In this document: positions 1-64,000 of the stretch, in pieces
Numbering within the stretch: the first letter of the stretch is position 1
Layout of the letters: each line of letters begins with the position of its first letter
Assembly (NCBI RefSeq): GCF_000695795.1
Contig: NZ_JNCA01000016.1
Location: 186,001 to 250,000, forward strand
DNA: 64,000 nucleotides
Reading direction: 5' to 3'
Origin: Flavobacterium seoulense
Lineage (GTDB): Bacteria > Bacteroidota > Bacteroidia > Flavobacteriales > Flavobacteriaceae
Program-made: the position numbers and the translations under genes
Notes under the pieces: generated by a model
The model's input: only the letters and a program-made list of their open reading frames with translations
The model's database searches: none
Told to the model about the DNA's origin: nothing

Positions 1-188
1 GTTTCTTTATTGATAATATTTTTAGAATAATCAATTAAAAAATCATTCCAAAGGATACTGAATTTTTCTGCTCTTGTAGCATCTTGTTTAAACATTTCCT
101 GCATAGAAACGTTTTTCAATTCTTCAAAATGCTTTTCAAGCTTTTTCCATGAAGCTGTTTTTGTTGGGTTTAGAGTACTTAAAGCCAT
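1..188 (-). CDS. pgi: Glucose-6-phosphate isomerase, N-terminal part (cut by window edge)
   Basis: Only the first 62 codons are in the window; the gene continues beyond base 1. The translation begins MALSTLNPTKTASWKKLEKH and includes WNDFLIDYSKNIIN, which I recognise as the N-terminus of bacteroidetal phosphoglucose isomerase. The enzyme interconverts glucose-6-phosphate and fructose-6-phosphate in the cytoplasm. The ATG at 186-188 is the only sensible start. A terminator hairpin separates it from the upstream M23 gene, so it probably has its own promoter, but I see no clear TAnnTTTG box. The call rests on the N-terminus alone because the catalytic region is outside the window. Confidence 0.85.
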   Translation of the reverse strand, partial: MALSTLNPTKTASWKKLEKHFEELKNVSMQEMFKQDATRAEKFSILWNDFLIDYSKNIINKE

Positions 189-284
189 GTAATATTTTTG
201 TTTAGTGTTTTTAGATTTGGTCGTAAAAATACTGAAATTAGTTGTAAATGCCGAAGCGATTTAAGTTATATCTGAATAAAAAAA

Positions 285-327
285 ACAGGAGAAGCAATTG
301 GACTACAACTACTTCTCCTGTTTTTTT
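285..327 (-). terminator. Rho-independent terminator after the M23 peptidase gene
   Basis: A perfect 10 bp stem, ACAGGAGAAG (285-294) with CTTCTCCTGT (312-321), has A-runs on its left and T-runs on its right, so it can work in both directions. It lies 30 bases past the stop of the minus-strand peptidase gene and before pgi. Confidence 0.8.
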
Positions 328-350
328 ATTCAACTTAATTTGTCTTTAGA

Positions 351-1583
351 TTATAAATTCCCAATGCTATCTAATTCGCGTTTTAAAGGTTCGATAGCTT
401 TAGCAAATCGGGCTTTGTTTTTGCTTTCCATCGGTGTTCCTGTAGGCAGTTTCAATCGTAATGCATCTACTTGTACACCATTTTTCCAAAAACGGTAGCA
501 TACATGTGGTCCCGATGCTAATCCTGTACTTCCTACTCTACCAATAACATCTCCCTGATTCACACGCTGACCGCGTCTTACTAATATTTTTGACATGTGT
601 AAATATTGAGTAGAATAAGTACCATTGTGCTTAACTTTTACAAAGTTTCCGTTACCTGCCGTGTAACCTGTAGTTTCTACAACTCCTGCTGCAGTTGTCA
701 TGATAGGCGTTCCTGTAGGCGCTGCATAATCGGTTCCTTTATGTGCTTTCCAACGGTGTTGTACAGGATGAAATCTGCTCATGGTAAATCTCGAAGTAAT
801 TCGGCTAAACTTAATAGGCGATTTCAGAAAAAGGTTTTTCATTGTTTTTCCATCTTCGTCATAATAATCAACTTTTCCCGAAGCTTCATTTTGCACAAAC
901 GGAAAAGCATACATGATTTTGCCTTTGTATTCGAAAAAAGCACCTTCAATATCACTCACACCATTATAAATAGAATCGTTGATATAGCGTTCGTTAAAAG
1001 CAATTCCGAATCGGTCGCCTTTTTTCAATTTAAAAAAATCAATAGACCAGGAATAAATTTTAGTGATTTGAGTTGCTAAACTTGCCGCAACACCTGCATT
1101 TGTTAAGGTTTCTGATAAAGAACCTTTTAAAACACCTGTAATCAGCCTTCGTTTATAAGTTACCGGTCTTACCTTTTTATGAGCAACTACTGCCGAGTCT
1201 CGAAGATCAAAAATATAATAACTTAAATCATCGGGCTGATAAATAAAAACCTGTAGCTTATTTGTTTTATCTTTAGAACGCAACATAGTGTAAGCCTTAT
1301 TAGGTCTAATAACACGTACATCAAAAGTATCTCTGATACTGGTTACAATTTCATGGATTTTTCGGTCTCCAATATTCTGTTTATTTATAATTGTACCAAA
1401 AGTATCTCCTTTTTTAACTGTATCCTGAACAACATTATAATCAGCAAAATTAAATCCGAAATCAGAATTCTCTTGTTTTGGTTTTACTTTTTCAACGATA
1501 GCTTTTTCATCAGTATTAGCATCTGACTTTTTACACGAAACTACTACTATTAATGCAATTATAAATGTTAGAAGGTATTTCAA
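351..1583 (-). CDS. M23-family peptidoglycan metallopeptidase, lipoprotein
   Basis: Probable cell-wall hydrolase of the LytM/M23 family anchored in the envelope. A hydrophobic leader ends in VVSC (Cys17), a lipobox. The peptidase domain is at about residues 275-375: HKGTD supplies the HxxxD ligands (His281, Asp285), YLHM has His329, and the usual HxH is H360-V-C362, so the second His is replaced by Cys. The N-terminal half (about 50-230) looks like the OapA/LysM-like region of MepM-type enzymes. It is the last gene of a three-gene operon, 31 bp after the dioxygenase-family gene. Substrate specificity cannot be read from sequence. Confidence 0.88.
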   Translation of the reverse strand: MKYLLTFIIALIVVVSCKKSDANTDEKAIVEKVKPKQENSDFGFNFADYNVVQDTVKKGDTFGTIINKQNIGDRKIHEIVTSIRDTFDVRVIRPNKAYTMLRSKDKTNKLQVFIYQPDDLSYYIFDLRDSAVVAHKKVRPVTYKRRLITGVLKGSLSETLTNAGVAASLATQITKIYSWSIDFFKLKKGDRFGIAFNERYINDSIYNGVSDIEGAFFEYKGKIMYAFPFVQNEASGKVDYYDEDGKTMKNLFLKSPIKFSRITSRFTMSRFHPVQHRWKAHKGTDYAAPTGTPIMTTAAGVVETTGYTAGNGNFVKVKHNGTYSTQYLHMSKILVRRGQRVNQGDVIGRVGSTGLASGPHVCYRFWKNGVQVDALRLKLPTGTPMESKNKARFAKAIEPLKRELDSIGNL

Positions 1584-1614
1584 ACTGTGTTTATTTTTTC
1601 AATTCTACTTATTA

Positions 1615-2550
1615 TTATTGTTCTTGTCCCCAATTAGCCAATTCAGTTTCGCTCCATAATTCTGGAAAAAATATTCTCCTTTGGTATTTAGGATGCATGT
1701 ATTTTCTCCAATCACTTCCACCAGTTGCCTCACCATCACCCATACCACTTTGATCAATATACTTGATAGCAACATTGAGATGCTGCATTACCCAGGTAAT
1801 ATTTACTGTGTAATCAAAATGACGCATTGCTTCTCTCAAAACACCCGATTCCTGTTCTTCTACAGAAAGCTGTTTGTATTTTTGCCAAATATTTATAGGC
1901 TTGTACTTTTCTATATAATCTAAAAAAGTCGCTTTGTATTTTTTTTCGAAAACTTCTAAGGTATATGATTTTTTTCCGGTCTGATAATCTTTTCCTGCTG
2001 CTTGCCAATACAAAATTTCAAACGCATTTTCATTCGAAATAGTATTATCAAATGTTTTTCTGAAGCGATTATCTATCAAATTAACTAAATCAGTAGCGCA
2101 AAATTCAATCAAACGATATTGAGCACTTTGAAATCCGGAAGCCGGTGTAAGTGTATTTCTAAATTTCATATACTGCTCTATATCCATACCATTTTCCATA
2201 ATAGCAAACGAAGTAGTAAGCATATCAAAATAACGGCTAATACGTGTTAACCTCTCGGTAAAAAAATCAGCCTGAATATTCTGAGCATTTGCAATCTGCT
2301 CCATCTCCCAAAGTATCATTTTAAAAATCAACTCATTGGTTTGATGGTAAAGAATAAACACCATTTCATCTGGAAAAACCGTTCGTTGCACTTGCAAATT
2401 CAACAATACATCGGTTTGAATGTAATCCCAATAAGTGGCAGGTTTTGACCAAAGCAAACCTTCAAGCTGCGTATCGGTTTTTTGATTAATGGATTCGTAT
2501 TTTTGTTCAATTTCTTTTAAAATACCTGCTGTATTTTCATTAATGCTCAT
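1615..2550 (-). CDS. Tryptophan 2,3-dioxygenase family protein
   Basis: A 311-residue all-helical heme-enzyme family member. TDO opens the indole ring of tryptophan to N-formylkynurenine. Recognisable blocks are TYWDYIQTDVLL (about 39-50), FILYHQTNELIFKMI, SGFQSAQYR with the Arg expected to bind the substrate carboxylate, and QHLNVAIKYI with the probable heme-ligand His, followed by ATGGS. The HHDEM motif of classical TDO reads FPDEM here (residues 59-63), so the active-site His is missing. It overlaps the upstream DUF3108 gene by 4 bp (ATGA), which indicates translational coupling. Family is clear; activity on tryptophan is uncertain. Confidence 0.8.
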   Translation of the reverse strand: MSINENTAGILKEIEQKYESINQKTDTQLEGLLWSKPATYWDYIQTDVLLNLQVQRTVFPDEMVFILYHQTNELIFKMILWEMEQIANAQNIQADFFTERLTRISRYFDMLTTSFAIMENGMDIEQYMKFRNTLTPASGFQSAQYRLIEFCATDLVNLIDNRFRKTFDNTISNENAFEILYWQAAGKDYQTGKKSYTLEVFEKKYKATFLDYIEKYKPINIWQKYKQLSVEEQESGVLREAMRHFDYTVNITWVMQHLNVAIKYIDQSGMGDGEATGGSDWRKYMHPKYQRRIFFPELWSETELANWGQEQ

Positions 2551-3320
2551 TTCTTTTTTATTTTAAACGGACCTTTCAATCCTTTAAAAGCATCTAAATC
2601 TGCTTTGAGTGAACCTACAGCTAAATCTGCTTTAATACGTATTGGTAATCTATTCTCATCATCTGAAACCCAAACTGTTAAACTCTCCTGTTCTTTAAAA
2701 ACACGACCCGATTGTACCAGTGGTTTAAAAACCATTGATGAAATGACCCCAAATTTAGTTGTAATATCCTGACGACCTATAAACTTTAACTTAAATTTTG
2801 TGGTTTCATCATCAAAAAACATATCTATCTCTATGGACTCTCCCGGATTAATTTTATCTATTCTGGGATGATTACGGAGATAATAAAAAGTAGAAAGAAT
2901 GTCTTGAGTGTTTTTTGGTATAACAAAAGTTTTTTCAGTTTTATTTTTATAATCTTTTACCGTAACTCTGTTTGCTGATTGATCAATAAAACCTTCCTGA
3001 TTTTTAGTGTAGCCACCTTCGTTAATATTACGAATAAAACGATATGGATTTCCAGTAGTTTTATCAATGTAGCTTTCATAAACATCTACCACTTTAAAGA
3101 AAAAGCGGGAAACACCTGTTGTGTATCCTTTACCCACAACATGAAAAACTTTTTTATTATTTAGAGTAGCATCTTTAACTTCGAGTGTGGCATATCCGGC
3201 ATTTACAATTCCGTAATGAATACGAAATTTAAACCATTCACCCACATCATAAGCGTCTTCCTGAACAGCATCAAAACTTACGGTTAAAATCAATAATAAT
3301 AGTAGGATTATTTTTTTCAT
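2547..3320 (-). CDS. DUF3108 domain-containing exported protein
   Basis: A 257-residue protein with an N-terminal signal peptide (about residues 1-18) and otherwise the beta-rich pattern of the DUF3108 family. Examples are YDVGEWFKFRIHYGIVNAGY near the start and DILSTFYYLRNHP in the middle. It is probably periplasmic or outer-membrane associated; no enzymatic role is established for the family. It is the first gene of the operon with the dioxygenase-family protein and the M23 peptidase. A hairpin terminator 63-93 bp upstream of its ATG could be an attenuator or the end of a separate small RNA. Confidence 0.85.
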   Translation of the reverse strand: MKKIILLLLLILTVSFDAVQEDAYDVGEWFKFRIHYGIVNAGYATLEVKDATLNNKKVFHVVGKGYTTGVSRFFFKVVDVYESYIDKTTGNPYRFIRNINEGGYTKNQEGFIDQSANRVTVKDYKNKTEKTFVIPKNTQDILSTFYYLRNHPRIDKINPGESIEIDMFFDDETTKFKLKFIGRQDITTKFGVISSMVFKPLVQSGRVFKEQESLTVWVSDDENRLPIRIKADLAVGSLKADLDAFKGLKGPFKIKKK

Positions 3321-3375
3321 AATTTACTTTAATTGTTTTATTGATTCAAATTGCAAATTTTATTCCAAATATATT

Positions 3376-3488
3376 AAAACAAAAAAACTCAGTCAAATAA
3401 TGACTGAGTTTTTATGCTATTAACCAACCAAAAAATTATAAATTATTAAATTTATATAAACCAAAAGGAAACCACCCCTTTTGTTTTG
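3376..3488 (-). ncRNA. Candidate small RNA or leader between the patatin gene and the DUF3108 operon
   Basis: Inferred transcript of about 110 nt running from just after a TATCTTTG box to the terminator at 3383-3413. Near its 5' end it has a 7 bp hairpin, CAAAAGG with CCTTTTG (3462-3468 and 3477-3483), with a G-rich loop. In one frame it also reads KGWFPFGLYKFNNL and then a stop, but with no ATG, GTG or TTG just upstream. So it could be a structured RNA, a leader with an odd start, or chance. The 433-base gap between the two genes holds no other coding signal. I cannot assign an Rfam family from memory. Confidence 0.4.
3383..3413 (-). terminator. Terminator hairpin upstream of the DUF3108 gene
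   Basis: Stem ACTCAGTCA (3387-3395) with TGACTGAGT (3401-3409), loop AATAA, flanked by A and T runs on both sides. On the minus strand it lies 63 bp upstream of the DUF3108 ATG and downstream of a TATCTTTG box, so it either ends a small RNA or attenuates the operon. Confidence 0.75.
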
Positions 3489-3494
3489 ATATGA

Positions 3495-3502
3495 CAAAGA
3501 TA
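3495..3502 (-). promoter_or_regulatory. Probable -7 promoter element (TATCTTTG)
   Basis: Exact match to the Bacteroidetes -7 consensus TAnnTTTG on the minus strand, in an otherwise empty gap. The best -33 candidate (TTTTG at 3528-3532) is 25 bp away, a little further than usual. It would drive the candidate small RNA and possibly the DUF3108 operon. Confidence 0.45.
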
Positions 3503-3692
3503 AGGCAAGAAAATGCGATTTCTACAGCAAAAATACAGTTTAACAAAATTTTAAAACAAGATTCGGAAGGATTAGACTTTTTTTTTAGATATCATAAAAA
3601 AAACAGGAATAAAAAATTAAAGTGATAATTTTAGTTTTCATCCAAGATTTGAAAAACTAGCTCATTTAAGAATGAAAACATTTTTTTAACAT

Positions 3693-3729
3693 AAAAACCG
3701 TCTTGTTTTCGCTAAACAAGACGGTTTTT
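3693..3729 (-). terminator. Terminator of the uvrC-patatin operon
   Basis: Perfect 16 bp stem AAAAACCGTCTTGTTT (3693-3708) with its reverse complement (3714-3729), loop TCGCT. It lies 25 bp after the stop of the patatin-like gene on the minus strand. Confidence 0.85.
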
Positions 3730-3753
3730 GAATCTTTTTTTTCTTTAAAAATC

Positions 3754-5955
3754 CTAAAAAGGAAAGCCAACACTAAACCAGGTATAATTACTATTTGTTT
3801 CAGGAGACCAACTACGTTTTATTTCGATAGGACCAATAACCGTTTCTAAACCATAACCTATTGCATAACCCGAAATTTTAGGAATAGAAATCCAATCGAC
3901 TGTATCAAAAATATTGTCTCCAATATTAGCATAATTAGCCGTAAAGTTAATATGATGCTTTTTGAAAACCTCATAATCAAAATTAACTGTCGATTTTATA
4001 TAACTGTTACCTCCTAAACTTAAAAAGTCATACCCATAAAAATGACTGAAATTATTGGATGTAGCATATCCAAAACCTCCCAGAATAAAATTAAAAAACG
4101 AAACACTTTTTTCGCCAATTGCAAAACCAGCTTCTGACTGAAATTTCATGGTAGCTCTATTAAACAATTCGAATGCTATACCAAAATTAGCCTTAGCAAT
4201 AGAAAAAGGCTCAAACTCATTCGTAAAATCAGAAGAATAGAGATACGAATGAATATCCCCTGAAAAACGCCATCCTTTTTTAGGAAAGAATTTATCATCC
4301 ATAGAATCATAATTCAATCGGGCAAAAATGCTGGTGTAATTACTTTTCTCAATTATAGGATCAGTATTAGCCAAAGTACTCGACTTAATATTAAGGTATT
4401 TATATTCGATACCAGCTCCTATAAGAAACCGATGTGCAAACAGCGTTTGAAAATAAAGCTCATTGGTTAAATCAAACAAATCTACATTTAAGGTTTTCAC
4501 GCCTAACTCATCAAAATCAAAATTAGTTATCTGCCCCTGAACATTTCGGTTGAATTTATTTAAATAGGATTTAAAACCAAGACTAATATTGTATCCATTC
4601 TCAATGTAATAATCAAAATTATACCTGAAATTATCTCCTAAAATAACATCAAGAGAAGCTACATCATTTTTAAAAATGTTTTTTTTATGAGTCATATTGA
4701 CCAAAACCGCACTTTTATAAAGTCCGTCATAATGCAAACCAAATTTTAAATAAGTATCAACAGGATTTTCTTTTAAAATTAAATTCAAATCTTCACCTCC
4801 ATTATTATCTTCAAAACAATAATCAATAGCACTGAAATTTTCAGTTGCATTCAAATTATTAATTCCGGTTTGTAATTGGGCATACGTAATTTTAGAACCC
4901 GGCTTGAATCGTAACTTTCCGTAAATGTATTCTTTGGTATAATTTTTTAGTTCATTGCAATTGATGTTTACAATTTGCAAGCTATCAATCTCATTTTTCA
5001 GTTTTGGATTTTTATAATTTCCGGCTTTTGCTCCCAATTGTTTCAAACGTTCGAAAACCGAAAAAGCGGCCTCTTCGCCTTTAGCAATAATATCTTTTCC
5101 GCTATCAAAAGACATTACACCATAATTTTTAATATCCGGCCGAATGTAAATATCGGTTTTTAAAATATTCTCCTTCATCTTATCGATAGAATGAAGATTG
5201 GTAATTTGTACCAAAATTTTTGTGGCATCATTTAGTCCTTTTCGATCCAATAAATCATTCTGAACATCAACACCTATAATGATATCAGCACCTAATTTTC
5301 TAATTTCATCTATTGGATAATTATTTACCACACCACCATCAACGAGAAATTTATCATCATATTCTACAGGCGAAAACAACGAAGGAAAAGCCGAACTGGC
5401 AATCATTGCCCGAGCCAGGTTTCCTTTATTTAAAACAACCTGTTCTCCGGTTTCAATATCAGTTCCTATACATAAAAACGGAATTGGAAGTTTACTAAAA
5501 TCCCTTACATGCTTAACGTTTCCGGTAATTCTGCTGAGCAGATTAAAATTGTACAAACCTTTAGAAAGCGCATCGGGAATTCCTATTTTATATTTATTAA
5601 AAGGCAAAACGAGTGCATAGACTTCGTCGTTTCTTTTTTCGTAAAAATTCTTTGTTTCTCTTGGAATATAATCACTTAATAGTTCGTCAAAATCAGTAGT
5701 GTTAAAAATCGAATCCAGTTGTGAAGCATTGTAACCCGAAGCATACAAACCGCCTACCACGGCTCCCATACTCGTTCCTCCTATATAATCAACCTTAATT
5801 CCGGCTTCTTCTATAACTTTAAGAACACCAATATGAGCAAATCCTTTTGCCCCACCACCGCTTAGTACTAATCCTATTTTTGGTCGGTCTTTTTTTTGCG
5901 CAAACACAGTCAAGCCATTAAAAAGAATAAGCAAGAAAACAATATATTTTTTCAT
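3754..5955 (-). CDS. Patatin-like phospholipase fused to an outer-membrane beta-barrel
   Basis: A signal peptide (MKKYIVFLLILFNGLTVFAQ) precedes a patatin domain: SGGGAKGFAHIG forms the oxyanion loop, GTSMG carries the nucleophilic Ser, and DGGVVNNYP carries the catalytic Asp. After about residue 320 there is a POTRA-like segment and then beta-strand-rich sequence ending in SVGFPF, with a C-terminal Phe typical of Omp85-type barrels. This is the layout of type Vd autotransporters such as PlpD and of bacteroidetal RssA-barrel proteins. I chose the Met at 5955 because the signal peptide starts there; an in-frame ATG at 5979 adds eight residues. It lies just downstream of uvrC and is probably cotranscribed. 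Confidence 0.85.
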   Translation of the reverse strand: MKKYIVFLLILFNGLTVFAQKKDRPKIGLVLSGGGAKGFAHIGVLKVIEEAGIKVDYIGGTSMGAVVGGLYASGYNASQLDSIFNTTDFDELLSDYIPRETKNFYEKRNDEVYALVLPFNKYKIGIPDALSKGLYNFNLLSRITGNVKHVRDFSKLPIPFLCIGTDIETGEQVVLNKGNLARAMIASSAFPSLFSPVEYDDKFLVDGGVVNNYPIDEIRKLGADIIIGVDVQNDLLDRKGLNDATKILVQITNLHSIDKMKENILKTDIYIRPDIKNYGVMSFDSGKDIIAKGEEAAFSVFERLKQLGAKAGNYKNPKLKNEIDSLQIVNINCNELKNYTKEYIYGKLRFKPGSKITYAQLQTGINNLNATENFSAIDYCFEDNNGGEDLNLILKENPVDTYLKFGLHYDGLYKSAVLVNMTHKKNIFKNDVASLDVILGDNFRYNFDYYIENGYNISLGFKSYLNKFNRNVQGQITNFDFDELGVKTLNVDLFDLTNELYFQTLFAHRFLIGAGIEYKYLNIKSSTLANTDPIIEKSNYTSIFARLNYDSMDDKFFPKKGWRFSGDIHSYLYSSDFTNEFEPFSIAKANFGIAFELFNRATMKFQSEAGFAIGEKSVSFFNFILGGFGYATSNNFSHFYGYDFLSLGGNSYIKSTVNFDYEVFKKHHINFTANYANIGDNIFDTVDWISIPKISGYAIGYGLETVIGPIEIKRSWSPETNSNYTWFSVGFPF

Positions 5956-5997
5956 AAAACGGTCTTCATTTTTTATCATTAAAGGCTTTTAACCAAA

Positions 5998-7797
5998 TCA
6001 TTGCGTTGCGGTTTTGTAAAAATCGGTAATTTTTTTGGCTTTTGATACTCCTACAACGTCTGAAATTTCTTTTTCTGTTGCCATTTTCAATCTTTTAACA
6101 CTTTTAAAGTGCTGAATTAATGTCAACATTGTTTTTTCGCCTATTCCCGGAATGGATTCTATAGAAGAATTTAAAGCTGCTTTACTCCTTTTATCACGAT
6201 GATGAGTAATCCCAAAACGATGCGCTTCGTTTCGCAGTTGCTGAATTACTTTCAGGGTTTCTGATTTTTTATCTAAATACAACGGCACCGGATCGCCTGG
6301 ATAAAACAACTCTTCCAGTCTTTTAGCAATACCAATAATACTTATTTTTCCTCGCAAACCTAAATCGTCAATACTTTTCAAAGCCGATGATAATTGTCCT
6401 TTTCCTCCGTCAATAATTATCAACTGCGGCAAAGGTTCTTTCTCATCAAGCAAACGTTTGTAACGGCGATATACCACTTCTTCCATCGAAGCAAAATCAT
6501 TAGGACCTTCGACTGTTTTTATATTAAAATGACGGTAATCTTTCTTGCTGGGTTTTCCATCTTTAAAAACTACACATGCCGAAACCGGGTTTGTTCCCTG
6601 AATATTCGAGTTATCAAAACATTCAATATGCCGCGGTTCTACAGGCAAACGCAAGTCTTTTTGCATTTGCGCCATAATTCGGTTTGTATGTCGGTCCGGA
6701 TCTACAATTTGTAATTGCTTTAATTGTTCGATTCTATAAAATTTAGCATTTCGAATAGACAAATCTAAAATTTGCTTTTTATCGCCTAATTGTGGAACGG
6801 TCACTTTAATTTTTTCGCCCAAATCAACTGCAAATGGAACAATGACTTCTTTTGATAACAATTCGAATCGTTCTCTAAGTTCTACAATGGCTAACTCCAG
6901 TAATTCTTCATCTGTTTCTTCTAATTTTTTCTTCATTTCCAAAGTATGTGAACGAATAATCGAACCATGCGAAATTTGTAAAAAATTGACATAAGCCGCA
7001 CTTTCGTCTGAAACAATCGAAAAAACATCAATATTGGTAATTTTAGGATTTACAATTGTAGAACGCGATTGATAGTTCTCTAAAATTTCTATTTTTTCTT
7101 TGATTTTTTGCGCTTCCTCAAATTTCATTTGCTGCGCTAAATCCATCATTAGTTTCTTGAAATCTTTCATACTATCCTTGAAATTTCCTTTCAAAATTTC
7201 GCGAATAGCATTAACTTGTTTCTGATATTCTTCTAATGATTCATAGCCTTCACAAGGTCCTTTGCAGTTGCCAATATGAAATTCGAGACAAACCTTAAAT
7301 TTTCCGCTTTCAATATTCGATTCACTTAAATCATAATTGCAGGTTCGCAGCGGATACAGTTCTTTTATTAAATCTAAAATGGTGTGTACGGTCTTAAAAC
7401 TGGTATATGGACCAAAATATTCCGAACCGTCTTTGACCATTCGTCTGGTAGAAAATATTCTTGAAAAAGGTTCTTTTTTGATACAAATCCAGGGATAACT
7501 TTTATCATCACGCAACAAAACGTTATAGCGCGGCTGAAGTGTTTTTATCAGATTATTTTCCAGTAAAAGTGCATCAGTTTCGGTGGGAACTACGATATGT
7601 TTAATAGTTACAATTTTCTTGACTAACACATTGGTTTTAGCCGTATCATGAATTTTATTAAAATAAGATGAAACCCGTTTTTTTAAATTCTTAGCCTTAC
7701 CCACATACAAAATCTTCCCTTCCTTATCATAATATTGATAAACACCCGGATTATCAGGTAGGGTTTGTATTTGCAGCGCTACATTTGATTTAATCAT
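5998..7797 (-). CDS. uvrC: Excinuclease ABC subunit C
   Basis: UvrC makes the 3' and 5' incisions in UvrABC nucleotide excision repair. The 599-residue protein has the N-terminal GIY-YIG nuclease (NPGVYQYYDKEGKILYVGKA, about 16-35), a Cys-containing region around CNYDLSESN and CKGPCEGY, a UVR motif near 210-240, an RNase H-like C-terminal nuclease (CFDNSNIQGTNPVSACVVF and IIDGGKGQL) and terminal helix-hairpin-helix motifs (SIPGIGEKTMLTL). Length is normal. It begins the two-gene operon with the patatin-barrel gene. Confidence 0.97.
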   Translation of the reverse strand: MIKSNVALQIQTLPDNPGVYQYYDKEGKILYVGKAKNLKKRVSSYFNKIHDTAKTNVLVKKIVTIKHIVVPTETDALLLENNLIKTLQPRYNVLLRDDKSYPWICIKKEPFSRIFSTRRMVKDGSEYFGPYTSFKTVHTILDLIKELYPLRTCNYDLSESNIESGKFKVCLEFHIGNCKGPCEGYESLEEYQKQVNAIREILKGNFKDSMKDFKKLMMDLAQQMKFEEAQKIKEKIEILENYQSRSTIVNPKITNIDVFSIVSDESAAYVNFLQISHGSIIRSHTLEMKKKLEETDEELLELAIVELRERFELLSKEVIVPFAVDLGEKIKVTVPQLGDKKQILDLSIRNAKFYRIEQLKQLQIVDPDRHTNRIMAQMQKDLRLPVEPRHIECFDNSNIQGTNPVSACVVFKDGKPSKKDYRHFNIKTVEGPNDFASMEEVVYRRYKRLLDEKEPLPQLIIIDGGKGQLSSALKSIDDLGLRGKISIIGIAKRLEELFYPGDPVPLYLDKKSETLKVIQQLRNEAHRFGITHHRDKRSKAALNSSIESIPGIGEKTMLTLIQHFKSVKRLKMATEKEISDVVGVSKAKKITDFYKTATQ

Positions 7798-7858
7798 TCT
7801 AAAAATTCTTCTAAAAATCAGTCTATTGAAGTAAATAAACCCTAATTCTTCTTTTTAT

Positions 7859-7866
7859 CAAATTTA
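7859..7866 (-). promoter_or_regulatory. Possible -7 element for uvrC (TAAATTTG)
   Basis: Matches TAnnTTTG on the minus strand, about 60 bp upstream of the uvrC ATG in the divergent gap 7798-8033. No convincing -33 TTG is present. Nothing else was recognised in this 236-base gap. Confidence 0.35.
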
Positions 7867-8033
7867 CAAATAATACCGTGCGTTCTCTCATACTGATTTA
7901 ATAAAATTGAGCCAAATTAATCTCCTTAAAAATTATCTGACACAACAAATCGTAAATAAATTCAATTTTTTAACAGGAAATATTTCTAAATTAGCAAGGC
8001 TTAAAAATTATTCTCAATACTAATAACAAGAAT

Positions 8034-9188
8034 ATGAAACTTATAATAGCACTGCAATTTATTTTTATCTGCTCTTTTTCATACGCACAAAACTTTCAAA
8101 TTAGTAAAATAATTCTTGATAAGAATACCAAAGCTCCACTAGAAAACGTAATTATTTCTAATGAAAATGATATCTCAATCACAAATGCCGAAGGTAAATT
8201 TGTTTTTGTTTCTCAACAAAATGAAATCAATTTAAATCTATTAGGATATCATAAAATCAAAACTACTTTTGACAAATTGAAGAATGAAAAGGACACTATT
8301 TTTATGGAAATCAAAACCTTTGAATTGCAAGAAGTAGTAATAAATAATACCGAAGCTTTTATGAAAAAGGTATATGATAAATTTCAAGATAACCTTCTTC
8401 AAAATTATACTTTAAACTTTTTTCTAAGAAACGTATTTAAAAAAGACAAAATCAACATTCTTTTACAAGATATTTATGCCCGAAAAAACAAAAACCAGAA
8501 CCCAAAAAACAATTTAACTATTGAAATTCTCAATATGAGAAAGACCAGTCTTTTTGAAAAAAAGGATAAAATCAATTTTCAATTTCCTGATTTTGATGGT
8601 TTATTCCATGTCATCGTTCCTCAAATTGAAAAATGCAATTTCATGGAAACACCATTTAATGATAATGCTTTTAAGAAAATAGCATTTAGAACCAATGAAA
8701 AAGTCAAATCTGGACAAATCTGGACCGGTTATTTTATTGTAAACCGTAAAGATTATGCTGTAGTCGAATACAGCCTTACATTAATTGACGATCCTGAAAA
8801 AATTCCTTATAAAAAAATACTACTGTCAAAACAGGAATACAGAACAACCAAATGGACAAAGTTTACCCAATTTACTAAAGATGAAAAATCCAACAGATAT
8901 TATCCAAGCAATATAAAAATTGACAATCAGGTAGAAATACTAGCCAATAAAAAGATTTACTATGATTTCACTATGGATTTCTTTGCCACAAATAGCCCTA
9001 CAAACGAAAAAATAAACTCCAATTTTTTAATTCATAACGATATTTTTAAAGCCAAATTCCCTTATTCTAAAAGTTTTTGGAGCAATCAAAATCAATTGCC
9101 ACTGACTAAAGAATTAGAATTGTTTATCAATTCAGTTGCTGATAAAAAAGATAAAACTAAGGAGTTTGAAATAATCAGTAACTTTTAA
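8034..9188 (+). CDS. Exported protein with carboxypeptidase-regulatory-like domain
   Basis: A 384-residue protein with a signal peptide ending FSYAQ (about residue 19). Residues about 22-100 resemble the CarboxypepD_reg-like beta-sandwich often found at the N-terminus of bacteroidetal TonB-dependent proteins (KNTKAPLENVIISNENDIS, NAEGKFVF, ELQEVVI). The rest is unassigned, mixed alpha/beta and very Lys/Asn-rich, with no transmembrane barrel ending. Probably a periplasmic or outer-membrane-facing protein. It stands alone, divergent from uvrC. Exact role unknown. Confidence 0.75.
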   Translation: MKLIIALQFIFICSFSYAQNFQISKIILDKNTKAPLENVIISNENDISITNAEGKFVFVSQQNEINLNLLGYHKIKTTFDKLKNEKDTIFMEIKTFELQEVVINNTEAFMKKVYDKFQDNLLQNYTLNFFLRNVFKKDKINILLQDIYARKNKNQNPKNNLTIEILNMRKTSLFEKKDKINFQFPDFDGLFHVIVPQIEKCNFMETPFNDNAFKKIAFRTNEKVKSGQIWTGYFIVNRKDYAVVEYSLTLIDDPEKIPYKKILLSKQEYRTTKWTKFTQFTKDEKSNRYYPSNIKIDNQVEILANKKIYYDFTMDFFATNSPTNEKINSNFLIHNDIFKAKFPYSKSFWSNQNQLPLTKELELFINSVADKKDKTKEFEIISNF

Positions 9189-9260
9189 AAAACCAGCATT
9201 CTTTTATACCAAATAAATTATTTCTACTTTTAGTTTTTAATTCCACAGTAGAAAATCAAA

Positions 9261-9830
9261 ATGCAAAACAATAAAAAAGAATTACGTTCCAAATACAAAT
9301 CACTGCGCAAACAGCTTTCTGAAAACGACATCGAAGAAATGAGTCTGACTATTGCTAACCAATTGCTGAAACTTAATATTTGGGACAAAAACTATTTCCA
9401 TGTTTTTCTGCCTATCGAAGAACACAGAGAAATAGATACTGAGTTGATTTTACACCTGCTTTCAGGAAAAGACAAAAATATTCTGATTTCGAAATCAGAT
9501 TTCGAAACCCGCGAAATGACTCATTTTGTTTTAACAGATACTACTAAAATCAAAAAAAATCAATACAATATCCCCGAACCTGTTGACGGTATTGAAGTAC
9601 CATCTAAAAAAATTGAAGTTGTTTTTATTCCGCTTTTAGCTTTCGACAAAAAAGGACATCGTGTGGGTTACGGCAAAGGCTTTTATGATAAATTTTTAAA
9701 AGAATGCACATCTGAAACCATTAAAATAGGCCTTTCATTCTTTGAAGCCGAAGAAATAATAGATGATGTTCACGAAGGCGATATGCAATTAGATTATTGT
9801 GTGACACCAAATGAAATTTATCGTTTTTAA
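9261..9830 (+). CDS. 5-formyltetrahydrofolate cyclo-ligase
   Basis: Converts 5-formyl-THF to 5,10-methenyl-THF using ATP, salvaging folate in the cytoplasm. The 189-residue protein has the N-terminal basic ELRSKYKSLRKQLS segment, FLPIEEHREIDTELIL, and the diagnostic nucleotide-binding motif RVGYGKGFYDKFL, close to the family consensus GYGGGYYDR. Length fits MTHFS/YgfA. It is followed at 56 bp by a small lipoprotein gene on the same strand. Confidence 0.93.
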   Translation: MQNNKKELRSKYKSLRKQLSENDIEEMSLTIANQLLKLNIWDKNYFHVFLPIEEHREIDTELILHLLSGKDKNILISKSDFETREMTHFVLTDTTKIKKNQYNIPEPVDGIEVPSKKIEVVFIPLLAFDKKGHRVGYGKGFYDKFLKECTSETIKIGLSFFEAEEIIDDVHEGDMQLDYCVTPNEIYRF

Positions 9831-9885
9831 TTATCTTCTTTTTAAATTCTGTAGTAACTTTATAAACAAAAAAGAAACTATAATT

Positions 9886-10074
9886 ATGAAACCACTTAAA
9901 AACTCAAGATTTTTTGCAATTATTTTAATTGCACTATTCTCTATTTCTCTCTCCAATTGCTCCGTTGGTGTTAGAACAAATTCTGTTAAATCAAAACCAC
10001 TTCCTCCTGGACAAGCCAAAAAAATTACAGGTGAAAAAAGTGCTAAACGCTATGCACCAGGACAAAACAAATGA
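9886..10074 (+). CDS. Small lipoprotein of 62 residues
   Basis: Begins MKPLKNSRFF, followed by a hydrophobic stretch and the lipobox LSNC (Cys about 24), then a short basic tail with PPGQAKKITGEKSAKRYAPG. Similar bacteroidetal proteins are often labelled 'quinol oxidase subunit 4' in databases, but nothing here supports an oxidase role. I chose the ATG at 9886 because the signal peptide starts there; an upstream in-frame ATG at 9811 lies inside the preceding gene. A strong terminator follows directly. Confidence 0.8.
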   Translation: MKPLKNSRFFAIILIALFSISLSNCSVGVRTNSVKSKPLPPGQAKKITGEKSAKRYAPGQNK

Positions 10075-10076
10075 TA

Positions 10077-10113
10077 AAAAAAGAGCTGTTTCGTAATGAA
10101 ACAGCTCTTTTTT
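10077..10113. terminator. Bidirectional terminator between the small lipoprotein and lspA
   Basis: Stem AAAGAGCTGTTTC (10080-10092) with GAAACAGCTCTTT (10098-10110), loop GTAAT, with A and T runs on both sides. It serves the plus-strand lipoprotein and the convergent minus-strand lspA. Confidence 0.85.
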
Positions 10114-10130
10114 CTATGTTTGAAAGACTC

Positions 10131-10730
10131 TTAATTATGATGAAATGCCTTTTTATTAAAAACAATCAAAATTCCAACTCCTGTAGAAATTGCCATATCG
10201 GCAACATTAAAAATGGCATTGAAGAAAGTAAAATCTCTTCCGCCCCAAACTGGCAACCATGCCGGAAGATTTCCGTGCCAAATAGGAAAGTAAAACATAT
10301 CGACTACTTTTCCATGAAAATATTTGCCATAAGGCTGATCTGAAAATAAAGTCGCTAACTGCGTAGTACTATCGTCAAAGATTACTCCGTAAAAAACAGA
10401 GTCAATAATATTTCCAAAAGCTCCAGCCAAAATTAAAGCAATGGCTACAATTAAATAATTGCTACTGCGTTTCTTTTCTATCGAATCCCACAACCAATAT
10501 CCAATGGCTCCAACGGCAACTAATCGAAACAAAGTAAGAAACAATTTTCCGTAAGTTCCTGGAATTTGAGTTCCCCAGGCCATTCCTTCATTTTCGATAA
10601 AATGAATTTTAAACCAATCGAAAACGGCAACTTCTTCTCCTAATATAAAATTAGTTTTTACATATATTTTAGAAATCTGATCAACTAACAGTACAAGAAA
10701 GATAAGCAGATACGCTTTGGCTAATGACAT
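10131..10730 (-). CDS. lspA: Lipoprotein signal peptidase (signal peptidase II)
   Basis: Inner-membrane aspartic protease that removes the signal peptide from prolipoproteins. The 199-residue protein has four predicted membrane segments and the conserved blocks VDQISK (16-21), NEGMAWG, GNIID (106-110), VVDM with catalytic Asp144, and FNVADMAI with catalytic Asp178. Compared with E. coli-type LspA there is an insertion of roughly 25 residues between GNIID and VVDM, and the usual DR is DS; I recall this form as common in Bacteroidota. It lies downstream of the DksA-like gene, separated by a hairpin. Confidence 0.95.
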   Translation of the reverse strand: MSLAKAYLLIFLVLLVDQISKIYVKTNFILGEEVAVFDWFKIHFIENEGMAWGTQIPGTYGKLFLTLFRLVAVGAIGYWLWDSIEKKRSSNYLIVAIALILAGAFGNIIDSVFYGVIFDDSTTQLATLFSDQPYGKYFHGKVVDMFYFPIWHGNLPAWLPVWGGRDFTFFNAIFNVADMAISTGVGILIVFNKKAFHHN

Positions 10731-10768
10731 TTTTAAAATTTTAAGTGCGTAAAAGTAATAATTTTATC

Positions 10769-10794
10769 AAAAAAAACGCTCCGTTTGGAGCGTT
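10769..10794 (-). terminator. Terminator after the DksA-like gene
   Basis: Stem AACGCTCC (10775-10782) with GGAGCGTT (10787-10794), loop GTTT, then an A-run on the plus strand that gives a U-run in the minus transcript. It may only partly separate ileS-dksA from lspA. Confidence 0.7.
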
Positions 10795-10817
10795 AAATAT
10801 TTTATAGTAAAGTTTGA

Positions 10818-11198
10818 CTATCGTTGTAAATTTTTAGCCTCAATACTCATTGTAGCGTGAGGAACAATTTTCAATCTTTCTTTACTGATTAATTTACCAG
10901 TTACTTTGCAAATACCGTAAGTTTTGTTCTCTACACGGAATAAAGCGTTCTTTAAATCGCGTATGAATTTCTCCTGACGAATTGCTAATTGAGAATTCGC
11001 TTCTTTAGACATTGTTTCACTGCCTTCTTCAAAAGCTTTGAATGTTGGTGATGTATCATCAGTACCATTGTTCAAATCATTCATATAAGCACTTTTTATC
11101 AAATCTAAATCGGCTTGTGCTTTCTCAATTTTCTTTTGGATTATCTCTTTGAACTCTGCCAAATCGGCGTCTGAGTATCGTGTTGCTTCATCTACCAT
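10818..11198 (-). CDS. TraR/DksA-family transcriptional regulator
   Basis: A 126-residue DksA-like protein expected to bind the RNA polymerase secondary channel. An N-terminal helical hairpin (about 12-90, acidic/basic coiled coil) is followed by YGICKVTGKLISKERLKIVP, where DksA normally has a four-Cys zinc finger. Only Cys97 remains, so zinc is unlikely to be bound; this is usual for the bacteroidetal version. It follows ileS by 8 bp, so the two are cotranscribed. Confidence 0.88.
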   Translation of the reverse strand: MVDEATRYSDADLAEFKEIIQKKIEKAQADLDLIKSAYMNDLNNGTDDTSPTFKAFEEGSETMSKEANSQLAIRQEKFIRDLKNALFRVENKTYGICKVTGKLISKERLKIVPHATMSIEAKNLQR

Positions 11199-11206
11199 AA
11201 TCTATG

Positions 11207-14200
11207 TTATTTAGTAATCGTTATTTTAGTTTTAATGTCATCAAATTCAATTTCTGTGCCATTCTCAATACTCGTTTTAAAAACCAACTCTTCAGTTAAT
11301 GTCTCTGATTTAATGTAACCATTATTTTCATTAACAGCTACTTCTAAAACAGCATTGCTTTGCAAATACACTTTAATTTTATCAGTCACTTCAAATCCTG
11401 AATCTTTTCTGATGTTCTGGATTCTGTTCACTAACTCTCTTGCAATTCCTTCTTTTCTCAATTCTTCCGAAATTGTGATATCAAGCGCAACGGTGATTCC
11501 GTTTGAATTAGCAACCAGCCAACCCTCGATATCCTGAGAGGTAATTTCAACATCCTCTAATGATAAAGTTACGTCTTTTCCTGCAATAACAATACTTAAG
11601 CTTCCTTCTTTATCCAACTGATTGATTTGCTCTGGAGAAAAATTTTGTATCTCTTTAGAAATCAACCCCATATCTTTTCCAAAACGTGGTCCAAGTGCTT
11701 TAAAATTAGGCTTAATTTGTTTTACCAATACTCCTGATGCATCGTCTAAAAGCTCCACTTCTTTCACGTTTACCTCTGCTTTTATCAGGTCAGAAACCGC
11801 TTCAATTTCAGCCTTCTGTTTCTCGTCAAGTACTGGAATCATTACCTTTTGCAACGGTTGACGTACCTTGATCATCTCCTTCTTACGCAGTGATAAAACC
11901 AGTGATGAAATGGTCTGTGCTTTCTGCATTTTGCTCTCAAGCGATTTATCAACAAAGTTTTCAACGTATTTTGGAAATTCCGCCAAATGTACACTATCGA
12001 AATTTTCTGTTTGTGTAGCCAAAGTTAAGTCTCTGTAAAGCTTATCCATAAAGAATGGCGCAATAGGTGCACTCAGTTTACTTACCGTTAACAAACAAGT
12101 ATAAAGCGTTTGATAAGCTGCAATTTTATCCTGAGCATATTCCCCTTTCCAGAAACGACGACGACACAAACGAACGTACCAGTTACTTAAATTTTCCTGA
12201 ACGAAATCAGAAATAGCACGGGCAGCTCTTGTAGGCTCATAATCAGCATAAGCCTCATCAACTAATTTGATTAAGGTATGTAATTCTGATAAAATCCAAC
12301 GGTCAATTTCCGGTCTTTCATTCAATGGAACTTCCGCCTCATCAAATTTGAAACCATCAATATTAGCATACAAACTAAAGAATGAATATGTATTGTAAAG
12401 TGTTCCAAAGAATTTTCTTCTTACCTCAGCCACACCTTCGATATCAAATTTTAAGTTATCCCAAGGATTTGCATTAGCAATCATGTACCAACGCGTAGCA
12501 TCAGGACCATATTCAGCCAAAGTGGTAAATGGATCAACAGCATTTCCTAGACGCTTAGACATTTTTTGTCCGTTTTTGTCCAACACCAATCCGTTAGAAA
12601 CTACATTTTTATAAGCAACATTATCAAAAACCAAAGTTCCGATAGCATGCAAAGTATAAAACCATCCACGGGTTTGATCCACACCTTCGGCAATGAAATC
12701 AGCCGGGAACGATTGGTTATTATCAATTAATTCTTTGTTTTCAAAAGGATAATGCCATTGCGCATAAGGCATAGCTCCTGAATCGAACCAAACGTCAATC
12801 AAATCGCTTTCACGTTTCATTGGTTTTCCTGAAGCCGAAACTAATGTAATTCCGTCCACTACATTTTTATGCAGGTCAACTAAATCATAGTTACTTTCGC
12901 TCATGTTTCCAATTTCAAATCCTTTGAATGGATTTTCTTTTTGGAAACCTGCTGCGATTGATTTCTCAATTTCGTTGTACAACTCTTCCACCGAGCCAAT
13001 CAGGATTTCTTCCTGTTTATCATCGGTTCTCCAAATTGGCAATGGAATTCCCCAATATCTGGAACGCGATAAATTCCAGTCGTTCGCATTTTTCAACCAA
13101 TTACCAAAACGTCCTTCTCCGGTTGCTTTTGGTTTCCAGTTGATTGATTCGTTCAAATCAAACATTCTGTCTCTCACTTCAGTGATTTTGATAAACCACG
13201 AATCCAAAGGATAGTACAAAATAGGCTTATCGGTTCTCCAGCAATGTGGGTAACTGTGCACGTATTTTTCTACTTTGAACGCTTTATTTTCTTCTTTTAA
13301 TCGAATAGCAATCTCAACATCAACCGAACGCTCTGGTGCCTGATCAGCATCGTAATATTCGTTCTTCACATATTTTCCGGCAAATTCACCGCCTACATGA
13401 GAAGTAAATTTTCCTTGTAAATCTACTAATGGAACCGCAGTACCGTTTTCGTCCAAAACTAACATTGGCGGAACCTCAGGTGTAGCTTCTTTCGCTACTT
13501 TAGCATCATCAGCACCAAAAGTTGGCGCCGTGTGTACAATTCCCGTTCCATCCTCGGTAGTAACGAAATCCCCAGAAATTACTCTAAAAGCATTTTCCGG
13601 ATTTTGATATGGCAATGTCCAAGGCAATAATTGTTCGTAGCGAATACCTACTAAATCAGCTCCTTTTGCTTCGGTTAAAATTTGGTACGGAATCTTTTTA
13701 TCTCCTGCTTTGTAATTTTCAAAATCAGCAGCATCTTCGCTTAAGAAAAATCCTTTACCAAATTGTTTTCCAACTAAATTCTTAGCCAAAACAACATTGA
13801 TTGGCTCAAAAGTATATTGATTAAACGTTTTTACTAAAACATAATCTATTTTTGGACCTACAGTCAAAGCTGTGTTTGAAGGCAAAGTCCAGGGAGTAGT
13901 CGTCCAGGCTAAGATATAAAAATCCTCCCCCGACCCCTCCGAAGGAGGGGAGGCAAGACGAAATGCTTTTTCTATAGAGTTTTCAACTCCCTTTCCTTTG
14001 GAAAGGGCTGGGGATAGGACTTTAAACTGAGCTACAATCGTAGTATCAGTCACATCGCGGTAAGAACCCGGCTGATTCACCTCATGCGATGACAATCCTG
14101 TTCCTGCTTTTGGAGAATACGGCTGAATAGTATAACCTTTGTACATCAAATCCTTGTTGTAAATTTGTTTCAAAAGCCACCAAACCGTTTCCATATATTT

Positions 14201-14665
14201 GGGTTTATAAGTCACATACGGATCTTCCATATCTACCCAATAACCCATTTTTTCGGTCAAATCATTCCATACATCCGTATAACGCATTACTGTTTTTTTA
14301 CAGGCTTCGTTATAATCTTCTACCGAAATGCTTTTCCCAATATCTTCTTTAGTAATTCCTAATTCTTTCTCAGTACCTAATTCTACTGGTAATCCATGAG
14401 TATCCCAACCTGCTTTACGCTTTACCTGAAATCCTTTTTGGGTTTTATATCTGCAAAAAATATCCTTAATAGCACGAGCCATTACGTGGTGAATTCCCGG
14501 CAATCCATTTGCCGAAGGCGGGCCTTCAAAAAATACGTAAGGAGCATTCCCTTCACGCGTAGTTACACTTTTTTCAAATATATTTTCTTTCTTCCAAAAA
14601 TCCAGAACTTCCGACGCTACCGTTGGCAAGTCAAGTCCTTTGTATTCAGTAAATTTTGTACTCAT
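11207..14665 (-). CDS. ileS: Isoleucyl-tRNA synthetase with an in-frame repeat insertion
   Basis: Charges tRNA-Ile with isoleucine; class I synthetase. The 1152-residue protein has the HIGH-type motif within PPSANGLPGIHHVMAR (about 50-65), AWTTTPWTLPSNTAL at the start of the CP1 editing domain, WFDSGAMPYAQWHYP, and the KMSKR loop (GQKMSKRLGN). The signature style is the eukaryote-like (IleS2) group rather than the E. coli group. Residues about 216-248, just before CP1, are encoded by a palindromic repeat shared with two intergenic sites in this window. The frame stays open through it, so the enzyme is presumably functional. It heads the cluster with the DksA-like gene and lspA. Confidence 0.97.
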   Translation of the reverse strand: MSTKFTEYKGLDLPTVASEVLDFWKKENIFEKSVTTREGNAPYVFFEGPPSANGLPGIHHVMARAIKDIFCRYKTQKGFQVKRKAGWDTHGLPVELGTEKELGITKEDIGKSISVEDYNEACKKTVMRYTDVWNDLTEKMGYWVDMEDPYVTYKPKYMETVWWLLKQIYNKDLMYKGYTIQPYSPKAGTGLSSHEVNQPGSYRDVTDTTIVAQFKVLSPALSKGKGVENSIEKAFRLASPPSEGSGEDFYILAWTTTPWTLPSNTALTVGPKIDYVLVKTFNQYTFEPINVVLAKNLVGKQFGKGFFLSEDAADFENYKAGDKKIPYQILTEAKGADLVGIRYEQLLPWTLPYQNPENAFRVISGDFVTTEDGTGIVHTAPTFGADDAKVAKEATPEVPPMLVLDENGTAVPLVDLQGKFTSHVGGEFAGKYVKNEYYDADQAPERSVDVEIAIRLKEENKAFKVEKYVHSYPHCWRTDKPILYYPLDSWFIKITEVRDRMFDLNESINWKPKATGEGRFGNWLKNANDWNLSRSRYWGIPLPIWRTDDKQEEILIGSVEELYNEIEKSIAAGFQKENPFKGFEIGNMSESNYDLVDLHKNVVDGITLVSASGKPMKRESDLIDVWFDSGAMPYAQWHYPFENKELIDNNQSFPADFIAEGVDQTRGWFYTLHAIGTLVFDNVAYKNVVSNGLVLDKNGQKMSKRLGNAVDPFTTLAEYGPDATRWYMIANANPWDNLKFDIEGVAEVRRKFFGTLYNTYSFFSLYANIDGFKFDEAEVPLNERPEIDRWILSELHTLIKLVDEAYADYEPTRAARAISDFVQENLSNWYVRLCRRRFWKGEYAQDKIAAYQTLYTCLLTVSKLSAPIAPFFMDKLYRDLTLATQTENFDSVHLAEFPKYVENFVDKSLESKMQKAQTISSLVLSLRKKEMIKVRQPLQKVMIPVLDEKQKAEIEAVSDLIKAEVNVKEVELLDDASGVLVKQIKPNFKALGPRFGKDMGLISKEIQNFSPEQINQLDKEGSLSIVIAGKDVTLSLEDVEITSQDIEGWLVANSNGITVALDITISEELRKEGIARELVNRIQNIRKDSGFEVTDKIKVYLQSNAVLEVAVNENNGYIKSETLTEELVFKTSIENGTEIEFDDIKTKITITK
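13924..14018 (-). repeat. Double-hairpin repeat inside ileS (coding copy)
   Basis: About 95 bp with two perfect hairpins: CCCCTCC-GAA-GGAGGGG (13934-13950) and CCCTTTCC-TTT-GGAAAGGG (13989-14007). Read on the minus strand it has the same order as the copies before gmk and the DUF58 gene: a left hairpin preceded by a C-rich end, a spacer starting GAGTTGAAA, a right hairpin, and a G-rich end. It encodes roughly VLSPALSKGKGVENS through SPPSEGSGED. Confidence 0.8.
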
Positions 14666-15056
14666 TTTATCCTTTTCTTAAACGAGGTGCGAAAATAAGA
14701 AATAGTTATCAATTATGGGTCATGAGTGATGAGTTTTTGTATGATAGGAGTTATTGCATTTATAAAAATAAAATGCCCTATTGTCAGTTCGAGCTTCCCG
14801 ATATTTCGGGAGAGAACCGTATTTCAATTTGATTACACTTTATTAGCGGTATTACAAAGTCGGAAGACTTCGCAGAGCTGATTTACGTACATCTGGACTT
14901 TGTTGCTCTTACTTTTACCACAAACTTGTCATCCTGACGAAGGAAGACACGAGCGATAGCGAACTGGCGGAGCAATCTCAAGAAACTCCACAAAGTTGCT
15001 CCTCTTTTTTGGCACGGATTACAAATCCGCCTATCGGGCAATTTATTATCAAACAA
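14666..15056. other. Gene-free gap of 391 bases with degenerate intergenic repeats
   Basis: No coding frame is convincing. Three repeat-like stretches are visible. One starts GTCAGTTCGAGC near 14783 and has the hairpin TCCCGA-TATT-TCGGGA (14796-14811). One starts TGTCATCCTGACGAAGGAAG near 14928. One has the small palindrome CGGATT-ACA-AATCCG (15015-15029). I recall similar phrases from gaps in other Flavobacterium genomes. A TATTTTCG box at 14690-14697 (minus), one base off TAnnTTTG, may serve ileS. Confidence 0.45.
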
Positions 15057-15503
15057 TTATTCCCAATCTTTAACATCTAAACCAATCGATTTATCCTTCT
15101 CTAATTTTACTTTCAGTGAAGCATTATAAACATTTGTAAGTATAACCGTCCTCTTGACATTAGTTTGACTTACCGATTCAATTTTCCAAAGTTTCTCATA
15201 GTTTTCTTTATTCAAACAATCCGAAGCGGTACAAAGACATGTGTATATGCAATCATCTTTTATATAATACTTTTGAACTGCTTTCAAACCTAAATTAGCA
15301 AAAGTATTTTCCAATTTATCAGTTAACAAAATAGAAATTTCATCTTTAGAAAATACCCATACACCGATTTCAGGTATGGTTCCACTTTGTGTAACTTGGT
15401 AAGTTCCTTCCAACAAATTACTTTCACTTTTTGAAGATTTGTGATCGCATGCAAAAAACAAAAAAATGATAATTACACTCAATAATGTTTTTATTTTTTT
15501 CAT
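15057..15503 (-). CDS. Lipoprotein of unknown function
   Basis: A 148-residue protein with a signal peptide and lipobox (FFAC, Cys19), then a small probable beta-barrel or sandwich domain: LLEGTYQVTQSG, ISILLTDKLENTF, DDCIYTCLCTASDCLNKENY. Three Cys lie close together (about residues 108-116) and may form disulfides in the periplasm. No family was recognised. It is bounded by a repeat-filled gap on one side and an orphan gene on the other, so the locus looks accessory. Confidence 0.65.
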   Translation of the reverse strand: MKKIKTLLSVIIIFLFFACDHKSSKSESNLLEGTYQVTQSGTIPEIGVWVFSKDEISILLTDKLENTFANLGLKAVQKYYIKDDCIYTCLCTASDCLNKENYEKLWKIESVSQTNVKRTVILTNVYNASLKVKLEKDKSIGLDVKDWE

Positions 15504-15549
15504 ATAATTTTAATTATTACTGATTCCATCGCGAAACTTCGGGACTTTT

Positions 15550-16242
15550 TTATATTTTTTTCATTATTTCTTCATCTCCATGCACCCTTATTCCATTGTT
15601 AAAATTCTCTTTCACATATATATCATACCTTGGACTTGATTCAATAATAGCCTCAACTATTCTGTCTGTTGTTGGGTATTCTGAAATGTTGGGTTTTACA
15701 GGTGTAGCGAATACATAATCAATGTATTCTGGTACTTTAAATTCAAAATTCAGCTCACCATTTTCTCGTATTGACGGTTGCTCGTTTCCAATTTTGTAGT
15801 CTGTGTTTTCAAAGGAAGCGAATTCCTGATGCCACTTATTTTTTATTTCTTGGAATTGTTTTTCTTCAGCTTCATTGAAAGTTATTCCAACAGCTCCCCA
15901 TGAAGCAATTAGTCTTTTGGGATATTTTGTCGTTGATATACCTTCTGCCTCTGAGAGTTCTAATGCTTGATTCTTCAACTCTTCAAAGTTTTCTATCTCT
16001 TTTTTAAAAGGAATTATATATGCTATCCCTAGATTAGTAACAGAATTAGAAATAACCATTGTATAAGTACATCTTTTAGATGTTGACTTTCTTCCGTATC
16101 TAATTGGCACTTCAATCGCAATCTTTTTCTCTAAGTCTAAATCTTTTCTCCAATTGTCTCGAAGCTTTCCTTGCTTTGAATCCAAAGTGTTTTTTTCATT
16201 TTCCCAAAGAAGAGAACCTATTACTAATACTGCTCCTTGCAT
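15550..16242 (-). CDS. Hypothetical protein, 230 residues
   Basis: Soluble, no signal peptide or membrane segment. It starts MQGAVLVIGSLLWENE, followed by EVPIRYGRKSTSKRCTYTMV. The GSLLW near the N-terminus faintly recalls the YGSL substrate loop of gamma-glutamylcyclotransferase-like folds, but other diagnostic residues are not obvious, so I do not assign that function. Later segments (FELKVPEYIDYVFATP-like and RIVEAIIESSPRYDIYV) look like a compact alpha/beta domain. It stands alone between recO and a lipoprotein. Confidence 0.6.
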   Translation of the reverse strand: MQGAVLVIGSLLWENEKNTLDSKQGKLRDNWRKDLDLEKKIAIEVPIRYGRKSTSKRCTYTMVISNSVTNLGIAYIIPFKKEIENFEELKNQALELSEAEGISTTKYPKRLIASWGAVGITFNEAEEKQFQEIKNKWHQEFASFENTDYKIGNEQPSIRENGELNFEFKVPEYIDYVFATPVKPNISEYPTTDRIVEAIIESSPRYDIYVKENFNNGIRVHGDEEIMKKI

Positions 16243-16470
16243 TCTGTATCTATTTTAGCTTGTTTCCAACTTATTTATACACTCAGATTTTTACTCACTT
16301 ATTGAGCTAATACATCGTTTTAGGATAGATGGCTAAGCTGTAGTTGAGTTTTATTTTTTCCGCTAATATATAAATAATTCTTACAAAATTACTACTTCTG
16401 TATCATTTCTCTTAAGGTTTCGAGCTGGATTTCCAGTTTTTAAAAAAAAAGCAACACACTCATTAAAAAA

Positions 16471-17184
16471 TCAAGAGAAAACCTCTTTCAAAACCTCCAG
16501 AGATTTCGGCTTTTTAAAACCGTCTAAATGATACGAATAATAATCGATAAGAATTTTCAAAAGTAATTGTCTTTTGATAACATGAAATACTTTTTGATCA
16601 TTTTCGAATTTTAAACCAATAAGTTTTTTCAACAAATTAGTTTCATGTTCCGTCAAAGAACCAATGGCATGAAACGGAGTAAAAACACCTTCATTCATTT
16701 CGAAAAAAGGCATATCAGCATCAGAAACATCAGGATAAAAACCAAGATATTTGGTCATTTCGAGCATTAAAATTAAATGAAAATTAGCAATTTCATTATG
16801 CTCGTCTAACCATTGTAGTGCGGTTTCTAAAAAAGTAAAAAGCATTTCGTTTTTTTCTTCTTCATGTATAGAATGATGCAAAATTTCGGAAAGAAATAGC
16901 ACAATAGTACTCTTGTAAATATCCGAATGCAAGGATTGAAAGGGCGCTGCAATTTTAATTTCCTTAAAATGCTCCAGCGTTCCTTTATTCTTGTGAGTAG
17001 CTTCTATTTCGAGAATAGTCATTGGCTGAAAATAGGCCATTTTTTGATTACTTTTTTTATTCGAAAAAGCATCACGAACGAAATAGGATTTTAATCCATG
17101 CGACAACGTAAAACACTTTACAATCAGGCTTTTTTCCTGATATTTTAAAGCCGAAATAACAATTGCTTTGGTTTTAACTTGCAT
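16471..17184 (-). CDS. recO: DNA repair protein RecO
   Basis: Helps RecR load RecA on SSB-coated DNA in the RecFOR pathway. The 237-residue protein starts with the typical RecO OB-fold: TKAIVISALKYQEKSLIVKC, then LKSYFVRDAFSNKKSNQK and YFQPMTILEIEA. A helical domain follows. Unlike many RecO proteins there is no four-Cys zinc finger, as is usual in flavobacterial RecO. It stands alone with a repeat-filled gap upstream. The gap 16243-16470 downstream shows nothing recognisable. Confidence 0.92.
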   Translation of the reverse strand: MQVKTKAIVISALKYQEKSLIVKCFTLSHGLKSYFVRDAFSNKKSNQKMAYFQPMTILEIEATHKNKGTLEHFKEIKIAAPFQSLHSDIYKSTIVLFLSEILHHSIHEEEKNEMLFTFLETALQWLDEHNEIANFHLILMLEMTKYLGFYPDVSDADMPFFEMNEGVFTPFHAIGSLTEHETNLLKKLIGLKFENDQKVFHVIKRQLLLKILIDYYSYHLDGFKKPKSLEVLKEVFS

Positions 17185-17224
17185 GGATGTAGTAAAAAAG
17201 TGAATGGCAAAAATAGTAAAAAAG

Positions 17225-17360
17225 AGTCCTTAGTCATTAGATAGTGAGTCCCTAGCTTTATAAAAAAAGTCCCTAGTCCTTAGTAGTTAGTCCTTAGCTA
17301 AAAAACTAGAAACAAACAAATACTAAGCACTAAGGACTAGGAACTATGTACTAAGAACTA
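17225..17360. repeat. Iterated TTAGTCC-type units forming an imperfect inverted repeat
   Basis: The whole gap between recO and gdhA is built from degenerate copies of AGTCCTTAGTCC and CTAGTCC in the left half and CTAAGGACTAGG in the right half. The same units occur in the gap beside pheS (30090-30160). Confidence 0.7.
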
Positions 17361-17367
17361 AAAAAAA

Positions 17368-18711
17368 CTAAACCACTCCCTGGGCCAGCATGGCATCGGC
17401 TACTTTTACAAATCCGGCAATATTGGCACCTTTTACATAATCAACATAACCATTTCCATCGGCACCATATTGCACACAGGCTGCGTGAATATTTAGCATA
17501 ATTTGTTTTAATTTCTCATCTACTTCTTCTGAAGTCCAGCTTAATCGCAAGGAATTCTGCGACATTTCTAATCCTGAAGTAGCAACACCACCTGCATTAG
17601 AAGCTTTTCCCGGAGCAAACAAAATTTTAGCATCATGAAAAACTACTACTGCTTCGTAAGTGGAAGGCATATTGGCTCCTTCGGCAACACAAAAACAACC
17701 GTTATTCACTAAAGTTTTAGCGTCTTTAGCGTCCAATTCATTTTGAGTAGCACAAGGCAAAGCAATATCACATTTCACACTCCATGGTTTTTCTCCGGCA
17801 ATGTATTTTGCATCAGGATATTTTTCAACATAATCGCTAATTCGGCTTCGCAGTTCATTTTTCAAATACATTACATGAGCTAATTTTTCGGCATCAATTC
17901 CATCAGCATCATAAATGTATCCATTAGAATCAGACAATGTAACCACTTTAGCCCCTAATTGAGTCGCTTTTTCAACCGCATATTGCGCTACATTTCCTGA
18001 ACCCGAAACAACTACAATTTTATCTCTTAAGCTGTCACCTTTAGTCGCCAGCATGCTTTGGGCAAAATAAACTGTTCCATATCCGGTAGCCTCAGGTCGA
18101 ATTAACGAACCTCCAAAAGAAATTCCTTTACCGGTTAAAACACCTGTAAATTCATTCCTGATTTTTTTATATTGTCCAAACATGTATCCCACTTCTCTCG
18201 CTCCAACACCAATATCTCCCGCAGGAACGTCCGTATCAGCTCCAATATGTTTACTCAATTCAGTCATAAAGGCCTGGCAAAAACGCATTACCTCAATATC
18301 TGACTTTCCTTTAGGATCAAAATCAGAACCTCCTTTTCCTCCACCCATAGGCAAAGTGGTTAAACTATTTTTAAAAGTCTGTTCGAAAGCTAAAAATTTT
18401 AAAACACTCAAATTCACCGTCGGATGAAAACGAAGTCCACCTTTATAAGGTCCAATAGCCGAGTTCATTTGAATACGATAGCCTCTGTTTACCTGCGTTT
18501 GTCCTTTATCATCAATCCAGGCAACCCTAAACATCACAATCCTGTCTGCTTCAACCATTCGCTCTAAAAGCATTTGGTTTTGGTATTTCTTATTTTGTTC
18601 AATAAAAGGAATTACCGTTTCGGCAACTTCTAAAACCGCTTGCAAAAACTCTGGTTCATTAGGGTTTTTTAAAGAAACCCCATTTATAAAATCTGTAATA
18701 GATTGAGACAT
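17368..18711 (-). CDS. gdhA: NADP-type glutamate dehydrogenase
   Basis: Makes glutamate from 2-oxoglutarate and ammonia. The 447-residue hexameric-type enzyme shows GPYKGGLRFHP, the catalytic Lys region PMGGGKGGSDFDPKG, PAGDIGVGAREVGYMFGQY, and a Rossmann segment VVVSGSGNVAQYA. The length (about 450) and the SGSGNVA loop fit the NADP-dependent assimilatory group. It is monocistronic, with a TAnnTTTG box upstream. Confidence 0.96.
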   Translation of the reverse strand: MSQSITDFINGVSLKNPNEPEFLQAVLEVAETVIPFIEQNKKYQNQMLLERMVEADRIVMFRVAWIDDKGQTQVNRGYRIQMNSAIGPYKGGLRFHPTVNLSVLKFLAFEQTFKNSLTTLPMGGGKGGSDFDPKGKSDIEVMRFCQAFMTELSKHIGADTDVPAGDIGVGAREVGYMFGQYKKIRNEFTGVLTGKGISFGGSLIRPEATGYGTVYFAQSMLATKGDSLRDKIVVVSGSGNVAQYAVEKATQLGAKVVTLSDSNGYIYDADGIDAEKLAHVMYLKNELRSRISDYVEKYPDAKYIAGEKPWSVKCDIALPCATQNELDAKDAKTLVNNGCFCVAEGANMPSTYEAVVVFHDAKILFAPGKASNAGGVATSGLEMSQNSLRLSWTSEEVDEKLKQIMLNIHAACVQYGADGNGYVDYVKGANIAGFVKVADAMLAQGVV

Positions 18712-18753
18712 AATATTTTGGATTTTTAGTATTAAAAATGTTTACTACTATTA

Positions 18754-18761
18754 CAAATATA
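18754..18761 (-). promoter_or_regulatory. -7 element for gdhA (TATATTTG)
   Basis: Exact TAnnTTTG match on the minus strand, 42 bp upstream of the gdhA ATG. No clear -33 TTG at the usual spacing. Confidence 0.5.
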
Positions 18762-18894
18762 CATTTTAGGACTCAAATTTGTTTTAAATTTAACGAAACT
18801 AAAGAAAGAATTGTCTTATTTTATATGAAGAAAAAACATAGGATTCTTTACTAATAAGTTTTTCATTATTACAAGGCTTCAATAATGTTTTTTA

Positions 18895-18902
18895 TATCTT
18901 TG
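18895..18902 (+). promoter_or_regulatory. -7 element for the THC0290_0291-type gene (TATCTTTG)
   Basis: Exact TAnnTTTG match, 23 bp before the ATG at 18926. The -33 element is not obvious. Together with the gdhA box it makes the gap 18712-18925 a divergent promoter region. Confidence 0.55.
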
Positions 18903-18925
18903 TCAGGACTCGAAATAGTATTAAA

Positions 18926-19738
18926 ATGCTCAGAAATAATTGGCTAAGCTTATTCACTCTTTTTATTTTACTTGGATTATCAGGTAAAATAAATGCGCAG
19001 TTTGGTTTGTCCCATGAAGTGGGAGTAATTGCCGGGCCTGTCGCTTTTCAGTCTGATTATGGAGAACGCTATGATTTGAGCACCAATATTAAAAATTCAG
19101 GAATTGGAATAGGAATTATCCATTATCTAAATTTCTCATACAAAGCAGAATGTAACTGCTACACTCCCGAAACTTATTTTAATGACCACTTTAAGCTAAG
19201 AACCGAATTATCATATAATAAAACTAAGTTCAAACACCATGGCGAATGGGTAAAACCTGAGCGAACTTCTCTTGGTGCCGATCAGCTTCGTGCCATGACC
19301 GGAAGCAGCGCTGTAACCAACTTAGGTGTGCAACTCGAATATTTCCCTTTAAGTATTCGTGACTTTACTGCTACAATAGGCAGTTTTGGACCTTTTGTTA
19401 GTCTTGGCGGACAGTTTAGTTATTACAATACCGAAGCAAGTTCAACCATGGGCCCTTTAGGAACTCCATTAACTACTTTTCCAAAATATCTTACACCAAC
19501 AGATGATCGCCCACATGGATTTTCTACAGAAAGCGGCAGCGTTTGGTCGATTGTAACCAGTGTAGGAACGCGTTATAAACTATCGCCATTGAGTGATTTA
19601 ATGGTCGATTTACGATTTCAATATTACTTCTCAGACTGGGTAGATGGTTTGAAACCAAATCCAGATCTTTATAAAGAAAACAAAGCCAATGACTGGCTGG
19701 TTTGGTTCAACGTTGGCTACATTTATTACCTGCAATAA
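18926..19738 (+). CDS. THC0290_0291-type outer-membrane protein
   Basis: A 270-residue protein with a signal peptide ending INAQ (about residue 24), then beta-strand-rich sequence typical of an outer-membrane barrel, ending in VWFNVGYIYYLQ. The opening GLSHEVGVIAGPVAFQSDYG and the CNCYTPETYFNDHFK segment match what I remember of the flavobacterial family named THC0290_0291. Function is unknown; it is probably a structural or assembly-related surface protein. Monocistronic, divergent from gdhA. Confidence 0.75.
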   Translation: MLRNNWLSLFTLFILLGLSGKINAQFGLSHEVGVIAGPVAFQSDYGERYDLSTNIKNSGIGIGIIHYLNFSYKAECNCYTPETYFNDHFKLRTELSYNKTKFKHHGEWVKPERTSLGADQLRAMTGSSAVTNLGVQLEYFPLSIRDFTATIGSFGPFVSLGGQFSYYNTEASSTMGPLGTPLTTFPKYLTPTDDRPHGFSTESGSVWSIVTSVGTRYKLSPLSDLMVDLRFQYYFSDWVDGLKPNPDLYKENKANDWLVWFNVGYIYYLQ

Positions 19739-19865
19739 TCACTAAATCCATTTTTTGATTTTTATTTTTAGCGATAAACCTTTATCTTTAAACCAAGGCT
19801 ATATTATTTTAACCAATAAAAAGCCTTACAAAAATAAAACCTTGTTTATCCAAATAAAAAACAAA

Positions 19866-20606
19866 ATGAAATATATTATATCTTCTCTGGCACTTGTATT
19901 ATTCATTAGTTGTTCTAAAGAACTGACTTTTGAAGAGCAATCTTTCGAAAAAACAACAACTGTAGATTGCACCAAAAACTGTCCAAAAATTGAAATAAAA
20001 ATCCCTGTTGCTCAAAATGCAGATATTATTTCCGACAGTATTAATAAGACCGTTTTTAATACAGTTAAATCAATAGTCGATTTTGGAGAAAGACCTAATA
20101 AGTCTACTAATTATGAAGAATTAGCCAATTTTTTCATTCAGGCGTATGAAAAACTTAAAAAAGATTTCCCTCAGGATCATTTTGGCTGGGAAGGAAAAAT
20201 CGATGGAAAAATAAAATACAGCTCGGAATCTATTTTAAACATCGAAATCAATCATTACACTTTTACAGGCGGTGCACACGGTTATGCTGGCTTGCGTTCG
20301 TTAATTTTTGACCCAAAAACGGGAAAACGAATTGAAAATAAAAAGTTATTTAAAAACTGGGAAATCTTTAAAGTTTTTGCCGAAACCAAATTTAGAGACA
20401 AATACAAAATTCCAAGAGATCAACCCATCAACAGCACTGGACTGTTTTTTGAAGATGATGTATTTCAGGTGGCACAAAACATCTTTTTCACTAATGAAGG
20501 TATCGTATTACACTACAATCCTTATGAAATTGCAGCTTATGTTGATGGTTCCAGAGATTTGCTGATTAAGTATGAAGAAGCAAATGACTATCTGATTACA
20601 AAATAA
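19866..20606 (+). CDS. DUF3298/DUF4163-type lipoprotein
   Basis: A 246-residue lipoprotein: MKYIISSLALVLFISCSKEL has the lipobox FISC (Cys16). The body has the DUF4163-like early region with two Cys (DCTKNCPKIEI) and the DUF3298 block HYTFTGGAHGYAGLRSLIFD, ending in IAAYVDGSRDLLIKY. I chose the ATG at 19866 because the signal peptide starts there; an upstream in-frame start would add 37 residues with no signal features. Related proteins include anti-sigma V factor-type RsiV, but a regulatory role here is not shown. Confidence 0.85.
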   Translation: MKYIISSLALVLFISCSKELTFEEQSFEKTTTVDCTKNCPKIEIKIPVAQNADIISDSINKTVFNTVKSIVDFGERPNKSTNYEELANFFIQAYEKLKKDFPQDHFGWEGKIDGKIKYSSESILNIEINHYTFTGGAHGYAGLRSLIFDPKTGKRIENKKLFKNWEIFKVFAETKFRDKYKIPRDQPINSTGLFFEDDVFQVAQNIFFTNEGIVLHYNPYEIAAYVDGSRDLLIKYEEANDYLITK

Positions 20607-20661
20607 CATCCATTATATTTAAAACCAACCTTATTACTGATTCAAATTGATGAACGATAAT

Positions 20662-20765
20662 AGTTGTTACACAAAGACACGCAAAGCTTACACGGAGATT
20701 CACAAAGATTTTAAATTAACTTAAATATACCTCTGCATAACCTCCTCTGTGAATCTTTGCGAAAC
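20662..20765. repeat. Inverted repeat with ACAAAGA/GATTCACA units
   Basis: Left arm CACAAAGACACGCAAAG with GATTCACA (20697-20704); right arm TGTGAATC (20748-20755) followed by TTTGCG. Similar phrases (ACGCAAAGGACG, CCACAAAG) appear in the gap at 47995-48115. Confidence 0.5.
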
Positions 20766-20800
20766 AATCATTGAACTAATCTAATTCATAAATAGCATAA

Positions 20801-20827
20801 AAAAGCCTCCAAAAAACGGAGGCTTTT
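20801..20827. terminator. Bidirectional terminator between convergent genes
   Basis: Stem AAAAGCCTCC (20801-20810) with GGAGGCTTTT (20818-20827), between the plus-strand DUF3298-type gene and the minus-strand DinB gene. Confidence 0.85.
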
Positions 20828-20855
20828 TCAATATCTTATATTTCCTTTCGAATGA

Positions 20856-21311
20856 TTATACTAATTTTCGAATAGCCAAAATAACACCTATATGAATTCC
20901 TTCGTGAAAATTATTGAACTCCATCGAATCCTGATTTGTCTTTAAAACAAAGCCTGTAGATGTTGGATATTCGGTAAAATTTTGGAACAAATTATTCTCA
21001 ATATCTTTTTCAGTTTGAGCGATTGTTGTATGCAATAAAGTTAAAATTTCGTCCACTTCTTCCTGAGAAGCTTCCTGTTCTGTTTTAGTTCCTTTTTTAT
21101 ATTTTTCGATCAATTCATCCGAAACCATCACAGGCAATCCAGCCAGTTTATAAACCAATAACTGTTGTGTAACTACAATATGCGCTACATTCCAAATCAA
21201 ATTATTTTTAAATCCTTCAGGAACTTTATTTAGTTGTTCTAAAGTAAATCCCTGAATCAATTTAGAAACCATGTTTCTACTGGTCTTTGTAATCTCTAAA
21301 ATCTCTTGCAT
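20856..21311 (-). CDS. DinB-family protein (copy 1)
   Basis: A 151-residue four-helix-bundle protein of the DinB/YfiT metalloenzyme superfamily. It has NLIWNVAHIVVTQQLLVYKLAG, with His of WNVAHI as a probable metal ligand, and NNFHEGIHIGVI, with two further His near the C-terminus, giving the three-His site typical of the family. Some relatives are thiol transferases, but substrates are unknown. It is a close paralogue of the next gene 47 bp upstream, so this is a tandem duplication. Confidence 0.88.
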   Translation of the reverse strand: MQEILEITKTSRNMVSKLIQGFTLEQLNKVPEGFKNNLIWNVAHIVVTQQLLVYKLAGLPVMVSDELIEKYKKGTKTEQEASQEEVDEILTLLHTTIAQTEKDIENNLFQNFTEYPTSTGFVLKTNQDSMEFNNFHEGIHIGVILAIRKLV

Positions 21312-21358
21312 TGTTGTTGAATTTGTAAATTTTGGCTTAAAAATACTGTTTTTTTGCC

Positions 21359-21838
21359 TTAAATAAATTTTCTAATAGTCATCATAATCCCAATATGAAG
21401 TCCTTCATGAAAATTATTATAAGCTATAGCTTCCTCGGCATTTTTCAAATTAATCCCTATTGAAGTTGTGTATTGGTTATAATTTTTAAAAATCCCATTA
21501 TTGTAATCAACAATCGTTTGATCAATAGTGCTAAAAAGCAGGCTTTTGATTTCGTCTAATTCCACCTGAGTCACATCTTGTTCAGGTCTCGAACCATTTT
21601 TATATTTATCGATCATTTCATCAGCAATCATTACAGGCAAACCAGATAATTTATAGACTAAAACTTGTTGGGCAACAATAATATGACCAACATTCCAAAT
21701 CAAATTATTATTAAAACCCTTTGGGATTTTATTTAATTGTTCCAATGTAAATTTTTGAAGCAGTTCTAAAATCAAATTTCTTGATTTCACCGTGGTTTCT
21801 AATACTTGTTGCACGCTAATAAAATTTAAAAAAATCAC
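21359..21838 (-). CDS. DinB-family protein (copy 2)
   Basis: A 159-residue paralogue of the preceding protein, alignable end to end: NLIWNVGHIIVAQQVLVYKL and NNFHEGLHIGIMM, with all three candidate His ligands kept. The ATG at 21838 gives eight extra N-terminal residues. A GTG at 21812-21814 would make the start align exactly with copy 1 (QQVLETT against QEILEIT), so GTG may be the true start. The pair is divergent from the ArsC-like gene. Confidence 0.87.
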   Translation of the reverse strand: MIFLNFISVQQVLETTVKSRNLILELLQKFTLEQLNKIPKGFNNNLIWNVGHIIVAQQVLVYKLSGLPVMIADEMIDKYKNGSRPEQDVTQVELDEIKSLLFSTIDQTIVDYNNGIFKNYNQYTTSIGINLKNAEEAIAYNNFHEGLHIGIMMTIRKFI

Positions 21839-21894
21839 GTAAAAATAAGCTTTTACATCTTAAATGATTTTTCTTTGCAGAAAGAAATAAAACT

Positions 21895-22254
21895 ATGAGT
21901 AATAAAATATACTATCTGGCTTCTTGTGACACTTGTCGAAAAATCATCAAATCATTACCAAATGATCATAATTTAACTTTTCACGACATTAAACAAGACC
22001 CAATTACTACGGAAGATTTAGAAGAAATGTACCAACTTTCGGGAAGTTACGAAGCACTTTTTAGCAAAAAAGCACAACTGTACAAATCGATGGGTTTAAA
22101 GGATAAATCCCTAACCGAAGACGATTTCAAGAAATACATCCTGGAACATTACACTTTCCTGAGCCGTCCTGTTTTTATCATTAATGGAAAAATTTACATT
22201 GGCAACAGTCAGCAAAACATACATCAGGTAATGAAAGCATTAACGGGCGAATAA
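21895..22254 (+). CDS. ArsC/Spx-family protein
   Basis: A 119-residue thioredoxin-fold protein of the arsenate-reductase-like family. The N-terminus has YLASCDTCRKIIKSL, a CxxC redox site (Cys at about 10 and 13), and the C-terminal half has FLSRPVFIINGKIYIGNS, the family's RP segment. The Arg triad of true plasmid ArsC is not complete, so a role in thiol redox rather than arsenate reduction is equally possible. No arsenic genes are nearby. Confidence 0.8.
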   Translation: MSNKIYYLASCDTCRKIIKSLPNDHNLTFHDIKQDPITTEDLEEMYQLSGSYEALFSKKAQLYKSMGLKDKSLTEDDFKKYILEHYTFLSRPVFIINGKIYIGNSQQNIHQVMKALTGE

Positions 22255-22328
22255 GAACGTAGTAGAAAATCTGAAAACTGACTACTGCCAACTTTTTTCT
22301 TATCTTTGACCACCTTTTAAAAAATGAT

Positions 22329-23189
22329 ATGATACAATCAATGACCGGTTTTGGCAAAGCTACTTTGCAATTGCCAACCAAAAAAATAACAGTCGAAGTA
22401 AAATCTTTAAACAGTAAAGGTCTGGACTTAAATGTTCGAATTCCTTCCTTGTACCGCGAAATGGAATTGGGTCTTCGTACTCAAATCGCTTCGAAATTAG
22501 AAAGAGGAAAAGTAGATTTTTCTATTTTTATCGAAAGCACCGCTGAGCAAACTTCGACCAAAGTCAATGTTCCTATCGTAAAAGGCTACATCAATCAATT
22601 AAGAGAAATTTATGCTGATGCTGATGAAACTGAATTAATGAAAATGGCCGTTCGTATGCCAGACACTTTAAAAGTAGAAAGAGAAGAAATTGATCTTAAC
22701 GAATGGGCTAAAATAAAAGAGGTTATCGACGAAAGTATCAACAATATTCTTTCTTTTAGAAAAGACGAAGGTGTTTCTCTTGAAAAAGAATTCCAATTAA
22801 GAATTGGAAACATTCGTCAATATATGAACGATGCACTGGCTCTTGATCCGGAACGTGTTCAGGCAATCAGAGACCGTTTGCAAACTGCAATTGATGAATT
22901 AAAAGTTAACGTTGACGAAAATCGTTTTGAACAGGAATTAATCTATTATTTAGAGAAATTAGACATTACGGAAGAGAAAGTTCGTTTGACAAATCACTTG
23001 GATTATTTCCTGGAAACTATCAAAGGAACAGAAGCTAATGGTAGAAAATTAGGTTTCATCACTCAGGAAATGGGACGTGAAATCAACACCATGGGATCGA
23101 AATCCAATCACGCACAAATGCAAAAATTAGTCGTGATGATGAAAGACGAATTGGAAAAAATCAAGGAACAGGTTTTGAACGTGTTGTAA
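22329..23189 (+). CDS. YicC-family endoribonuclease-like protein
   Basis: A 286-residue YicC/YloC-type protein starting MIQSMTGFGKATLQLPTKKI, the family signature, and ending in REINTMGSKSNHAQMQKLVV. YicC of E. coli has been linked to RNase activity and stationary-phase growth. Helical middle with long charged segments. It sits directly before gmk, the conserved yicC-gmk neighbourhood, and gmk is followed by nadD. The gap to gmk is filled by a double-hairpin repeat. Confidence 0.92.
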   Translation: MIQSMTGFGKATLQLPTKKITVEVKSLNSKGLDLNVRIPSLYREMELGLRTQIASKLERGKVDFSIFIESTAEQTSTKVNVPIVKGYINQLREIYADADETELMKMAVRMPDTLKVEREEIDLNEWAKIKEVIDESINNILSFRKDEGVSLEKEFQLRIGNIRQYMNDALALDPERVQAIRDRLQTAIDELKVNVDENRFEQELIYYLEKLDITEEKVRLTNHLDYFLETIKGTEANGRKLGFITQEMGREINTMGSKSNHAQMQKLVVMMKDELEKIKEQVLNVL

Positions 23190-23193
23190 AAAA

Positions 23194-23282
23194 TCCCCTT
23201 AACCCCCAAAGGGGAAACAATAGGAGGTAATAAATTATAATATTAACGTAACATTCCTCCCCTTTGGGGAGGCTAGGAGGGG
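23194..23282 (+). repeat. Double-hairpin repeat filling the yicC-gmk gap
   Basis: Left hairpin CCCC-AAA-GGGG (23204-23214) after TCCCCTTAA, a 41-base AT-rich spacer, right hairpin CCTCCCC-TTT-GGGGAGG (23256-23272), then CTAGGAGGGG ending one base before the gmk ATG at 23283. The ends are roughly inverted repeats of each other. It thus forms the whole 5' leader of gmk. Confidence 0.85.
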
Positions 23283-23852
23283 ATGAAAAAAGGAAAATTA
23301 ATCGTATTCTCGGCGCCATCAGGTTCCGGAAAAACAACTATAGTTAGACATTTATTAAAGCAGGAAGAACTTAATTTAGAGTTTTCAATCTCGGCAGCAA
23401 CCCGTGAAGCCAGAGGTGAAGAAGTAAACGGAAAGGATTACTATTTTATCTCTTTGGAAGAATTTAAAAACCATATCAAACACGAAGATTTCGTAGAATG
23501 GGAAGAAGTTTACAGAGACAATTTCTACGGAACTTTAAAAAGTGAAGTAGAACGCATCTGGGCTTTGGGCAAAAACGTAATTTTTGACATTGACGTTGCT
23601 GGCGGATTGCGTATCAAACATAAATTTCCCGAAGAAACTCTGGCTGTTTTTGTAAAACCACCAAGTGTTGACGAATTGAAAAGACGTTTAAAAGAGCGCT
23701 CTACCGAAAGCGAAGACAAAATCAACATGCGTATTGCTAAAGCGCACGTAGAACTGGCAACCGCTCCGCAATTTGATGTGATTATTAAGAATTATGATTT
23801 GGAAGTAGCTTTGGAAGAGGCGACAGAGCTTGTTAGAAACTTTGTGAAATAA
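23283..23852 (+). CDS. gmk: Guanylate kinase
   Basis: Phosphorylates GMP to GDP. The 189-residue enzyme has the P-loop SAPSGSGKTTIVRHLL (about 10-25), the GMP-binding stretch ATREARGEEVNGKDYYFIS, and the lid with RLKERSTESEDKINMR. Length is standard. The start codon directly abuts the G-rich end of the double-hairpin repeat (GGAGGGG then ATG), so its translation initiation region comes from a repeat. Cotranscription with yicC and nadD is likely. Confidence 0.97.
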   Translation: MKKGKLIVFSAPSGSGKTTIVRHLLKQEELNLEFSISAATREARGEEVNGKDYYFISLEEFKNHIKHEDFVEWEEVYRDNFYGTLKSEVERIWALGKNVIFDIDVAGGLRIKHKFPEETLAVFVKPPSVDELKRRLKERSTESEDKINMRIAKAHVELATAPQFDVIIKNYDLEVALEEATELVRNFVK

Positions 23853-23855
23853 AAA

Positions 23856-23918
23856 GTTATGCGTTATGGGTTATGAGTTATTAGAAACACATAACCTAAT
23901 AGCAAATAACCCTTAACT
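23856..23918. repeat. Iterated GTTATG units with partial inverted copy
   Basis: GTTATGCGTTATGGGTTATGAGTTATTAG is followed, after a short loop, by ACATAACCTAATAGCAAATAACCC. The gap between gmk and nadD is made of this low-complexity hairpin. Confidence 0.55.
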
Positions 23919-23925
23919 TTCAATT

Positions 23926-24507
23926 ATGAAAATCGGACTGTATTTCGGCACTTTTAACCCCATTCATGTTGGGCATTTGATTATTGCTAATCACATGGCT
24001 GAACACACTAATTTAGATCAGGTGTGGATGGTGGTTACGCCTCACAATCCTTTAAAGAAAAAAAGTACTCTGCTGGACGATTATCATCGCCTGCAAATGG
24101 TTTATTTAGCGACCGAAGATTATCCCAAACTAAAACCATCGGATATTGAGTTCAAATTACCGCAGCCTAATTACACCGTAAATACCTTAGTGCATCTGGA
24201 AGAGAAATATCCAAATCATGAATTTTCACTGATTATGGGCGAAGACAATCTGAAGTCTTTGCACAAATGGAAAAATTATGAGGCCATTCTGGCGCATCAT
24301 AACATTTATGTTTACCCACGTATTTCTACGGAAAGTGAAAATTTGGAGCTAAAAAACCATCCAAAAATTCATATCATTGAAGCTCCTGTTGTTGAAATTT
24401 CTTCTACGACAATTCGGGAAAACATCAAATTAGGCAAAAATATTCGCCCTTTAGTTGCTACTAAAGTTTGGGAATACATTGACCATAATTTGTTTTATAA
24501 AAAATAA
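23926..24507 (+). CDS. nadD: Nicotinate-nucleotide adenylyltransferase
   Basis: Adds AMP to nicotinate mononucleotide in NAD synthesis. The 193-residue protein opens with IGLYFGTFNPIHVGHLIIAN, containing the GTFNPxHxGH nucleotidyltransferase motif. It also has MVVTPHNPLKKK, the GEDNLKSLHKWKNY substrate region, and the C-terminal ISSTTIRENIKLGKNIRPLV, the ISxTxxR phosphate-binding motif. The stop is one base from the convergent LysR stop. Confidence 0.96.
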   Translation: MKIGLYFGTFNPIHVGHLIIANHMAEHTNLDQVWMVVTPHNPLKKKSTLLDDYHRLQMVYLATEDYPKLKPSDIEFKLPQPNYTVNTLVHLEEKYPNHEFSLIMGEDNLKSLHKWKNYEAILAHHNIYVYPRISTESENLELKNHPKIHIIEAPVVEISSTTIRENIKLGKNIRPLVATKVWEYIDHNLFYKK

Positions 24508-24508
24508 A

Positions 24509-25405
24509 TTAGCTCAAAAGCCTTTTCAATTCTGATTCGATTTCCTGAGCGGCTAAATTAAAACCAGTATTTTTAGCTGACAAAAGATAGGCTGCTGTTT
24601 CAGGCATCAGTTGAGTTTCCCACAATACCTGCAATTTTTCATTTCGAATAAAAGGCTTAGCATTGATATCCCAGGTTACCGCTACACCTGAATTTTGAGA
24701 AAGCACTTTTAACATTTCAAATTCTGAAGGAATGATATAATTCGAAACCATCGAAGGTCGTTTTTTATTGAAAACATGCAACCAAAATAACTTTACATGA
24801 GGAATTCCCGAATCGTGGCTGTACCATTTTTGGTCATTCAGCCAATTTTCAATGGTGTTATAATCATTTTTATGAATCTCTGATTGCAATTTTGTGGCAT
24901 CAATATTCTTGGAACCTACAATAATTTGCCTGATCTCCCCCAGCTTCTTTTGGATTGTATCAAAAGTGTCGTATTTTTTGGTAACAATAGCAAAATCAAT
25001 CTTTTTAGTATTTACCAATTCGAAAAGTGCATCATTTTCATGAAAGCTAAAATCGATATAATCAAATTTGGAAATCAGAACACTAGCCATACTGCTAAAC
25101 AAATGTTTCGAAATGCCTACCGTAATCAATCGATTGGCATCAAATGCTTTAGACCGAAAACCATTTTCCACATTTTCCAAACGATCCAAGGCTTCTATGA
25201 TTAAGTTATTGAGTAACTTAGCGTATTCTGTTGGTTCAACTCCTTTGGATTTTCGATTGAATAATTTGTAACCTACATGAGCTTCCAACATTGAAATTTG
25301 CTGACTTACCGCCGGCTGACTGATAAATAATTCTTTGGCTGCCAAAGAAAAATTACCATTTTTATATACTGATTTAAACGTTCGATACCATTCCAGATTG
25401 ACCAT
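24509..25405 (-). CDS. LysR-family transcriptional regulator
   Basis: A 298-residue regulator with an N-terminal winged helix-turn-helix (WYRTFKSVYKNGNFSLAAKELFISQPAVSQ as a continuous block at about 5-33) and a periplasmic-binding-like effector domain after about 90. I chose the ATG at 25405 (MVNLEW) because the DNA-binding domain starts there; an upstream in-frame start would put it inside the promoter region. It is divergent from the DJ-1-like gene with an 89-base shared gap, the usual arrangement for a LysR regulator and its target. Confidence 0.92.
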   Translation of the reverse strand: MVNLEWYRTFKSVYKNGNFSLAAKELFISQPAVSQQISMLEAHVGYKLFNRKSKGVEPTEYAKLLNNLIIEALDRLENVENGFRSKAFDANRLITVGISKHLFSSMASVLISKFDYIDFSFHENDALFELVNTKKIDFAIVTKKYDTFDTIQKKLGEIRQIIVGSKNIDATKLQSEIHKNDYNTIENWLNDQKWYSHDSGIPHVKLFWLHVFNKKRPSMVSNYIIPSEFEMLKVLSQNSGVAVTWDINAKPFIRNEKLQVLWETQLMPETAAYLLSAKNTGFNLAAQEIESELKRLLS

Positions 25406-25424
25406 GATATAAATAAATTTATCA

Positions 25425-25432
25425 CAAACATA
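25425..25432 (-). promoter_or_regulatory. Possible -7 element for the LysR gene (TATGTTTG)
   Basis: TAnnTTTG match on the minus strand, 19 bp before the chosen ATG. Its position inside the upstream extension of the open frame supports the shorter start. Confidence 0.4.
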
Positions 25433-25494
25433 ATTTAAATTATTTTTACTAATAGCATATCTACCGTAAATTCGCAATAACAAAAACAATTAAG

Positions 25495-26247
25495 ATGAAA
25501 AAAGCATTACTCACGATGATAATTTTAACTGCTTGTTCGATTACAGGAACAGCACAAAATAAAGCAAAGATGAAAAAAGTATTATTTGTAGTTACCAGTC
25601 ACGACAAACTGGGTAACACAGGACAAAAAACCGGATTTTGGACCGAAGAATTGGCTGCGCCATATTATGAATTATCCGACCAGGGAATTCAAATTGACAT
25701 TGCCACTCCACTAGGCGGACAACCACCAATTGATCCAAAAAGTGCGGATCCTGCATCGGCAACTGAAGACACAAAACGATTTGATGCCGACACTGAATTA
25801 TTGGCTAAACTAAAACACACACTAAAATTAAATCATGTTAAAGAATCGGATTATGATGCGGTGTTTTATCCTGGTGGACACGGACCATTATGGGATTTAG
25901 CCAAAGACCGAAATTCAATTACATTGATTGAATCTTTTTATAACAACAACAAGCCTGTAGCTTTTGTTTGTCACGCTCCAGGCGTATTAAAAGACGTAAA
26001 AATTAAAGATGAGTATTTAGTAAAAGGGAAAAAAGTAACCGGATTTTCAAATTCCGAAGAAGCTGCTGTAGGATTGACTAATGTAGTTCCGTTTTTATTA
26101 GAAGAAGTACTTCAGGCTAATGGAGGAATTTATTCTAAAACTGAAAACTGGCAACCTTATGCTGTTGAAGATGGATTATTAATTACAGGACAAAATCCCG
26201 CTTCCTCAAAACTGGTAGCACAAAAATTATTGCAAAAATTAAAATAA
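25495..26247 (+). CDS. DJ-1/PfpI-family protein, exported (glyoxalase III-like)
   Basis: A 250-residue DJ-1/PfpI-superfamily protein. The core has KKVLFVVTSHDKLGNTGQKT, YDAVFYPGGHGPLWDLA and AFVCHAPGVL, with the nucleophilic Cys in the CHAPG elbow preceded by the Glu/His-type environment of the HchA-like group. Relatives detoxify methylglyoxal without glutathione. A signal peptide (residues about 1-20, ending TGTAQ) suggests periplasmic location, or the true start could be the internal Met at MKKVLFVV. It precedes a YqhD-like dehydrogenase and is divergent from a LysR gene. Confidence 0.85.
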   Translation: MKKALLTMIILTACSITGTAQNKAKMKKVLFVVTSHDKLGNTGQKTGFWTEELAAPYYELSDQGIQIDIATPLGGQPPIDPKSADPASATEDTKRFDADTELLAKLKHTLKLNHVKESDYDAVFYPGGHGPLWDLAKDRNSITLIESFYNNNKPVAFVCHAPGVLKDVKIKDEYLVKGKKVTGFSNSEEAAVGLTNVVPFLLEEVLQANGGIYSKTENWQPYAVEDGLLITGQNPASSKLVAQKLLQKLK

Positions 26248-26249
26248 GA

Positions 26250-26320
26250 ACCTAAGCATCTAAGATTCTAAGTCGCTAAGTTAATAAGGATTAAAAAACT
26301 TAGAATCTTAGCAACTTAGT
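26250..26320. repeat. TCTAAG-type inverted repeat between two genes
   Basis: CTAAGATTCTAAG (26260-26272) is the exact reverse complement of CTTAGAATCTTAG (26299-26311). Both arms consist of iterated CTAAG-like units. Confidence 0.7.
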
Positions 26321-26346
26321 ATCTCATAAACTCTAAATAAAAGAAC

Positions 26347-27504
26347 ATGTTAAACTTCGAATTATACAACCCAACCAAACTGGTTTTTGGAAAAGGACAA
26401 ATAGAAAAATTATCTGAATTAGTGCCAAAAGGTGCTAAAATCCTATTAGCTTATGGCGGTGGGAGCATTTTTAAAAACGGAATCCACCAGCAAGTAATTG
26501 ACAATCTAAAAGGATTTGAAATAGTAGAATTTTCGGGAATAGAACCCAATCCGCATTTTGAAACTTTGATGAGAGCAGTTGAAATTATCAAAACCGAAAA
26601 AATTGACTTCATCCTCGCTGTAGGTGGCGGATCAGTTATAGATGGTGTAAAATTCATTTCGGCAGCAGTAAATTTCGACGGAAACCCAATTGATATTCTT
26701 CAAAAGCATATTCTCATAAAAGAAAATGCAATGCCATTTGGAACAATTCTAACACTTCCGGCAACTGGAAGCGAAATGAATTCAGGATATGTGGTAACCA
26801 TTAAAGCAACTCAGGAAAAGTTAGCTTCTGGCGGAAGTGCTTTGTTTCCGCAATTCTCGATTTGTGATCCAACAGTGATTCAGTCTTTGCCAAAAAGACA
26901 GTTGCAAAACGGAGTTGTTGATGCGTTTACGCACGTTATGGAGCAATATTTAACTTATTCGCATGAAGGTTATTTACAAGACCGAATTGCAGAAGGAATT
27001 TTACAAACTCTAATCGAAGTGGGGCCCAAAGTTGTAGAAAATCCTGCTGATTATGCCTTAGCTTCTAACTTTATGTGGAGCTGTACGATGGCTTTAAACG
27101 GACTAATCGCAAAAGGAGTTCCAACTGACTGGGCGACACACATGATAGGTCACGAATTAACAGCACTTTACGAAATTGATCATGCGAGAACATTGGCAAT
27201 TATTGGACCTAATTTATACCGCGTTTTATTCGAAACCAAAAAAGAAAAACTGGCACAATACGGAAAACGCATCTTTAATTTATCCGGAACTGATGACGAA
27301 ATTGCTAATGAAGCCATCAACAAAACCGTGGATTTTTTCCATACTATGGGAATAGATACCAAACTATCACAATACACAGATGATTACAGCAAAACTGCTG
27401 ATTTTATCGTGAATCGTTTTGACGAAAGAGGCTGGAAAGCTATGGGAGAAAGACAAAATATAACTCTGGAAAAACTGAAATCCATTGTTGAAATGAGTTA
27501 TTAA
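26347..27504 (+). CDS. Iron-containing alcohol dehydrogenase, YqhD-like
   Basis: A 385-residue group III alcohol dehydrogenase, probably NADPH-dependent aldehyde reductase. Features are LAYGGGSIFKNG and FILAVGGGSVIDGVKF (nucleotide loop GGGSxxD), LPATGSEMNSGYVV, and metal ligands in VVDAFTHVMEQY and GHELTALYEIDHARTLAI. YqhD in E. coli reduces a range of toxic aldehydes, and its neighbourhood there also includes a regulator. Here it pairs with a DJ-1-like protein under a LysR regulator. A strong terminator follows. Confidence 0.93.
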   Translation: MLNFELYNPTKLVFGKGQIEKLSELVPKGAKILLAYGGGSIFKNGIHQQVIDNLKGFEIVEFSGIEPNPHFETLMRAVEIIKTEKIDFILAVGGGSVIDGVKFISAAVNFDGNPIDILQKHILIKENAMPFGTILTLPATGSEMNSGYVVTIKATQEKLASGGSALFPQFSICDPTVIQSLPKRQLQNGVVDAFTHVMEQYLTYSHEGYLQDRIAEGILQTLIEVGPKVVENPADYALASNFMWSCTMALNGLIAKGVPTDWATHMIGHELTALYEIDHARTLAIIGPNLYRVLFETKKEKLAQYGKRIFNLSGTDDEIANEAINKTVDFFHTMGIDTKLSQYTDDYSKTADFIVNRFDERGWKAMGERQNITLEKLKSIVEMSY

Positions 27505-27524
27505 GAAATCATTATTTTTTTCAA

Positions 27525-27565
27525 AAAAAAGGCGTCTTCGAATACTATTCTTAGACGCCTTTTTA
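27525..27565 (+). terminator. Terminator after the alcohol dehydrogenase
   Basis: Stem GGCGTCT (27531-27537) with AGACGCC (27553-27559), extended by AAAAA and TTTTT flanks. It closes the aldehyde module. Confidence 0.8.
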
Positions 27566-27735
27566 ATAACACCAAAACTAAATTAACTAATGTTAACATT
27601 ATAAAAAAAACACAAATTACTCATGTATAGAATTTTAAACGAAAAACAGCATCTTATTATTGTACATTTCTATAAAAAAAATTAAAAACATTTTTTTCTT
27701 CAAAAAAGCGTAACTTCAATTCGAAACAATTCCTC

Positions 27736-27767
27736 TTGCTTCATTAGCACATTTTTAAGTACTTTTG
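27736..27767 (+). promoter_or_regulatory. Promoter of gpsA (TTG-N21-TACTTTTG)
   Basis: A -33 TTG at 27736-27738 and a -7 TACTTTTG at 27760-27767 are separated by 21 bp, fitting the Bacteroidetes consensus. Transcription would start about 10 bp before the gpsA ATG. Confidence 0.65.
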
Positions 27768-27783
27768 GTTAAACTATAAAAAG

Positions 27784-28779
27784 ATGAGTCAAAACATAAA
27801 ATATGCAGTAATTGGTGGTGGAAGCTGGGCAACAGCCATTACTAAAATGCTCTGCGTCAATCTTTCTGAAGTTTCATGGTATATGCGTAATGAATCGGCA
27901 ATTGAGCATATAAAAGCGCACAAACACAACCCAAATTACATAAGCTCAGTAGAGTTTGACATCAAAAAATTAAAACTGACTAATGATATTAACGAGGCAG
28001 TTGCTTATGCCGACTACCTTATTTTTGCTATTCCTTCGGCTTTTTTAGATGCCGAATTACAAAAACTGACGGTTTCCCTTAAAGATAAAATCATTTTCTC
28101 GGCCATTAAAGGAATTGTTCCCGAAACAAGTTTAATTGTGGGGGAACATTTTCATTTTCAATATGACATTCCCTATTACAATATTGGTGTAATTACGGGT
28201 CCTTGCCACGCCGAAGAAGTTGCTTTAGAACGTTTATCGTATCTGACAATTGCTTGTGGCGATGCCGAAAAAGCTAAAAATGTAGCCAAAAATTTAGCTG
28301 GAAATTATATCAAAACTAAAATTACCGATGATATTATTGGTACTGAATATGCTGCGATGCTTAAAAACATCTATGCTATTGCAGCCGGAATTGCGCATGG
28401 TTTAGGCTATGGCGACAATTTCCAATCGGTTTTGATGAGTAATGCGATTCGCGAAATGAAGAAATTCATTCGAAAAGTACACAAAATGAAACGCAACATC
28501 AATGATTCGGCTTATCTGGGCGATTTATTGGTTACCGGTTATTCGGTGTTTTCAAGAAACCGTATGTTTGGAAACATGATTGGAAAAGGCTATACTGTAA
28601 AAAGTGCCATGATGGAAATGAGCATGGTTGCCGAAGGTTATTATGCCGCAAAAAGCGCTTACAAACTCAATCAGGGTTATGGAGCAAAAACTCCAATTAT
28701 AGATGCCGTTCATGAGGTTTTATATGAAGGTAAAAATGCCAGAACCGTATTTAAAAAACTGACTGAAAAGCTGGATTAG
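27784..28779 (+). CDS. gpsA: Glycerol-3-phosphate dehydrogenase, NAD(P)-dependent
   Basis: Makes sn-glycerol-3-phosphate for phospholipid synthesis. The 331-residue protein starts with the dinucleotide-binding motif YAVIGGGSWATAITKML, followed by YLIFAIPSAFL, the substrate region VITGPCHAEEVA and catalytic Lys segment EYAAMLKNIYAIAAGIA, then YLGDLLVTGYSVFSRNRMFG. Normal length. It has the best-matched promoter seen in this part of the window. Confidence 0.95.
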   Translation: MSQNIKYAVIGGGSWATAITKMLCVNLSEVSWYMRNESAIEHIKAHKHNPNYISSVEFDIKKLKLTNDINEAVAYADYLIFAIPSAFLDAELQKLTVSLKDKIIFSAIKGIVPETSLIVGEHFHFQYDIPYYNIGVITGPCHAEEVALERLSYLTIACGDAEKAKNVAKNLAGNYIKTKITDDIIGTEYAAMLKNIYAIAAGIAHGLGYGDNFQSVLMSNAIREMKKFIRKVHKMKRNINDSAYLGDLLVTGYSVFSRNRMFGNMIGKGYTVKSAMMEMSMVAEGYYAAKSAYKLNQGYGAKTPIIDAVHEVLYEGKNARTVFKKLTEKLD

Positions 28780-28803
28780 TTTATCTCTTTTAGATAAAAA
28801 AAG

Positions 28804-28842
28804 ACCGCAAATTCGCAGATTATAATTTTAAATCTGAGCGGT
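28804..28842. repeat. Imperfect hairpin between gpsA and a membrane-protein gene
   Basis: ACCGC (28804-28808) pairs with GCGGT (28838-28842), and CAGATT (28816-28821) with AATCTG (28831-28836). It shares ACCGCAAATTC with the hairpin at 29609-29646 on the other side of the neighbouring gene. Confidence 0.55.
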
Positions 28843-28851
28843 ACAAGCATT

Positions 28852-29517
28852 TTATTTATTTTCATTTACACTAATAATCATAGTGTGGATAAAATAATAA
28901 ATAGAAATTATGATTATCCAAATGCTTAATACAATTGACGATTTCTGATAAAAATTTAAAGTTTCAAATTGCAAAACAAACTCTTTAATCCAAAAATATT
29001 CAAGAACAAAAGGAATAAATGATATAGCACTTATTGGAAAAATTAAAAACGCTCCAAAACATCCAAACTTAGATTTCCCTTTGTGGGCTAATTTTGAAAT
29101 CTCACCATATATTGAGAATGGTAAAATTGATCTTGTAAAATCATCCATATGTAATTCATCAACAGGAATAGAATTCTCATAATCAAAATATTCACTAGAA
29201 AATTCGGTAATAATTTTATGAAGTTCAGCTTTATGCGCACTGATAATTATATATCTGAATACTAAAAAAGCAAAAACTAAGGGAATAAAAATTTTTATAG
29301 AGTTTACATCATTTATTTCAACTGGACCAACTTGCAAACTTTCTAATTTTGAAAAATCAGTCAAATAAAAAAGTAAGATAAGAATCAACATAAATATTGC
29401 AATTACGTTGCTTTCCCTAGCAATATCCTTACATTTTGAAAGTAATATCTCGAGATAAATACTTAATTTCTCATCAGTATTACTTAAAAATATCTTCTTT
29501 ATTTCGTTTTTATTCAT
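28852..29517 (-). CDS. Hypothetical membrane protein
   Basis: A 221-residue protein with four likely transmembrane segments: VIAIFMLILILLFYL, IFIPLVFAFLVFRYIIIS, FGAFLIFPISAISFIPFVL and IVLSIWIIIISIYYFIH. No recognised family. I chose the ATG at 29517 (MNKNEIKK); the longer open frame begins at a GTG only about 14 bp after a TATATTTG box, too close for a normal leader. Related hairpins flank the gene on both sides. Asn/Ile-rich composition like other orphan genes. Confidence 0.6.
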   Translation of the reverse strand: MNKNEIKKIFLSNTDEKLSIYLEILLSKCKDIARESNVIAIFMLILILLFYLTDFSKLESLQVGPVEINDVNSIKIFIPLVFAFLVFRYIIISAHKAELHKIITEFSSEYFDYENSIPVDELHMDDFTRSILPFSIYGEISKLAHKGKSKFGCFGAFLIFPISAISFIPFVLEYFWIKEFVLQFETLNFYQKSSIVLSIWIIIISIYYFIHTMIISVNENK

Positions 29518-29569
29518 AAAATCACTGTAAATCTTAAATGTATGGGATGAAACCACATTTTACCCATCT

Positions 29570-29577
29570 CAAATATA
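29570..29577 (-). promoter_or_regulatory. -7 element for the membrane-protein gene (TATATTTG)
   Basis: Exact TAnnTTTG match on the minus strand. It supports the ATG at 29517 rather than the GTG at 29556. Confidence 0.5.
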
Positions 29578-29608
29578 GAAAATATACTTACAAAACATTA
29601 AATAAAAA

Positions 29609-29646
29609 AACCGCAAATTCACATTTTAATCTGCGAATTTGCGGTT
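29609..29646 (-). terminator. Terminator after the 135-residue conserved gene
   Basis: Perfect 12 bp stem AACCGCAAATTC (29609-29620) with GAATTTGCGGTT (29635-29646). The plus-strand A-run to its left gives a U-run in the minus transcript. The gene stop is 24 bp before it. Confidence 0.75.
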
Positions 29647-29669
29647 CAAATATTTTTCAGAAAAAGCTC

Positions 29670-30077
29670 TTATCTCACAATTACCCCTTCTACAAATAGA
29701 ATAGGCACTTCTTCAGTGTTGTTTTCGTTAATAACATTGGCTTTAAAGATAAATTTCTTGTCGTATAAAGTATTACCAATAAAATAAGTCAGCATGAACT
29801 CGTTATTCAATGCCAAAAGACTTTTTTCAATCATTTCAATCTTTACTACTGAAACGGCTGGAAGCTGTACAAAAGCATGACGCAAAATAGAAGTTTTCTT
29901 CATCTCACCATCAATAGTTCCAAAAGCCTTAGAAACCACCATTACACTGTCTATATCAAAATCGCTGTCGTTTACTAAATAAGCATACCACACTTTCTCC
30001 ATAAAATCATCGCTCCATTCCTGAACGGCAGCAATAAATACGTTTTCTACTTCGGGGATTGTAATATCTTTTTTCAT
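29670..30077 (-). CDS. Conserved hypothetical protein, 135 residues
   Basis: A small soluble protein without a signal peptide: MKKDITIPEVENVFIAAVQE, DFMEKVWYAYLVNDSDFDID, RHAFVQLPAVSVVKIEMIEK. It looks like a single compact beta-rich domain. I remember it as a conserved flavobacterial neighbour of pheS, but no function is known to me. A hairpin-forming repeat lies between it and pheS. Confidence 0.65.
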   Translation of the reverse strand: MKKDITIPEVENVFIAAVQEWSDDFMEKVWYAYLVNDSDFDIDSVMVVSKAFGTIDGEMKKTSILRHAFVQLPAVSVVKIEMIEKSLLALNNEFMLTYFIGNTLYDKKFIFKANVINENNTEEVPILFVEGVIVR

Positions 30078-30089
30078 AGTTTGAATAAA

Positions 30090-30160
30090 AAGTCCCTAGT
30101 GTTTAGTCCTTAGTCCCTAGCAAACTATACTAAGGACTAAGGACTAGCAACTAAGGACTT
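30090..30160. repeat. TTAGTCC-type inverted repeat between pheS and its neighbour
   Basis: AGTCCTTAGTCC (30105-30116) pairs perfectly with GGACTAAGGACT (30134-30145); outer parts AAGTCCCTAG and CTAAGGACTT extend it. It uses the same unit as the recO-gdhA gap. Confidence 0.75.
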
Positions 30161-30167
30161 AAATAAA

Positions 30168-31187
30168 TTATATTATCGATTTAAATTGCTCTAAGAAACG
30201 TACATCGTTTTCATAAAACATACGGATGTCTCCAATTTGGTACAACAACATCGCAATACGCTCTACTCCCATTCCAAAAGCAAATCCGTTGTATTCGTCA
30301 GGATTGATGCCGCAATTTTTCAAAACATTTGGATCTACCATTCCGCAACCACCAATTTCCAGCCAACCTGTTCCTTTGGTAATTCTGTAATCAGTTTCGG
30401 TTTTTAAACCCCAATAAATATCAATTTCGGCACTTGGCTCCGTAAATGGAAAGTAAGAAGGACGCAAACGGATTTTTGATTTTCCGAACATTTCTTTAAT
30501 GAAATACAACAAAGTTTGTTTCAAATCGGCAAAAGAAACGTCTTTGTCAATATACAATCCTTCCACCTGATGGAAAATACAATGTGAACGCGAAGAAACC
30601 GCTTCGTTACGGAAAACACGTCCCGGAGAAATAGTTCTAATAGGCGGTTTGTTGTTTTCCATATAACGTACCTGAACTGATGAAGTATGGGTACGCAATA
30701 AAATATCAGGATTGGTCTGAATGAAAAATGTATCCTGCATATCACGTGCCGGATGGTATTCTGGCAGATTCAAAGCAGTAAAATTATGCCAATCATCCTC
30801 GATTTCCGGACCTTCGGAAACGTTGAATCCAATGGTGGAGAAAATATCGATAATCTGATTTTTTACAATAGAAATAGGATGACGCGAACCTATAATTTGT
30901 GATTCGGCAGTACGCGTTAAATCGCCATAAATTCCTTTAGATTCTTCTTTTGATTCTAAAGCTTCCTGGATTGATTTTACTTTTTCTTCTGCAGAAGTCT
31001 TAAGCAGGTTAATTACCTGACCAAATTCCTTTTTTTGTTCATTAGGCACATTTTTGAATTCGGCAAAAAACTCTTTTAAAATTCCTTTGCTTCCTAAAAA
31101 CTTAATTCTAAATGATTCTAATTCTGCTGTATCCTGTGTTGAAAAAGCTTGTGCTTCACCAATATATTCTTTTATCTTATCTATCAT
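30168..31187 (-). CDS. pheS: Phenylalanyl-tRNA synthetase alpha subunit
   Basis: Catalytic subunit of the class II alpha2beta2 enzyme that charges tRNA-Phe. The 339-residue protein has an N-terminal coiled coil, motif 2 ([19 protein letters not shown]), SAEIDIYWG and motif 3 ([19 protein letters not shown]). I chose the Met at 31187 ([10 protein letters not shown]) because family members begin this way; an ATG at 31193 would add two residues. pheT is not in the window. Confidence 0.96.
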
Positions 31188-31224
31188 TTTCATCCAATAA
31201 TTGAGTGGGCAAATTTAAGGAAAA

Positions 31225-31252
31225 GTTAGAAGTTAGAAGTTAGAAGTTAGAA
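31225..31252. repeat. Four tandem copies of GTTAGAA upstream of pheS
   Basis: Perfect heptamer array at 31225-31231, 31232-31238, 31239-31245 and 31246-31252, then GTTTTT. The same four-copy array is at 31664-31691. Confidence 0.9.
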
Positions 31253-31298
31253 GTTTTTCTAAAATTCTTAACTGATTACTGCTACTGCACACTGAATA

Positions 31299-31655
31299 CT
31301 AATCAATAAGCTCCTTTTCTATAAAATAATTCACAATAGCTTCTTTCATTAAAACCGATTGCTCTCCGGCTTTTAAAGCTGGTAATTGTTCTTTTACCTT
31401 ATAATGCGGCCAGCCTTCCTGATCTACAAAATCAAATTCGTAATAACCATAAGGTTCTAACAGGCGGCAAATAGCAATATGCATTAAATTGAGTTTCTCG
31501 TCTTTCTTGAATTCACGATGTAATTTACCCAATTCCTGAACTCCAATTAGAAAAATAATGGAGTCTAAATCAAGATCTTCTCCTTGCGAAAATTGATTAG
31601 AAAGTATATCAACAAGCTTTTCCCAGCGTTCTTTAAGTTGTGTGTCTCTTGACAT
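31299..31655 (-). CDS. Conserved hypothetical protein, 118 residues
   Basis: A soluble protein with FLIGVQELGKLHREFKKDEK, LMHIAICRLLEPYGYYEFD and VDQEGWPHYKVKEQLPALK. Mostly helical, no signal peptide, no cofactor motif. I recall it as widely conserved in Bacteroidota near pheS but without a known function. It is flanked on both sides by identical GTTAGAA x4 arrays. Confidence 0.7.
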   Translation of the reverse strand: MSRDTQLKERWEKLVDILSNQFSQGEDLDLDSIIFLIGVQELGKLHREFKKDEKLNLMHIAICRLLEPYGYYEFDFVDQEGWPHYKVKEQLPALKAGEQSVLMKEAIVNYFIEKELID

Positions 31656-31663
31656 TTTTGAGT

Positions 31664-31691
31664 GTTAGAAGTTAGAAGTTAGAAGTTAGAA
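31664..31691. repeat. Four tandem copies of GTTAGAA upstream of the 118-residue gene
   Basis: Heptamers at 31664-31670, 31671-31677, 31678-31684 and 31685-31691, same orientation as the array at 31225-31252. Both arrays have exactly four copies. Confidence 0.9.
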
Positions 31692-31791
31692 GTTGGCATT
31701 CTTATTTCTAAGTATCTAAAATTATTGAAGCAAAGATACTAACTGTGTATTTGACTTCTCTATTTTCTTTTCTCTATTTTCTTTATTCTTC

Positions 31792-31799
31792 TATCTTTG
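31792..31799 (+). promoter_or_regulatory. -7 element for the CvpA-like gene (TATCTTTG)
   Basis: Exact TAnnTTTG match, 24 bp before the ATG at 31824. It overlaps a longer open frame that starts at TTG 31797, which excludes that start. The -33 region is pyrimidine-rich with no TTG. Confidence 0.55.
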
Positions 31800-31823
31800 C
31801 CCTTTTATTTTTCTCTATTTACT

Positions 31824-32333
31824 ATGAGTTTTTTAGACATTATTTTAGGTGCTTTATTAGTATTTGCACTTTATAAAGGAACTGTAAACGGTCTTTTTAT
31901 TGAATTAGCTTCTTTTCTTTCGTTAATTTTCGGTGTTTATTTTGCCGTTAAATTCTCGGTAATTACTAAAGATATTCTTTCTGGTTTTCTGCATTGGAAT
32001 CCTAACACCGTTCACATAATTGCTTTTATGCTTACCTTTATTCTGGTAGTAATTGGGATTCATTTTTTAGCAAAAGTTCTAACCGGAGTGGTTGATTTTG
32101 CTTTTCTAGGCTGGGCAAATAAACTAGGCGGTGGATTATTTCGTTGTTTAAAAACGGTATTATTGCTAGGAATTGTGTTTTCTATTTTCGAAAAAATAAA
32201 TTACAATCATTTTTTAGCCAAACAGGAAACGCTGGATAAATCGATTTTTTATAATCCAATTCAAAAAACAGCTGGTTTTATGTATCCGTCAATTACAAAA
32301 TGGTACGGCGATTTGAAAAAAAGTGAGCAGTAA
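31824..32333 (+). CDS. CvpA-family membrane protein
   Basis: A 169-residue inner-membrane protein starting MSFLDIILGALLVFALYKG with the CvpA pattern: GTVNGLFIELASFLSLIFGVYFAVKFS, a central segment IAFMLTFILVVIGIHFLAK, and WANKLGGGLFRCLKTVLLLGI. CvpA in E. coli is linked to colicin V production and envelope stress tolerance; its mechanism is unclear. I chose the ATG at 31824 because the -7 promoter box lies just upstream. It converges on the Bat operon. Confidence 0.85.
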   Translation: MSFLDIILGALLVFALYKGTVNGLFIELASFLSLIFGVYFAVKFSVITKDILSGFLHWNPNTVHIIAFMLTFILVVIGIHFLAKVLTGVVDFAFLGWANKLGGGLFRCLKTVLLLGIVFSIFEKINYNHFLAKQETLDKSIFYNPIQKTAGFMYPSITKWYGDLKKSEQ

Positions 32334-32340
32334 GCAGCTT

Positions 32341-32400
32341 TTAGTGTTCAGTTTCTGTCAGCAAAAAAACTGTAAATTAATCACTGAACACTGATTACTA
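32341..32400. repeat. CTGAACACT-type inverted repeat between convergent genes
   Basis: AGTGTTCAG (32343-32351) pairs with CTGAACACT (32384-32392). It may act as a weak terminator. The same unit is directly repeated at 50410-50440. Confidence 0.6.
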
Positions 32401-32401
32401 T

Positions 32402-33145
32402 TTATTTTACTTCCTGAATGGCTTCGCTATCAATCCAGCCTTCGGTTCCGTCAGTTAACTCGACTTTTTTCCAGTTATCTACTTTTTCTTTTACAAAAAC
32501 TTTGGTGCCTTCGTGTAAAACAATAACGTTTGTTCCTTTGTTTTGAGGTTCACTTTTCACTTCTGTTTTTTCAGCAAAAATAATGGCCGGTCTTTCATTT
32601 TTAAAATAACTTCTTTCGAAAATAGCCGAAGAAACACTGCTTACAAGCAACACGAACATTACAAACATTCCGAAGAAAAAAAGTCTCTTATTCAATGATA
32701 ATGCTGAAAAATAATAACCTAAAAATGAAATTAAAAACAAGACTGAAAAACTAACCGAAATCCAAGCCCAGGTATTGTAATGATACGTTCCGGTAAAATC
32801 ACGAAGCAATTTTGCAAAACCTACTGTAGGAACTACTTTGATTTCATCTACAGTTCGTTTTTGAGCAAATCGTAAATTATTTGCAATATCAGCATCATTA
32901 GGTTTTAAGACTAAAGCTTTTTCGTAATTGTAAATTGCTGGCGCTACTTTGTTCAGTTTATAATAGGCGTTAGCTAAATTAAAATACAATTCTGCCGATT
33001 GTTTCTTTTCGCTCAAAACAGAATTATAAGCATCAACAGCTTGCTCATATTTGCCGTTTTTATACAAATCATTTCCTTTTTCGAAACCGCTTTGGGCAAA
33101 GAAAACGGGACTAACTAACAATAATATATAAAGTATATTCTTCAT
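32402..33145 (-). CDS. batE: BatE: TPR and SH3-like protein of the Bat operon
   Basis: A 247-residue envelope protein with a signal peptide (ending FFAQS), two to three TPR units (GNDLYKNGKYEQAVDAYNSV, AELYFNLANAYYKLNK, AIYNYEKALVLKPNDADIAN), two membrane segments at about 125-165, and a C-terminal SH3-like domain (KVFVKEKVDNWKKVELTDG, WIDSEAIQ). This is the classic BatE layout. It is the last gene of the Bat operon, 18 bp after BatD, implicated in aerotolerance and stress survival in Bacteroides and relatives. Confidence 0.88.
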   Translation of the reverse strand: MKNILYILLLVSPVFFAQSGFEKGNDLYKNGKYEQAVDAYNSVLSEKKQSAELYFNLANAYYKLNKVAPAIYNYEKALVLKPNDADIANNLRFAQKRTVDEIKVVPTVGFAKLLRDFTGTYHYNTWAWISVSFSVLFLISFLGYYFSALSLNKRLFFFGMFVMFVLLVSSVSSAIFERSYFKNERPAIIFAEKTEVKSEPQNKGTNVIVLHEGTKVFVKEKVDNWKKVELTDGTEGWIDSEAIQEVK

Positions 33146-33163
33146 TTCTAATGTCCTTTGTGT

Positions 33164-34906
33164 TTAAGAAAGCTGTTTCTCTAAATCAGAAATAATCAGT
33201 ACTGCTTTTTCATAATCTTTCTGGATTGTAGCACTTGATGCTGGTGCATATCTTGCAATTTCACAGTTTTCTGTTAATGCAATAAACTCATTTACCGAAT
33301 CCGGATTAGCATTTTTAGACAACAAAATTTCCTTAATATTGTCCTTACTCATTTCGGAAGTTTCAATATGCAGCTTCGCTTTCAGGAAATTATGCATCGC
33401 TTTTTCGAGAGCCACATAAAACGGTTCTTTGTTATTGATTTGCTTTTTAGCTTCTGATAAATATTTCTTAGCCAAACGATTATTTCTCTTAATTCGGTTA
33501 CCTACAATATCTCCATCAATCGCTTCTTTTTTCTTCTTAGCCAAAATAATAATTGGCACTAATCCAAAAGGAATTAACAACAAACTGTAGAACAAATTAG
33601 ATCCAAAGAAATCTTTAGGAGCAATAGGCTCTAAATTCGTTTTTAATTTAATATACTTGAATTGTTCATTAACTGCAATCTTGTTTTTATCTGCATTTGT
33701 ATCACTAGCTACAGTTGGTGTTGGACCATCAAGCATTTTAATGATAATTTCATCTGAAGTTATAGTTTTATATCTTCCTGAACTCAAATCAAAATAAGAA
33801 AATCGCATAGTTTTTATAGGATAATCACCTTTGTACTGTGGGATAATTGTATAACTATCCGATATTTTTCCTGCCATTCCTGAAAGCGGCGTATTCACTT
33901 GTTCGTTATGAACAGGATCATACATTTCCAGAGCATTAGGAACAACTGGCTTTGGCAAAGTAAATAATTTCAAATTCCCTTTTCCGGCTACACTCACCAC
34001 TAAATCCAGACTTTCACCATTTTTTAGCGAAGTTTTACTTGGAGTCACTTTAAAATCAAAAGTACCTACAGCTCCTGAAAAATCATCTGGTTTTCCTGCT
34101 TCCGGCAATGCTTTTACCGAAATTGTTTTGGCTCCGGCCGAAACCCTTTTATGATCATCTTTGATTAACATTTGTCCAAAAACATTTCTACGATTCGTAG
34201 GCAATTGCACATCAATATCTAATGAAAGCGGTTCAATGGTTAATTTCCCTGATTTTTGAGGATAAAGCACAACTTTTTTAAGAACAATATAACGGTAATT
34301 TTGTCCTTTAAACATTCCTTCTTCTACAACAAACTGCTTGATATCAATATTCTGACTCCAGAAATCATTGTACTTCGGCTTATTAACTTCGGTTGAATTT
34401 GTGATTCCAATATTGTTGAAATACAACTTATACACCACCGTAATAGGTTCGTTGAGATAAGGATTTGTTTTCGAAATATCAGCTACTAAATACAAATTCC
34501 CATCTACTGAAACACTAATATCATTAGGATCTTTAGGCTGTTCGATAGCATTAGTCACATTGACTTTTACGGGCGAAGTTTTATACACCTGCCCATTATA
34601 TTCTATCGTGGCCTGCTTGATTACTATACTTCCTTTATGAAGTGGCGCTAAATAATAAGAATAGATTTTTTCAAACGAACTTTTTCCATTCACCCAGGAT
34701 TGACTAACTTGTTGATTAGGTCCTCCAATAATTCTAAATCCTTCAAAAGAAGGTTCATTAAAATTATCCCCATCAATATTCATAACAAAATCCACACGAA
34801 GTCTTTCGTTTAAACCCAGTGTGCTTTTACTTACTTTAGCCTCAAATTGTACCTGAGCCCAAAGTCCCTGAAAACTTAGCAATAATACTACTAAATATCT
34901 TTTCAT
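33164..34906 (-). CDS. batD: BatD: oxygen-tolerance-type membrane protein
   Basis: A 580-residue protein with a signal peptide (ending GLWAQ), a periplasmic beta-sandwich region including FRIIGGPNQQVSQSWVNGKS and YSYYLAPLHKGSIVIKQA, which is the BatD/Oxygen_tolerance family pattern. One membrane segment (LFYSLLLIPFGLVPIIILA, about 435-455) is followed by a cytoplasmic helical tail. It probably presents a large periplasmic domain next to the VWA proteins BatA and BatB. Bat operon order and spacing support the call. Confidence 0.9.
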   Translation of the reverse strand: MKRYLVVLLLSFQGLWAQVQFEAKVSKSTLGLNERLRVDFVMNIDGDNFNEPSFEGFRIIGGPNQQVSQSWVNGKSSFEKIYSYYLAPLHKGSIVIKQATIEYNGQVYKTSPVKVNVTNAIEQPKDPNDISVSVDGNLYLVADISKTNPYLNEPITVVYKLYFNNIGITNSTEVNKPKYNDFWSQNIDIKQFVVEEGMFKGQNYRYIVLKKVVLYPQKSGKLTIEPLSLDIDVQLPTNRRNVFGQMLIKDDHKRVSAGAKTISVKALPEAGKPDDFSGAVGTFDFKVTPSKTSLKNGESLDLVVSVAGKGNLKLFTLPKPVVPNALEMYDPVHNEQVNTPLSGMAGKISDSYTIIPQYKGDYPIKTMRFSYFDLSSGRYKTITSDEIIIKMLDGPTPTVASDTNADKNKIAVNEQFKYIKLKTNLEPIAPKDFFGSNLFYSLLLIPFGLVPIIILAKKKKEAIDGDIVGNRIKRNNRLAKKYLSEAKKQINNKEPFYVALEKAMHNFLKAKLHIETSEMSKDNIKEILLSKNANPDSVNEFIALTENCEIARYAPASSATIQKDYEKAVLIISDLEKQLS

Positions 34907-34944
34907 TTTTTTATGCTGTCCTTATCTTTTATCATTATTAGGTA

Positions 34945-35730
34945 CTACCAGTCTTTCTCTGTTTGAACAGGTTTTCCTTTTGCTTTTTTAGCATTTACTT
35001 TATCCTGAATTTTCTTCTCTTCATTGTTAACGGCATCTAAAAGATTTTGCAAACGGTCTTTAGAAATTCCGCCCGGCTGTGGCTGTGGCGGCTGATTTTG
35101 GTCTTTTTTATCCTTGCCGTCTTTCTTATCCTGATCGCCGTCTTTTTTCTTATCGTTTTTATCCTTGTCCTTGTCGTCTTTCTTGTCTTTGTCCTGATCC
35201 TTTTTATCCTGATCTTTCTTGTCTTTATCCTTGTCCTTATCTTTATTTTTATCGTTTTTATCCTTATTGTCTTTAGGCGGATTTTCCTTTAACATCTTTT
35301 TTGCTAATGCAAAATTATATCTCGTTTCTTCGTCAGTAGGATTATTTCTTAACGCATTTTTATACGCTTCTACCGCCTGAGTATAATCTTTCTCTTTCAT
35401 GAACACATTACCTAAATTGTGATAAGCTTTGTGTTTTTGAGTTCTGGATCTTGCATTTTTTAATGCTTTTGCATAAGCATATTTAGCTTCCGAAGCCTGA
35501 TTTTGTTTATAAATAGCGTTTCCTAAATTATAAGGCGAAACAGAACGATTTGGGAATTTTGAATTGGATATTCTATAATCTGCTTCTGCTTCTGCAAAAT
35601 TACTTTGTTTGTATTCATCATTCGCTTTAGGCAAAGTCTTGTCTTTTTCCTGTGCCCATGTTCCTCCTAAACCAAAAATCAGGAGTGCAAAAAAAGTAAA
35701 TTCGTATTTGATACAATTTTTCATTTTCAT
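34945..35730 (-). CDS. batC: BatC: TPR protein with Lys/Asp-rich tail
   Basis: A 261-residue exported protein with a signal peptide (ending GGTWAQ), three TPR units (ANDEYKQSNFAEAEADYRIS, SPYNLGNAIYKQNQASEAKY, AYHNLGNVFMKEKDYTQAVE, each shown in part) and then about 65 residues made almost only of Lys, Asp, Asn and Gln (KDKDKDKDKKDQDKKDQDKD is one stretch), then a Pro/Gln-rich stretch. The ATG at 35730 is used; 35724 is an equal alternative. The low-complexity DNA at about 35090-35275 is prone to slippage. Confidence 0.87.
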   Translation of the reverse strand: MKMKNCIKYEFTFFALLIFGLGGTWAQEKDKTLPKANDEYKQSNFAEAEADYRISNSKFPNRSVSPYNLGNAIYKQNQASEAKYAYAKALKNARSRTQKHKAYHNLGNVFMKEKDYTQAVEAYKNALRNNPTDEETRYNFALAKKMLKENPPKDNKDKNDKNKDKDKDKDKKDQDKKDQDKDKKDDKDKDKNDKKKDGDQDKKDGKDKKDQNQPPQPQPGGISKDRLQNLLDAVNNEEKKIQDKVNAKKAKGKPVQTEKDW

Positions 35731-35775
35731 TTTTTTATGTTCTTCCTTTTTAGCTTTCGCTAAGAGGAATTGACA

Positions 35776-36810
35776 TTATTTTTCGTCGTTAAATAAATTT
35801 AACTTCTTCACCCAATTCGTTTTCTTTTCCAAAAGAAATACATCCATAAATAAAAGCACAAAAGCAAATCCTAAAAACCATTGAAATTGCGATTGGAAAT
35901 CGGCCATTTGAGTCGATTCGAATTCTGTTTTTTGGATATTATCTAATGTTTTCTTGATGTATTCTACAACTTCTTTTGTATTATTTCCGCTTACATAACC
36001 TCCTTTAGTCGCTTTAGCAATCGCTTCTAAATCGGGTTGATTCAATTTTGTAACTACTACTTCGTCATTTCGGTCTCTTTGGTAACCCTGAACAACACCA
36101 TTTATTTTTAACGGAATCGTTCCTCCTTTTTCAGTTCCAATTCCTACCGTAATAATGCGCATTCCCTGCTTATTGGCTTCTTCTGCCGCCGCTTGAGCAC
36201 CTTCAGAATGATCTTCTCCATCCGAAAGAAGAATCAACAACTTAGACGTCTTACTTTTTTCATCAAAATAAGTAGCTGATAATTTTATAGCTTCATCTAA
36301 TGATGTTCCCTGCGAAGAAATAATATCAGTATTCATGCTTTGTAAAAACATTTTTGCCACACTGTAATCTGTCGTAATAGGTAAAACCGGGAAAGCACTT
36401 CCGGCATAAGCTACAATTCCTATTCTGTCGTTTCCTAATTGATTAATAATTTGAGAAACAACCTGTTTACTTTTCTCTAATCGATTTGGCGCTACATCTT
36501 CGGCAAGCATACTTTTAGAAACGTCCATTGCAAAAACAATATCAATTCCTTCTCTTTTTACCGTTTCTAATTTGGTTCCAATTTTAGGATTTACTAATCC
36601 AATAATTAATCCCAATAAACCTAGCAAAACAACAACCAATTTGAATACCGGCTTGAAAACAGAACGCTCAGGACTTAGTCTTTTTACGCTGTCTAAATCA
36701 CCAAATTCCTTTTGTTTTTTCCTTTTCCAATACATATTCATAAGGAAAAGCAACACTACAACAGGTAGTATAAAAAGTAAGTATAAATATTTTTTTTCGT
36801 CTAATTCCAT
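35776..36810 (-). CDS. batB: BatB: VWA-domain membrane protein
   Basis: A 344-residue inner-membrane protein with two N-terminal membrane segments (YLLFILPVVVLLFLMN and VFKLVVVLLGLLGLIIG), a von Willebrand A domain with an intact MIDAS start DVSKSM (about residues 95-100), ILLSDGEDHSEGAQ, and a C-terminal membrane helix (WFLGFAFVLLFMDVFLL). VWA proteins of this type form complexes with MoxR ATPases. It is 46 bp downstream-coupled to BatC. Confidence 0.92.
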   Translation of the reverse strand: MELDEKKYLYLLFILPVVVLLFLMNMYWKRKKQKEFGDLDSVKRLSPERSVFKPVFKLVVVLLGLLGLIIGLVNPKIGTKLETVKREGIDIVFAMDVSKSMLAEDVAPNRLEKSKQVVSQIINQLGNDRIGIVAYAGSAFPVLPITTDYSVAKMFLQSMNTDIISSQGTSLDEAIKLSATYFDEKSKTSKLLILLSDGEDHSEGAQAAAEEANKQGMRIITVGIGTEKGGTIPLKINGVVQGYQRDRNDEVVVTKLNQPDLEAIAKATKGGYVSGNNTKEVVEYIKKTLDNIQKTEFESTQMADFQSQFQWFLGFAFVLLFMDVFLLEKKTNWVKKLNLFNDEK

Positions 36811-36832
36811 AAAATTTTAAATTCCAATTTAG

Positions 36833-36880
36833 AAATTCCAAATTCCAAATATTTATTCCAACTATTGGAATTTGGAATTT
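36833..36880. repeat. ATTCCAA-type hairpin between batA and batB
   Basis: AAATTCCAAATTCCAA (36833-36848) is the perfect reverse complement of TTGGAATTTGGAATTT (36865-36880), loop 16 nt. It lies inside the operon and could affect batB expression or mRNA stability. Confidence 0.8.
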
Positions 36881-36910
36881 TTAAAATTTGATTTTTTTGT
36901 TTTTGCAAAA

Positions 36911-37912
36911 TCAAATAAAGCTTCTATAAACTGTGTTTCTTAAACCTATTTCTACAAGTAATAAAAATCCAGCCAGTAAAACAAAAGGTCTGTATTTCTC
37001 GTCATAATCATAGAATTTTAATTCCTCAATTTCAGTCGTTTCCAGCTTGTTGATTTCTCCATAAATCTCAGCCAGTTTATCATTGCTTGTTGCTCTAAAA
37101 TATTTTCCATCGGTTTTTTTAGCAATGCTTTTCATCAGTCGCTCATCGATTTCTACTTTCATCATTTGGAATAAAAACTGTCCGCTTGGACTTATGGCAT
37201 ACGGAAACTCTGCCATTCCATTTGTTCCAATTCCGATAGTATAGACTTTGATTCCGTACTGTTTAGCGATATCGGCTGCTGTTTCTGGTTCGATAAATCC
37301 TGCATTATTAACACCATCAGTCAATAAAATAATAACTTTACTTTTAGCCTTACTGTCTTTCAAACGGTTTACGGCTGTCGCCAATCCCATCCCAATTCCG
37401 GTTCCGTCTTGTAAAACATTATCGTATTTTATACTCGCAATGGCTTCTTCTATAATCGCTTTATCACTTGTTACAGGAGTTTTAGTATAAGCCTCAGAAG
37501 CATAAACGACTAATCCTATTCGGTCATTAGGTCTTCCTTCGACAAAATCAGTGGCTACTCTTTTTAAAGCTTCCATTCGGTTAGGCTTTAAATCTTTGGC
37601 AAGCATACTTCCCGAAACGTCTACTGCCATAACAATATCAATTCCTTTAGTAGTCTTGGTTTTATTACTAATGTCAACCGTTCTTGGTCTAGCCATAGCA
37701 ATAATTAAAGAACTCAAAGCGATAATTCGAAGTACACTTAAATACGGTTTTAATTTTGCCCAAAATGATGGTGCTGATTTAAAACCTTTTATCGAACTTA
37801 TTTTTAAGGTTGCCGACTGCTGGTTTTTCTTTAAAACCAACCAAAAAATGGCAATCGGAATTAAAAGAAACAACCAAAAAAACTCTGGATTTAAAAAAGT
37901 TATTTTTGCCAT
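36911..37912 (-). CDS. batA: BatA: VWA-domain membrane protein
   Basis: A 333-residue paralogue of BatB: N-terminal membrane segments (FWLFLLIPIAIFWLVLK and IIALSSLIIAMAR), a VWA domain with MIDAS motif MAVDVSGSML (about 91-100), VIILLTDGVNNAG, and a C-terminal membrane helix (FVLLAGFLLLVEIGL). Its ATG overlaps the stop of the preceding gene by one base. A 100-base gap containing a strong hairpin separates it from batB. Confidence 0.92.
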   Translation of the reverse strand: MAKITFLNPEFFWLFLLIPIAIFWLVLKKNQQSATLKISSIKGFKSAPSFWAKLKPYLSVLRIIALSSLIIAMARPRTVDISNKTKTTKGIDIVMAVDVSGSMLAKDLKPNRMEALKRVATDFVEGRPNDRIGLVVYASEAYTKTPVTSDKAIIEEAIASIKYDNVLQDGTGIGMGLATAVNRLKDSKAKSKVIILLTDGVNNAGFIEPETAADIAKQYGIKVYTIGIGTNGMAEFPYAISPSGQFLFQMMKVEIDERLMKSIAKKTDGKYFRATSNDKLAEIYGEINKLETTEIEELKFYDYDEKYRPFVLLAGFLLLVEIGLRNTVYRSFI

Positions 37913-39543
37913 TATCTACCTTCGTGTTTTAATTCGACTGAGCTTAACACTCTTTCTGAAATTTCATTTGCATACTTATCACCTTCCTGATGTAGAATCA
38001 ATATTTGCTGTAATCCGCCTTCCTGAGCAAACAATAATACTTCGTAATACATTCTGTCTCTATCATTATTTTCAGGATTTACTCTTGTAAAAGTTCCATA
38101 AGCTTTTACGCCTGTAATTCCTTCTTTGGTCTCAAAATCTTCTTGCTTCACAATCATATTTTGTGCGCCTTGCGATTCTAAAGTTTGCAAATAAACTTCT
38201 ACTGATTTTTTCAAATCAACTTGCGTTTCCTGCTTATATTTCAAAGTAGAAACCATCAAATAGAACTGATCGATCATACTTCCATAAACAAAAGACTGCA
38301 TTTCTTTTACTAATGCTAATCCTTCTTTAGGTAATGATTTTGTCAAATCAGTACGTTTTAAAACCTTAGGCGTATTGATAATTACAGCAGGATTTCCGTA
38401 TTCACTTCTTACCCATTCTCCTTCTAATAATTCCATTGATGGATGACCAATAAGATTGTCTTTTACATAATCAAATCCTCTGGTTGCCATTAAATAAAAT
38501 GTGGTTGCCAACAATAAGAAAAGAACCGAAGCTACGCTTATAGTAATTCGATTGTTGCGTTTTTTCTTTAGTTGTAACGCAATTTGTTTTTGTCGCTGCG
38601 CTTCATTTAATAAAGTATCTTCTTCATTAATAACCTCAACCGGAATCGAATTATCTAAGGTTAAAATCGCTTTTTGAATTTTATTTCGATCTTCAGTAAT
38701 TTCAAATTCTAAAGGTTTTGATTTGGCAAATTTTACTAAATCGGCTTGTTTTAAAACTCTTTCTAAATTTTCGATAGTTTCTGGTGTCAACACCATTTTC
38801 TTTTTAACCGATGCAGCTCTTAAACCAGTAATTAATTCGGAAGTTGTGCTTTCCATCGCTGGAATTTCTATTGCTTCTTCAATATAATTTCGGGCAATAT
38901 CAGTCAATTCACTGTAATATTCTTTGATTTCTCCTTTTTGCCAAAGTTCTTTTTTCTCTAAGTTGTTCAACAAACTTGTGGCTTTTTCGATAGGAGTTTT
39001 ATAAACTTCTTCTTCGATTTTTTTCTTTTGTCTGTGTTTTAAGAACCAATAAATTCCGGCACCAATACCCAAAATTAGTAATACTGCTAAAAGATATTTC
39101 CACCAATTTCCGATAGTATCCGGAGCTGGCTGAATATCTTTAATATCATACATTTTTTGTTTTAAAGTATCAACCTGAACATTAGTCACCTCAACAGCAA
39201 TTGAATCGGTTTGATACGGTTTATTGTTAATCAGAATCTTGATACTTGGAATCACATAACGCCCCGAATCAAATTGTGTTAATCCGTATTTTTTAATTAA
39301 CTCATAACGGTCATTGTTTTTTACAGTATCAACAGGATAAGACTGGATTACTTCAAGAGCACCAATGTTTTTTAAATTTGGAAAAACAACTTTAGACAAA
39401 GTATCTACCGATGTTTTTAGAGTTAATTTAAACTCAGCTCCAATTTTGTTTTTTGTAGTATCGATACTTGTTTCTACTCTTTTTTGTTGCGCAAAAATTG
39501 TCGTAGAAAGCAGTAATAATAAGAAGAATATTAGTTTTTTCAT
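37912..39543 (-). CDS. Two-transmembrane Bat-operon protein, DUF4381/BatD-like
   Basis: A 543-residue protein with a signal peptide (1-19), a periplasmic beta-domain (20-140) like a short BatD N-terminus, a membrane helix (148-167), a helical cytoplasmic region (180-320) with LLNNLEKKELWQKGEIKEYY resembling DUF4381, a second membrane helix (332-353) and a C-terminal domain facing the periplasm. It is placed where a DUF4381 protein sits in many MoxR/VWA operons. The second helix and C-terminal domain (360-543) are not usual for DUF4381 and I cannot name them. Confidence 0.75.
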   Translation of the reverse strand: MKKLIFFLLLLLSTTIFAQQKRVETSIDTTKNKIGAEFKLTLKTSVDTLSKVVFPNLKNIGALEVIQSYPVDTVKNNDRYELIKKYGLTQFDSGRYVIPSIKILINNKPYQTDSIAVEVTNVQVDTLKQKMYDIKDIQPAPDTIGNWWKYLLAVLLILGIGAGIYWFLKHRQKKKIEEEVYKTPIEKATSLLNNLEKKELWQKGEIKEYYSELTDIARNYIEEAIEIPAMESTTSELITGLRAASVKKKMVLTPETIENLERVLKQADLVKFAKSKPLEFEITEDRNKIQKAILTLDNSIPVEVINEEDTLLNEAQRQKQIALQLKKKRNNRITISVASVLFLLLATTFYLMATRGFDYVKDNLIGHPSMELLEGEWVRSEYGNPAVIINTPKVLKRTDLTKSLPKEGLALVKEMQSFVYGSMIDQFYLMVSTLKYKQETQVDLKKSVEVYLQTLESQGAQNMIVKQEDFETKEGITGVKAYGTFTRVNPENNDRDRMYYEVLLFAQEGGLQQILILHQEGDKYANEISERVLSSVELKHEGR

Positions 39544-39596
39544 GTTTTATGAATCCTATTTAAAATCTTAAATCGTTAATCATCAATCTAAAATCT

Positions 39597-40460
39597 TTAT
39601 CTCGATTTAAAATAGCCTAATAATTTGGTTACATAACTTTCGTCAACTCTTGTATTTACAATTCCTGAGCCAGATTTACTGAAAGTTTCTTTAAAATAAT
39701 TCAATTGATCATGATAGTATTTTTCATAATTCATTCGAACAGCTTTAGAACCTGTATCTACTAATTGCATTTCTCCTGTTTCGGCATCCAGCATAGGAAC
39801 CATTCCCAGATTTGGCATTTTTTGTTCCCGAATATCATACACACGAATTCCGGTTACATCGTGTTTTTTAGCAGCGATTTTCAAAGTTTGCTCATAATCA
39901 TCCGACATAAAATCAGAAATAACAAAAACAATCGCTTTCTTTTTTTGAGTACTCGACAAAAATTTCAATGCCTGAGCAATATCAGTTTTATGGCTTTGTG
40001 GTTCAAATTCGATTAATTCACGAATAATTCGCAAAACGTGCGACCTTCCTTTTTTTGGCGGAATATACAATTCGATTTGGTCCGAAAATAAAATCAATCC
40101 TATTTTATCATTATTTTGTGTAGCCGAAAAAGCCATCGTTGCAGCAATTTCTGTTACAATGTCTTTTTTAAATTGATTTTTAGAACCAAAACTTTCTGAG
40201 CCCGAAATATCAACCATTAACATCATGGTTAATTCTCGTTCTTCTTCAAAAACTTTTACGTGTGCCTCATTATAACGGGCGGTAACATTCCAGTCAATAT
40301 TTCGAATATCATCTCCATATTGATATTGACGCACTTCACTAAAAGTCATTCCACGCCCTTTGAAAGAAGTATGATATTCCCCAGAGAAGATGTGATCACT
40401 CAATCTTCGGGTTTTGATTTCTATTTTTCGTACTTTTTTTAAAAGCTCTTTTGTATCCAT
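39597..40460 (-). CDS. DUF58-domain protein of the MoxR-Bat operon
   Basis: A 287-residue cytoplasmic protein with the DUF58 core FKGRGMTFSEVRQYQYGDDI, RNIDWNVTARYNEAHVKVFE and a VWA-like MIDAS DISGSE (about 93-98). DUF58 proteins accompany MoxR AAA ATPases and probably act as substrate or cofactor of the chaperone complex. Its ATG at 40458-40460 follows the G-rich end of a double-hairpin repeat by three bases (GGAGGGGAAA then ATG in coding orientation). Confidence 0.93.
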   Translation of the reverse strand: MDTKELLKKVRKIEIKTRRLSDHIFSGEYHTSFKGRGMTFSEVRQYQYGDDIRNIDWNVTARYNEAHVKVFEEERELTMMLMVDISGSESFGSKNQFKKDIVTEIAATMAFSATQNNDKIGLILFSDQIELYIPPKKGRSHVLRIIRELIEFEPQSHKTDIAQALKFLSSTQKKKAIVFVISDFMSDDYEQTLKIAAKKHDVTGIRVYDIREQKMPNLGMVPMLDAETGEMQLVDTGSKAVRMNYEKYYHDQLNYFKETFSKSGSGIVNTRVDESYVTKLLGYFKSR

Positions 40461-40463
40461 TTT

Positions 40464-40558
40464 CCCCTCCTAACCTCCCCAAAGGGGAGGAATTATTTGT
40501 CGATATACTTAGAAATTTCAACTCTCCAAAAGCCCCTCCTTTGGAGGGGTTGGGGAGG
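40464..40558 (-). repeat. Double-hairpin repeat filling the moxR-DUF58 gap
   Basis: Two perfect hairpins, CCTCCCC-AAA-GGGGAGG (40474-40490) and CCCCTCC-TTT-GGAGGGG (40533-40549). The element fills the whole gap between the moxR stop and the DUF58 start. In coding orientation its order matches the yicC-gmk copy, and its spacer shares GAGTTGAAA with the ileS copy. Confidence 0.88.
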
Positions 40559-40559
40559 A

Positions 40560-41564
40560 TTAAGGTACTTCTACTTCGTTGATAATTTTATTGATGATAT
40601 CTACCGAAGTGATATTTTCTGCTTCGGCCTCATACGTTACTCCCACTCTATGACGCAATACATCATGAACAACAGCACGAACATCTTCAGGAATTACATA
40701 ACCACGACGTTTGATAAATGCATAACATTTAGCAGCATTTGCTAAATTGATACTTCCACGTGGCGAAGATCCAAAACTAATTAATGGTTTTAAATCAGCT
40801 AATTTGTATTTCTCTGGGTAACGGGTAGCAAAAATAATATCAAGAATGTATTTCTCGATTTTTTCGTCCATATACACTTCACGAACGGCTTGTTGCGCAC
40901 GTAAAATTTGTTCAATAGAAACCACCTGATTTACCTTGTCATAACTTCCGCTTAAGTTTTGACGAATTACCAATCGCTCTTCATCCATTTTAGGATAATC
41001 AATCACTGTTTTTAGCATAAAACGATCGACTTGTGCTTCTGGTAATTGATAAGTTCCTTCCTGCTCAATTGGGTTTTGTGTAGCCAAAACCAGGAAAGGT
41101 TTTTCTAATTTAAAAGTAGTATCCCCAATAGTAACCTGCTTTTCCTGCATGGCTTCTAATAATGCTGATTGCACCTTTGCCGGAGCACGGTTAATCTCAT
41201 CGGCTAGAACGAAATTAGCAAAAATAGGTCCTTTTTTTATCGAAAATTCATTTGCTTTAATGTTATAAATCATTGTCCCTATAACATCGGCAGGTAATAA
41301 ATCTGGTGTAAACTGGATACGGCTAAAAGAACCATGAACTGCCTGAGAAAGCGTATTAATAGCTAATGTTTTTGCCAGTCCGGGAACACCTTCCAGTAAA
41401 ATATGACCCTGCCCTAATAATCCAATCAATAATCGTTCAATCATGTGCTTTTGACCTACAATCACTTTATTCATTTCCATAGTAAGAAGGTCTATAAAAG
41501 CACTTTCTCTTTCTATCTTTTCGTTGATTGCTCTAATGTCTAAAGTCGACGTATTCTCTTCCAT
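40560..41564 (-). CDS. moxR: MoxR-family AAA ATPase
   Basis: A 334-residue AAA+ chaperone-type ATPase: Walker A GVPGLAKT, Walker B LADEINRAPAKVQSALLEAM, sensor region ATQNPIEQEGTYQLPEAQVD, and the C-terminal lid with SFGSSPRGSINLANAAKCYA. MoxR proteins remodel partner VWA proteins. It is the first gene of the eight-gene operon running moxR, DUF58, the 543-residue protein, batA, batB, batC, batD, batE. Confidence 0.95.
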   Translation of the reverse strand: MEENTSTLDIRAINEKIERESAFIDLLTMEMNKVIVGQKHMIERLLIGLLGQGHILLEGVPGLAKTLAINTLSQAVHGSFSRIQFTPDLLPADVIGTMIYNIKANEFSIKKGPIFANFVLADEINRAPAKVQSALLEAMQEKQVTIGDTTFKLEKPFLVLATQNPIEQEGTYQLPEAQVDRFMLKTVIDYPKMDEERLVIRQNLSGSYDKVNQVVSIEQILRAQQAVREVYMDEKIEKYILDIIFATRYPEKYKLADLKPLISFGSSPRGSINLANAAKCYAFIKRRGYVIPEDVRAVVHDVLRHRVGVTYEAEAENITSVDIINKIINEVEVP

Positions 41565-41934
41565 AAAATTATTTTTAATACCTTGAATTTAATGCCTTAG
41601 TTTTAAGAGTGCAAATTGAATTTTTTTTTAACGGTAAGATGTTAAAAAATGGTTAAAACTTCTGCTGATAAAGCAATTTTAAGGTCGAATTATGATACAA
41701 TTTCCATAATTTTAAGAACTTTAAGAATTATACTTTCAAAAGCTGCTTACATAACGTTTTTTCTAAAAAAAGACACACTAAATAAGCGTCTAATTCACAC
41801 CAATTAAACACATTATGAATAACGAAAGTTTATTAAAAAAAGTACATTTCGAAAATTAGAAATCAGGGAAGTAAACTTTAAAATTTGATTTACAAGAAGT
41901 TTTCACTTATTTTGATTAGACAACATAGAAAATC
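41565..41934. other. Gene-free gap of 370 bases upstream of moxR and the SDR gene
   Basis: Divergent promoter region with no full gene. An AT-rich stretch at 41815-41919 reads, in one plus frame, MNNESLLKKVHFEN stop KSGK stop TLKFDLQEVFTYFD stop, which has protein-like composition but two early stops. A weak TCAATTTG (41611-41618, minus) could be a moxR -7 box. Nothing else recognised. Confidence 0.3.
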
Positions 41935-42690
41935 ATGAACAAAACAGCATTAATAACAGGTGCAACCAGCGGAATAGGAAAAGCAACTGCTCAAATTTTA
42001 GCTCAAAACAACTACAATATTATTCTTTGCGGCCGACGTGAAAACCGGTTAAACGAACTCGAAAAAGAATTGAGCGTTTATACGAATGTTTGCAGTCTTC
42101 AATTTGATGTGAGAGATAAAAAAGCTGTTTTCGAAAAAATAAATTCCTTGCCCGAAGCTTTTTCTAAAATTGACATTTTAATCAATAATGCCGGAAACGC
42201 ACATGGTTTTGAACCTATTCAGGATGGAGATCCAGACGATTGGGATGCGATGATTGATATTAATCTAAAAGGACTTTTATATGTTTCTAAAGCGATAATC
42301 CCTACAATGATAGCCCAAAAATCAGGACATATTATCAACATTGGTTCAACCGCTGCCAAAGAAGTTTATGCCAATGGAAATGTGTATTGCGCTACAAAAC
42401 ATGCCGTTGACGCCATTAATCAAAGTATGCGAATCGATTTGAATCCGCATGGAATTCGTGTAGGTGCGATTCATCCCGGCATGGTCGAAACCGAATTTAG
42501 TCAGGTACGTTTTAAAGGTGATAACGAAAGAGCCGCCAATATTTACAAAGGTTTTACACCTTTAAAAGCCGAAGATGTTGCTGATATTATCCACTTTGTA
42601 GTTTCGAGACCATATCATGTAAATATTGCCGATCTTGTGGTCATGTGTACCGCACAGGCAAATTTTTCGACAGTAAATAAATCAAGCTAA
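41935..42690 (+). CDS. SDR-family NAD(P)-dependent oxidoreductase, YdfG-like
   Basis: A 251-residue classical short-chain dehydrogenase: TGATSGIG (8-15) nucleotide motif, NNAG (84-87), and catalytic Ser138, Tyr151, Lys155 (YCATK). The closing region HPGMVETEFSQVRF resembles the YdfG/serine-3-dehydrogenase group, which acts on 3-hydroxy acids such as serine or 3-hydroxypropionate. The exact substrate is unknown. Four bases separate it from the AlbA_2 gene, so they are likely cotranscribed. Confidence 0.9.
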   Translation: MNKTALITGATSGIGKATAQILAQNNYNIILCGRRENRLNELEKELSVYTNVCSLQFDVRDKKAVFEKINSLPEAFSKIDILINNAGNAHGFEPIQDGDPDDWDAMIDINLKGLLYVSKAIIPTMIAQKSGHIINIGSTAAKEVYANGNVYCATKHAVDAINQSMRIDLNPHGIRVGAIHPGMVETEFSQVRFKGDNERAANIYKGFTPLKAEDVADIIHFVVSRPYHVNIADLVVMCTAQANFSTVNKSS

Positions 42691-42694
42691 TTTC

Positions 42695-43834
42695 ATGATT
42701 AACAAACGTCTATTAATAAAAAATTTATTGGCTCACAACGACGAGAATAGTTTTTACGACAAAAAACGTCAGTTGAATTTACATAGTAAAGAAGGCAAAG
42801 CCAAGTTCTTAAAACACATTTGCGCTTTGTCTAATTCGAATCCGGCCAATAACTCTTATATTGTTGTAGGCGTCGAAGATCAAGACAATGAAATTATAGG
42901 AGCCGATTTTTTTGACGATAGTCACATTCAGAATTTAATTAATGCTTATTTAGAAAATCCGCCTAAAATTCAGTACGAAAATGTTCCTTTCCCAAATTTG
43001 CCTAAAGACAAGGTAATTGGTTTAGTAACAATCAAACCAAAAAATAAAATTTCCTCCTTCAAAAAAGGAATTTACACCATTCCCATTCATAGTGTTTTTG
43101 TAAGACGAGGTAGTAACACTACACCTGTTGAGGACAAAATAGAAAAAAATTACCCAAATACTGAAACCGTAATTGACCTTGAAAACAACTCCCGAAACAA
43201 CATCAAATACACCTTAGACGGCGTTTTTGATTTTATGAATTTTAGGCACAAAGACATGGCGCCAAAATACAAAGTCTTCAAAGAATTATTTGTTATTTGC
43301 TGGGCCGGAATTCCTAAAACCGTTAGAGACAAAACCTTTTTATCGCGCGTAGACATTGAGTTAATTAACGAACATATTAAGTTATTTTATTCGGCTCAGG
43401 ATGTAGTTACTATTTCTTATGACGAGCATAGTTTTACCATTATCGAATATGTTCCGCTGGGCTTAAATGACAAAACCAGTTACTATCCTTTAGAACAGCA
43501 AACCATTCGTTTTTTCGAAAATGGCTATTATAAAATTGAAAACAAAATGCTTTTTGAACCACCAGTTTTCAATAAAAAAATGCTTTATCACATTTACAAC
43601 AACAATGAAGCTTTGATAAGCAAACTCAAAAAAGAACTTCAATTGGATTCCCGGGAACTTAAAGATTTAGAAAATCTTCCTTCAACTTTTATGATTTGTT
43701 ATTTGAATGGTTTTGAAGATGCCAAACAAAAATTAGTTGATGCCAAAAACTATCTAAAACCTTTTCCATCAGTTTATTTATCGTTTAAAGAAGCTATGCG
43801 TGTTTTACGAAAAATGAAATACGATGTGCAATAA
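42695..43834 (+). CDS. AlbA_2 (Schlafen-like) domain protein
   Basis: A 379-residue protein with an N-terminal AlbA_2/Schlafen-type domain (about 15-150), including FYDKKRQLNLHSKEGKAKFL, HICALSNSNPANNSYIVVGV and HSVFVRRGSNTTPVE, the layout often annotated as ATP-binding or DNA-binding. The C-terminal two thirds are unassigned and rich in aromatic and charged residues. AlbA_2 proteins occur in regulation and in defence systems, but no defence partner is nearby here. Cotranscribed with the upstream SDR. Confidence 0.75.
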   Translation: MINKRLLIKNLLAHNDENSFYDKKRQLNLHSKEGKAKFLKHICALSNSNPANNSYIVVGVEDQDNEIIGADFFDDSHIQNLINAYLENPPKIQYENVPFPNLPKDKVIGLVTIKPKNKISSFKKGIYTIPIHSVFVRRGSNTTPVEDKIEKNYPNTETVIDLENNSRNNIKYTLDGVFDFMNFRHKDMAPKYKVFKELFVICWAGIPKTVRDKTFLSRVDIELINEHIKLFYSAQDVVTISYDEHSFTIIEYVPLGLNDKTSYYPLEQQTIRFFENGYYKIENKMLFEPPVFNKKMLYHIYNNNEALISKLKKELQLDSRELKDLENLPSTFMICYLNGFEDAKQKLVDAKNYLKPFPSVYLSFKEAMRVLRKMKYDVQ

Positions 43835-43947
43835 TCTTTGCTATTAAAAATTCTATTTTCGCATTATAAAAACAAAAAATAAAGAAAGCTGCTGTTTTTT
43901 TCAATCTCTTTTAGCTATTTTTATCAATATTAAGCAGATTTCAAAAA

Positions 43948-44673
43948 ATGAGAACATTAGTTATAGGTGATATTCATGGAGGTTTACGCGCCTTACACCA
44001 AATCATAGAAAGAGCCAAAGTTACCTCAAAGGACAAACTAATTTTCTTAGGCGACTATGTAGATGGCTGGAGTCAGTCGCCGGAGGTAATCGATTATTTG
44101 ATACAATTAAATATCACGAATGATTGTGTCTTTATAAGAGGAAATCATGACGAATTATTATTGCATTGGTTAAAAGACAACACCGATAATCTTTTATGGT
44201 ACAACCATGGTGGCGAAGCAACCGTAATTGCTTATGAAAAAGTGAGCGATGCAACTAAGCAAAGTCATATCTTGTTTTTGCAATCTTTAAAAGATTATTA
44301 TTTAGATGATCAACAGCGATTGTTCATTCATGCCGGTTTTACCAATATGAACGGAATTAATTTCGAATATTTTCCAAGATTATTTTACTGGGACAGAACA
44401 CTTTGGGAAACGGCATTAGCCCTAGACCCAAACATGCTTCCTACTGATTTATTATATCCAAAAAGATTCACTTTGTATAACGAAATATACATTGGACACA
44501 CTCCCGTTACCCGTATTGGAGAAACCGTTCCTATAAAAAAAGCCTGTATCTGGAACGTTGACACTGGAGCCGCCTTTAAAGGACCTTTAACGATTATGGA
44601 CATTGATACTAAAGAATTTTGGCAAAGTGAACCATTAAATAATTTATATTTCGACGAAAAAGGAAGAAATTAA
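43948..44673 (+). CDS. Calcineurin-type metallophosphoesterase
   Basis: A 241-residue phosphoesterase like bis(5'-nucleosyl)-tetraphosphatase or Ser/Thr phosphatase PrpE-type. Metal ligands are GDIHGG (Asp8, His10), GDYVDG (Asp36), RGNHDE (Asn66, His67), IHAGF and the late YIGHTPV. The compact size without extra domains fits small cytoplasmic phosphatases. The substrate cannot be decided from the sequence. The gap to the next gene (a surface protein) is 22 bp. Confidence 0.88.
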   Translation: MRTLVIGDIHGGLRALHQIIERAKVTSKDKLIFLGDYVDGWSQSPEVIDYLIQLNITNDCVFIRGNHDELLLHWLKDNTDNLLWYNHGGEATVIAYEKVSDATKQSHILFLQSLKDYYLDDQQRLFIHAGFTNMNGINFEYFPRLFYWDRTLWETALALDPNMLPTDLLYPKRFTLYNEIYIGHTPVTRIGETVPIKKACIWNVDTGAAFKGPLTIMDIDTKEFWQSEPLNNLYFDEKGRN

Positions 44674-44695
44674 ATACATTTGTAAAAAAATTATC

Positions 44696-45193
44696 ATGAA
44701 AAAGACATTCACATTACTGGTATTACTTACTGTAGGCTTTGCAAATGCACAAGCTTTTAAAGGTAAAGGCGATACTAAATTTGACATTACAGCCAACATT
44801 CAGGAACATGGTTCAGGAATTCGTTTTACTTCCGATTTTGGTATGGGAGAAAATATTTCTTTTGGAATTTTAGCTTCTTATTTATTGTCTGTTGATAAAG
44901 ATGGCTTAGGAAACAAACCTGATTTTGAAGACAGAATTGATGTAAAAGCCAGATTCAATGCTAATTTAGGGAATGTTTTTAATATTGACGAAAAAGTAGA
45001 TATTTACCCTGGTTTAGACCTAGGTTTAAGAAATTTTGGAGCTCATTTAGGTGCCCGTTATTTCTTCAGTGAAGGTTTTGGATTAGTAACTGAAATAGGT
45101 TTTCCTATAGCAAAATACAATCCGGACGCTATCGGTTTTGAGCGTTTAAACAATCAGTTTACATTTAATATTGGAGCTTCATTTAATTTGTAA
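44696..45193 (+). CDS. Small outer-membrane beta-barrel protein (DUF6646-like)
   Basis: A 165-residue protein with a clear signal peptide (ending ANAQA) and amphipathic beta-strands: KFDITANIQEHGSGIRFTSD, ISFGILASYLLSVDK, DVKARFNANLGNV, ending NNQFTFNIGASFNL with the alternating pattern of an 8-strand barrel. I recall the DUF6646 family from Flavobacterium as similar, but the name is from memory. Cotranscription with the phosphatase is possible; a terminator follows. Confidence 0.72.
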   Translation: MKKTFTLLVLLTVGFANAQAFKGKGDTKFDITANIQEHGSGIRFTSDFGMGENISFGILASYLLSVDKDGLGNKPDFEDRIDVKARFNANLGNVFNIDEKVDIYPGLDLGLRNFGAHLGARYFFSEGFGLVTEIGFPIAKYNPDAIGFERLNNQFTFNIGASFNL

Positions 45194-45212
45194 AAATTAA
45201 TTTACAGCATAA

Positions 45213-45250
45213 AAAAAGGCAAATTGATTTCTCGATTTGCCTTTTTTTAT
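45213..45250. terminator. Bidirectional terminator between convergent genes
   Basis: Stem AAAAAGGCAAAT (45213-45224) with ATTTGCCTTTTT (45235-45246), loop 10 nt, with flanking A and T runs. It serves the barrel gene (plus) and the DUF3828-like lipoprotein (minus, whose stop is at 45247). Confidence 0.82.
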
Positions 45251-45732
45251 TTTAAATAGGAAATTTTGAAACTTCCATTTTCATCAATAACAGTAACAAG
45301 AATAACTACTTTATCATCTGAAAATTTATCCAAATAGTTCACCTTAAATTTATTTTCAGAACCTTCTACTTTACTGACAGACAAACTATTTATTACATCT
45401 TTTGAAACATCTTGCCCTTTAATAAATGGATCGTAATCCAATTCATTATTCTCAAATTCATTCGAAATGCTATCTAACAAAGTTTTTGTACAATACTTTT
45501 CTTTTATCGAATCTAATTTTCTTTCTGATTCCTTTAAATCCTGATTTGAAAATTCTTCCAAATAGGATTTATAAAATGTAGTTACCATTTTTTCAACTTG
45601 TTTATCCGTTGCAACAGTAATATTGCTTTTTTCATTCTCCAATACTGGATTAGATTCAAATTGTTCTTTTTTACAACTGCATAACAACAGAATGACTACT
45701 AATTTGATGCAAAATATTTTTCTATAATTCAT
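45247..45732 (-). CDS. DUF3828-like lipoprotein
   Basis: A 161-residue lipoprotein: KIFCIKLVVILLLCSCKKEQ has a Cys doublet, of which the second (Cys20, LCSC) is the likely lipidation site. The body contains VEKMVTTFYKSYLEEF, KLDSIKEKYCTKTLLDSI and LDYDPFIKGQDVS, matching the DUF3828 family as I remember it. Function unknown. It follows the aldehyde dehydrogenase by 11 bp and may be in the same operon. Confidence 0.72.
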   Translation of the reverse strand: MNYRKIFCIKLVVILLLCSCKKEQFESNPVLENEKSNITVATDKQVEKMVTTFYKSYLEEFSNQDLKESERKLDSIKEKYCTKTLLDSISNEFENNELDYDPFIKGQDVSKDVINSLSVSKVEGSENKFKVNYLDKFSDDKVVILVTVIDENGSFKISYLK

Positions 45733-45743
45733 TATAAAATCAA

Positions 45744-47297
45744 TTACAAATCAAATTTTATTCCTTGTGCCAATGGCAAACTACTTCCATAATTGATGGT
45801 ATTGGTTTGACGACGCATATACACTTTCCAGGCATCAGAACCAGATTCACGACCGCCGCCCGTTTCTTTTTCACCGCCAAAAGCGCCTCCAATTTCGGCT
45901 CCGGAAGTTCCAATATTTACATTAGCAATACCGCAATCAGAACCAGCTACAGATAAAAATAATTCAGCTTCACGCAAGTTGTTGGTCATAATTGCCGAAG
46001 ACAATCCCTGAGCTACATTGTTTTGAATTGCAATAGCGTTTTCAACCGTTCCTGAATATTTTAGCAAATATAAAATAGGCGCAAAAGTTTCCTGTTGCAC
46101 AATTTCGAATGTATTATCCGCTTCAACAATAGCAGGTTGCACATAACAACCACTTTCATATCCTGTTCCTGAAAGCACTGCTCCATTTACAAGAATTTTT
46201 CCGCCTTGAGCAGTCGCTTTTTCTAAAGCTTTGTTGTAGTTATTAACTGCATCAATATCAATTAATGGCCCTACATGATTTTTTTCATCTAACGGATTCC
46301 CTATTTTTAATTGACCATAAGCTGAAACCAAAGCGTCTTTTACTTTTTCATAAATACTTTCGTGAATAATTAAACGACGAGTTGAAGTACAACGTTGTCC
46401 CGCCGTTCCAACAGCTCCAAAAACAGCTCCAATAATGGTCATTTTTATATCGGCATCCGGACTAACAATAATGGCATTATTTCCGCCCAATTCTAATAAT
46501 GATTTCCCTAATCGTGCCGCCACGGTTTGCGCCACAATTTTCCCCATTCGGGTAGAACCTGTAGCAGAAATTAAAGGAATTCGGGTATCTTTAGTCAATA
46601 ATTCACCTATTTTGAAATCACCGTTTATTAAGCACGAAATTCCTTCGGGCAAATTATTTTCTTTTAAAACCTGTGCTAAAATATTTTGACAGGCAATGCC
46701 ACAAAGTGGGGTTTTCTCTGATGGTTTCCAGACACAGACATCACCACAAACCAAAGCCAAGGCTGCATTCCACGACCAGACAGCAACCGGAAAATTAAAA
46801 GCCGAAATAATTCCAACCACGCCTAATGAATGGTATTGCTCATACATTCGGTGATTAGGTCTTTCAGAATGCATGGTCAAACCGTGCAATTGTCGGGAAA
46901 GACCAACAGCAAAATCGCAAATATCAATCATTTCCTGAACCTCGCCGTAGCCTTCCTGCAGGGATTTCCCCATTTCGTAAGAAACTAATTTTCCTAGAGC
47001 TTCTTTATTCTGACGTAATTTTTCACCAAACTGACGCACGATTTCACCGCGTTTTGGTGCCGGTATCAGTCGGAAAGACTGGAAAGCTTCGGTAGCGGTT
47101 TGCATTACTTTTTCGTAATCGTCAGCCGAAGTAGTTTTTACTTTTGCTATCAACTGACCATCAACCGGAGAATAACTTTCCAAAATTGCTCCTGTAGAAA
47201 AAGAATTTGTTCCTGTTGATGTTCCTTCGTTTATAGCGCTAATTCCTAATTGTTCTAAAGCGGCTTTGATTCCGAATTGTGTTGCGATTGTTGTCAT
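45744..47297 (-). CDS. Aldehyde dehydrogenase, ALDH7 (aminoadipate-semialdehyde) type
   Basis: A 517-residue ALDH with catalytic Glu in LELGGNNAI and catalytic Cys in [13 protein letters not shown]. The C-terminal [20 protein letters not shown] and [11 protein letters not shown] are hallmarks of the ALDH7/antiquitin group, which oxidises alpha-aminoadipic semialdehyde in lysine breakdown. It lies next to the 3-hydroxyanthranilate dioxygenase gene, so a role with 2-aminomuconate semialdehyde must be considered, but that activity belongs to a different ALDH subfamily (ALDH8). A repeat-filled 109-base gap separates the two genes. Confidence 0.9.
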
Positions 47298-47317
47298 GAT
47301 AATGAGTAGGTTTCGTG

Positions 47318-47398
47318 TTTTAGCCCCGATAGTAACGGCATCCTTTTCCTGATTTCTTTAAGCAGGAAAAGATAGAGTGGATAGCGGGAAATAGCTTC
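47318..47398. repeat. Intergenic repeat with AGCCCCGATAG...GGATAGCGGGA ends
   Basis: Inner 9 bp hairpin CTTTTCCTG (47343-47351) with CAGGAAAAG (47363-47371), enclosed by TAGCCCCGATAG on the left and GGATAGCGGGAAATAGC on the right, roughly complementary. I recognise this phrase from memory as a common intergenic element in Flavobacterium genomes. Confidence 0.55.
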
Positions 47399-47406
47399 TG
47401 AAAAAA

Positions 47407-47946
47407 TTATTTTTTGGCTGTGAATCTTGGATCTGTTTCCATAACCGTTCCACATTTTTCGCAAGTACGCAAATGTTCTGAATTATAAAAATGCTCAAAA
47501 TGCGGCAGAAAATCCTTTTCGATATTATTCAATTCAAAATAAACATCATAGAGTTTATGATTGCAATTGTCACAAAACCACATCAGCCCATCTGTAAAAC
47601 CTTTGCCTGCTCTTTTGCGTTCGATAACCAAACCTATGGAACCTTCGGAACGCACCGGAGAATGCGGAACTTTGGCAGGATGCAAATACATATCGCCGGC
47701 GTTAAGCTGCATCACTTTACGCTCCCCTTCTTCCTGAATATGGACTTCTATGGAACCTTCTAACTGATAAAACAATTCTTCGGTTTCATTATAATGAAAA
47801 TCTTTTCGGGCATTTGGACCCGCAACAATCATTACAATGTAATCTCCTGAATCTACATATAAATTTTTATTTCCTACAGGCGGTTTAAGCAATTGACGGT
47901 TTTCGTCAATCCATTTTGTCAGGTTAAAAGGTTTTGAAATTGCCAT
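47407..47946 (-). CDS. 3-hydroxyanthranilate 3,4-dioxygenase
   Basis: Cleaves 3-hydroxyanthranilate on the kynurenine route to quinolinate (NAD synthesis) or to 2-aminomuconate (degradation). The 179-residue cupin has PFNLTKWIDENRQLLKPPVG at the start, the metal-site motif FHYNETEELFYQLEG (His and Glu ligands), HPAKVPHSPVRS, and the extra C-terminal rubredoxin-like site CDNCNHK and CEKCGT found in bacterial HAO. Its upstream pathway steps (kynureninase, kynurenine monooxygenase) are not in this window. Confidence 0.93.
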   Translation of the reverse strand: MAISKPFNLTKWIDENRQLLKPPVGNKNLYVDSGDYIVMIVAGPNARKDFHYNETEELFYQLEGSIEVHIQEEGERKVMQLNAGDMYLHPAKVPHSPVRSEGSIGLVIERKRAGKGFTDGLMWFCDNCNHKLYDVYFELNNIEKDFLPHFEHFYNSEHLRTCEKCGTVMETDPRFTAKK

Positions 47947-47971
47947 TTTGAGTTGTTTTTTTTAAGAAAAG

Positions 47972-48003
47972 CTAAGGTACGAAAAAAAGAATTTTGGTTT
48001 CAA
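47972..48003 (-). promoter_or_regulatory. Possible promoter of the HAO gene (TTG-N21-TACCTTAG)
   Basis: TTG (48001-48003) and TACCTTAG (47972-47979), 21 bp apart on the minus strand; one base off the TAnnTTTG consensus. The rest of the gap up to 48120 holds degenerate ACGCAAAGGACG/CCACAAAG phrases. Confidence 0.35.
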
Positions 48004-48120
48004 TCTAAACGCAAAGGACGTAATGAGAAATCATTCTTTGTCTTTAAAAATACAAATACCACAAAGTTTTGCGATACTTGCGAAATACTTTATGTTTTTC
48101 GCAGTTAGACTTTATGTTAT

Positions 48121-49221
48121 CTATTTTGCCTGCTTAATCAGATAAATATAAACCGGAAAATGATCACTAAAACCCACTTCAATAGCCGAATGCCGTTTAG
48201 GATATCCTTTATATTGTCCTGAAGTTTGAATTAAATAACTCTTATTGTAAATTCCGGATTTCCAATATTGATAACTCGAAAAATCATTTTTTATTAGCGA
48301 TTGTGTCACCATAATTTGGTCAAAAATATCCCAGGAATCTCTAAATGCGATGGTTCCCAAACCTTTTTTAGCCATTTCTTCAAACGGATTGTAAATTCCA
48401 AATTCAGGAACTTCTTGTTTATTACCTTTAGCACCCAGACTTTTTTTAATGCTTTTATCGAAAGGTCCATCGTTTAAATCCCCCATTGTAATCACCTTAG
48501 CATTTGAATTTATTTTTTGTAACGAATCGATAATTTTTCTATTCAATAATCCTGCTGCTTCCCTATACGGACTTGATTTTTTCTCTCCGCCTGAACGCGA
48601 CGGCCAGTGATTGACAATAATATGAATTTCTTCTCCTTCTAAAAAACCGGTGACCAAAAGCTGATCTCGTGTAAAAACCCGATTATCAAAATTGCTCTGA
48701 AATACCTCATCATCATCTTCCGAAGCAGTAACTAATTCGTGATTTTGTGTCTCTTTTTTATAAATTCGCAGTGGAATATTAGCATAAGAAATTGGTTGAA
48801 AATATTTATTTTGGTACAACAAAGCCACGTCAATTCCTCTTTTATCCGGCGAATCAAAATGTATAATTCCATAATCCTGCAAAGCCATTTTAGGCTGTTG
48901 GATTAAATCTTCCAGTACTCCTCGATTTTCTATTTCGGAACAACCTATAAATGTGGGTGAATTGGAGTTTTCGGGTTTGCCTATTTCGGTTAAAACCCTT
49001 GTAAGATTTTCTAATTTTTGTTGGTATTTTTTAGAAGTCCAGCGTTGTGCTCCCTGGGGAGTCCATTCGTCATCATTAGTATTTGGATTATTAATAGTAT
49101 CAAATAAGTTTTCGAAATTATAAAAAGCAACCGTATGAATTCGATAGCTTTTTTGCTGCGAAAAACCCATTTGATGTAAAAACAAGAAAACAAGCATTAC
49201 AATCCATCGTAGTATTTTCAT
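48121..49221 (-). CDS. Exported endonuclease/exonuclease/phosphatase family protein
   Basis: A 366-residue protein with a signal peptide (ending MGFSQ) and an EEP (DNase I-like) domain: VAFYNFENLFDTINNP (the early Asn/Glu metal site), FIGCSEIENRG (catalytic Glu), VNHWPSRSGGEKKSSPYREA, ITMGDLNDGP and the closing GFSDHFPVYI. In Bacteroidota, such exported enzymes may degrade extracellular DNA or release phosphate. I chose the ATG at 49221 over a TTG two codons upstream. It is divergent from the LD-carboxypeptidase. Confidence 0.88.
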   Translation of the reverse strand: MKILRWIVMLVFLFLHQMGFSQQKSYRIHTVAFYNFENLFDTINNPNTNDDEWTPQGAQRWTSKKYQQKLENLTRVLTEIGKPENSNSPTFIGCSEIENRGVLEDLIQQPKMALQDYGIIHFDSPDKRGIDVALLYQNKYFQPISYANIPLRIYKKETQNHELVTASEDDDEVFQSNFDNRVFTRDQLLVTGFLEGEEIHIIVNHWPSRSGGEKKSSPYREAAGLLNRKIIDSLQKINSNAKVITMGDLNDGPFDKSIKKSLGAKGNKQEVPEFGIYNPFEEMAKKGLGTIAFRDSWDIFDQIMVTQSLIKNDFSSYQYWKSGIYNKSYLIQTSGQYKGYPKRHSAIEVGFSDHFPVYIYLIKQAK

Positions 49222-49297
49222 AACCAATTCAATTTAAGGACTGTAGTAAATTTAATTCATTTTGTATAACTAAGCGCAAATTTTTTTTGAATTTAGC

Positions 49298-49305
49298 TAT
49301 CTTTG
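49298..49305 (+). promoter_or_regulatory. -7 element for the LD-carboxypeptidase gene (TATCTTTG)
   Basis: Exact TAnnTTTG match. It implies a start of transcription near 49312 and so rules out translation from the earlier in-frame start at 49287; the ATG at 49311 would be almost leaderless. Confidence 0.5.
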
Positions 49306-49361
49306 TTTTGATGCTATCAAAAGCATTCTCAAATTTTTATTTATTCAGGAAAAATACCAAT

Positions 49362-50360
49362 ATGTTTACTTCTCGATTTTTAATTACAAACCGAATATTG
49401 AGCATATCGCTATTTCTGATTTTTATTTTTCAATCTTTTACCAGTCAAGCCCAAAAACACATGATTACACCAGCCGCTTTACAAAAAGGAGACACCGTTG
49501 CTATTGTTGCCACTGCCAGAAAATATACTGATAACAATTTAAAACCCGCTATCGATTTATTGCACAGCTGGGGACTGGAAGTAGTAATAGGAAACAGCAT
49601 TGGACTTGATAATAACCAACTAGCAGGAACTGACGAACAAAGAACTGCCGATTTTCAAGCGCAACTGGACAATCCTAATATTAAAGCCATCTGGTGTGTA
49701 AAAGGCGGTTATGGAACGGTTAGAATAATCGATTCATTAGATTTTACAAAATTCAAACAAAGTCCAAAATGGATTGTAGGTTTTAGTGATATCACAGTTT
49801 TACACAATCACCTGAATACTTTAGGCTATAAAACCATTCACGGAATTATGCCTGTGACTGCTCCGCGAGCTACTAAAGAAGCAATTGCAACATTAAAACA
49901 AGCTTTGTTTAACGAACCTTTGAATTACGAAATTACTTCTGATGCTATGAATCGAATAGGTTCTGCCGAAGGAGAATTAGTCGGCGGAAATCTTTCTATT
50001 TTATACAGTTTGTTTGGCTCTCCATCAGCAATTGATTGTAATAGCAAAATTTTATTCATCGAAGATTTAGACGAATACCTTTATCACATTGACCGAATGA
50101 TGATGAATTTAAAACGCAATGGCTGTTTAGAAAGCATTAAAGGAATTGTGGTAGGATCGATGACAAAAATGAAAGACAACGATATTCCGTGGGGAAAAAA
50201 TGCGGTTCAAATTATAGAAGATGTCACTAAAAAATATGATATTCCGGTTATTTATAATTTCCCGGCAGGACATATTCAGGACAACAGAGCTTTGATTTTA
50301 GGAAGCAAAGTGTCCATGAAAGTGACTAGAGAAAAAAGTATCCTGAAATTTGAAAATTAA
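49362..50360 (+). CDS. S66-family LD-carboxypeptidase
   Basis: A 333-residue LdcA-type enzyme that would trim murein tetrapeptides to tripeptides in peptidoglycan recycling. Features are the signal-like N-terminus ILSISLFLIFIFQSFTSQAQ, GDTVAIVATARK, IWCVKGGYGTVRIIDSLDF, nucleophilic Ser in VGFSDITVLHNHL, FIEDLDEYLYHIDRM and the His region FPAGHIQDNRALILG. A secretion signal suggests a periplasmic enzyme. I chose the ATG at 49362 because an AGGAAAA precedes it and the signal peptide starts there. Confidence 0.9.
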   Translation: MFTSRFLITNRILSISLFLIFIFQSFTSQAQKHMITPAALQKGDTVAIVATARKYTDNNLKPAIDLLHSWGLEVVIGNSIGLDNNQLAGTDEQRTADFQAQLDNPNIKAIWCVKGGYGTVRIIDSLDFTKFKQSPKWIVGFSDITVLHNHLNTLGYKTIHGIMPVTAPRATKEAIATLKQALFNEPLNYEITSDAMNRIGSAEGELVGGNLSILYSLFGSPSAIDCNSKILFIEDLDEYLYHIDRMMMNLKRNGCLESIKGIVVGSMTKMKDNDIPWGKNAVQIIEDVTKKYDIPVIYNFPAGHIQDNRALILGSKVSMKVTREKSILKFEN

Positions 50361-50409
50361 TCGATTTCAATGGCAATTTCAAAAATCAATTTCAACAGCA
50401 AGCTAACCG

Positions 50410-50440
50410 CTGAACACTAAATACTGACTACTGAACACTA
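50410..50440. repeat. Direct repeat of CTGAACACTA upstream of yraN
   Basis: Two exact copies at 50410-50419 and 50431-50440, separated by AATACTGACTA. The same CTGAACACT unit is at 32384-32392. Confidence 0.6.
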
Positions 50441-50447
50441 TTTCTAA

Positions 50448-50807
50448 ATGGCCGAACACAATGAATTAGGTAAGTTAGGAGAAGAATTAGCCGTTGATTT
50501 TTTACAAACCAATGGTTATACTATTTTAGAAACCAATTGGACTTTTCAAAAAGCCGAAATAGACATTATTGCCCAAATCAACGATACATTAGCTATTATC
50601 GAAGTAAAAACCCGTTCTTCTATTGAATTTGGTCTGCCTCAGGACTTTGTAAATTCGAAAAAGATAAAACTACTTACGAAAGCCATAGACAACTACGTAG
50701 TTGAGAACAATCTCGATTTTAATGTCAGATTTGACATTATTGCCATCCATAAAGAGCATAAATCTTTTGTAATTGAACATATTACAGACGCTTTTTATCA
50801 CTTTTAA
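50448..50807 (+). CDS. YraN-family (UPF0102) endonuclease-like protein
   Basis: A 119-residue protein with a restriction-endonuclease-like core: GKLGEELAVDFLQTNGY, ETNWTFQKAEIDIIAQINDT and AIIEVKTRSSIEFGLPQDFV, giving the E-xD-ExK catalytic pattern of the YraN family. The biological role is not settled; relatives are near DNA-processing or ribosomal genes. It lies between the LD-carboxypeptidase and the ACT-like protein gene. Confidence 0.9.
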   Translation: MAEHNELGKLGEELAVDFLQTNGYTILETNWTFQKAEIDIIAQINDTLAIIEVKTRSSIEFGLPQDFVNSKKIKLLTKAIDNYVVENNLDFNVRFDIIAIHKEHKSFVIEHITDAFYHF

Positions 50808-50827
50808 CGTTATTTTTTGATGTTATT

Positions 50828-50859
50828 TTTGTAACAAATTGTTTTTTTAATTATATTTG
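50828..50859 (+). promoter_or_regulatory. Strong promoter (TTTG-N20-TATATTTG)
   Basis: TTTG at 50828-50831 and TATATTTG at 50852-50859, 20 bp apart: a full match to the Bacteroidetes consensus, about 65 bp before the ATG of the 218-residue protein. Confidence 0.8.
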
Positions 50860-50925
50860 CCCATATTTTTAACGATTTAACTAAGTAAATCGATTCAAAA
50901 ACTAAGTAAAAACACTTATTTAATT

Positions 50926-51582
50926 ATGAAAACAGTTTCATCAATTGTCGAGAATTACATCAAAACAAAACCATTTTTATTGAATGCTTTGTCCCTTGGA
51001 ATTATTAACCTAACCTCTTTATCCCGAAACATTATGTCGGAATTAGAGAGCGAATTTGGAAAAGAAGTAAAACAGGGCGCTGTTGTAATGTCTTTAAAAC
51101 GATTGACAGAAGAACTGGATTTTAGACTGAATCATAAAATCAATAAAGTAATTAAAAACATAGGCGAAATTACTGTTCGATCTGCTTTGACGGATTATAC
51201 TTTTTCAGTTTCGGAAACCGTTTTAAACAAACAAGCCGAATTAATTTCAGACATCAACGGATTTCCTGATGTTTTTTATACTTCATCAAGAGGTGTAAAC
51301 GAAATCAACATTGTGGTAAGCAATACGGTAAACAAACTGGTTGACAAACATTTTTCGAACGAAAAATTAATTCAAAAACTAGACAACCTTGCTTCTATAA
51401 CGGTAAAATTACCAAAAGAAAATATTGTAGTTCCTGGAATTTATTATTTCATTTTTCAGCGTCTGGCTTGGGAAGGAATCATTATTAATGAAGTAATTTC
51501 AACTTCAAATGAATTTACTATTCTAGTTGGCGAAGATCAGGTTGATGTTGCTTTTAAAGTAATCAAAGATTTGAAAAACTAA
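50926..51582 (+). CDS. ACT-domain-like regulatory protein, 218 residues
   Basis: A soluble protein with an N-terminal helical part (about 1-70; FLLNALSLGIINLTSLSRNI and SELESEFGKEVKQGAVVMSL) and a C-terminal half with two regions like ACT domains: GFPDVFYTSSRGVNEINIVV and ITVKLPKENIVVPGIYYFIF, WEGIIINEVISTSNEFTILV. The second half resembles the regulatory ACT pair of aspartate kinases, but no kinase domain is present. It has a strong promoter and its own terminator, so it is expressed alone. Confidence 0.68.
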   Translation: MKTVSSIVENYIKTKPFLLNALSLGIINLTSLSRNIMSELESEFGKEVKQGAVVMSLKRLTEELDFRLNHKINKVIKNIGEITVRSALTDYTFSVSETVLNKQAELISDINGFPDVFYTSSRGVNEINIVVSNTVNKLVDKHFSNEKLIQKLDNLASITVKLPKENIVVPGIYYFIFQRLAWEGIIINEVISTSNEFTILVGEDQVDVAFKVIKDLKN

Positions 51583-51602
51583 ACTTTTATAGTTTCAATT
51601 AT

Positions 51603-51638
51603 AAAGCTTCTAATTTTAAAAATTAGAAGCTTTTTTTT
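51603..51638 (+). terminator. Terminator after the ACT-like gene
   Basis: Stem AAAGCTTCTAATTTT (51603-51617) with AAAATTAGAAGCTTT (51619-51633), then a run of eight T (51631-51638). The loop must open by a few bases. Confidence 0.82.
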
Positions 51639-51833
51639 ATAATTCTAACATCGTATAAATTTCACTGTTCTTCAGGTTGATTATAGGTCGTTAAAAGTAA
51701 ATAATCAATAGAATGTTCGATTCGGGAAGTCTTGTATTTTGTCAAGCAAGAAAATATTAAAAATTTTATACTTTTTTAAAACCATAAGTAAAGTTTATTC
51801 GTAAATAATGATTTAACGAAAAATCTGATATTT

Positions 51834-53348
51834 ATGAACAAAAGAATTTTTAACAATCGTATCGCTTCATTCCTTTTATTAGGAACATTAGCATTAACCA
51901 TTTTTTCTTGTAATGATGATAATGATTCGTCAAATACAAAACCAATGGCACCAGATGTAAATTTTACAGTATTGACTAATACAAATAGTATTGTAAAGTA
52001 TAATGCCAAAGATTTGTCAAAGCCTATTTCTACAGTTGCTATTACCGGTTTGCCAACATCTGAAAAAATAGTTAGTATTGATTATAGACCGGCAACAGGT
52101 CAATTGTATGCCTTGGGAACTTCAAGCCGCCTTTATTTTATTAATGAAGAATCCGGTTTGGCTACTGCTTTAGGAAGTGCTGCATTCACTCCAGCTTTAA
52201 GTGATGCTAACGCTAGTATTGATTTTAATCCAACAGTAGATAGAGTACGTCTGGTTACCTCAACTGGACAAAATTTACGTTTACATCCTGAACTTGGCAC
52301 TGTTGCCGCTCCAGATGGCTCTATAAACGGAGGTACAAATCCAACTATTGGAGCTGTTGCTTATACTAATAGCGTTGCCGGTGCTTCTTCAACACAGCTT
52401 TTTGATATTGATTTTACACAGGATAAATTATACATTCAAAATCCACCAAATAATGGTACTTTAGAAGAAGTGGGAAGCTTAACAGTTGATTTTGCCGGAG
52501 TGGGCGATTTTGACATTTCACCAGACAATAAAGCAGCATTGGCTGTTACTTTTAGCAACAATGAGTCAAAATTATACACTATTAATTTAACTACAGGGAA
52601 AGCTGAAAATATAGGAGTCTTTGGACTACCTGTTATTGGAATTGCCTTCAAAACAAATCCTGTTGCCTTTGCAGCGTCTACAGATAACAAATTGTATCGA
52701 TTTGACCCGACTAATCCTACTATGAATTCAGTGGCATTTATGGGATTAGCAAGTGGAGAAGTAATTGTTGGTTTAGACTTTAGACCTGCAACAGGAACTT
52801 TATATGCAATTTCCAATCAAAGTAGATTGTTGACCGTAAATACTTCAAGCGGACAAGTTACAGCTATAAATACTCTAGCAGGATTATCAGGTACTTCTTT
52901 TGGATTTGATTTTAATCCAACTGTTGACAGAATTAGATTAGTAAGCAATACAGGGCAAAATTTAAGGTTACACCCTGATTTAGGAACTATTGTAGGAACT
53001 GACGGCATATTAAATCCAAACACTCCAGCTGTTAGTGCTGCTGCTTACACTAATAATTTTATTGCTACAACAACAACCAATTTATTTGTGATTGATCACA
53101 CAACTAATATGCTTTACAATCAAACACCACCTAATAATGGCGTCTTAGTTCCAGTTGGAGATTTGGGTATTGATGTTGAAGCAGAAAATGGTTTTGATAT
53201 TGGAGGAAGTTCAAACAAAGCCTTTGGGTTGTTTAAAGTAGGGGGAACAACAGCAGTTTACTCAGTAAATTTAACAACTGGAGCTGCTACAAAAGTGAAA
53301 GATTTTAATATTTCGGCAACAGCTATGGCAGTTGGATTAGGATTCTAA
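51834..53348 (+). CDS. DUF4394-type lipoprotein with an internal duplication
   Basis: A 504-residue lipoprotein with lipobox FSC after IASFLLLGTLALTI (Cys about 26). The body is two copies of a roughly 230-residue unit, each with GLPTSEKIVSIDYRPATGQL or a relative, then FNPTVDRVRLVTSTGQNLRL, LHPELGT and AYTNS: the DUF4394 pattern, likely a beta-propeller-like fold. Probably cell-surface or periplasmic; role unknown. It has its own terminator. Its gap upstream (51583-51833) shows no convincing promoter. Confidence 0.85.
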   Translation: MNKRIFNNRIASFLLLGTLALTIFSCNDDNDSSNTKPMAPDVNFTVLTNTNSIVKYNAKDLSKPISTVAITGLPTSEKIVSIDYRPATGQLYALGTSSRLYFINEESGLATALGSAAFTPALSDANASIDFNPTVDRVRLVTSTGQNLRLHPELGTVAAPDGSINGGTNPTIGAVAYTNSVAGASSTQLFDIDFTQDKLYIQNPPNNGTLEEVGSLTVDFAGVGDFDISPDNKAALAVTFSNNESKLYTINLTTGKAENIGVFGLPVIGIAFKTNPVAFAASTDNKLYRFDPTNPTMNSVAFMGLASGEVIVGLDFRPATGTLYAISNQSRLLTVNTSSGQVTAINTLAGLSGTSFGFDFNPTVDRIRLVSNTGQNLRLHPDLGTIVGTDGILNPNTPAVSAAAYTNNFIATTTTNLFVIDHTTNMLYNQTPPNNGVLVPVGDLGIDVEAENGFDIGGSSNKAFGLFKVGGTTAVYSVNLTTGAATKVKDFNISATAMAVGLGF

Positions 53349-53362
53349 AATAAAATCCTATG

Positions 53363-53408
53363 AAAAAGCCCTAATTCGCATTTCTAAATCCGAATTAGGG
53401 CTTTTTTT
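53363..53408. terminator. Bidirectional terminator between convergent genes
   Basis: Perfect 16 bp stem AAAAAGCCCTAATTCG (53363-53378) with CGAATTAGGGCTTTTT (53391-53406), then more T. Between the DUF4394 gene and mfd. Confidence 0.88.
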
Positions 53409-53430
53409 ATGAATAGATGACAGAATCTTT

Positions 53431-56400
53431 TTAACCTTCTCCTAATAGCTCCATCAGTTCCAGAGCTCTTCGGGTTGATTTTACATTGTCAAAAGTCAGT
53501 AACAAACGTAAACCTGCAGGAGTTTGTTTTTCTTTCATTTTACAAAGAGAAGGCTGTTTTTGCACAAACTGCAACACCCTATGAAAACGATTCGACTGAT
53601 AGAAATCAGATTGTTGATCAGACACAAAATAACCAATCATCTTTCCTTGTTTCATTACCAGTTTTTCAATTCCAACTCTCGTTGCCACCCATTTGATTCG
53701 GATGCTGTTCATTAAAGCATTGGCACGCGGAGGCAAAGGACCAAAACGGTCAATCAGTTTGTTTTGGAAAACTTGTAATTCTTCTTCATTTTTAATCGTG
53801 CTCAATTCATTATACAAATTCAATCGCTCCGAAATATTGTTGATGTATTCGTCTGAAAACAACAATTCAAAATCGGTATCAATCTGTAAATCTTTTACAT
53901 ATTCTTTGGTTTCAATATCATTTTCTACCGGATACAAATCTTTGAATTCGTTTTCTTTCAATTCCTCAATCGCCTCGTTCATGATTTTTTGATAAGTATC
54001 GAAACCAATTTCGTTTATAAAACCGGATTGTTCTCCACCCAATAAATCTCCGGCACCACGAATCTCTAAATCTTTCATTGCAATATTGAATCCGCTACCG
54101 AGTTCGCTAAATTGTTCCAAAGCCTGAATACGTTTTCGGGCTTCTTCAGTCATTGATGAATAAGGCGGACAAATAAAATAACAGAACGCTTTTTTATTGC
54201 TTCGTCCCACACGCCCACGCATTTGGTGCAAATCTGACAGTCCGAAATTATTGGCATTGTTAATGAAAATGGTATTAGCATTCGGTACGTCCAATCCACT
54301 TTCGATAATGGTTGTAGCCACCAAAACATCAAATTCCCCGTTCATAAAAGCCAACATCAGTTCTTCGAGTTTCTTGCCGTCCATTTGTCCGTGACCGATT
54401 CCGACTCTTGCATTAGGTACCAAACGCTGAATCATTCCGGCCACTTCCTTGATATTTTCAATTCGGTTATTGATAAAATACACCTGTCCGTTACGCTGAA
54501 TTTCATACGAAATAGCATCACGAATCATCTCTTCATTAAAACCAACAACATTAGTTTCAATAGGGTAACGATTAGGCGGAGGCGTTGTAATTACCGATAA
54601 ATCGCGTGCTGCCATCAACGAAAATTGTAAGGTTCTCGGAATTGGCGTAGCCGTCAACGTCAAGGTATCCACATTAGCCGCAATGGTTTTGAGTTTATCC
54701 TTTACGTTTACTCCAAACTTTTGTTCCTCATCGACAATCAGCAAACCTAAATCTTTAAAAACCACATTTTTGTTGACCAATTGATGTGTTCCAATAACGA
54801 TATCCAATTTCCCTTCGGCCAGTTCTTTTAAGGTTTCCGACTTTTGTTTGGCAGTTCTAAAACGGTTCAGATAACCAATTTTTACAGGCATGTCTTTCAA
54901 ACGTTCCGAAAAAGTACGGAAATGTTGGTATGCCAAAATAGTTGTTGGCACCAAAATCGCTACCTGTTTACTATTGTCCACCGCTTTAAAAGCAGCACGA
55001 ATAGCCACCTCTGTTTTACCAAAACCTACATCTCCACAAACCAAACGATCCATCGGGCGATCACTTTCCATATCGGCTTTTACTTCTGCAGTAGACTTGA
55101 TTTGGTCCGGCGTATCTTCATAAATAAACGAACTTTCCAATTCGTTTTGCAAATAGCTGTCGGGTGCATATTGAAATCCTTTTTCCAATCGTCTTTTGGC
55201 ATACAATTGAATCAAATTGAACGCAATATGCTTGACTCTTGCCTTGGTTTTTTGTTTTAAAACCTTCCAGGCATTCGAACCTAATTTATATATTTTAGGC
55301 GGTGTTCCGTCTTTGCCGTTGTATTTCGAAATTTTATGCAGCGAATGAATACTCACATACACAATATCATTATCGGCATAAACCAGCTTGATGGTTTCCT
55401 GCGTTTTTCCTTCGACCTGAATTTTTTGCAAACCTCCAAATTTCCCAATTCCGTGGTCAATGTGCGTTACATAATCGCCTACAGACAGCGAAGTCAATTC
55501 TTTTAAAGTGATATTTTGTTTCTTAGAATAGCCATTCTTGATACTGAATTTATGATAACGCTCAAAAATTTGATGATCAGTATAACAGCTTATTTGATTT
55601 TCTTCGTCAATAAATCCCTGATACATTGGCAAAACAATGGTGTTGTATTGCTTGCGGATATTCTCGGAATTGGCTTCGTCCAAAGTTTCGAAAATATCAT
55701 GAAAACGCTTCGCCTGAGAATCATTCGAACAAAACAGATAATTTTTATATCCGTTAAAATGATGCTCGCTCAAATTATTCAGTAACAAATCAAATTGTTT
55801 ATTAAACGAAGGTTGTGGCTGAATATGGAATTCCATTTTTTTAGTGGTTCTAAAAACCGCTTTCGAGCTCCACTCAATAATAGAAAAATCCAGAGCCCGC
55901 TTGATAAAACTTTTTTGGTCTAAAAACAACTGCTCCGGAGTAGCGTGTTTGATGTCTTTGGATAATTTTTCGAATGCTTCTTCAGCTTTGGCAAATTGTT
56001 TATCCAATTGTGCGAATAAATCTTCGGTATTTTGAATACAAATCACCGTTTGCTCCGAAATATAATCCAGAAAACTTTCTCTGTTTTCCTGAAAAACCTT
56101 GTTTTCTACATTCGGAATAATGGTAATTTTCTTTTTTTGTTCCAATGACAATTGCGTTGCCACATCAAAAGTTCGAATACTTTCGACCTCATCACCAAAA
56201 AACTCAATTCGGTACGGATTATCATTCGAAAAAGAAAATACATCTACAATTCCTCCACGAACAGAAAACTCTCCAGGTTCCGTAATAAAATCGACTCTCT
56301 TGAATTCATATTCGAACAAAACTTCGTTAATAAAATCAATCGAAACCTTATCAGCTACATTTACTTTTAAGGTATTTTTATCTAAATCACGACGCGTTAC

Positions 56401-56799
56401 CACTTTTTCAAATAAAGCTTCGGGATAAGAAACAATGACTGCCGGCTTTTTTCGGGAATTGATACGGTTTAAAACCTCAGCTCGAAGCAACACATTAGCA
56501 TTATCAGTTTCATCAACCTGATAAGGACGACGAAACGATGCCGGATAAAACAACACATCTTCCTCGCCTATCATTTGCTCTAAATCGTTCAAATAATAAG
56601 CCGCTTCTTCTTTATTATTTAAAATGACTAAAAAAGGTAATTCGGCTTTTTTGAAAACCGAACGGATAATAAATGAAACCGCCGAACCCAACAAACCGTT
56701 AAGATGTAATTTGGCGCTATTTTTTTCCTGTAAAGCAGCTGCAATTTGCAGTACTTTAGGCGAAGTTTCATAAAGGGTATATAAGGCAGATTTACTCAA
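53431..56799 (-). CDS. mfd: Transcription-repair coupling factor
   Basis: Removes RNA polymerase stalled at DNA damage and recruits UvrA. The 1122-residue translocase has the N-terminal UvrB-homology region (PYRIEFFGDEVESIR near the front), the RNA-polymerase-interacting CarD-like domain (GDYVTHIDHGIGKFGGLQK), and the RecG-type motor: Walker A CGDVGFGKTEVAIRAAF, DEEQ (IVDEEQKFGV), TATPIPRTL and HQMRGRVGRS. Length fits. The gene start overlaps the upstream lipoprotein gene by 8 bp. Confidence 0.97.
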   Translation of the reverse strand: MSKSALYTLYETSPKVLQIAAALQEKNSAKLHLNGLLGSAVSFIIRSVFKKAELPFLVILNNKEEAAYYLNDLEQMIGEEDVLFYPASFRRPYQVDETDNANVLLRAEVLNRINSRKKPAVIVSYPEALFEKVVTRRDLDKNTLKVNVADKVSIDFINEVLFEYEFKRVDFITEPGEFSVRGGIVDVFSFSNDNPYRIEFFGDEVESIRTFDVATQLSLEQKKKITIIPNVENKVFQENRESFLDYISEQTVICIQNTEDLFAQLDKQFAKAEEAFEKLSKDIKHATPEQLFLDQKSFIKRALDFSIIEWSSKAVFRTTKKMEFHIQPQPSFNKQFDLLLNNLSEHHFNGYKNYLFCSNDSQAKRFHDIFETLDEANSENIRKQYNTIVLPMYQGFIDEENQISCYTDHQIFERYHKFSIKNGYSKKQNITLKELTSLSVGDYVTHIDHGIGKFGGLQKIQVEGKTQETIKLVYADNDIVYVSIHSLHKISKYNGKDGTPPKIYKLGSNAWKVLKQKTKARVKHIAFNLIQLYAKRRLEKGFQYAPDSYLQNELESSFIYEDTPDQIKSTAEVKADMESDRPMDRLVCGDVGFGKTEVAIRAAFKAVDNSKQVAILVPTTILAYQHFRTFSERLKDMPVKIGYLNRFRTAKQKSETLKELAEGKLDIVIGTHQLVNKNVVFKDLGLLIVDEEQKFGVNVKDKLKTIAANVDTLTLTATPIPRTLQFSLMAARDLSVITTPPPNRYPIETNVVGFNEEMIRDAISYEIQRNGQVYFINNRIENIKEVAGMIQRLVPNARVGIGHGQMDGKKLEELMLAFMNGEFDVLVATTIIESGLDVPNANTIFINNANNFGLSDLHQMRGRVGRSNKKAFCYFICPPYSSMTEEARKRIQALEQFSELGSGFNIAMKDLEIRGAGDLLGGEQSGFINEIGFDTYQKIMNEAIEELKENEFKDLYPVENDIETKEYVKDLQIDTDFELLFSDEYINNISERLNLYNELSTIKNEEELQVFQNKLIDRFGPLPPRANALMNSIRIKWVATRVGIEKLVMKQGKMIGYFVSDQQSDFYQSNRFHRVLQFVQKQPSLCKMKEKQTPAGLRLLLTFDNVKSTRRALELMELLGEG

Positions 56800-57442
56800 C
56801 TCTGGCGTCGTTTGGGTTAATTATTGCTCGTGTACTTGCCGGGATAACGGATTGATTGGGCATCACCGAATTAGGAATCGCTCTTGCTGAATCTAATAAC
56901 ATTCTTCTCATTTCGTCTTCACCTTCTTCCACCGGAATCTTACTTTTCTCAGTCAAAATATCCATTTGACGCTGCAAAGTGGCTAATTCTTTGTTGATTT
57001 CACCAACTAATTGTACCACTTTTTTATCCGGAATATTGTCTAAATGGATGAACATATCCAGCAAACGCACTTTTGTAATCAAAACTGAAATTCTGCTTTG
57101 TACCTGTGGTTTATTAAATAATTCAGGAACATTATTTTTTAAAGCCATTACTTTTTTAGAAATCGCTTTTGACTTGTGTTGATACGCACTGATTGTTCTC
57201 TTTGGTTTTTGTCGTAATTCCTGCATGAACGCACGTAACTCAGTCCATGTTTTTACGCTTTCCTCAGTAGCTTCATTGATGGGTTCATCATAAAAATCCC
57301 AACCCTTTTGAATGTTTTCAAAAATGACTTTTTTCTTTTTGGCATCTTTGGCTTGTTCAGCCAGTCTTTTTTGATTGGCTTCTTCTTTACAGGAAACCGT
57401 TAAGAGCAGCAGACCAAGAATATATAATAGCTTGTATTTCAT
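56792..57442 (-). CDS. Hypothetical lipoprotein upstream of mfd
   Basis: A 216-residue lipoprotein: lipobox TVSC after LLYILGLLLL (Cys18), then a mostly helical, charged body (KRLAEQAKDAKKKKVIFENI, WTELRAFMQELRQKPKRTIS, ISVLITKVRLLDMFIHLDNI) likely to be a coiled-coil or helical bundle in the periplasm. I recognise no family. Its stop overlaps the mfd start by 8 bp, so translation is coupled to a cytoplasmic repair protein, which is odd in function but common in compact genomes. Confidence 0.72.
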   Translation of the reverse strand: MKYKLLYILGLLLLTVSCKEEANQKRLAEQAKDAKKKKVIFENIQKGWDFYDEPINEATEESVKTWTELRAFMQELRQKPKRTISAYQHKSKAISKKVMALKNNVPELFNKPQVQSRISVLITKVRLLDMFIHLDNIPDKKVVQLVGEINKELATLQRQMDILTEKSKIPVEEGEDEMRRMLLDSARAIPNSVMPNQSVIPASTRAIINPNDARVE

Positions 57443-57460
57443 CCTAATTTTTATTGAACC

Positions 57461-57468
57461 GCAAAGTT
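57461..57468 (-). promoter_or_regulatory. -7 element for the lipoprotein-mfd operon (TAACTTTG)
   Basis: Exact TAnnTTTG match on the minus strand, 19 bp before the lipoprotein ATG. A second TTTACTTTG lies just upstream. The gap 57443-57703 shows no other feature. Confidence 0.45.
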
Positions 57469-57703
57469 ACAAAGTAAATTAATAATAAAAGAGGCTAAAA
57501 ACAATTGACACTTATTTAACAGATTATCCAATTTGTGTATGTTCCTAGATTGGATTTATGAATTCTACTCAATCAAAAAACACTTCTAATAAGACTTTAA
57601 CCTTTTATATCCATGAGCCATACAACAAAATAACTTTGAACCATACAGCCAAGTTATTCGAGCAAATCTAATAGAACTTTGCAGAAACAAAATTATTAGA
57701 AAA

Positions 57704-58597
57704 ATGGAAAAAGTTTGGTTTATTACAGGAAGTTCAAGAGGCTTAGGCAGAAGTATTACAAAAGCCGTTTTGGAAAATGGGGACAAGGTTGTTGCGACAG
57801 CCAGAAATACAGGACTACTACAGGATTTAGAAGAACAATATTCTTCTCAAATACTGATACTATCATTAGATGTAAGCCTGAAGTCGCAAATACATTCGAC
57901 AGTAGAAAAAGCAATAGCTCATTTTGGGAGGATAGACGTTTTGGTTAATAATGCCGGATTTGGTATTACAGGGTCAACAGAAGCATTTACAGAAGAGCAG
58001 GTACGCAGTCAATTAAATGTCAATTTATTGGCACCCATAGAAATTACCCAAACCATATTACCATATATGAGAAAGCAGCGTTCGGGCAAAATCTTTCAAA
58101 TAAGCTCTATTGGTGGCAGAGTCGGAAATGCCGGCTTAAGCATTTATCAGGCCGCAAAGTTTGGATTATCAGGATTCTCTGAATCCCTCAGGAAAGAAGT
58201 TGAACATTTAGGAATTCAGGTAACATCAGTAGAACCAGGAGGTTTCAGAACGGACTGGGCAGGTACATCTATGACTTATGCTCCCTTTGTAGAAGGATAT
58301 GAAGAATCAATCGAACAAATGAAAGATTTTTTAAGCTCAGGGAAATTTATTCCAATTGGTGACCCGGAAAAAGCAGCTAAAGTATTTATCGATTTGGTTA
58401 ACCATCCCCAACCGCCAATGCATCTTGTTCTGGGAAGCGAAGCTGCCAGTATTCTCAAAAAAGCAAACGAAGTTAGAAACGAAGAGTTTGAACAATGGCT
58501 ACCGGTTACACTTTATACAGACCACGAGGATGCAGCAAAATTCTATGAAACAGCAGAAGGAAAAAATTATTTAATTCAAAAAGGAATAAAATTATAA
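57704..58597 (+). CDS. SDR-family oxidoreductase (first of a pair)
   Basis: A 297-residue classical SDR: TGSSRGLG (8-15), NNAG (82-85), Ser134/135, Tyr148 and Lys152 (YQAAK) all in place, with a long C-terminal part as in the 'oxidoreductase' group that includes YusZ-like proteins. The substrate is unknown. It shares one base with the ATG of the next SDR, so the pair is translationally coupled, and an AraC-type regulator follows 62 bp after the second SDR. This looks like a small inducible metabolic module. Confidence 0.88.
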   Translation: MEKVWFITGSSRGLGRSITKAVLENGDKVVATARNTGLLQDLEEQYSSQILILSLDVSLKSQIHSTVEKAIAHFGRIDVLVNNAGFGITGSTEAFTEEQVRSQLNVNLLAPIEITQTILPYMRKQRSGKIFQISSIGGRVGNAGLSIYQAAKFGLSGFSESLRKEVEHLGIQVTSVEPGGFRTDWAGTSMTYAPFVEGYEESIEQMKDFLSSGKFIPIGDPEKAAKVFIDLVNHPQPPMHLVLGSEAASILKKANEVRNEEFEQWLPVTLYTDHEDAAKFYETAEGKNYLIQKGIKL

Positions 58598-59394
58598 TGG
58601 AAACAATGTTAAAAAATAGGCGGGCTTTAATAACAGGCTCAAATAATGGATTAGGTGAAACCATTGCAAAAATGTTGGCCAAAGAAGGCGTTGCTGTAAT
58701 CATACATGGAAGGAATGAAGAAAGGGCAAACCAAGTTGCTGAAGAAATCCGTTTAGAAGGTGGTAACGCCCAAGTTGTATTGGGTGATCTTTCTACCGAT
58801 AATGGTGCGGAAACAGTTGCAAAAAAATCCTTAGAAGGAGGCCCTATCGATATCCTTATCAATAATGCAGGAGCCTATGCCCATACAGGATGGATGGATA
58901 CAACTCCTCAGAACTGGCTAACTACCTATAATCTAAATGTGGTGTCATATGTAAGAATGATACAGCTTATTCTTCCCTCTATGAAAAAGAATGGCTGGGG
59001 ACGCATTATCAATATCGGCGGCGGTCTTGGAACTCAGCCATTAGCCATCCAACCGCATTATAGCGCAAGTTTAGCAGCAAGACATAATTTGTCAGTCTCT
59101 TTAGCACGTGAACTTTCAGGAACAGGAATAACATCAAATGTAGTATCCCCGGGTGCGATTATTAATCTCCAAACAGAACAATGGCTAAAAACGCAAGCTC
59201 CTAAACACAATTGGGGCAGCAACTTTGATGAAATTGAGAAAAATGCCGTCAGAGAATTAGTCCCTAATGACAGAGGAAGATTTGGCAGACCGGAAGAAAT
59301 TGCCGCAGCCGTATTATATTTGGTTGGCCCGCATTCTGACTATGTAAGCGGAGCAATACTTCGTGTTGATGGCGGTACTGTTAAGTCAATTTAG
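58597..59394 (+). CDS. SDR-fold protein lacking the catalytic Lys and Ser
   Basis: A 265-residue SDR-fold protein with the nucleotide motif TGSNNGLG (13-20) and NNAG (89-92). The active site differs: Tyr155 is kept, but YxxxK reads YSASL (Leu159), and the region of the catalytic Ser reads INIGGGLG (about 139-145) with no Ser. The codon is TTA, so a single base error does not explain Lys to Leu. It may bind NAD(P) without normal activity or use another mechanism. Coupled to the upstream SDR by one base. Confidence 0.85.
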   Translation: METMLKNRRALITGSNNGLGETIAKMLAKEGVAVIIHGRNEERANQVAEEIRLEGGNAQVVLGDLSTDNGAETVAKKSLEGGPIDILINNAGAYAHTGWMDTTPQNWLTTYNLNVVSYVRMIQLILPSMKKNGWGRIINIGGGLGTQPLAIQPHYSASLAARHNLSVSLARELSGTGITSNVVSPGAIINLQTEQWLKTQAPKHNWGSNFDEIEKNAVRELVPNDRGRFGRPEEIAAAVLYLVGPHSDYVSGAILRVDGGTVKSI

Positions 59395-59456
59395 TAAATT
59401 TAAGCCCATAATGCAATGGGCTTGAATTTTAATATGAATCATTTATAATCTTTACT

Positions 59457-60272
59457 ATGGACATCAAAAAATCCAACTCCGGAATTATTTATTCCTGTTA
59501 TCATAACCAGAATAGGGATGGAGAACATTTTGTTCCTGAACACACATTGAGCTTCCAGATAGACGGAAAATTGACATTAAATGATGGCACAAAAGAGTAT
59601 TCTTCCACAAAAGGATCTTTTCGATTGATTAGAAGAAATCAATTGATAAAATTTATCAAGCAGCCGCCTGAAAAAGGCGATTTTAAATCCATCAGTATTT
59701 ATCTGGATCAAAAAATGTTGAAAGATTTTAGTTTAGAAAATAATATAGTTGCAACTTCTGTAAAAAAATCAGCCAGTGTTTTGAACATAAAGAACAATAC
59801 GCTTTTAGATATTTACATCAATTCATTAATTGCCTATACAGATACCGATTATTTAAATAACGGAGCAATTGTAAAAACAAAAATCAACGAAGGTATTTTG
59901 TTGTTGTTACAATCTAATGCCGAATTTAAAGACATCCTTTTTGATTTTTCCGAACCTCATAAAATAAATCTGGAAGCTTTTATGAATCAGAACTACCATT
60001 TTAATGTTAAACTAGACCGATTTGCTTATTTAACGGGTAGAAGCCTGGCTACATTTAAAAGAGATTTCGAAAAAACATTTAACATCACGCCTCGTAAATG
60101 GTTGCAAAAAAAGAGACTCCAACAAGCACATTATCTGATTTCAAAGGAAGGGAAAAAATCTTCTGATATTTACTTGGATTTAGGCTTCGAAGATCTAACC
60201 CATTTCTCACACGCCTTTAAAAAAGAATTTGGTTGTTCTCCCAAAAAAATTATTCCCAACTTTTATTTATAA
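59457..60272 (+). CDS. AraC-family transcriptional regulator
   Basis: A 271-residue regulator with an N-terminal sensing region, probably cupin-like (about 20-110, HTLSFQIDGKLTLNDGTKEY and GSFRLIRRNQLIKFIKQPPE), and a C-terminal AraC/XylS double helix-turn-helix: DRFAYLTGRSLATFKRDFEK and SSDIYLDLGFEDLTHFSHAF, then CSPKKI. It follows the SDR pair on the same strand and probably controls it in response to a small molecule. Confidence 0.9.
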   Translation: MDIKKSNSGIIYSCYHNQNRDGEHFVPEHTLSFQIDGKLTLNDGTKEYSSTKGSFRLIRRNQLIKFIKQPPEKGDFKSISIYLDQKMLKDFSLENNIVATSVKKSASVLNIKNNTLLDIYINSLIAYTDTDYLNNGAIVKTKINEGILLLLQSNAEFKDILFDFSEPHKINLEAFMNQNYHFNVKLDRFAYLTGRSLATFKRDFEKTFNITPRKWLQKKRLQQAHYLISKEGKKSSDIYLDLGFEDLTHFSHAFKKEFGCSPKKIIPNFYL

Positions 60273-60295
60273 CAAAATAATAAAAACAGAAATCC

Positions 60296-62170
60296 TTACT
60301 TCAGCTCAAAAACATTATTATCCAATTTTACGTCGGCCATTAAACCGCTTGGGTCAATGGTTATTTTTTTGATGCTGTTTTTAGGTTTTCCAATACTAAA
60401 TTCATATTTCGGATTTGCCCAAGCCCAATCGCTCAAAACCGTTCTTTTAATGGCTAGATTGGGATTAGCTTTTTCAAAATACATCATTCGTAACGGAATA
60501 TAAAAACTCTCCACAGTTCCATCAACATATTCTACTTGTAAATCTATTGGCATCGGCATTCTGCCTATTCGTTCTAAATTGACTATCGTTTTTTCGCCAT
60601 CTTCTTTTACTGCTGTAATTCCGTAATCAATCGTGTTGGTCGTTTGTGTCCATTCGGTTAAATACCAGTCCAACTGTGCTCCCGAAACTCTTTCGGCTGT
60701 TCGCATAATATCATTTGGCGTAGGATGTTTGAATTTAAAATCGTGATAATACCTTTTAATAGTTTGCGCTAAATTGTCCTGACCAATTAAGTAACCTAAC
60801 TGCGACAGGAAAATACTTCCTTTGATATACGATGAAATACTATAAGGTCGGTTCTCATCAAATCGATCAGCTTGTGTAGTTTGTGGTTGCTCTTTGCCCG
60901 AATTCACTAAATCTACATAAGCGATATAGTTTTGCTTAAACGGATTCTCTACTTTTTTAGCCGCCATTTCATTGGTTACCACATTCTGTACATAAGTTGT
61001 AAAACCTTCGTCCATCCAAGCGTGTTTTAACTCATTCGACGCTAAAACATGCTGAAACCAGGAATGTCCAAATTCATGCAATGCCGTACCATAAATTCCC
61101 TGAAGCGTTCCATTTCCTAAAATCAGCGTACACATAGCATATTCCATTCCGCCATCGCCACCCTGAATAAAAGAATATTGTTTGTACGGATAATCACCAA
61201 CATGCTTATTTAATAATCGAAGTGCTTCTACCATCAAAGGCTGTACATTTTTCCAATTATCAATTATTTTCGGATTGTTTTTGTATAAAAAATGCAAGTC
61301 AACATCATTAGGTCCTTTGACTACATCATGCAGGTACTCTTTATCGGCCGCCCAGGTAAAATCATGCACTTGCGGCGCAATAAAATGCCAGGTTAGATTT
61401 TTAGTATTCTTTGGATATTTTACTTCCAATCCTTTTTCCTGATAACCGTGACCTATTTGGTTCGTATTTTGCAAATAACCTGTACCTCCTAAAACATAAT
61501 CTTTATCAATAGTAATTTTTACGTCGAAATTTCCCCAAACGCCATGAAATTCTCTGGCAATATAAGCATCAGTATGCCAGCCTTCAAAATCGAATTCGGC
61601 CATTTTAGGATACCATTGTGCCATTGAAAGCGCTATTCCTTCTGAATTATTTCTGCCCGAACGACGAATTTGCACCGGAACTTGTCCATCAAAATTTAAT
61701 GTAAAAGTAGTTTTCGAGTTAGGTAAAATTGGCTTAGCCAGAATAACTTCTAAAATAGTTCCGATAGTTTTAGTTTTTGCCTCAACTCCATCCTGCTTGA
61801 AATTACTAATTTTTAAATACCCAATTTCGTTGGGTTTCAAATTAGCAATTCGGTTTTCTCTAACTTCTTTGCCATCAACTTTGGTTTTTTTGACCATTCG
61901 GGCATCGGCATCTTTAATATTTTGTGATCTAAGATCCATTTCGCTTCCCGGCTGAAAAGCATTATTGTACAAATGAAAAAACACTTTTTTCAAGGTATCC
62001 GAAGAATTATTGGTGTAAACCAATTCCTGATTTCCTTTGTATTGGAAGTTTTTTGCATCCATAAATACTTCCATCTTGTAATCAGCCTGTTGCTGCCAAT
62101 ATGAAGTATTTTGGGCAACCAAAGAAAAAACACTCAATAAAACCAGCGAGAGTAAAAAAAATTTTCTCAT
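60296..62170 (-). CDS. M1-family metallopeptidase (aminopeptidase N-like)
   Basis: A 624-residue exported zinc peptidase. Signal peptide MRKFFLLSLVLLSVFSLVAQ; gluzincin motif HEFGHSWFQH (HExxH) with the third ligand in WMDEGFTTY, 18 residues on. The substrate-binding GxMEN motif reads GGMEYAM here. An N-terminal beta-domain precedes the catalytic domain. Likely digests peptides in the periplasm or at the surface. I chose the Met at 62170 because the signal peptide starts there; an earlier ATG lies in the terminator of the upstream gene. Confidence 0.92.
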   Translation of the reverse strand: MRKFFLLSLVLLSVFSLVAQNTSYWQQQADYKMEVFMDAKNFQYKGNQELVYTNNSSDTLKKVFFHLYNNAFQPGSEMDLRSQNIKDADARMVKKTKVDGKEVRENRIANLKPNEIGYLKISNFKQDGVEAKTKTIGTILEVILAKPILPNSKTTFTLNFDGQVPVQIRRSGRNNSEGIALSMAQWYPKMAEFDFEGWHTDAYIAREFHGVWGNFDVKITIDKDYVLGGTGYLQNTNQIGHGYQEKGLEVKYPKNTKNLTWHFIAPQVHDFTWAADKEYLHDVVKGPNDVDLHFLYKNNPKIIDNWKNVQPLMVEALRLLNKHVGDYPYKQYSFIQGGDGGMEYAMCTLILGNGTLQGIYGTALHEFGHSWFQHVLASNELKHAWMDEGFTTYVQNVVTNEMAAKKVENPFKQNYIAYVDLVNSGKEQPQTTQADRFDENRPYSISSYIKGSIFLSQLGYLIGQDNLAQTIKRYYHDFKFKHPTPNDIMRTAERVSGAQLDWYLTEWTQTTNTIDYGITAVKEDGEKTIVNLERIGRMPMPIDLQVEYVDGTVESFYIPLRMMYFEKANPNLAIKRTVLSDWAWANPKYEFSIGKPKNSIKKITIDPSGLMADVKLDNNVFELK

Positions 62171-62183
62171 TTGTATCAAAATA

Positions 62184-62213
62184 AAAAATGGAAGGATGTT
62201 ATGTCCTTCCATT
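62184..62213 (-). terminator. Terminator after the S8 protease gene
   Basis: Stem AATGGAAGGA (62187-62196) with TCCTTCCATT (62204-62213), loop TGTTATG, followed on the minus strand by a U-run. It lies 20 bp past the S8 stop and upstream of the M1 start. Confidence 0.72.
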
Positions 62214-62232
62214 AGATTAGTATTTTTTGAAA

Positions 62233-63858
62233 TTATTTCTTAGCCATTTCATTTGCCATTAAAATAGCATTGTATGCGTTTACGACTTTTCCAGTTTTTG
62301 ATAATTCGTTAAAAGGACGTATATCTTTTGGATTTCCGCCTACAACTACATTTTTATCAATAGCTAAACCTGATTCCATCAAAATGTGTTTTACTTGTGA
62401 AGCTGATAATTTTGGATAATATGAACGAATTAACGCTGCAACTCCGGCTACATTTGGCGCAGCCATTGAAGTTCCCTGTAAAAACTTATAACTATTTTCA
62501 GGAGTCGAAGCATAGATTTTTACTCCCGGCGCAAAAACATCAACATTGATTTTTCCAATGTTTGAAAAACGAGCCACAACATTTTTTCCATACTCAAAAT
62601 TTAAAGCACCTACAGTGATTAAATTATCTGAAATCTCTGTTTTTCTGTCTTCAGAATCATTCGGGAAATTATCGAAATAATCAATGTTTTTAGCATCATT
62701 TCCAGCGGCATGAACAATTAAAACATCTTTTTCGGCAGCATATTTTATAGCGTCGAAAACCCAATTTTTATGTGGTGAAAAAGATTTTCCAAAACTTCCG
62801 TTGATTACTTTTGCCCCATTATCAACAGCATAACGAATAGCAAGAGCGATATCTTTATCATACTCATCTCCATCAGGAACGGCGCGAGCAGTAAGGATTT
62901 CGACATTATTAGCAATTCCGTCACCACCAATATTATTGTTTCTTACCTGAGCAACAATTCCGGCTACGTGAGTTCCATGAAGCGCTTCTTTTTTGTCTGG
63001 TCCAATAACATTATTATTACCATAATTAGTATCTGTAATATCATTAGGATTATCGCCAAGAACTTTTCTGTAATCTTTTACCATACTATCATCATTTAAA
63101 AGCTCTTCATTCGTTTTTATTTGATTCTGTAGTTCTGTTTTCAAATCAGCAATAGGCATTCCAAAAGAAAACATTCTTTGCATGTACATTTTGCTTTTTT
63201 GAACCAAAGTATCTTTAGAATCAATAGCTTTTAATTCATCTGCGGTGTAAACTTCTTTCCCTAATTGTTTTTGAATTGCTTTATCTGCAGTGTTTACTTC
63301 CGCTAGCATTTGTGTGTAGCGATTCTTATCTTCCTGCGCATCTCCAATTTTCTTATCATACACTTTCTTAGCTTCCTGATAAGTAACTTCGTCAACTAAA
63401 GTTTTGTCTTTAATAATACGCTCGTATTCCAAATGTTCTTTAGTAATATCACCCAGAAAATTCCATCCGTGAATATCATCAACATAACCGTTTTTATCAT
63501 CATCAATTCCGTTTCCAGGAATTTCTTTTGGATTAGTCCAAACCACCGATTTTAAATCTTCGTGTTCAATATCTACTCCTGAATCTACAATTCCCACAAT
63601 TACTTTTTCCGATTTTCTGTCTTTCAACAATTCAGCATAAGCTCTGTCTACGCTCATTCCCGGAACGGTATCTTTTACAATATCAAAATGATTCCAACGC
63701 TTTAATTGCGTTTCAGTTAAAGCTTTCTTTTTTGTAACATCAACAGGAACTGTAATAGCTGTTAACGATTTATAATTAGGAAGTTGCCTTTGTGCTCCAC
63801 AGCCTGCTAAAACTAAGGCTGATAATAAAGGAAGAGATAAGGTTTTAATTGCATTCAT
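62233..63858 (-). CDS. S8-family serine protease, lipoprotein
   Basis: A 541-residue subtilase. Lipobox LAGC after MNAIKTLSLPLLSALV (Cys20). Catalytic triad: VGIVDSGVDIEHEDL (Asp), LHGTHVAGI (His) and LQGTSMAAPNVAGVAALI (Ser). Between Asp and His there is a charged insert of about 140 residues (EYERIIKDKTLVDEVTYQEA and others), predicted helical, as in several bacteroidetal S8 proteases. I chose the ATG at 63858; two earlier in-frame codons at 63864 and 63885 lie near or inside the -7 box. Probably surface-exposed. Confidence 0.93.
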   Translation of the reverse strand: MNAIKTLSLPLLSALVLAGCGAQRQLPNYKSLTAITVPVDVTKKKALTETQLKRWNHFDIVKDTVPGMSVDRAYAELLKDRKSEKVIVGIVDSGVDIEHEDLKSVVWTNPKEIPGNGIDDDKNGYVDDIHGWNFLGDITKEHLEYERIIKDKTLVDEVTYQEAKKVYDKKIGDAQEDKNRYTQMLAEVNTADKAIQKQLGKEVYTADELKAIDSKDTLVQKSKMYMQRMFSFGMPIADLKTELQNQIKTNEELLNDDSMVKDYRKVLGDNPNDITDTNYGNNNVIGPDKKEALHGTHVAGIVAQVRNNNIGGDGIANNVEILTARAVPDGDEYDKDIALAIRYAVDNGAKVINGSFGKSFSPHKNWVFDAIKYAAEKDVLIVHAAGNDAKNIDYFDNFPNDSEDRKTEISDNLITVGALNFEYGKNVVARFSNIGKINVDVFAPGVKIYASTPENSYKFLQGTSMAAPNVAGVAALIRSYYPKLSASQVKHILMESGLAIDKNVVVGGNPKDIRPFNELSKTGKVVNAYNAILMANEMAKK

Positions 63859-63882
63859 GTACATTAATTGTTTAATCCATTT

Positions 63883-63890
63883 CAAATATA
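63883..63890 (-). promoter_or_regulatory. -7 element for the S8 protease gene (TATATTTG)
   Basis: Exact TAnnTTTG match on the minus strand, 24 bp before the chosen ATG. It overlaps the TTG codon at 63885, excluding that as start. The remaining bases 63891-64000 show no gene. Confidence 0.55.
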
Positions 63891-64000
63891 GATTAAAAAT
63901 AAATTTCCTATTCTAAAAAAATCAGGATTAACACTAGATTAAGACATTCATACTTGTTATTGAGTATGTTTTATGGCGACAGAATACCAGAATTAAATAC

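Follow-up and report, generated by a model that had tools for sequence, protein, structure and literature searches.

What is a palindromic stretch of DNA doing inside the reading frame of ileS, the isoleucyl-tRNA synthetase gene of Flavobacterium seoulense, and how did it get there? The initial annotation of this DNA had proposed a mobile non-coding repeat, tolerated in an essential synthetase. We compared the locus with ileS from other Flavobacteriaceae and followed sequences resembling the element through their genomes. Throughout, "the window" is the whole stretch of 64,000 nucleotides that was analysed, and positions refer to it. We put the probability at roughly 60% that the ileS insert is the short, nuclease-less form of an in-frame, unspliced mobile element with a DUF559 nuclease, i.e. 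one that would spread by homing.

Structure of the element in ileS

The features of the locus and of two related intergenic sites are as follows.

11207 to 14665, minus strand: ileS, the gene that hosts the element, for an isoleucyl-tRNA synthetase of 1152 aa; a single uninterrupted frame with Pfam tRNA-synt_1
13919 to 14020, minus strand: in-frame palindromic element (P allele), encoding KVLSPALSKGKG-VENSIEKAFRLA-SPPSEGSGEDF; without counterpart in PDB 8c8w
13989 to 14007, minus strand: perfect hairpin CCCTTTCC-TTT-GGAAAGGG, gene-sense 5' end of the element; 35 of 37 bases of hairpin plus outer tail agree with the 5' end of L467, a DUF559 cassette in LeuS of another genus
13951 to 13988, minus strand: spacer, encoding (VE)NSIEKAFRLA; protein pattern N-x-x-x-K-A-F
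13934 to 13950, minus strand: perfect hairpin CCCCTCC-GAA-GGAGGGG, gene-sense 3' end of the element, followed by the tail TCGGGGGAGGA
23193 to 23284, plus strand: pair of related hairpin units between genes, with the right tail reaching the ATG of the ORF at 23283
40463 to 40561, no strand assigned: two related hairpin units between genes, paired in opposite orientation, with the shared hairpin/tail architecture

The insertion is in frame and brings neither frameshift nor stop, and the two perfect hairpins are present, as the initial annotation had described. The extra residues just before the editing domain, previously put at about 32 (216-248), number about 30 (218-247): they are unmatched in the solved IleRS 8c8w, where the alignment breaks between query residues 217 and 248 (chain 212 and 216) and picks up again at YILAWTTTPWT. 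By eye, an outer complementary pair, TCCTCCCCC / GGGGATAGGA, encloses both hairpins. On each strand just one of 200 dinucleotide shuffles folds at least as well as the element (z -3.2 and -2.9), and none of 400 synonymous-codon shuffles reached the two-stem score of the loop, so its palindromy goes beyond what the protein requires. Among 28 distinct P loops, all in frame and without a stop, the summed two best stems averaged 11.2, compared with 5.7 in synonymous-codon shuffles; at most 3 of 400 shuffles reached the observed palindromy in 15 of these loops, and five (L019, L020, L064, L189, L244) had little or no excess, at least 165 of 400 shuffles being as good. The palindromy of P loops is a property of the DNA.

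An AlphaFold model of IleS 1-555 (28 sequences) had a mean pLDDT of 45.8, too poor to place the loop; in it, residues 230-238 look like a helix flanked by the strands 206-217 and 249-255, at a quality too low to be used. The Pfam scan of this IleS found no Hint or intein domain, and the search for a plasmid source of the element gave no match. Rfam found no family at the element; its only match in the window was the sRNA family Flavo-1 (47318-47395, plus strand, 75 bits). Elsewhere in the window, short GAAGTTA tandem repeats (31223-31257 and 31662-31710) flank an ORF at 31299-31655.

Empty and occupied alleles at the ileS site

In the genus sample 101 Flavobacterium genomes were searched and ileS was read in 97. 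The empty form (E), in which the loop has 19-20 residues (44 residues over PGxY..WTTTPWT), was found at 76 of these loci, 12 carried a 63-residue loop that we call YDYI, and nine were P or decayed P. Relatives therefore have the empty sites expected of an insertion, and do not all share a native loop of similar length. YDYI occupies the same site in IleS and has no palindromes, so not every long loop here is a P element. On the IleS tree the YDYI loci (L022-L026, L028, L034, L037, L046-L048, L060) are scattered, requiring seven changes.

The family sample consisted of 110 genomes, one per genus (our own and 109 other genera), of which the 90 with the best matches were read. Of these best 90 loops, 85 were 19-20 residues long, two were P (our own and G470), two were half forms (G412, G466) and one was another long loop. 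All seven Pedobacter sequences read were E. Taken together, these counts make E most likely the ancestral state at the site.

P alleles also occur in other genera, i.e. in Maribacter flavus, Confluentibacter citreus, a Galbibacter and MAGs. The nearest named relatives are Flavobacterium, in a set that is biased to P-like loops, as it came from one search peptide (EDFYILAW) with the best 80 of 593 kept. A pattern demanding GGGG near the site was found in 36 of 398 genomes, and 18 of the 30 loci read had clear P loops. The loops L020, L124 and L064 are decayed versions of P. P is thus an allele scattered, against E, over Flavobacterium and other genera, and the idea of an insertion tolerated in one strain had to be abandoned: the same site is filled in many species, across several genera, and the hairpin sequences vary.

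The N-x-x-x-K-A-F pattern of the spacer recurs, with small variations, in P alleles of several genera. As far as sequence comparison goes, the NSIxKAF spacer is not demonstrably a remnant of a cassette (see below) or of the native loop. We considered whether it was a native E segment caught between two hairpins; the match picked by eye covered 17 of 21 bases, but when the comparison was made fairly, 10 of 96 control windows equalled it and the best register was a different one, so this origin was dropped.

DUF559 nuclease cassettes in other conserved genes

When the repeat matches were traced, LeuS of two P genomes turned out to carry in-frame units, and one LeuS contained a complete additional DUF559 ORF. 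We then sought PF04480 in 34 hand-picked genomes (15 P, 14 E and 5 other) and found it in 24. DUF559 in frame within a reading frame of more than 600 aa was present in 12 of the 15 P genomes versus 3 of the 14 E genomes (Fisher 0.003, for genomes picked by hand). Profile search gave no PF04480 match in the P genomes G223 and G309. Among the genomes outside the two classes (decayed P: G087, G055, G010; YDYI: G007, G030), in-frame DUF559 was found in G087, G055 and G007, so the association is not limited to intact P.

Full forms, in frame and free of stops, are present in LeuS, MetH, RecG and a UvrD-type helicase of Flavobacteriaceae. The cassettes sit in MetH between VAYLLPY and GKILMATV and in LeuS between GKSVGA.V.F and VFTTRPDT, with a second LeuS site in G254; the helicase, RecG and a Type ISP restriction/methylase protein are further hosts. 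They are 124-208 residues long, and all 35 extracted from four sites are open, although the extraction would miss frameshifted ones. They end, like the ileS element, in C/G-rich hairpins that carry purine tails: perfect hairpins flank 13 of 18 inspected cassettes on both sides and the other five on one side, and some of the missing ones are visible by inspection as imperfect hairpins. The core motif R-x-Q-H...DF.C...E-x-D-G..H is kept in 32 of 35 cassettes. The LeuS cassette L439 (G220) has decayed, with eroded palindromes, the catalytic EVDG changed to EVDV and an intact frame; it is possibly a fixed fossil.

Pfam found host domains on both sides of PF04480 in four of six chimeras; for L421 and L440 it listed upstream host domains only. 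None of the six had an intein domain. Alignments to PDB structures break at the cassette (MetH 406 to 551, LeuS 306 to 451). Matches of the nuclease to solved structures are 3hrl (6e-20) and 3r3p, titled "Mobile intron protein" (0.0013). In the family sample PF04480 was present in 188 of 397 genomes; among 150 matches listed, 48 lay in frames of at least 800 aa and 91 in short frames. Thirty of these family loci were read, 12 being LeuS and five MetH by sequence.

At conserved amino acids, the cassette had fewer synonymous differences than the host flanks in 166 of 187 pairs (MetH 62/66, LeuS 90/105, RecG 1/1, helicase 13/15); the cassettes are more recent than the split between the genes that host them. 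Their dN/dS was 0.16-0.64 (30 pairs listed of the 40, out of 187, kept for a cassette dS below 1), and the cassette nuclease is under purifying selection. In our own genome, a 56-contig draft, the sole PF04480 match is a Vsr-like gene with no palindromic ends, so that the proposed autonomous partner is missing here.

DUF559 also occurs in other settings. A clear palindrome accompanied 8 of the 17 stand-alone DUF559 genes examined (L435-L437, L446, L447, L458, L459, L477), on one or both sides and of other sequence, e.g. CCCCCTTCAAAGGGGG; the pairing of nuclease and palindrome may thus be wider than the in-frame cassettes. At L453, L466 and L469, DUF559 cassettes are fused ahead of a protein that we take, from its sequence, to be HemD, uroporphyrinogen-III synthase.

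Shared ends of the ileS element and the cassettes

The 5' end of the ileS element, AAAGTCCTATCCCCAGCCCTTTCCAAAGGAAAGGGAG, has 35 of 37 bases in common with the 5' end of the LeuS cassette L467 of G783, which belongs to another genus. In a MAG, the 5' end of the ileS element L183 equals that of this LeuS cassette at 30 of 30 bases, and its 3' end, GGGAAGGATTTAGGATGGGA, is readable in the same cassette. When the ends of 32 ileS elements were taken as 64 segments of 30 nt, 29 matched some cassette end at 24 or more bases; against cassette interiors none did, the maximum being 19. A MITE, as a non-autonomous derivative, would have both ends in common with its autonomous element; our own element has a near-identical cassette partner for its 5' end only. 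The insertion sites resemble each other as well: by alignment break points, the LeuS insert lies just before TTRPDT and the IleS insert just before TTTPWT, which we take to be corresponding Thr-rich strands of the editing domain. No full DUF559 cassette was found in ileS, either among the 295 loci parsed, some of which share a genome and whose longest loop has 48 residues, or in the further loci read.

Related repeat units in the genome

Both intergenic elements to which the insert had been likened exist and have its hairpin/tail architecture; their middles differ. Over the whole genome, the full 111 bp element is single copy: a search with E up to 10 gave 14 matches, of which 13 are partial. 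A strict unit pattern found 16 units, 14 of them outside ileS, with none in the reversed control. All 16 tails are of the GGGG/GGAG type; the search pattern demands GG at this position, so that other tails would have escaped it. Three pairs of units bracket unique middles, and weaker partners can be seen by eye at other units.

In nine of the 14 units outside ileS, no more than 25 nt separate the purine tail from the ATG of a frame that is 100 aa or longer (sites at 23257-23283 and 40467 in the window, and L255, L256, L260, L261, L263-L265, L267, L268), and two of the tails are Shine-Dalgarno-like AGGAGG. The frames include presumed gmk (the ORF at 23283 in the window) and groEL, names assigned from the sequences.

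The hairpin type in ileS follows the host genome's own repeats. Genomes with a CCCCC-type left hairpin in ileS had 9-45 element matches including ileS (n=8), compared with 2-13 in the others (n=6; Mann-Whitney p 0.005), and the other unit type showed the opposite trend (p 0.008). Repeat units were more numerous in the 15 P genomes than in the 14 E genomes, in the same hand-picked set (p 0.0007; p 0.007 after subtracting two per P genome for ileS), with exceptions, i.e. one E genome with 14 units and one P genome with none. The kinship with genomic repeats that the initial annotation had proposed stood, but "mobile non-coding repeat" is not the whole description, since the ends of the insert are of the kind that terminate in-frame DUF559 cassettes in LeuS, MetH and other genes.

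Proposed mechanism

The full form of the element would consist of a palindromic end, a DUF559/Vsr-like endonuclease ORF and an inverted palindromic end. The nuclease would be made as an inserted domain of the host protein and cut an empty allele, and repair would then copy the element into the cut allele with very short flanks, as with homing endonucleases. The palindromes would both mark the ends of the element and encode Pro/Gly/Ser-rich linkers; with such linkers the insert could form an extra surface loop, so that an essential enzyme would work without splicing. Short forms such as ours might originate when the nuclease is lost, or might rely on other copies for the nuclease that moves them, and may exchange hairpins with the repeats resident in the genome. 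A wider version of this proposal, for which we would offer slightly less than even odds, is that there exist "splice-free protein homing elements", i.e. palindrome-ended Vsr-like cassettes that enter essential genes in frame, stay there as additional domains of enzymes that still work, target corresponding LeuS and IleS sites, and leave short coding palindromes such as the one in our ileS.

Movement of the P loop and alternative explanations

The IleS tree was built from 150 rows with the loop left out, by a quick method with SH-aLRT support only; 16 of 177 loci with an unfitting loop pattern (including the P loops L141, L178, L180, L189 and L191) and 11 duplicates were excluded. The 12 P rows (four decayed) need 11 changes on this tree, at least eight of them forced by well-supported branches. 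This is hardly fewer than with shuffled labels (mean 11.7; 143 of 500 shuffles as low). The flanks of P match those of an E sister right up to the loop edge (L247 versus L116, 94.5%; L019 versus L058, 94.3%). Vertical inheritance with losses was rejected on account of the 11 changes and of such nested, near-identical E sequences.

Four P pairs were more alike in loop DNA than in flank DNA: L018/L247 (96% versus 81%), L018/L224 (92% versus 81%), L224/L247 (90% versus 81%) and L017/L229 (98% versus 90%). The largest excess among 600 random E pairs was 0.08, which the last of these pairs only equals. These comparisons suggest that some P loops can move as sharply bounded blocks. The loop was more alike than the flanks in 8 of 378 P pairs and not in the other 370, so that either the loop is transferred only occasionally or it changes fast after transfer.

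One could explain this pattern by passive spread, in which ordinary homologous recombination over short tracts carries the P loop from one species to another, with no nuclease of the element acting at ileS. The flanks conserved up to the loop edge agree with it, as do the common spacer pattern of P alleles, for which no second hairpin-flanked copy was found in the genomes (only spacer-like matches of 15-25 nt, e.g. L413), and the absence of a nuclease-bearing ileS among the ileS loci read. Yet the exchange is limited to about 100 bp, the hairpin types vary between P alleles and track each genome's repeat type, and the same ends are found on nuclease cassettes at the matching LeuS site; we consider this explanation unlikely.

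A further possibility, with still lower odds, is that the units are ordinary repetitive extragenic palindromes (REP/REPIN) moved by a RAYT, i.e. a Y1 tyrosine transposase, and that DUF559 genes merely gained REP ends. Small hairpin units with a tail, mostly intergenic and partly in inverted pairs, do fit this description, and Y1 transposases are present in 68 of 101 genus genomes, our own included. However, among 31 Y1 loci (about 1.5 kb on each side, perfect C/T-arm hairpins only) none had such a hairpin; one had an unrelated TTTCCC hairpin. The two RAYTs of our own genome (L192, C28:64791; L193, C17:716) are flanked by other palindrome families, e.g. CACAGATTACAAATCTGCGC, and it is the DUF559 cassettes that C-rich palindromes bracket instead.

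Very improbable is an old native loop, hypervariable and vertically inherited, whose palindromes arise and persist by template-switch correction of quasi-palindromes. Several unrelated alleles at the site (E, P, YDYI and a 50-residue loop) and the existence of decayed P loops are compatible with it. It is largely refuted by the nesting of P among near-identical E sequences, as in L247 and L116; the near-constant loop length in the family sample, and the presence of the same units elsewhere in the genomes, also count against it. That a G/C-rich coding sequence merely folds by chance might find support in the five P loops without clear palindromy excess, but this is refuted by the 15 of 28 loops that shuffles hardly ever reach and by the 16 genomic units against none in the reversed control, and its probability is negligible.

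Significance and comparison with known systems

Coding palindromes have long been known in Rickettsia, and the available parts of PMC2229807 and PMC3733652 name no mover for such sequences. Here, ends of the same kind occur with and without a nuclease, at corresponding sites and in many sequenced relatives, which makes the mover directly testable. Our results suggest that neither intein nor intron splicing is necessary for a nuclease to spread inside essential enzymes, and that the entry to the editing domain of class I synthetases is a repeated landing site. If the wider proposal is true, it would provide a nuclease-based origin for protein-coding palindromes in general.

Some of this is already known, namely in-frame palindromes in protein genes (PMC2229807, PMC3733652) and DUF559 as a homing nuclease (PMC9403480), as far as the accessible text of these papers goes. 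In its section on inteins, a cyanobacterial paper assigns a DUF559 gene to the EDxHD family of homing endonucleases (PMC9403480, partial text); this supports the homing explanation and removes part of its newness. The DUF559 passages found in the literature contain no link to palindromic repeats or to unspliced in-frame insertion. Palindromic ends, a nuclease and unspliced in-frame insertion were not found combined in the literature covered, which includes little of the subscription literature, where an earlier description is possible.

Rickettsia palindromic elements (RPEs) are palindromes of about 100 bp that lie between genes and in frame in conserved protein genes (PMC2229807, partial text). 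By description the ileS element is like them, being palindromic, in frame in a conserved gene and related to intergenic units; it differs in the phylum of its host and in having nuclease-bearing full forms, an RPE nuclease not being described in the available text of that paper. The RPE-like character proposed in the initial annotation holds to this extent, but a palindrome inside genes outside Rickettsia is not new: GTAG/CGTC REPs occur as units and dimers in protein genes including tRNA synthetases and repair genes (PMC3733652, partial text, in which "Bacteroid" appears once and "Flavobacter" never). Our units end in a purine tail (e.g. GGGGGAGGA), not in GTAG or CGTC, and differ from REP/REPIN with RAYT in that units of our type were found around the Y1 transposase gene at none of the 31 loci.

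Like inteins, the cassettes are in-frame nucleases in conserved genes, with horizontal spread and recurrent sites; unlike inteins, they have no Hint/intein domain (six chimeras), their palindromic ends encode Pro/Gly-rich peptides, and splicing is not expected. Their nuclease domain is related by sequence to the EDxHD enzyme I-Bth0305I (PDB 3r3p, E 0.0013), whose gene is said to sit in a phage intron. Whereas this gene is reportedly intron-borne and the DUF559 gene of the cyanobacterial paper is mentioned beside inteins, the cassette lies inside an unspliced protein-coding frame and has palindromic ends. Measured against homing elements, the DUF559 cassettes have a homing-competent nuclease fold, which the ileS form itself lacks, and the same site is occupied across species, alongside empty alleles, by an element younger than its host. 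The ileS element fits neither the RAYT nor the intein definition; in DNA and protein it works like a coding palindrome, as do RPEs and intragenic REPs, and its full relatives resemble a homing element that is not spliced.
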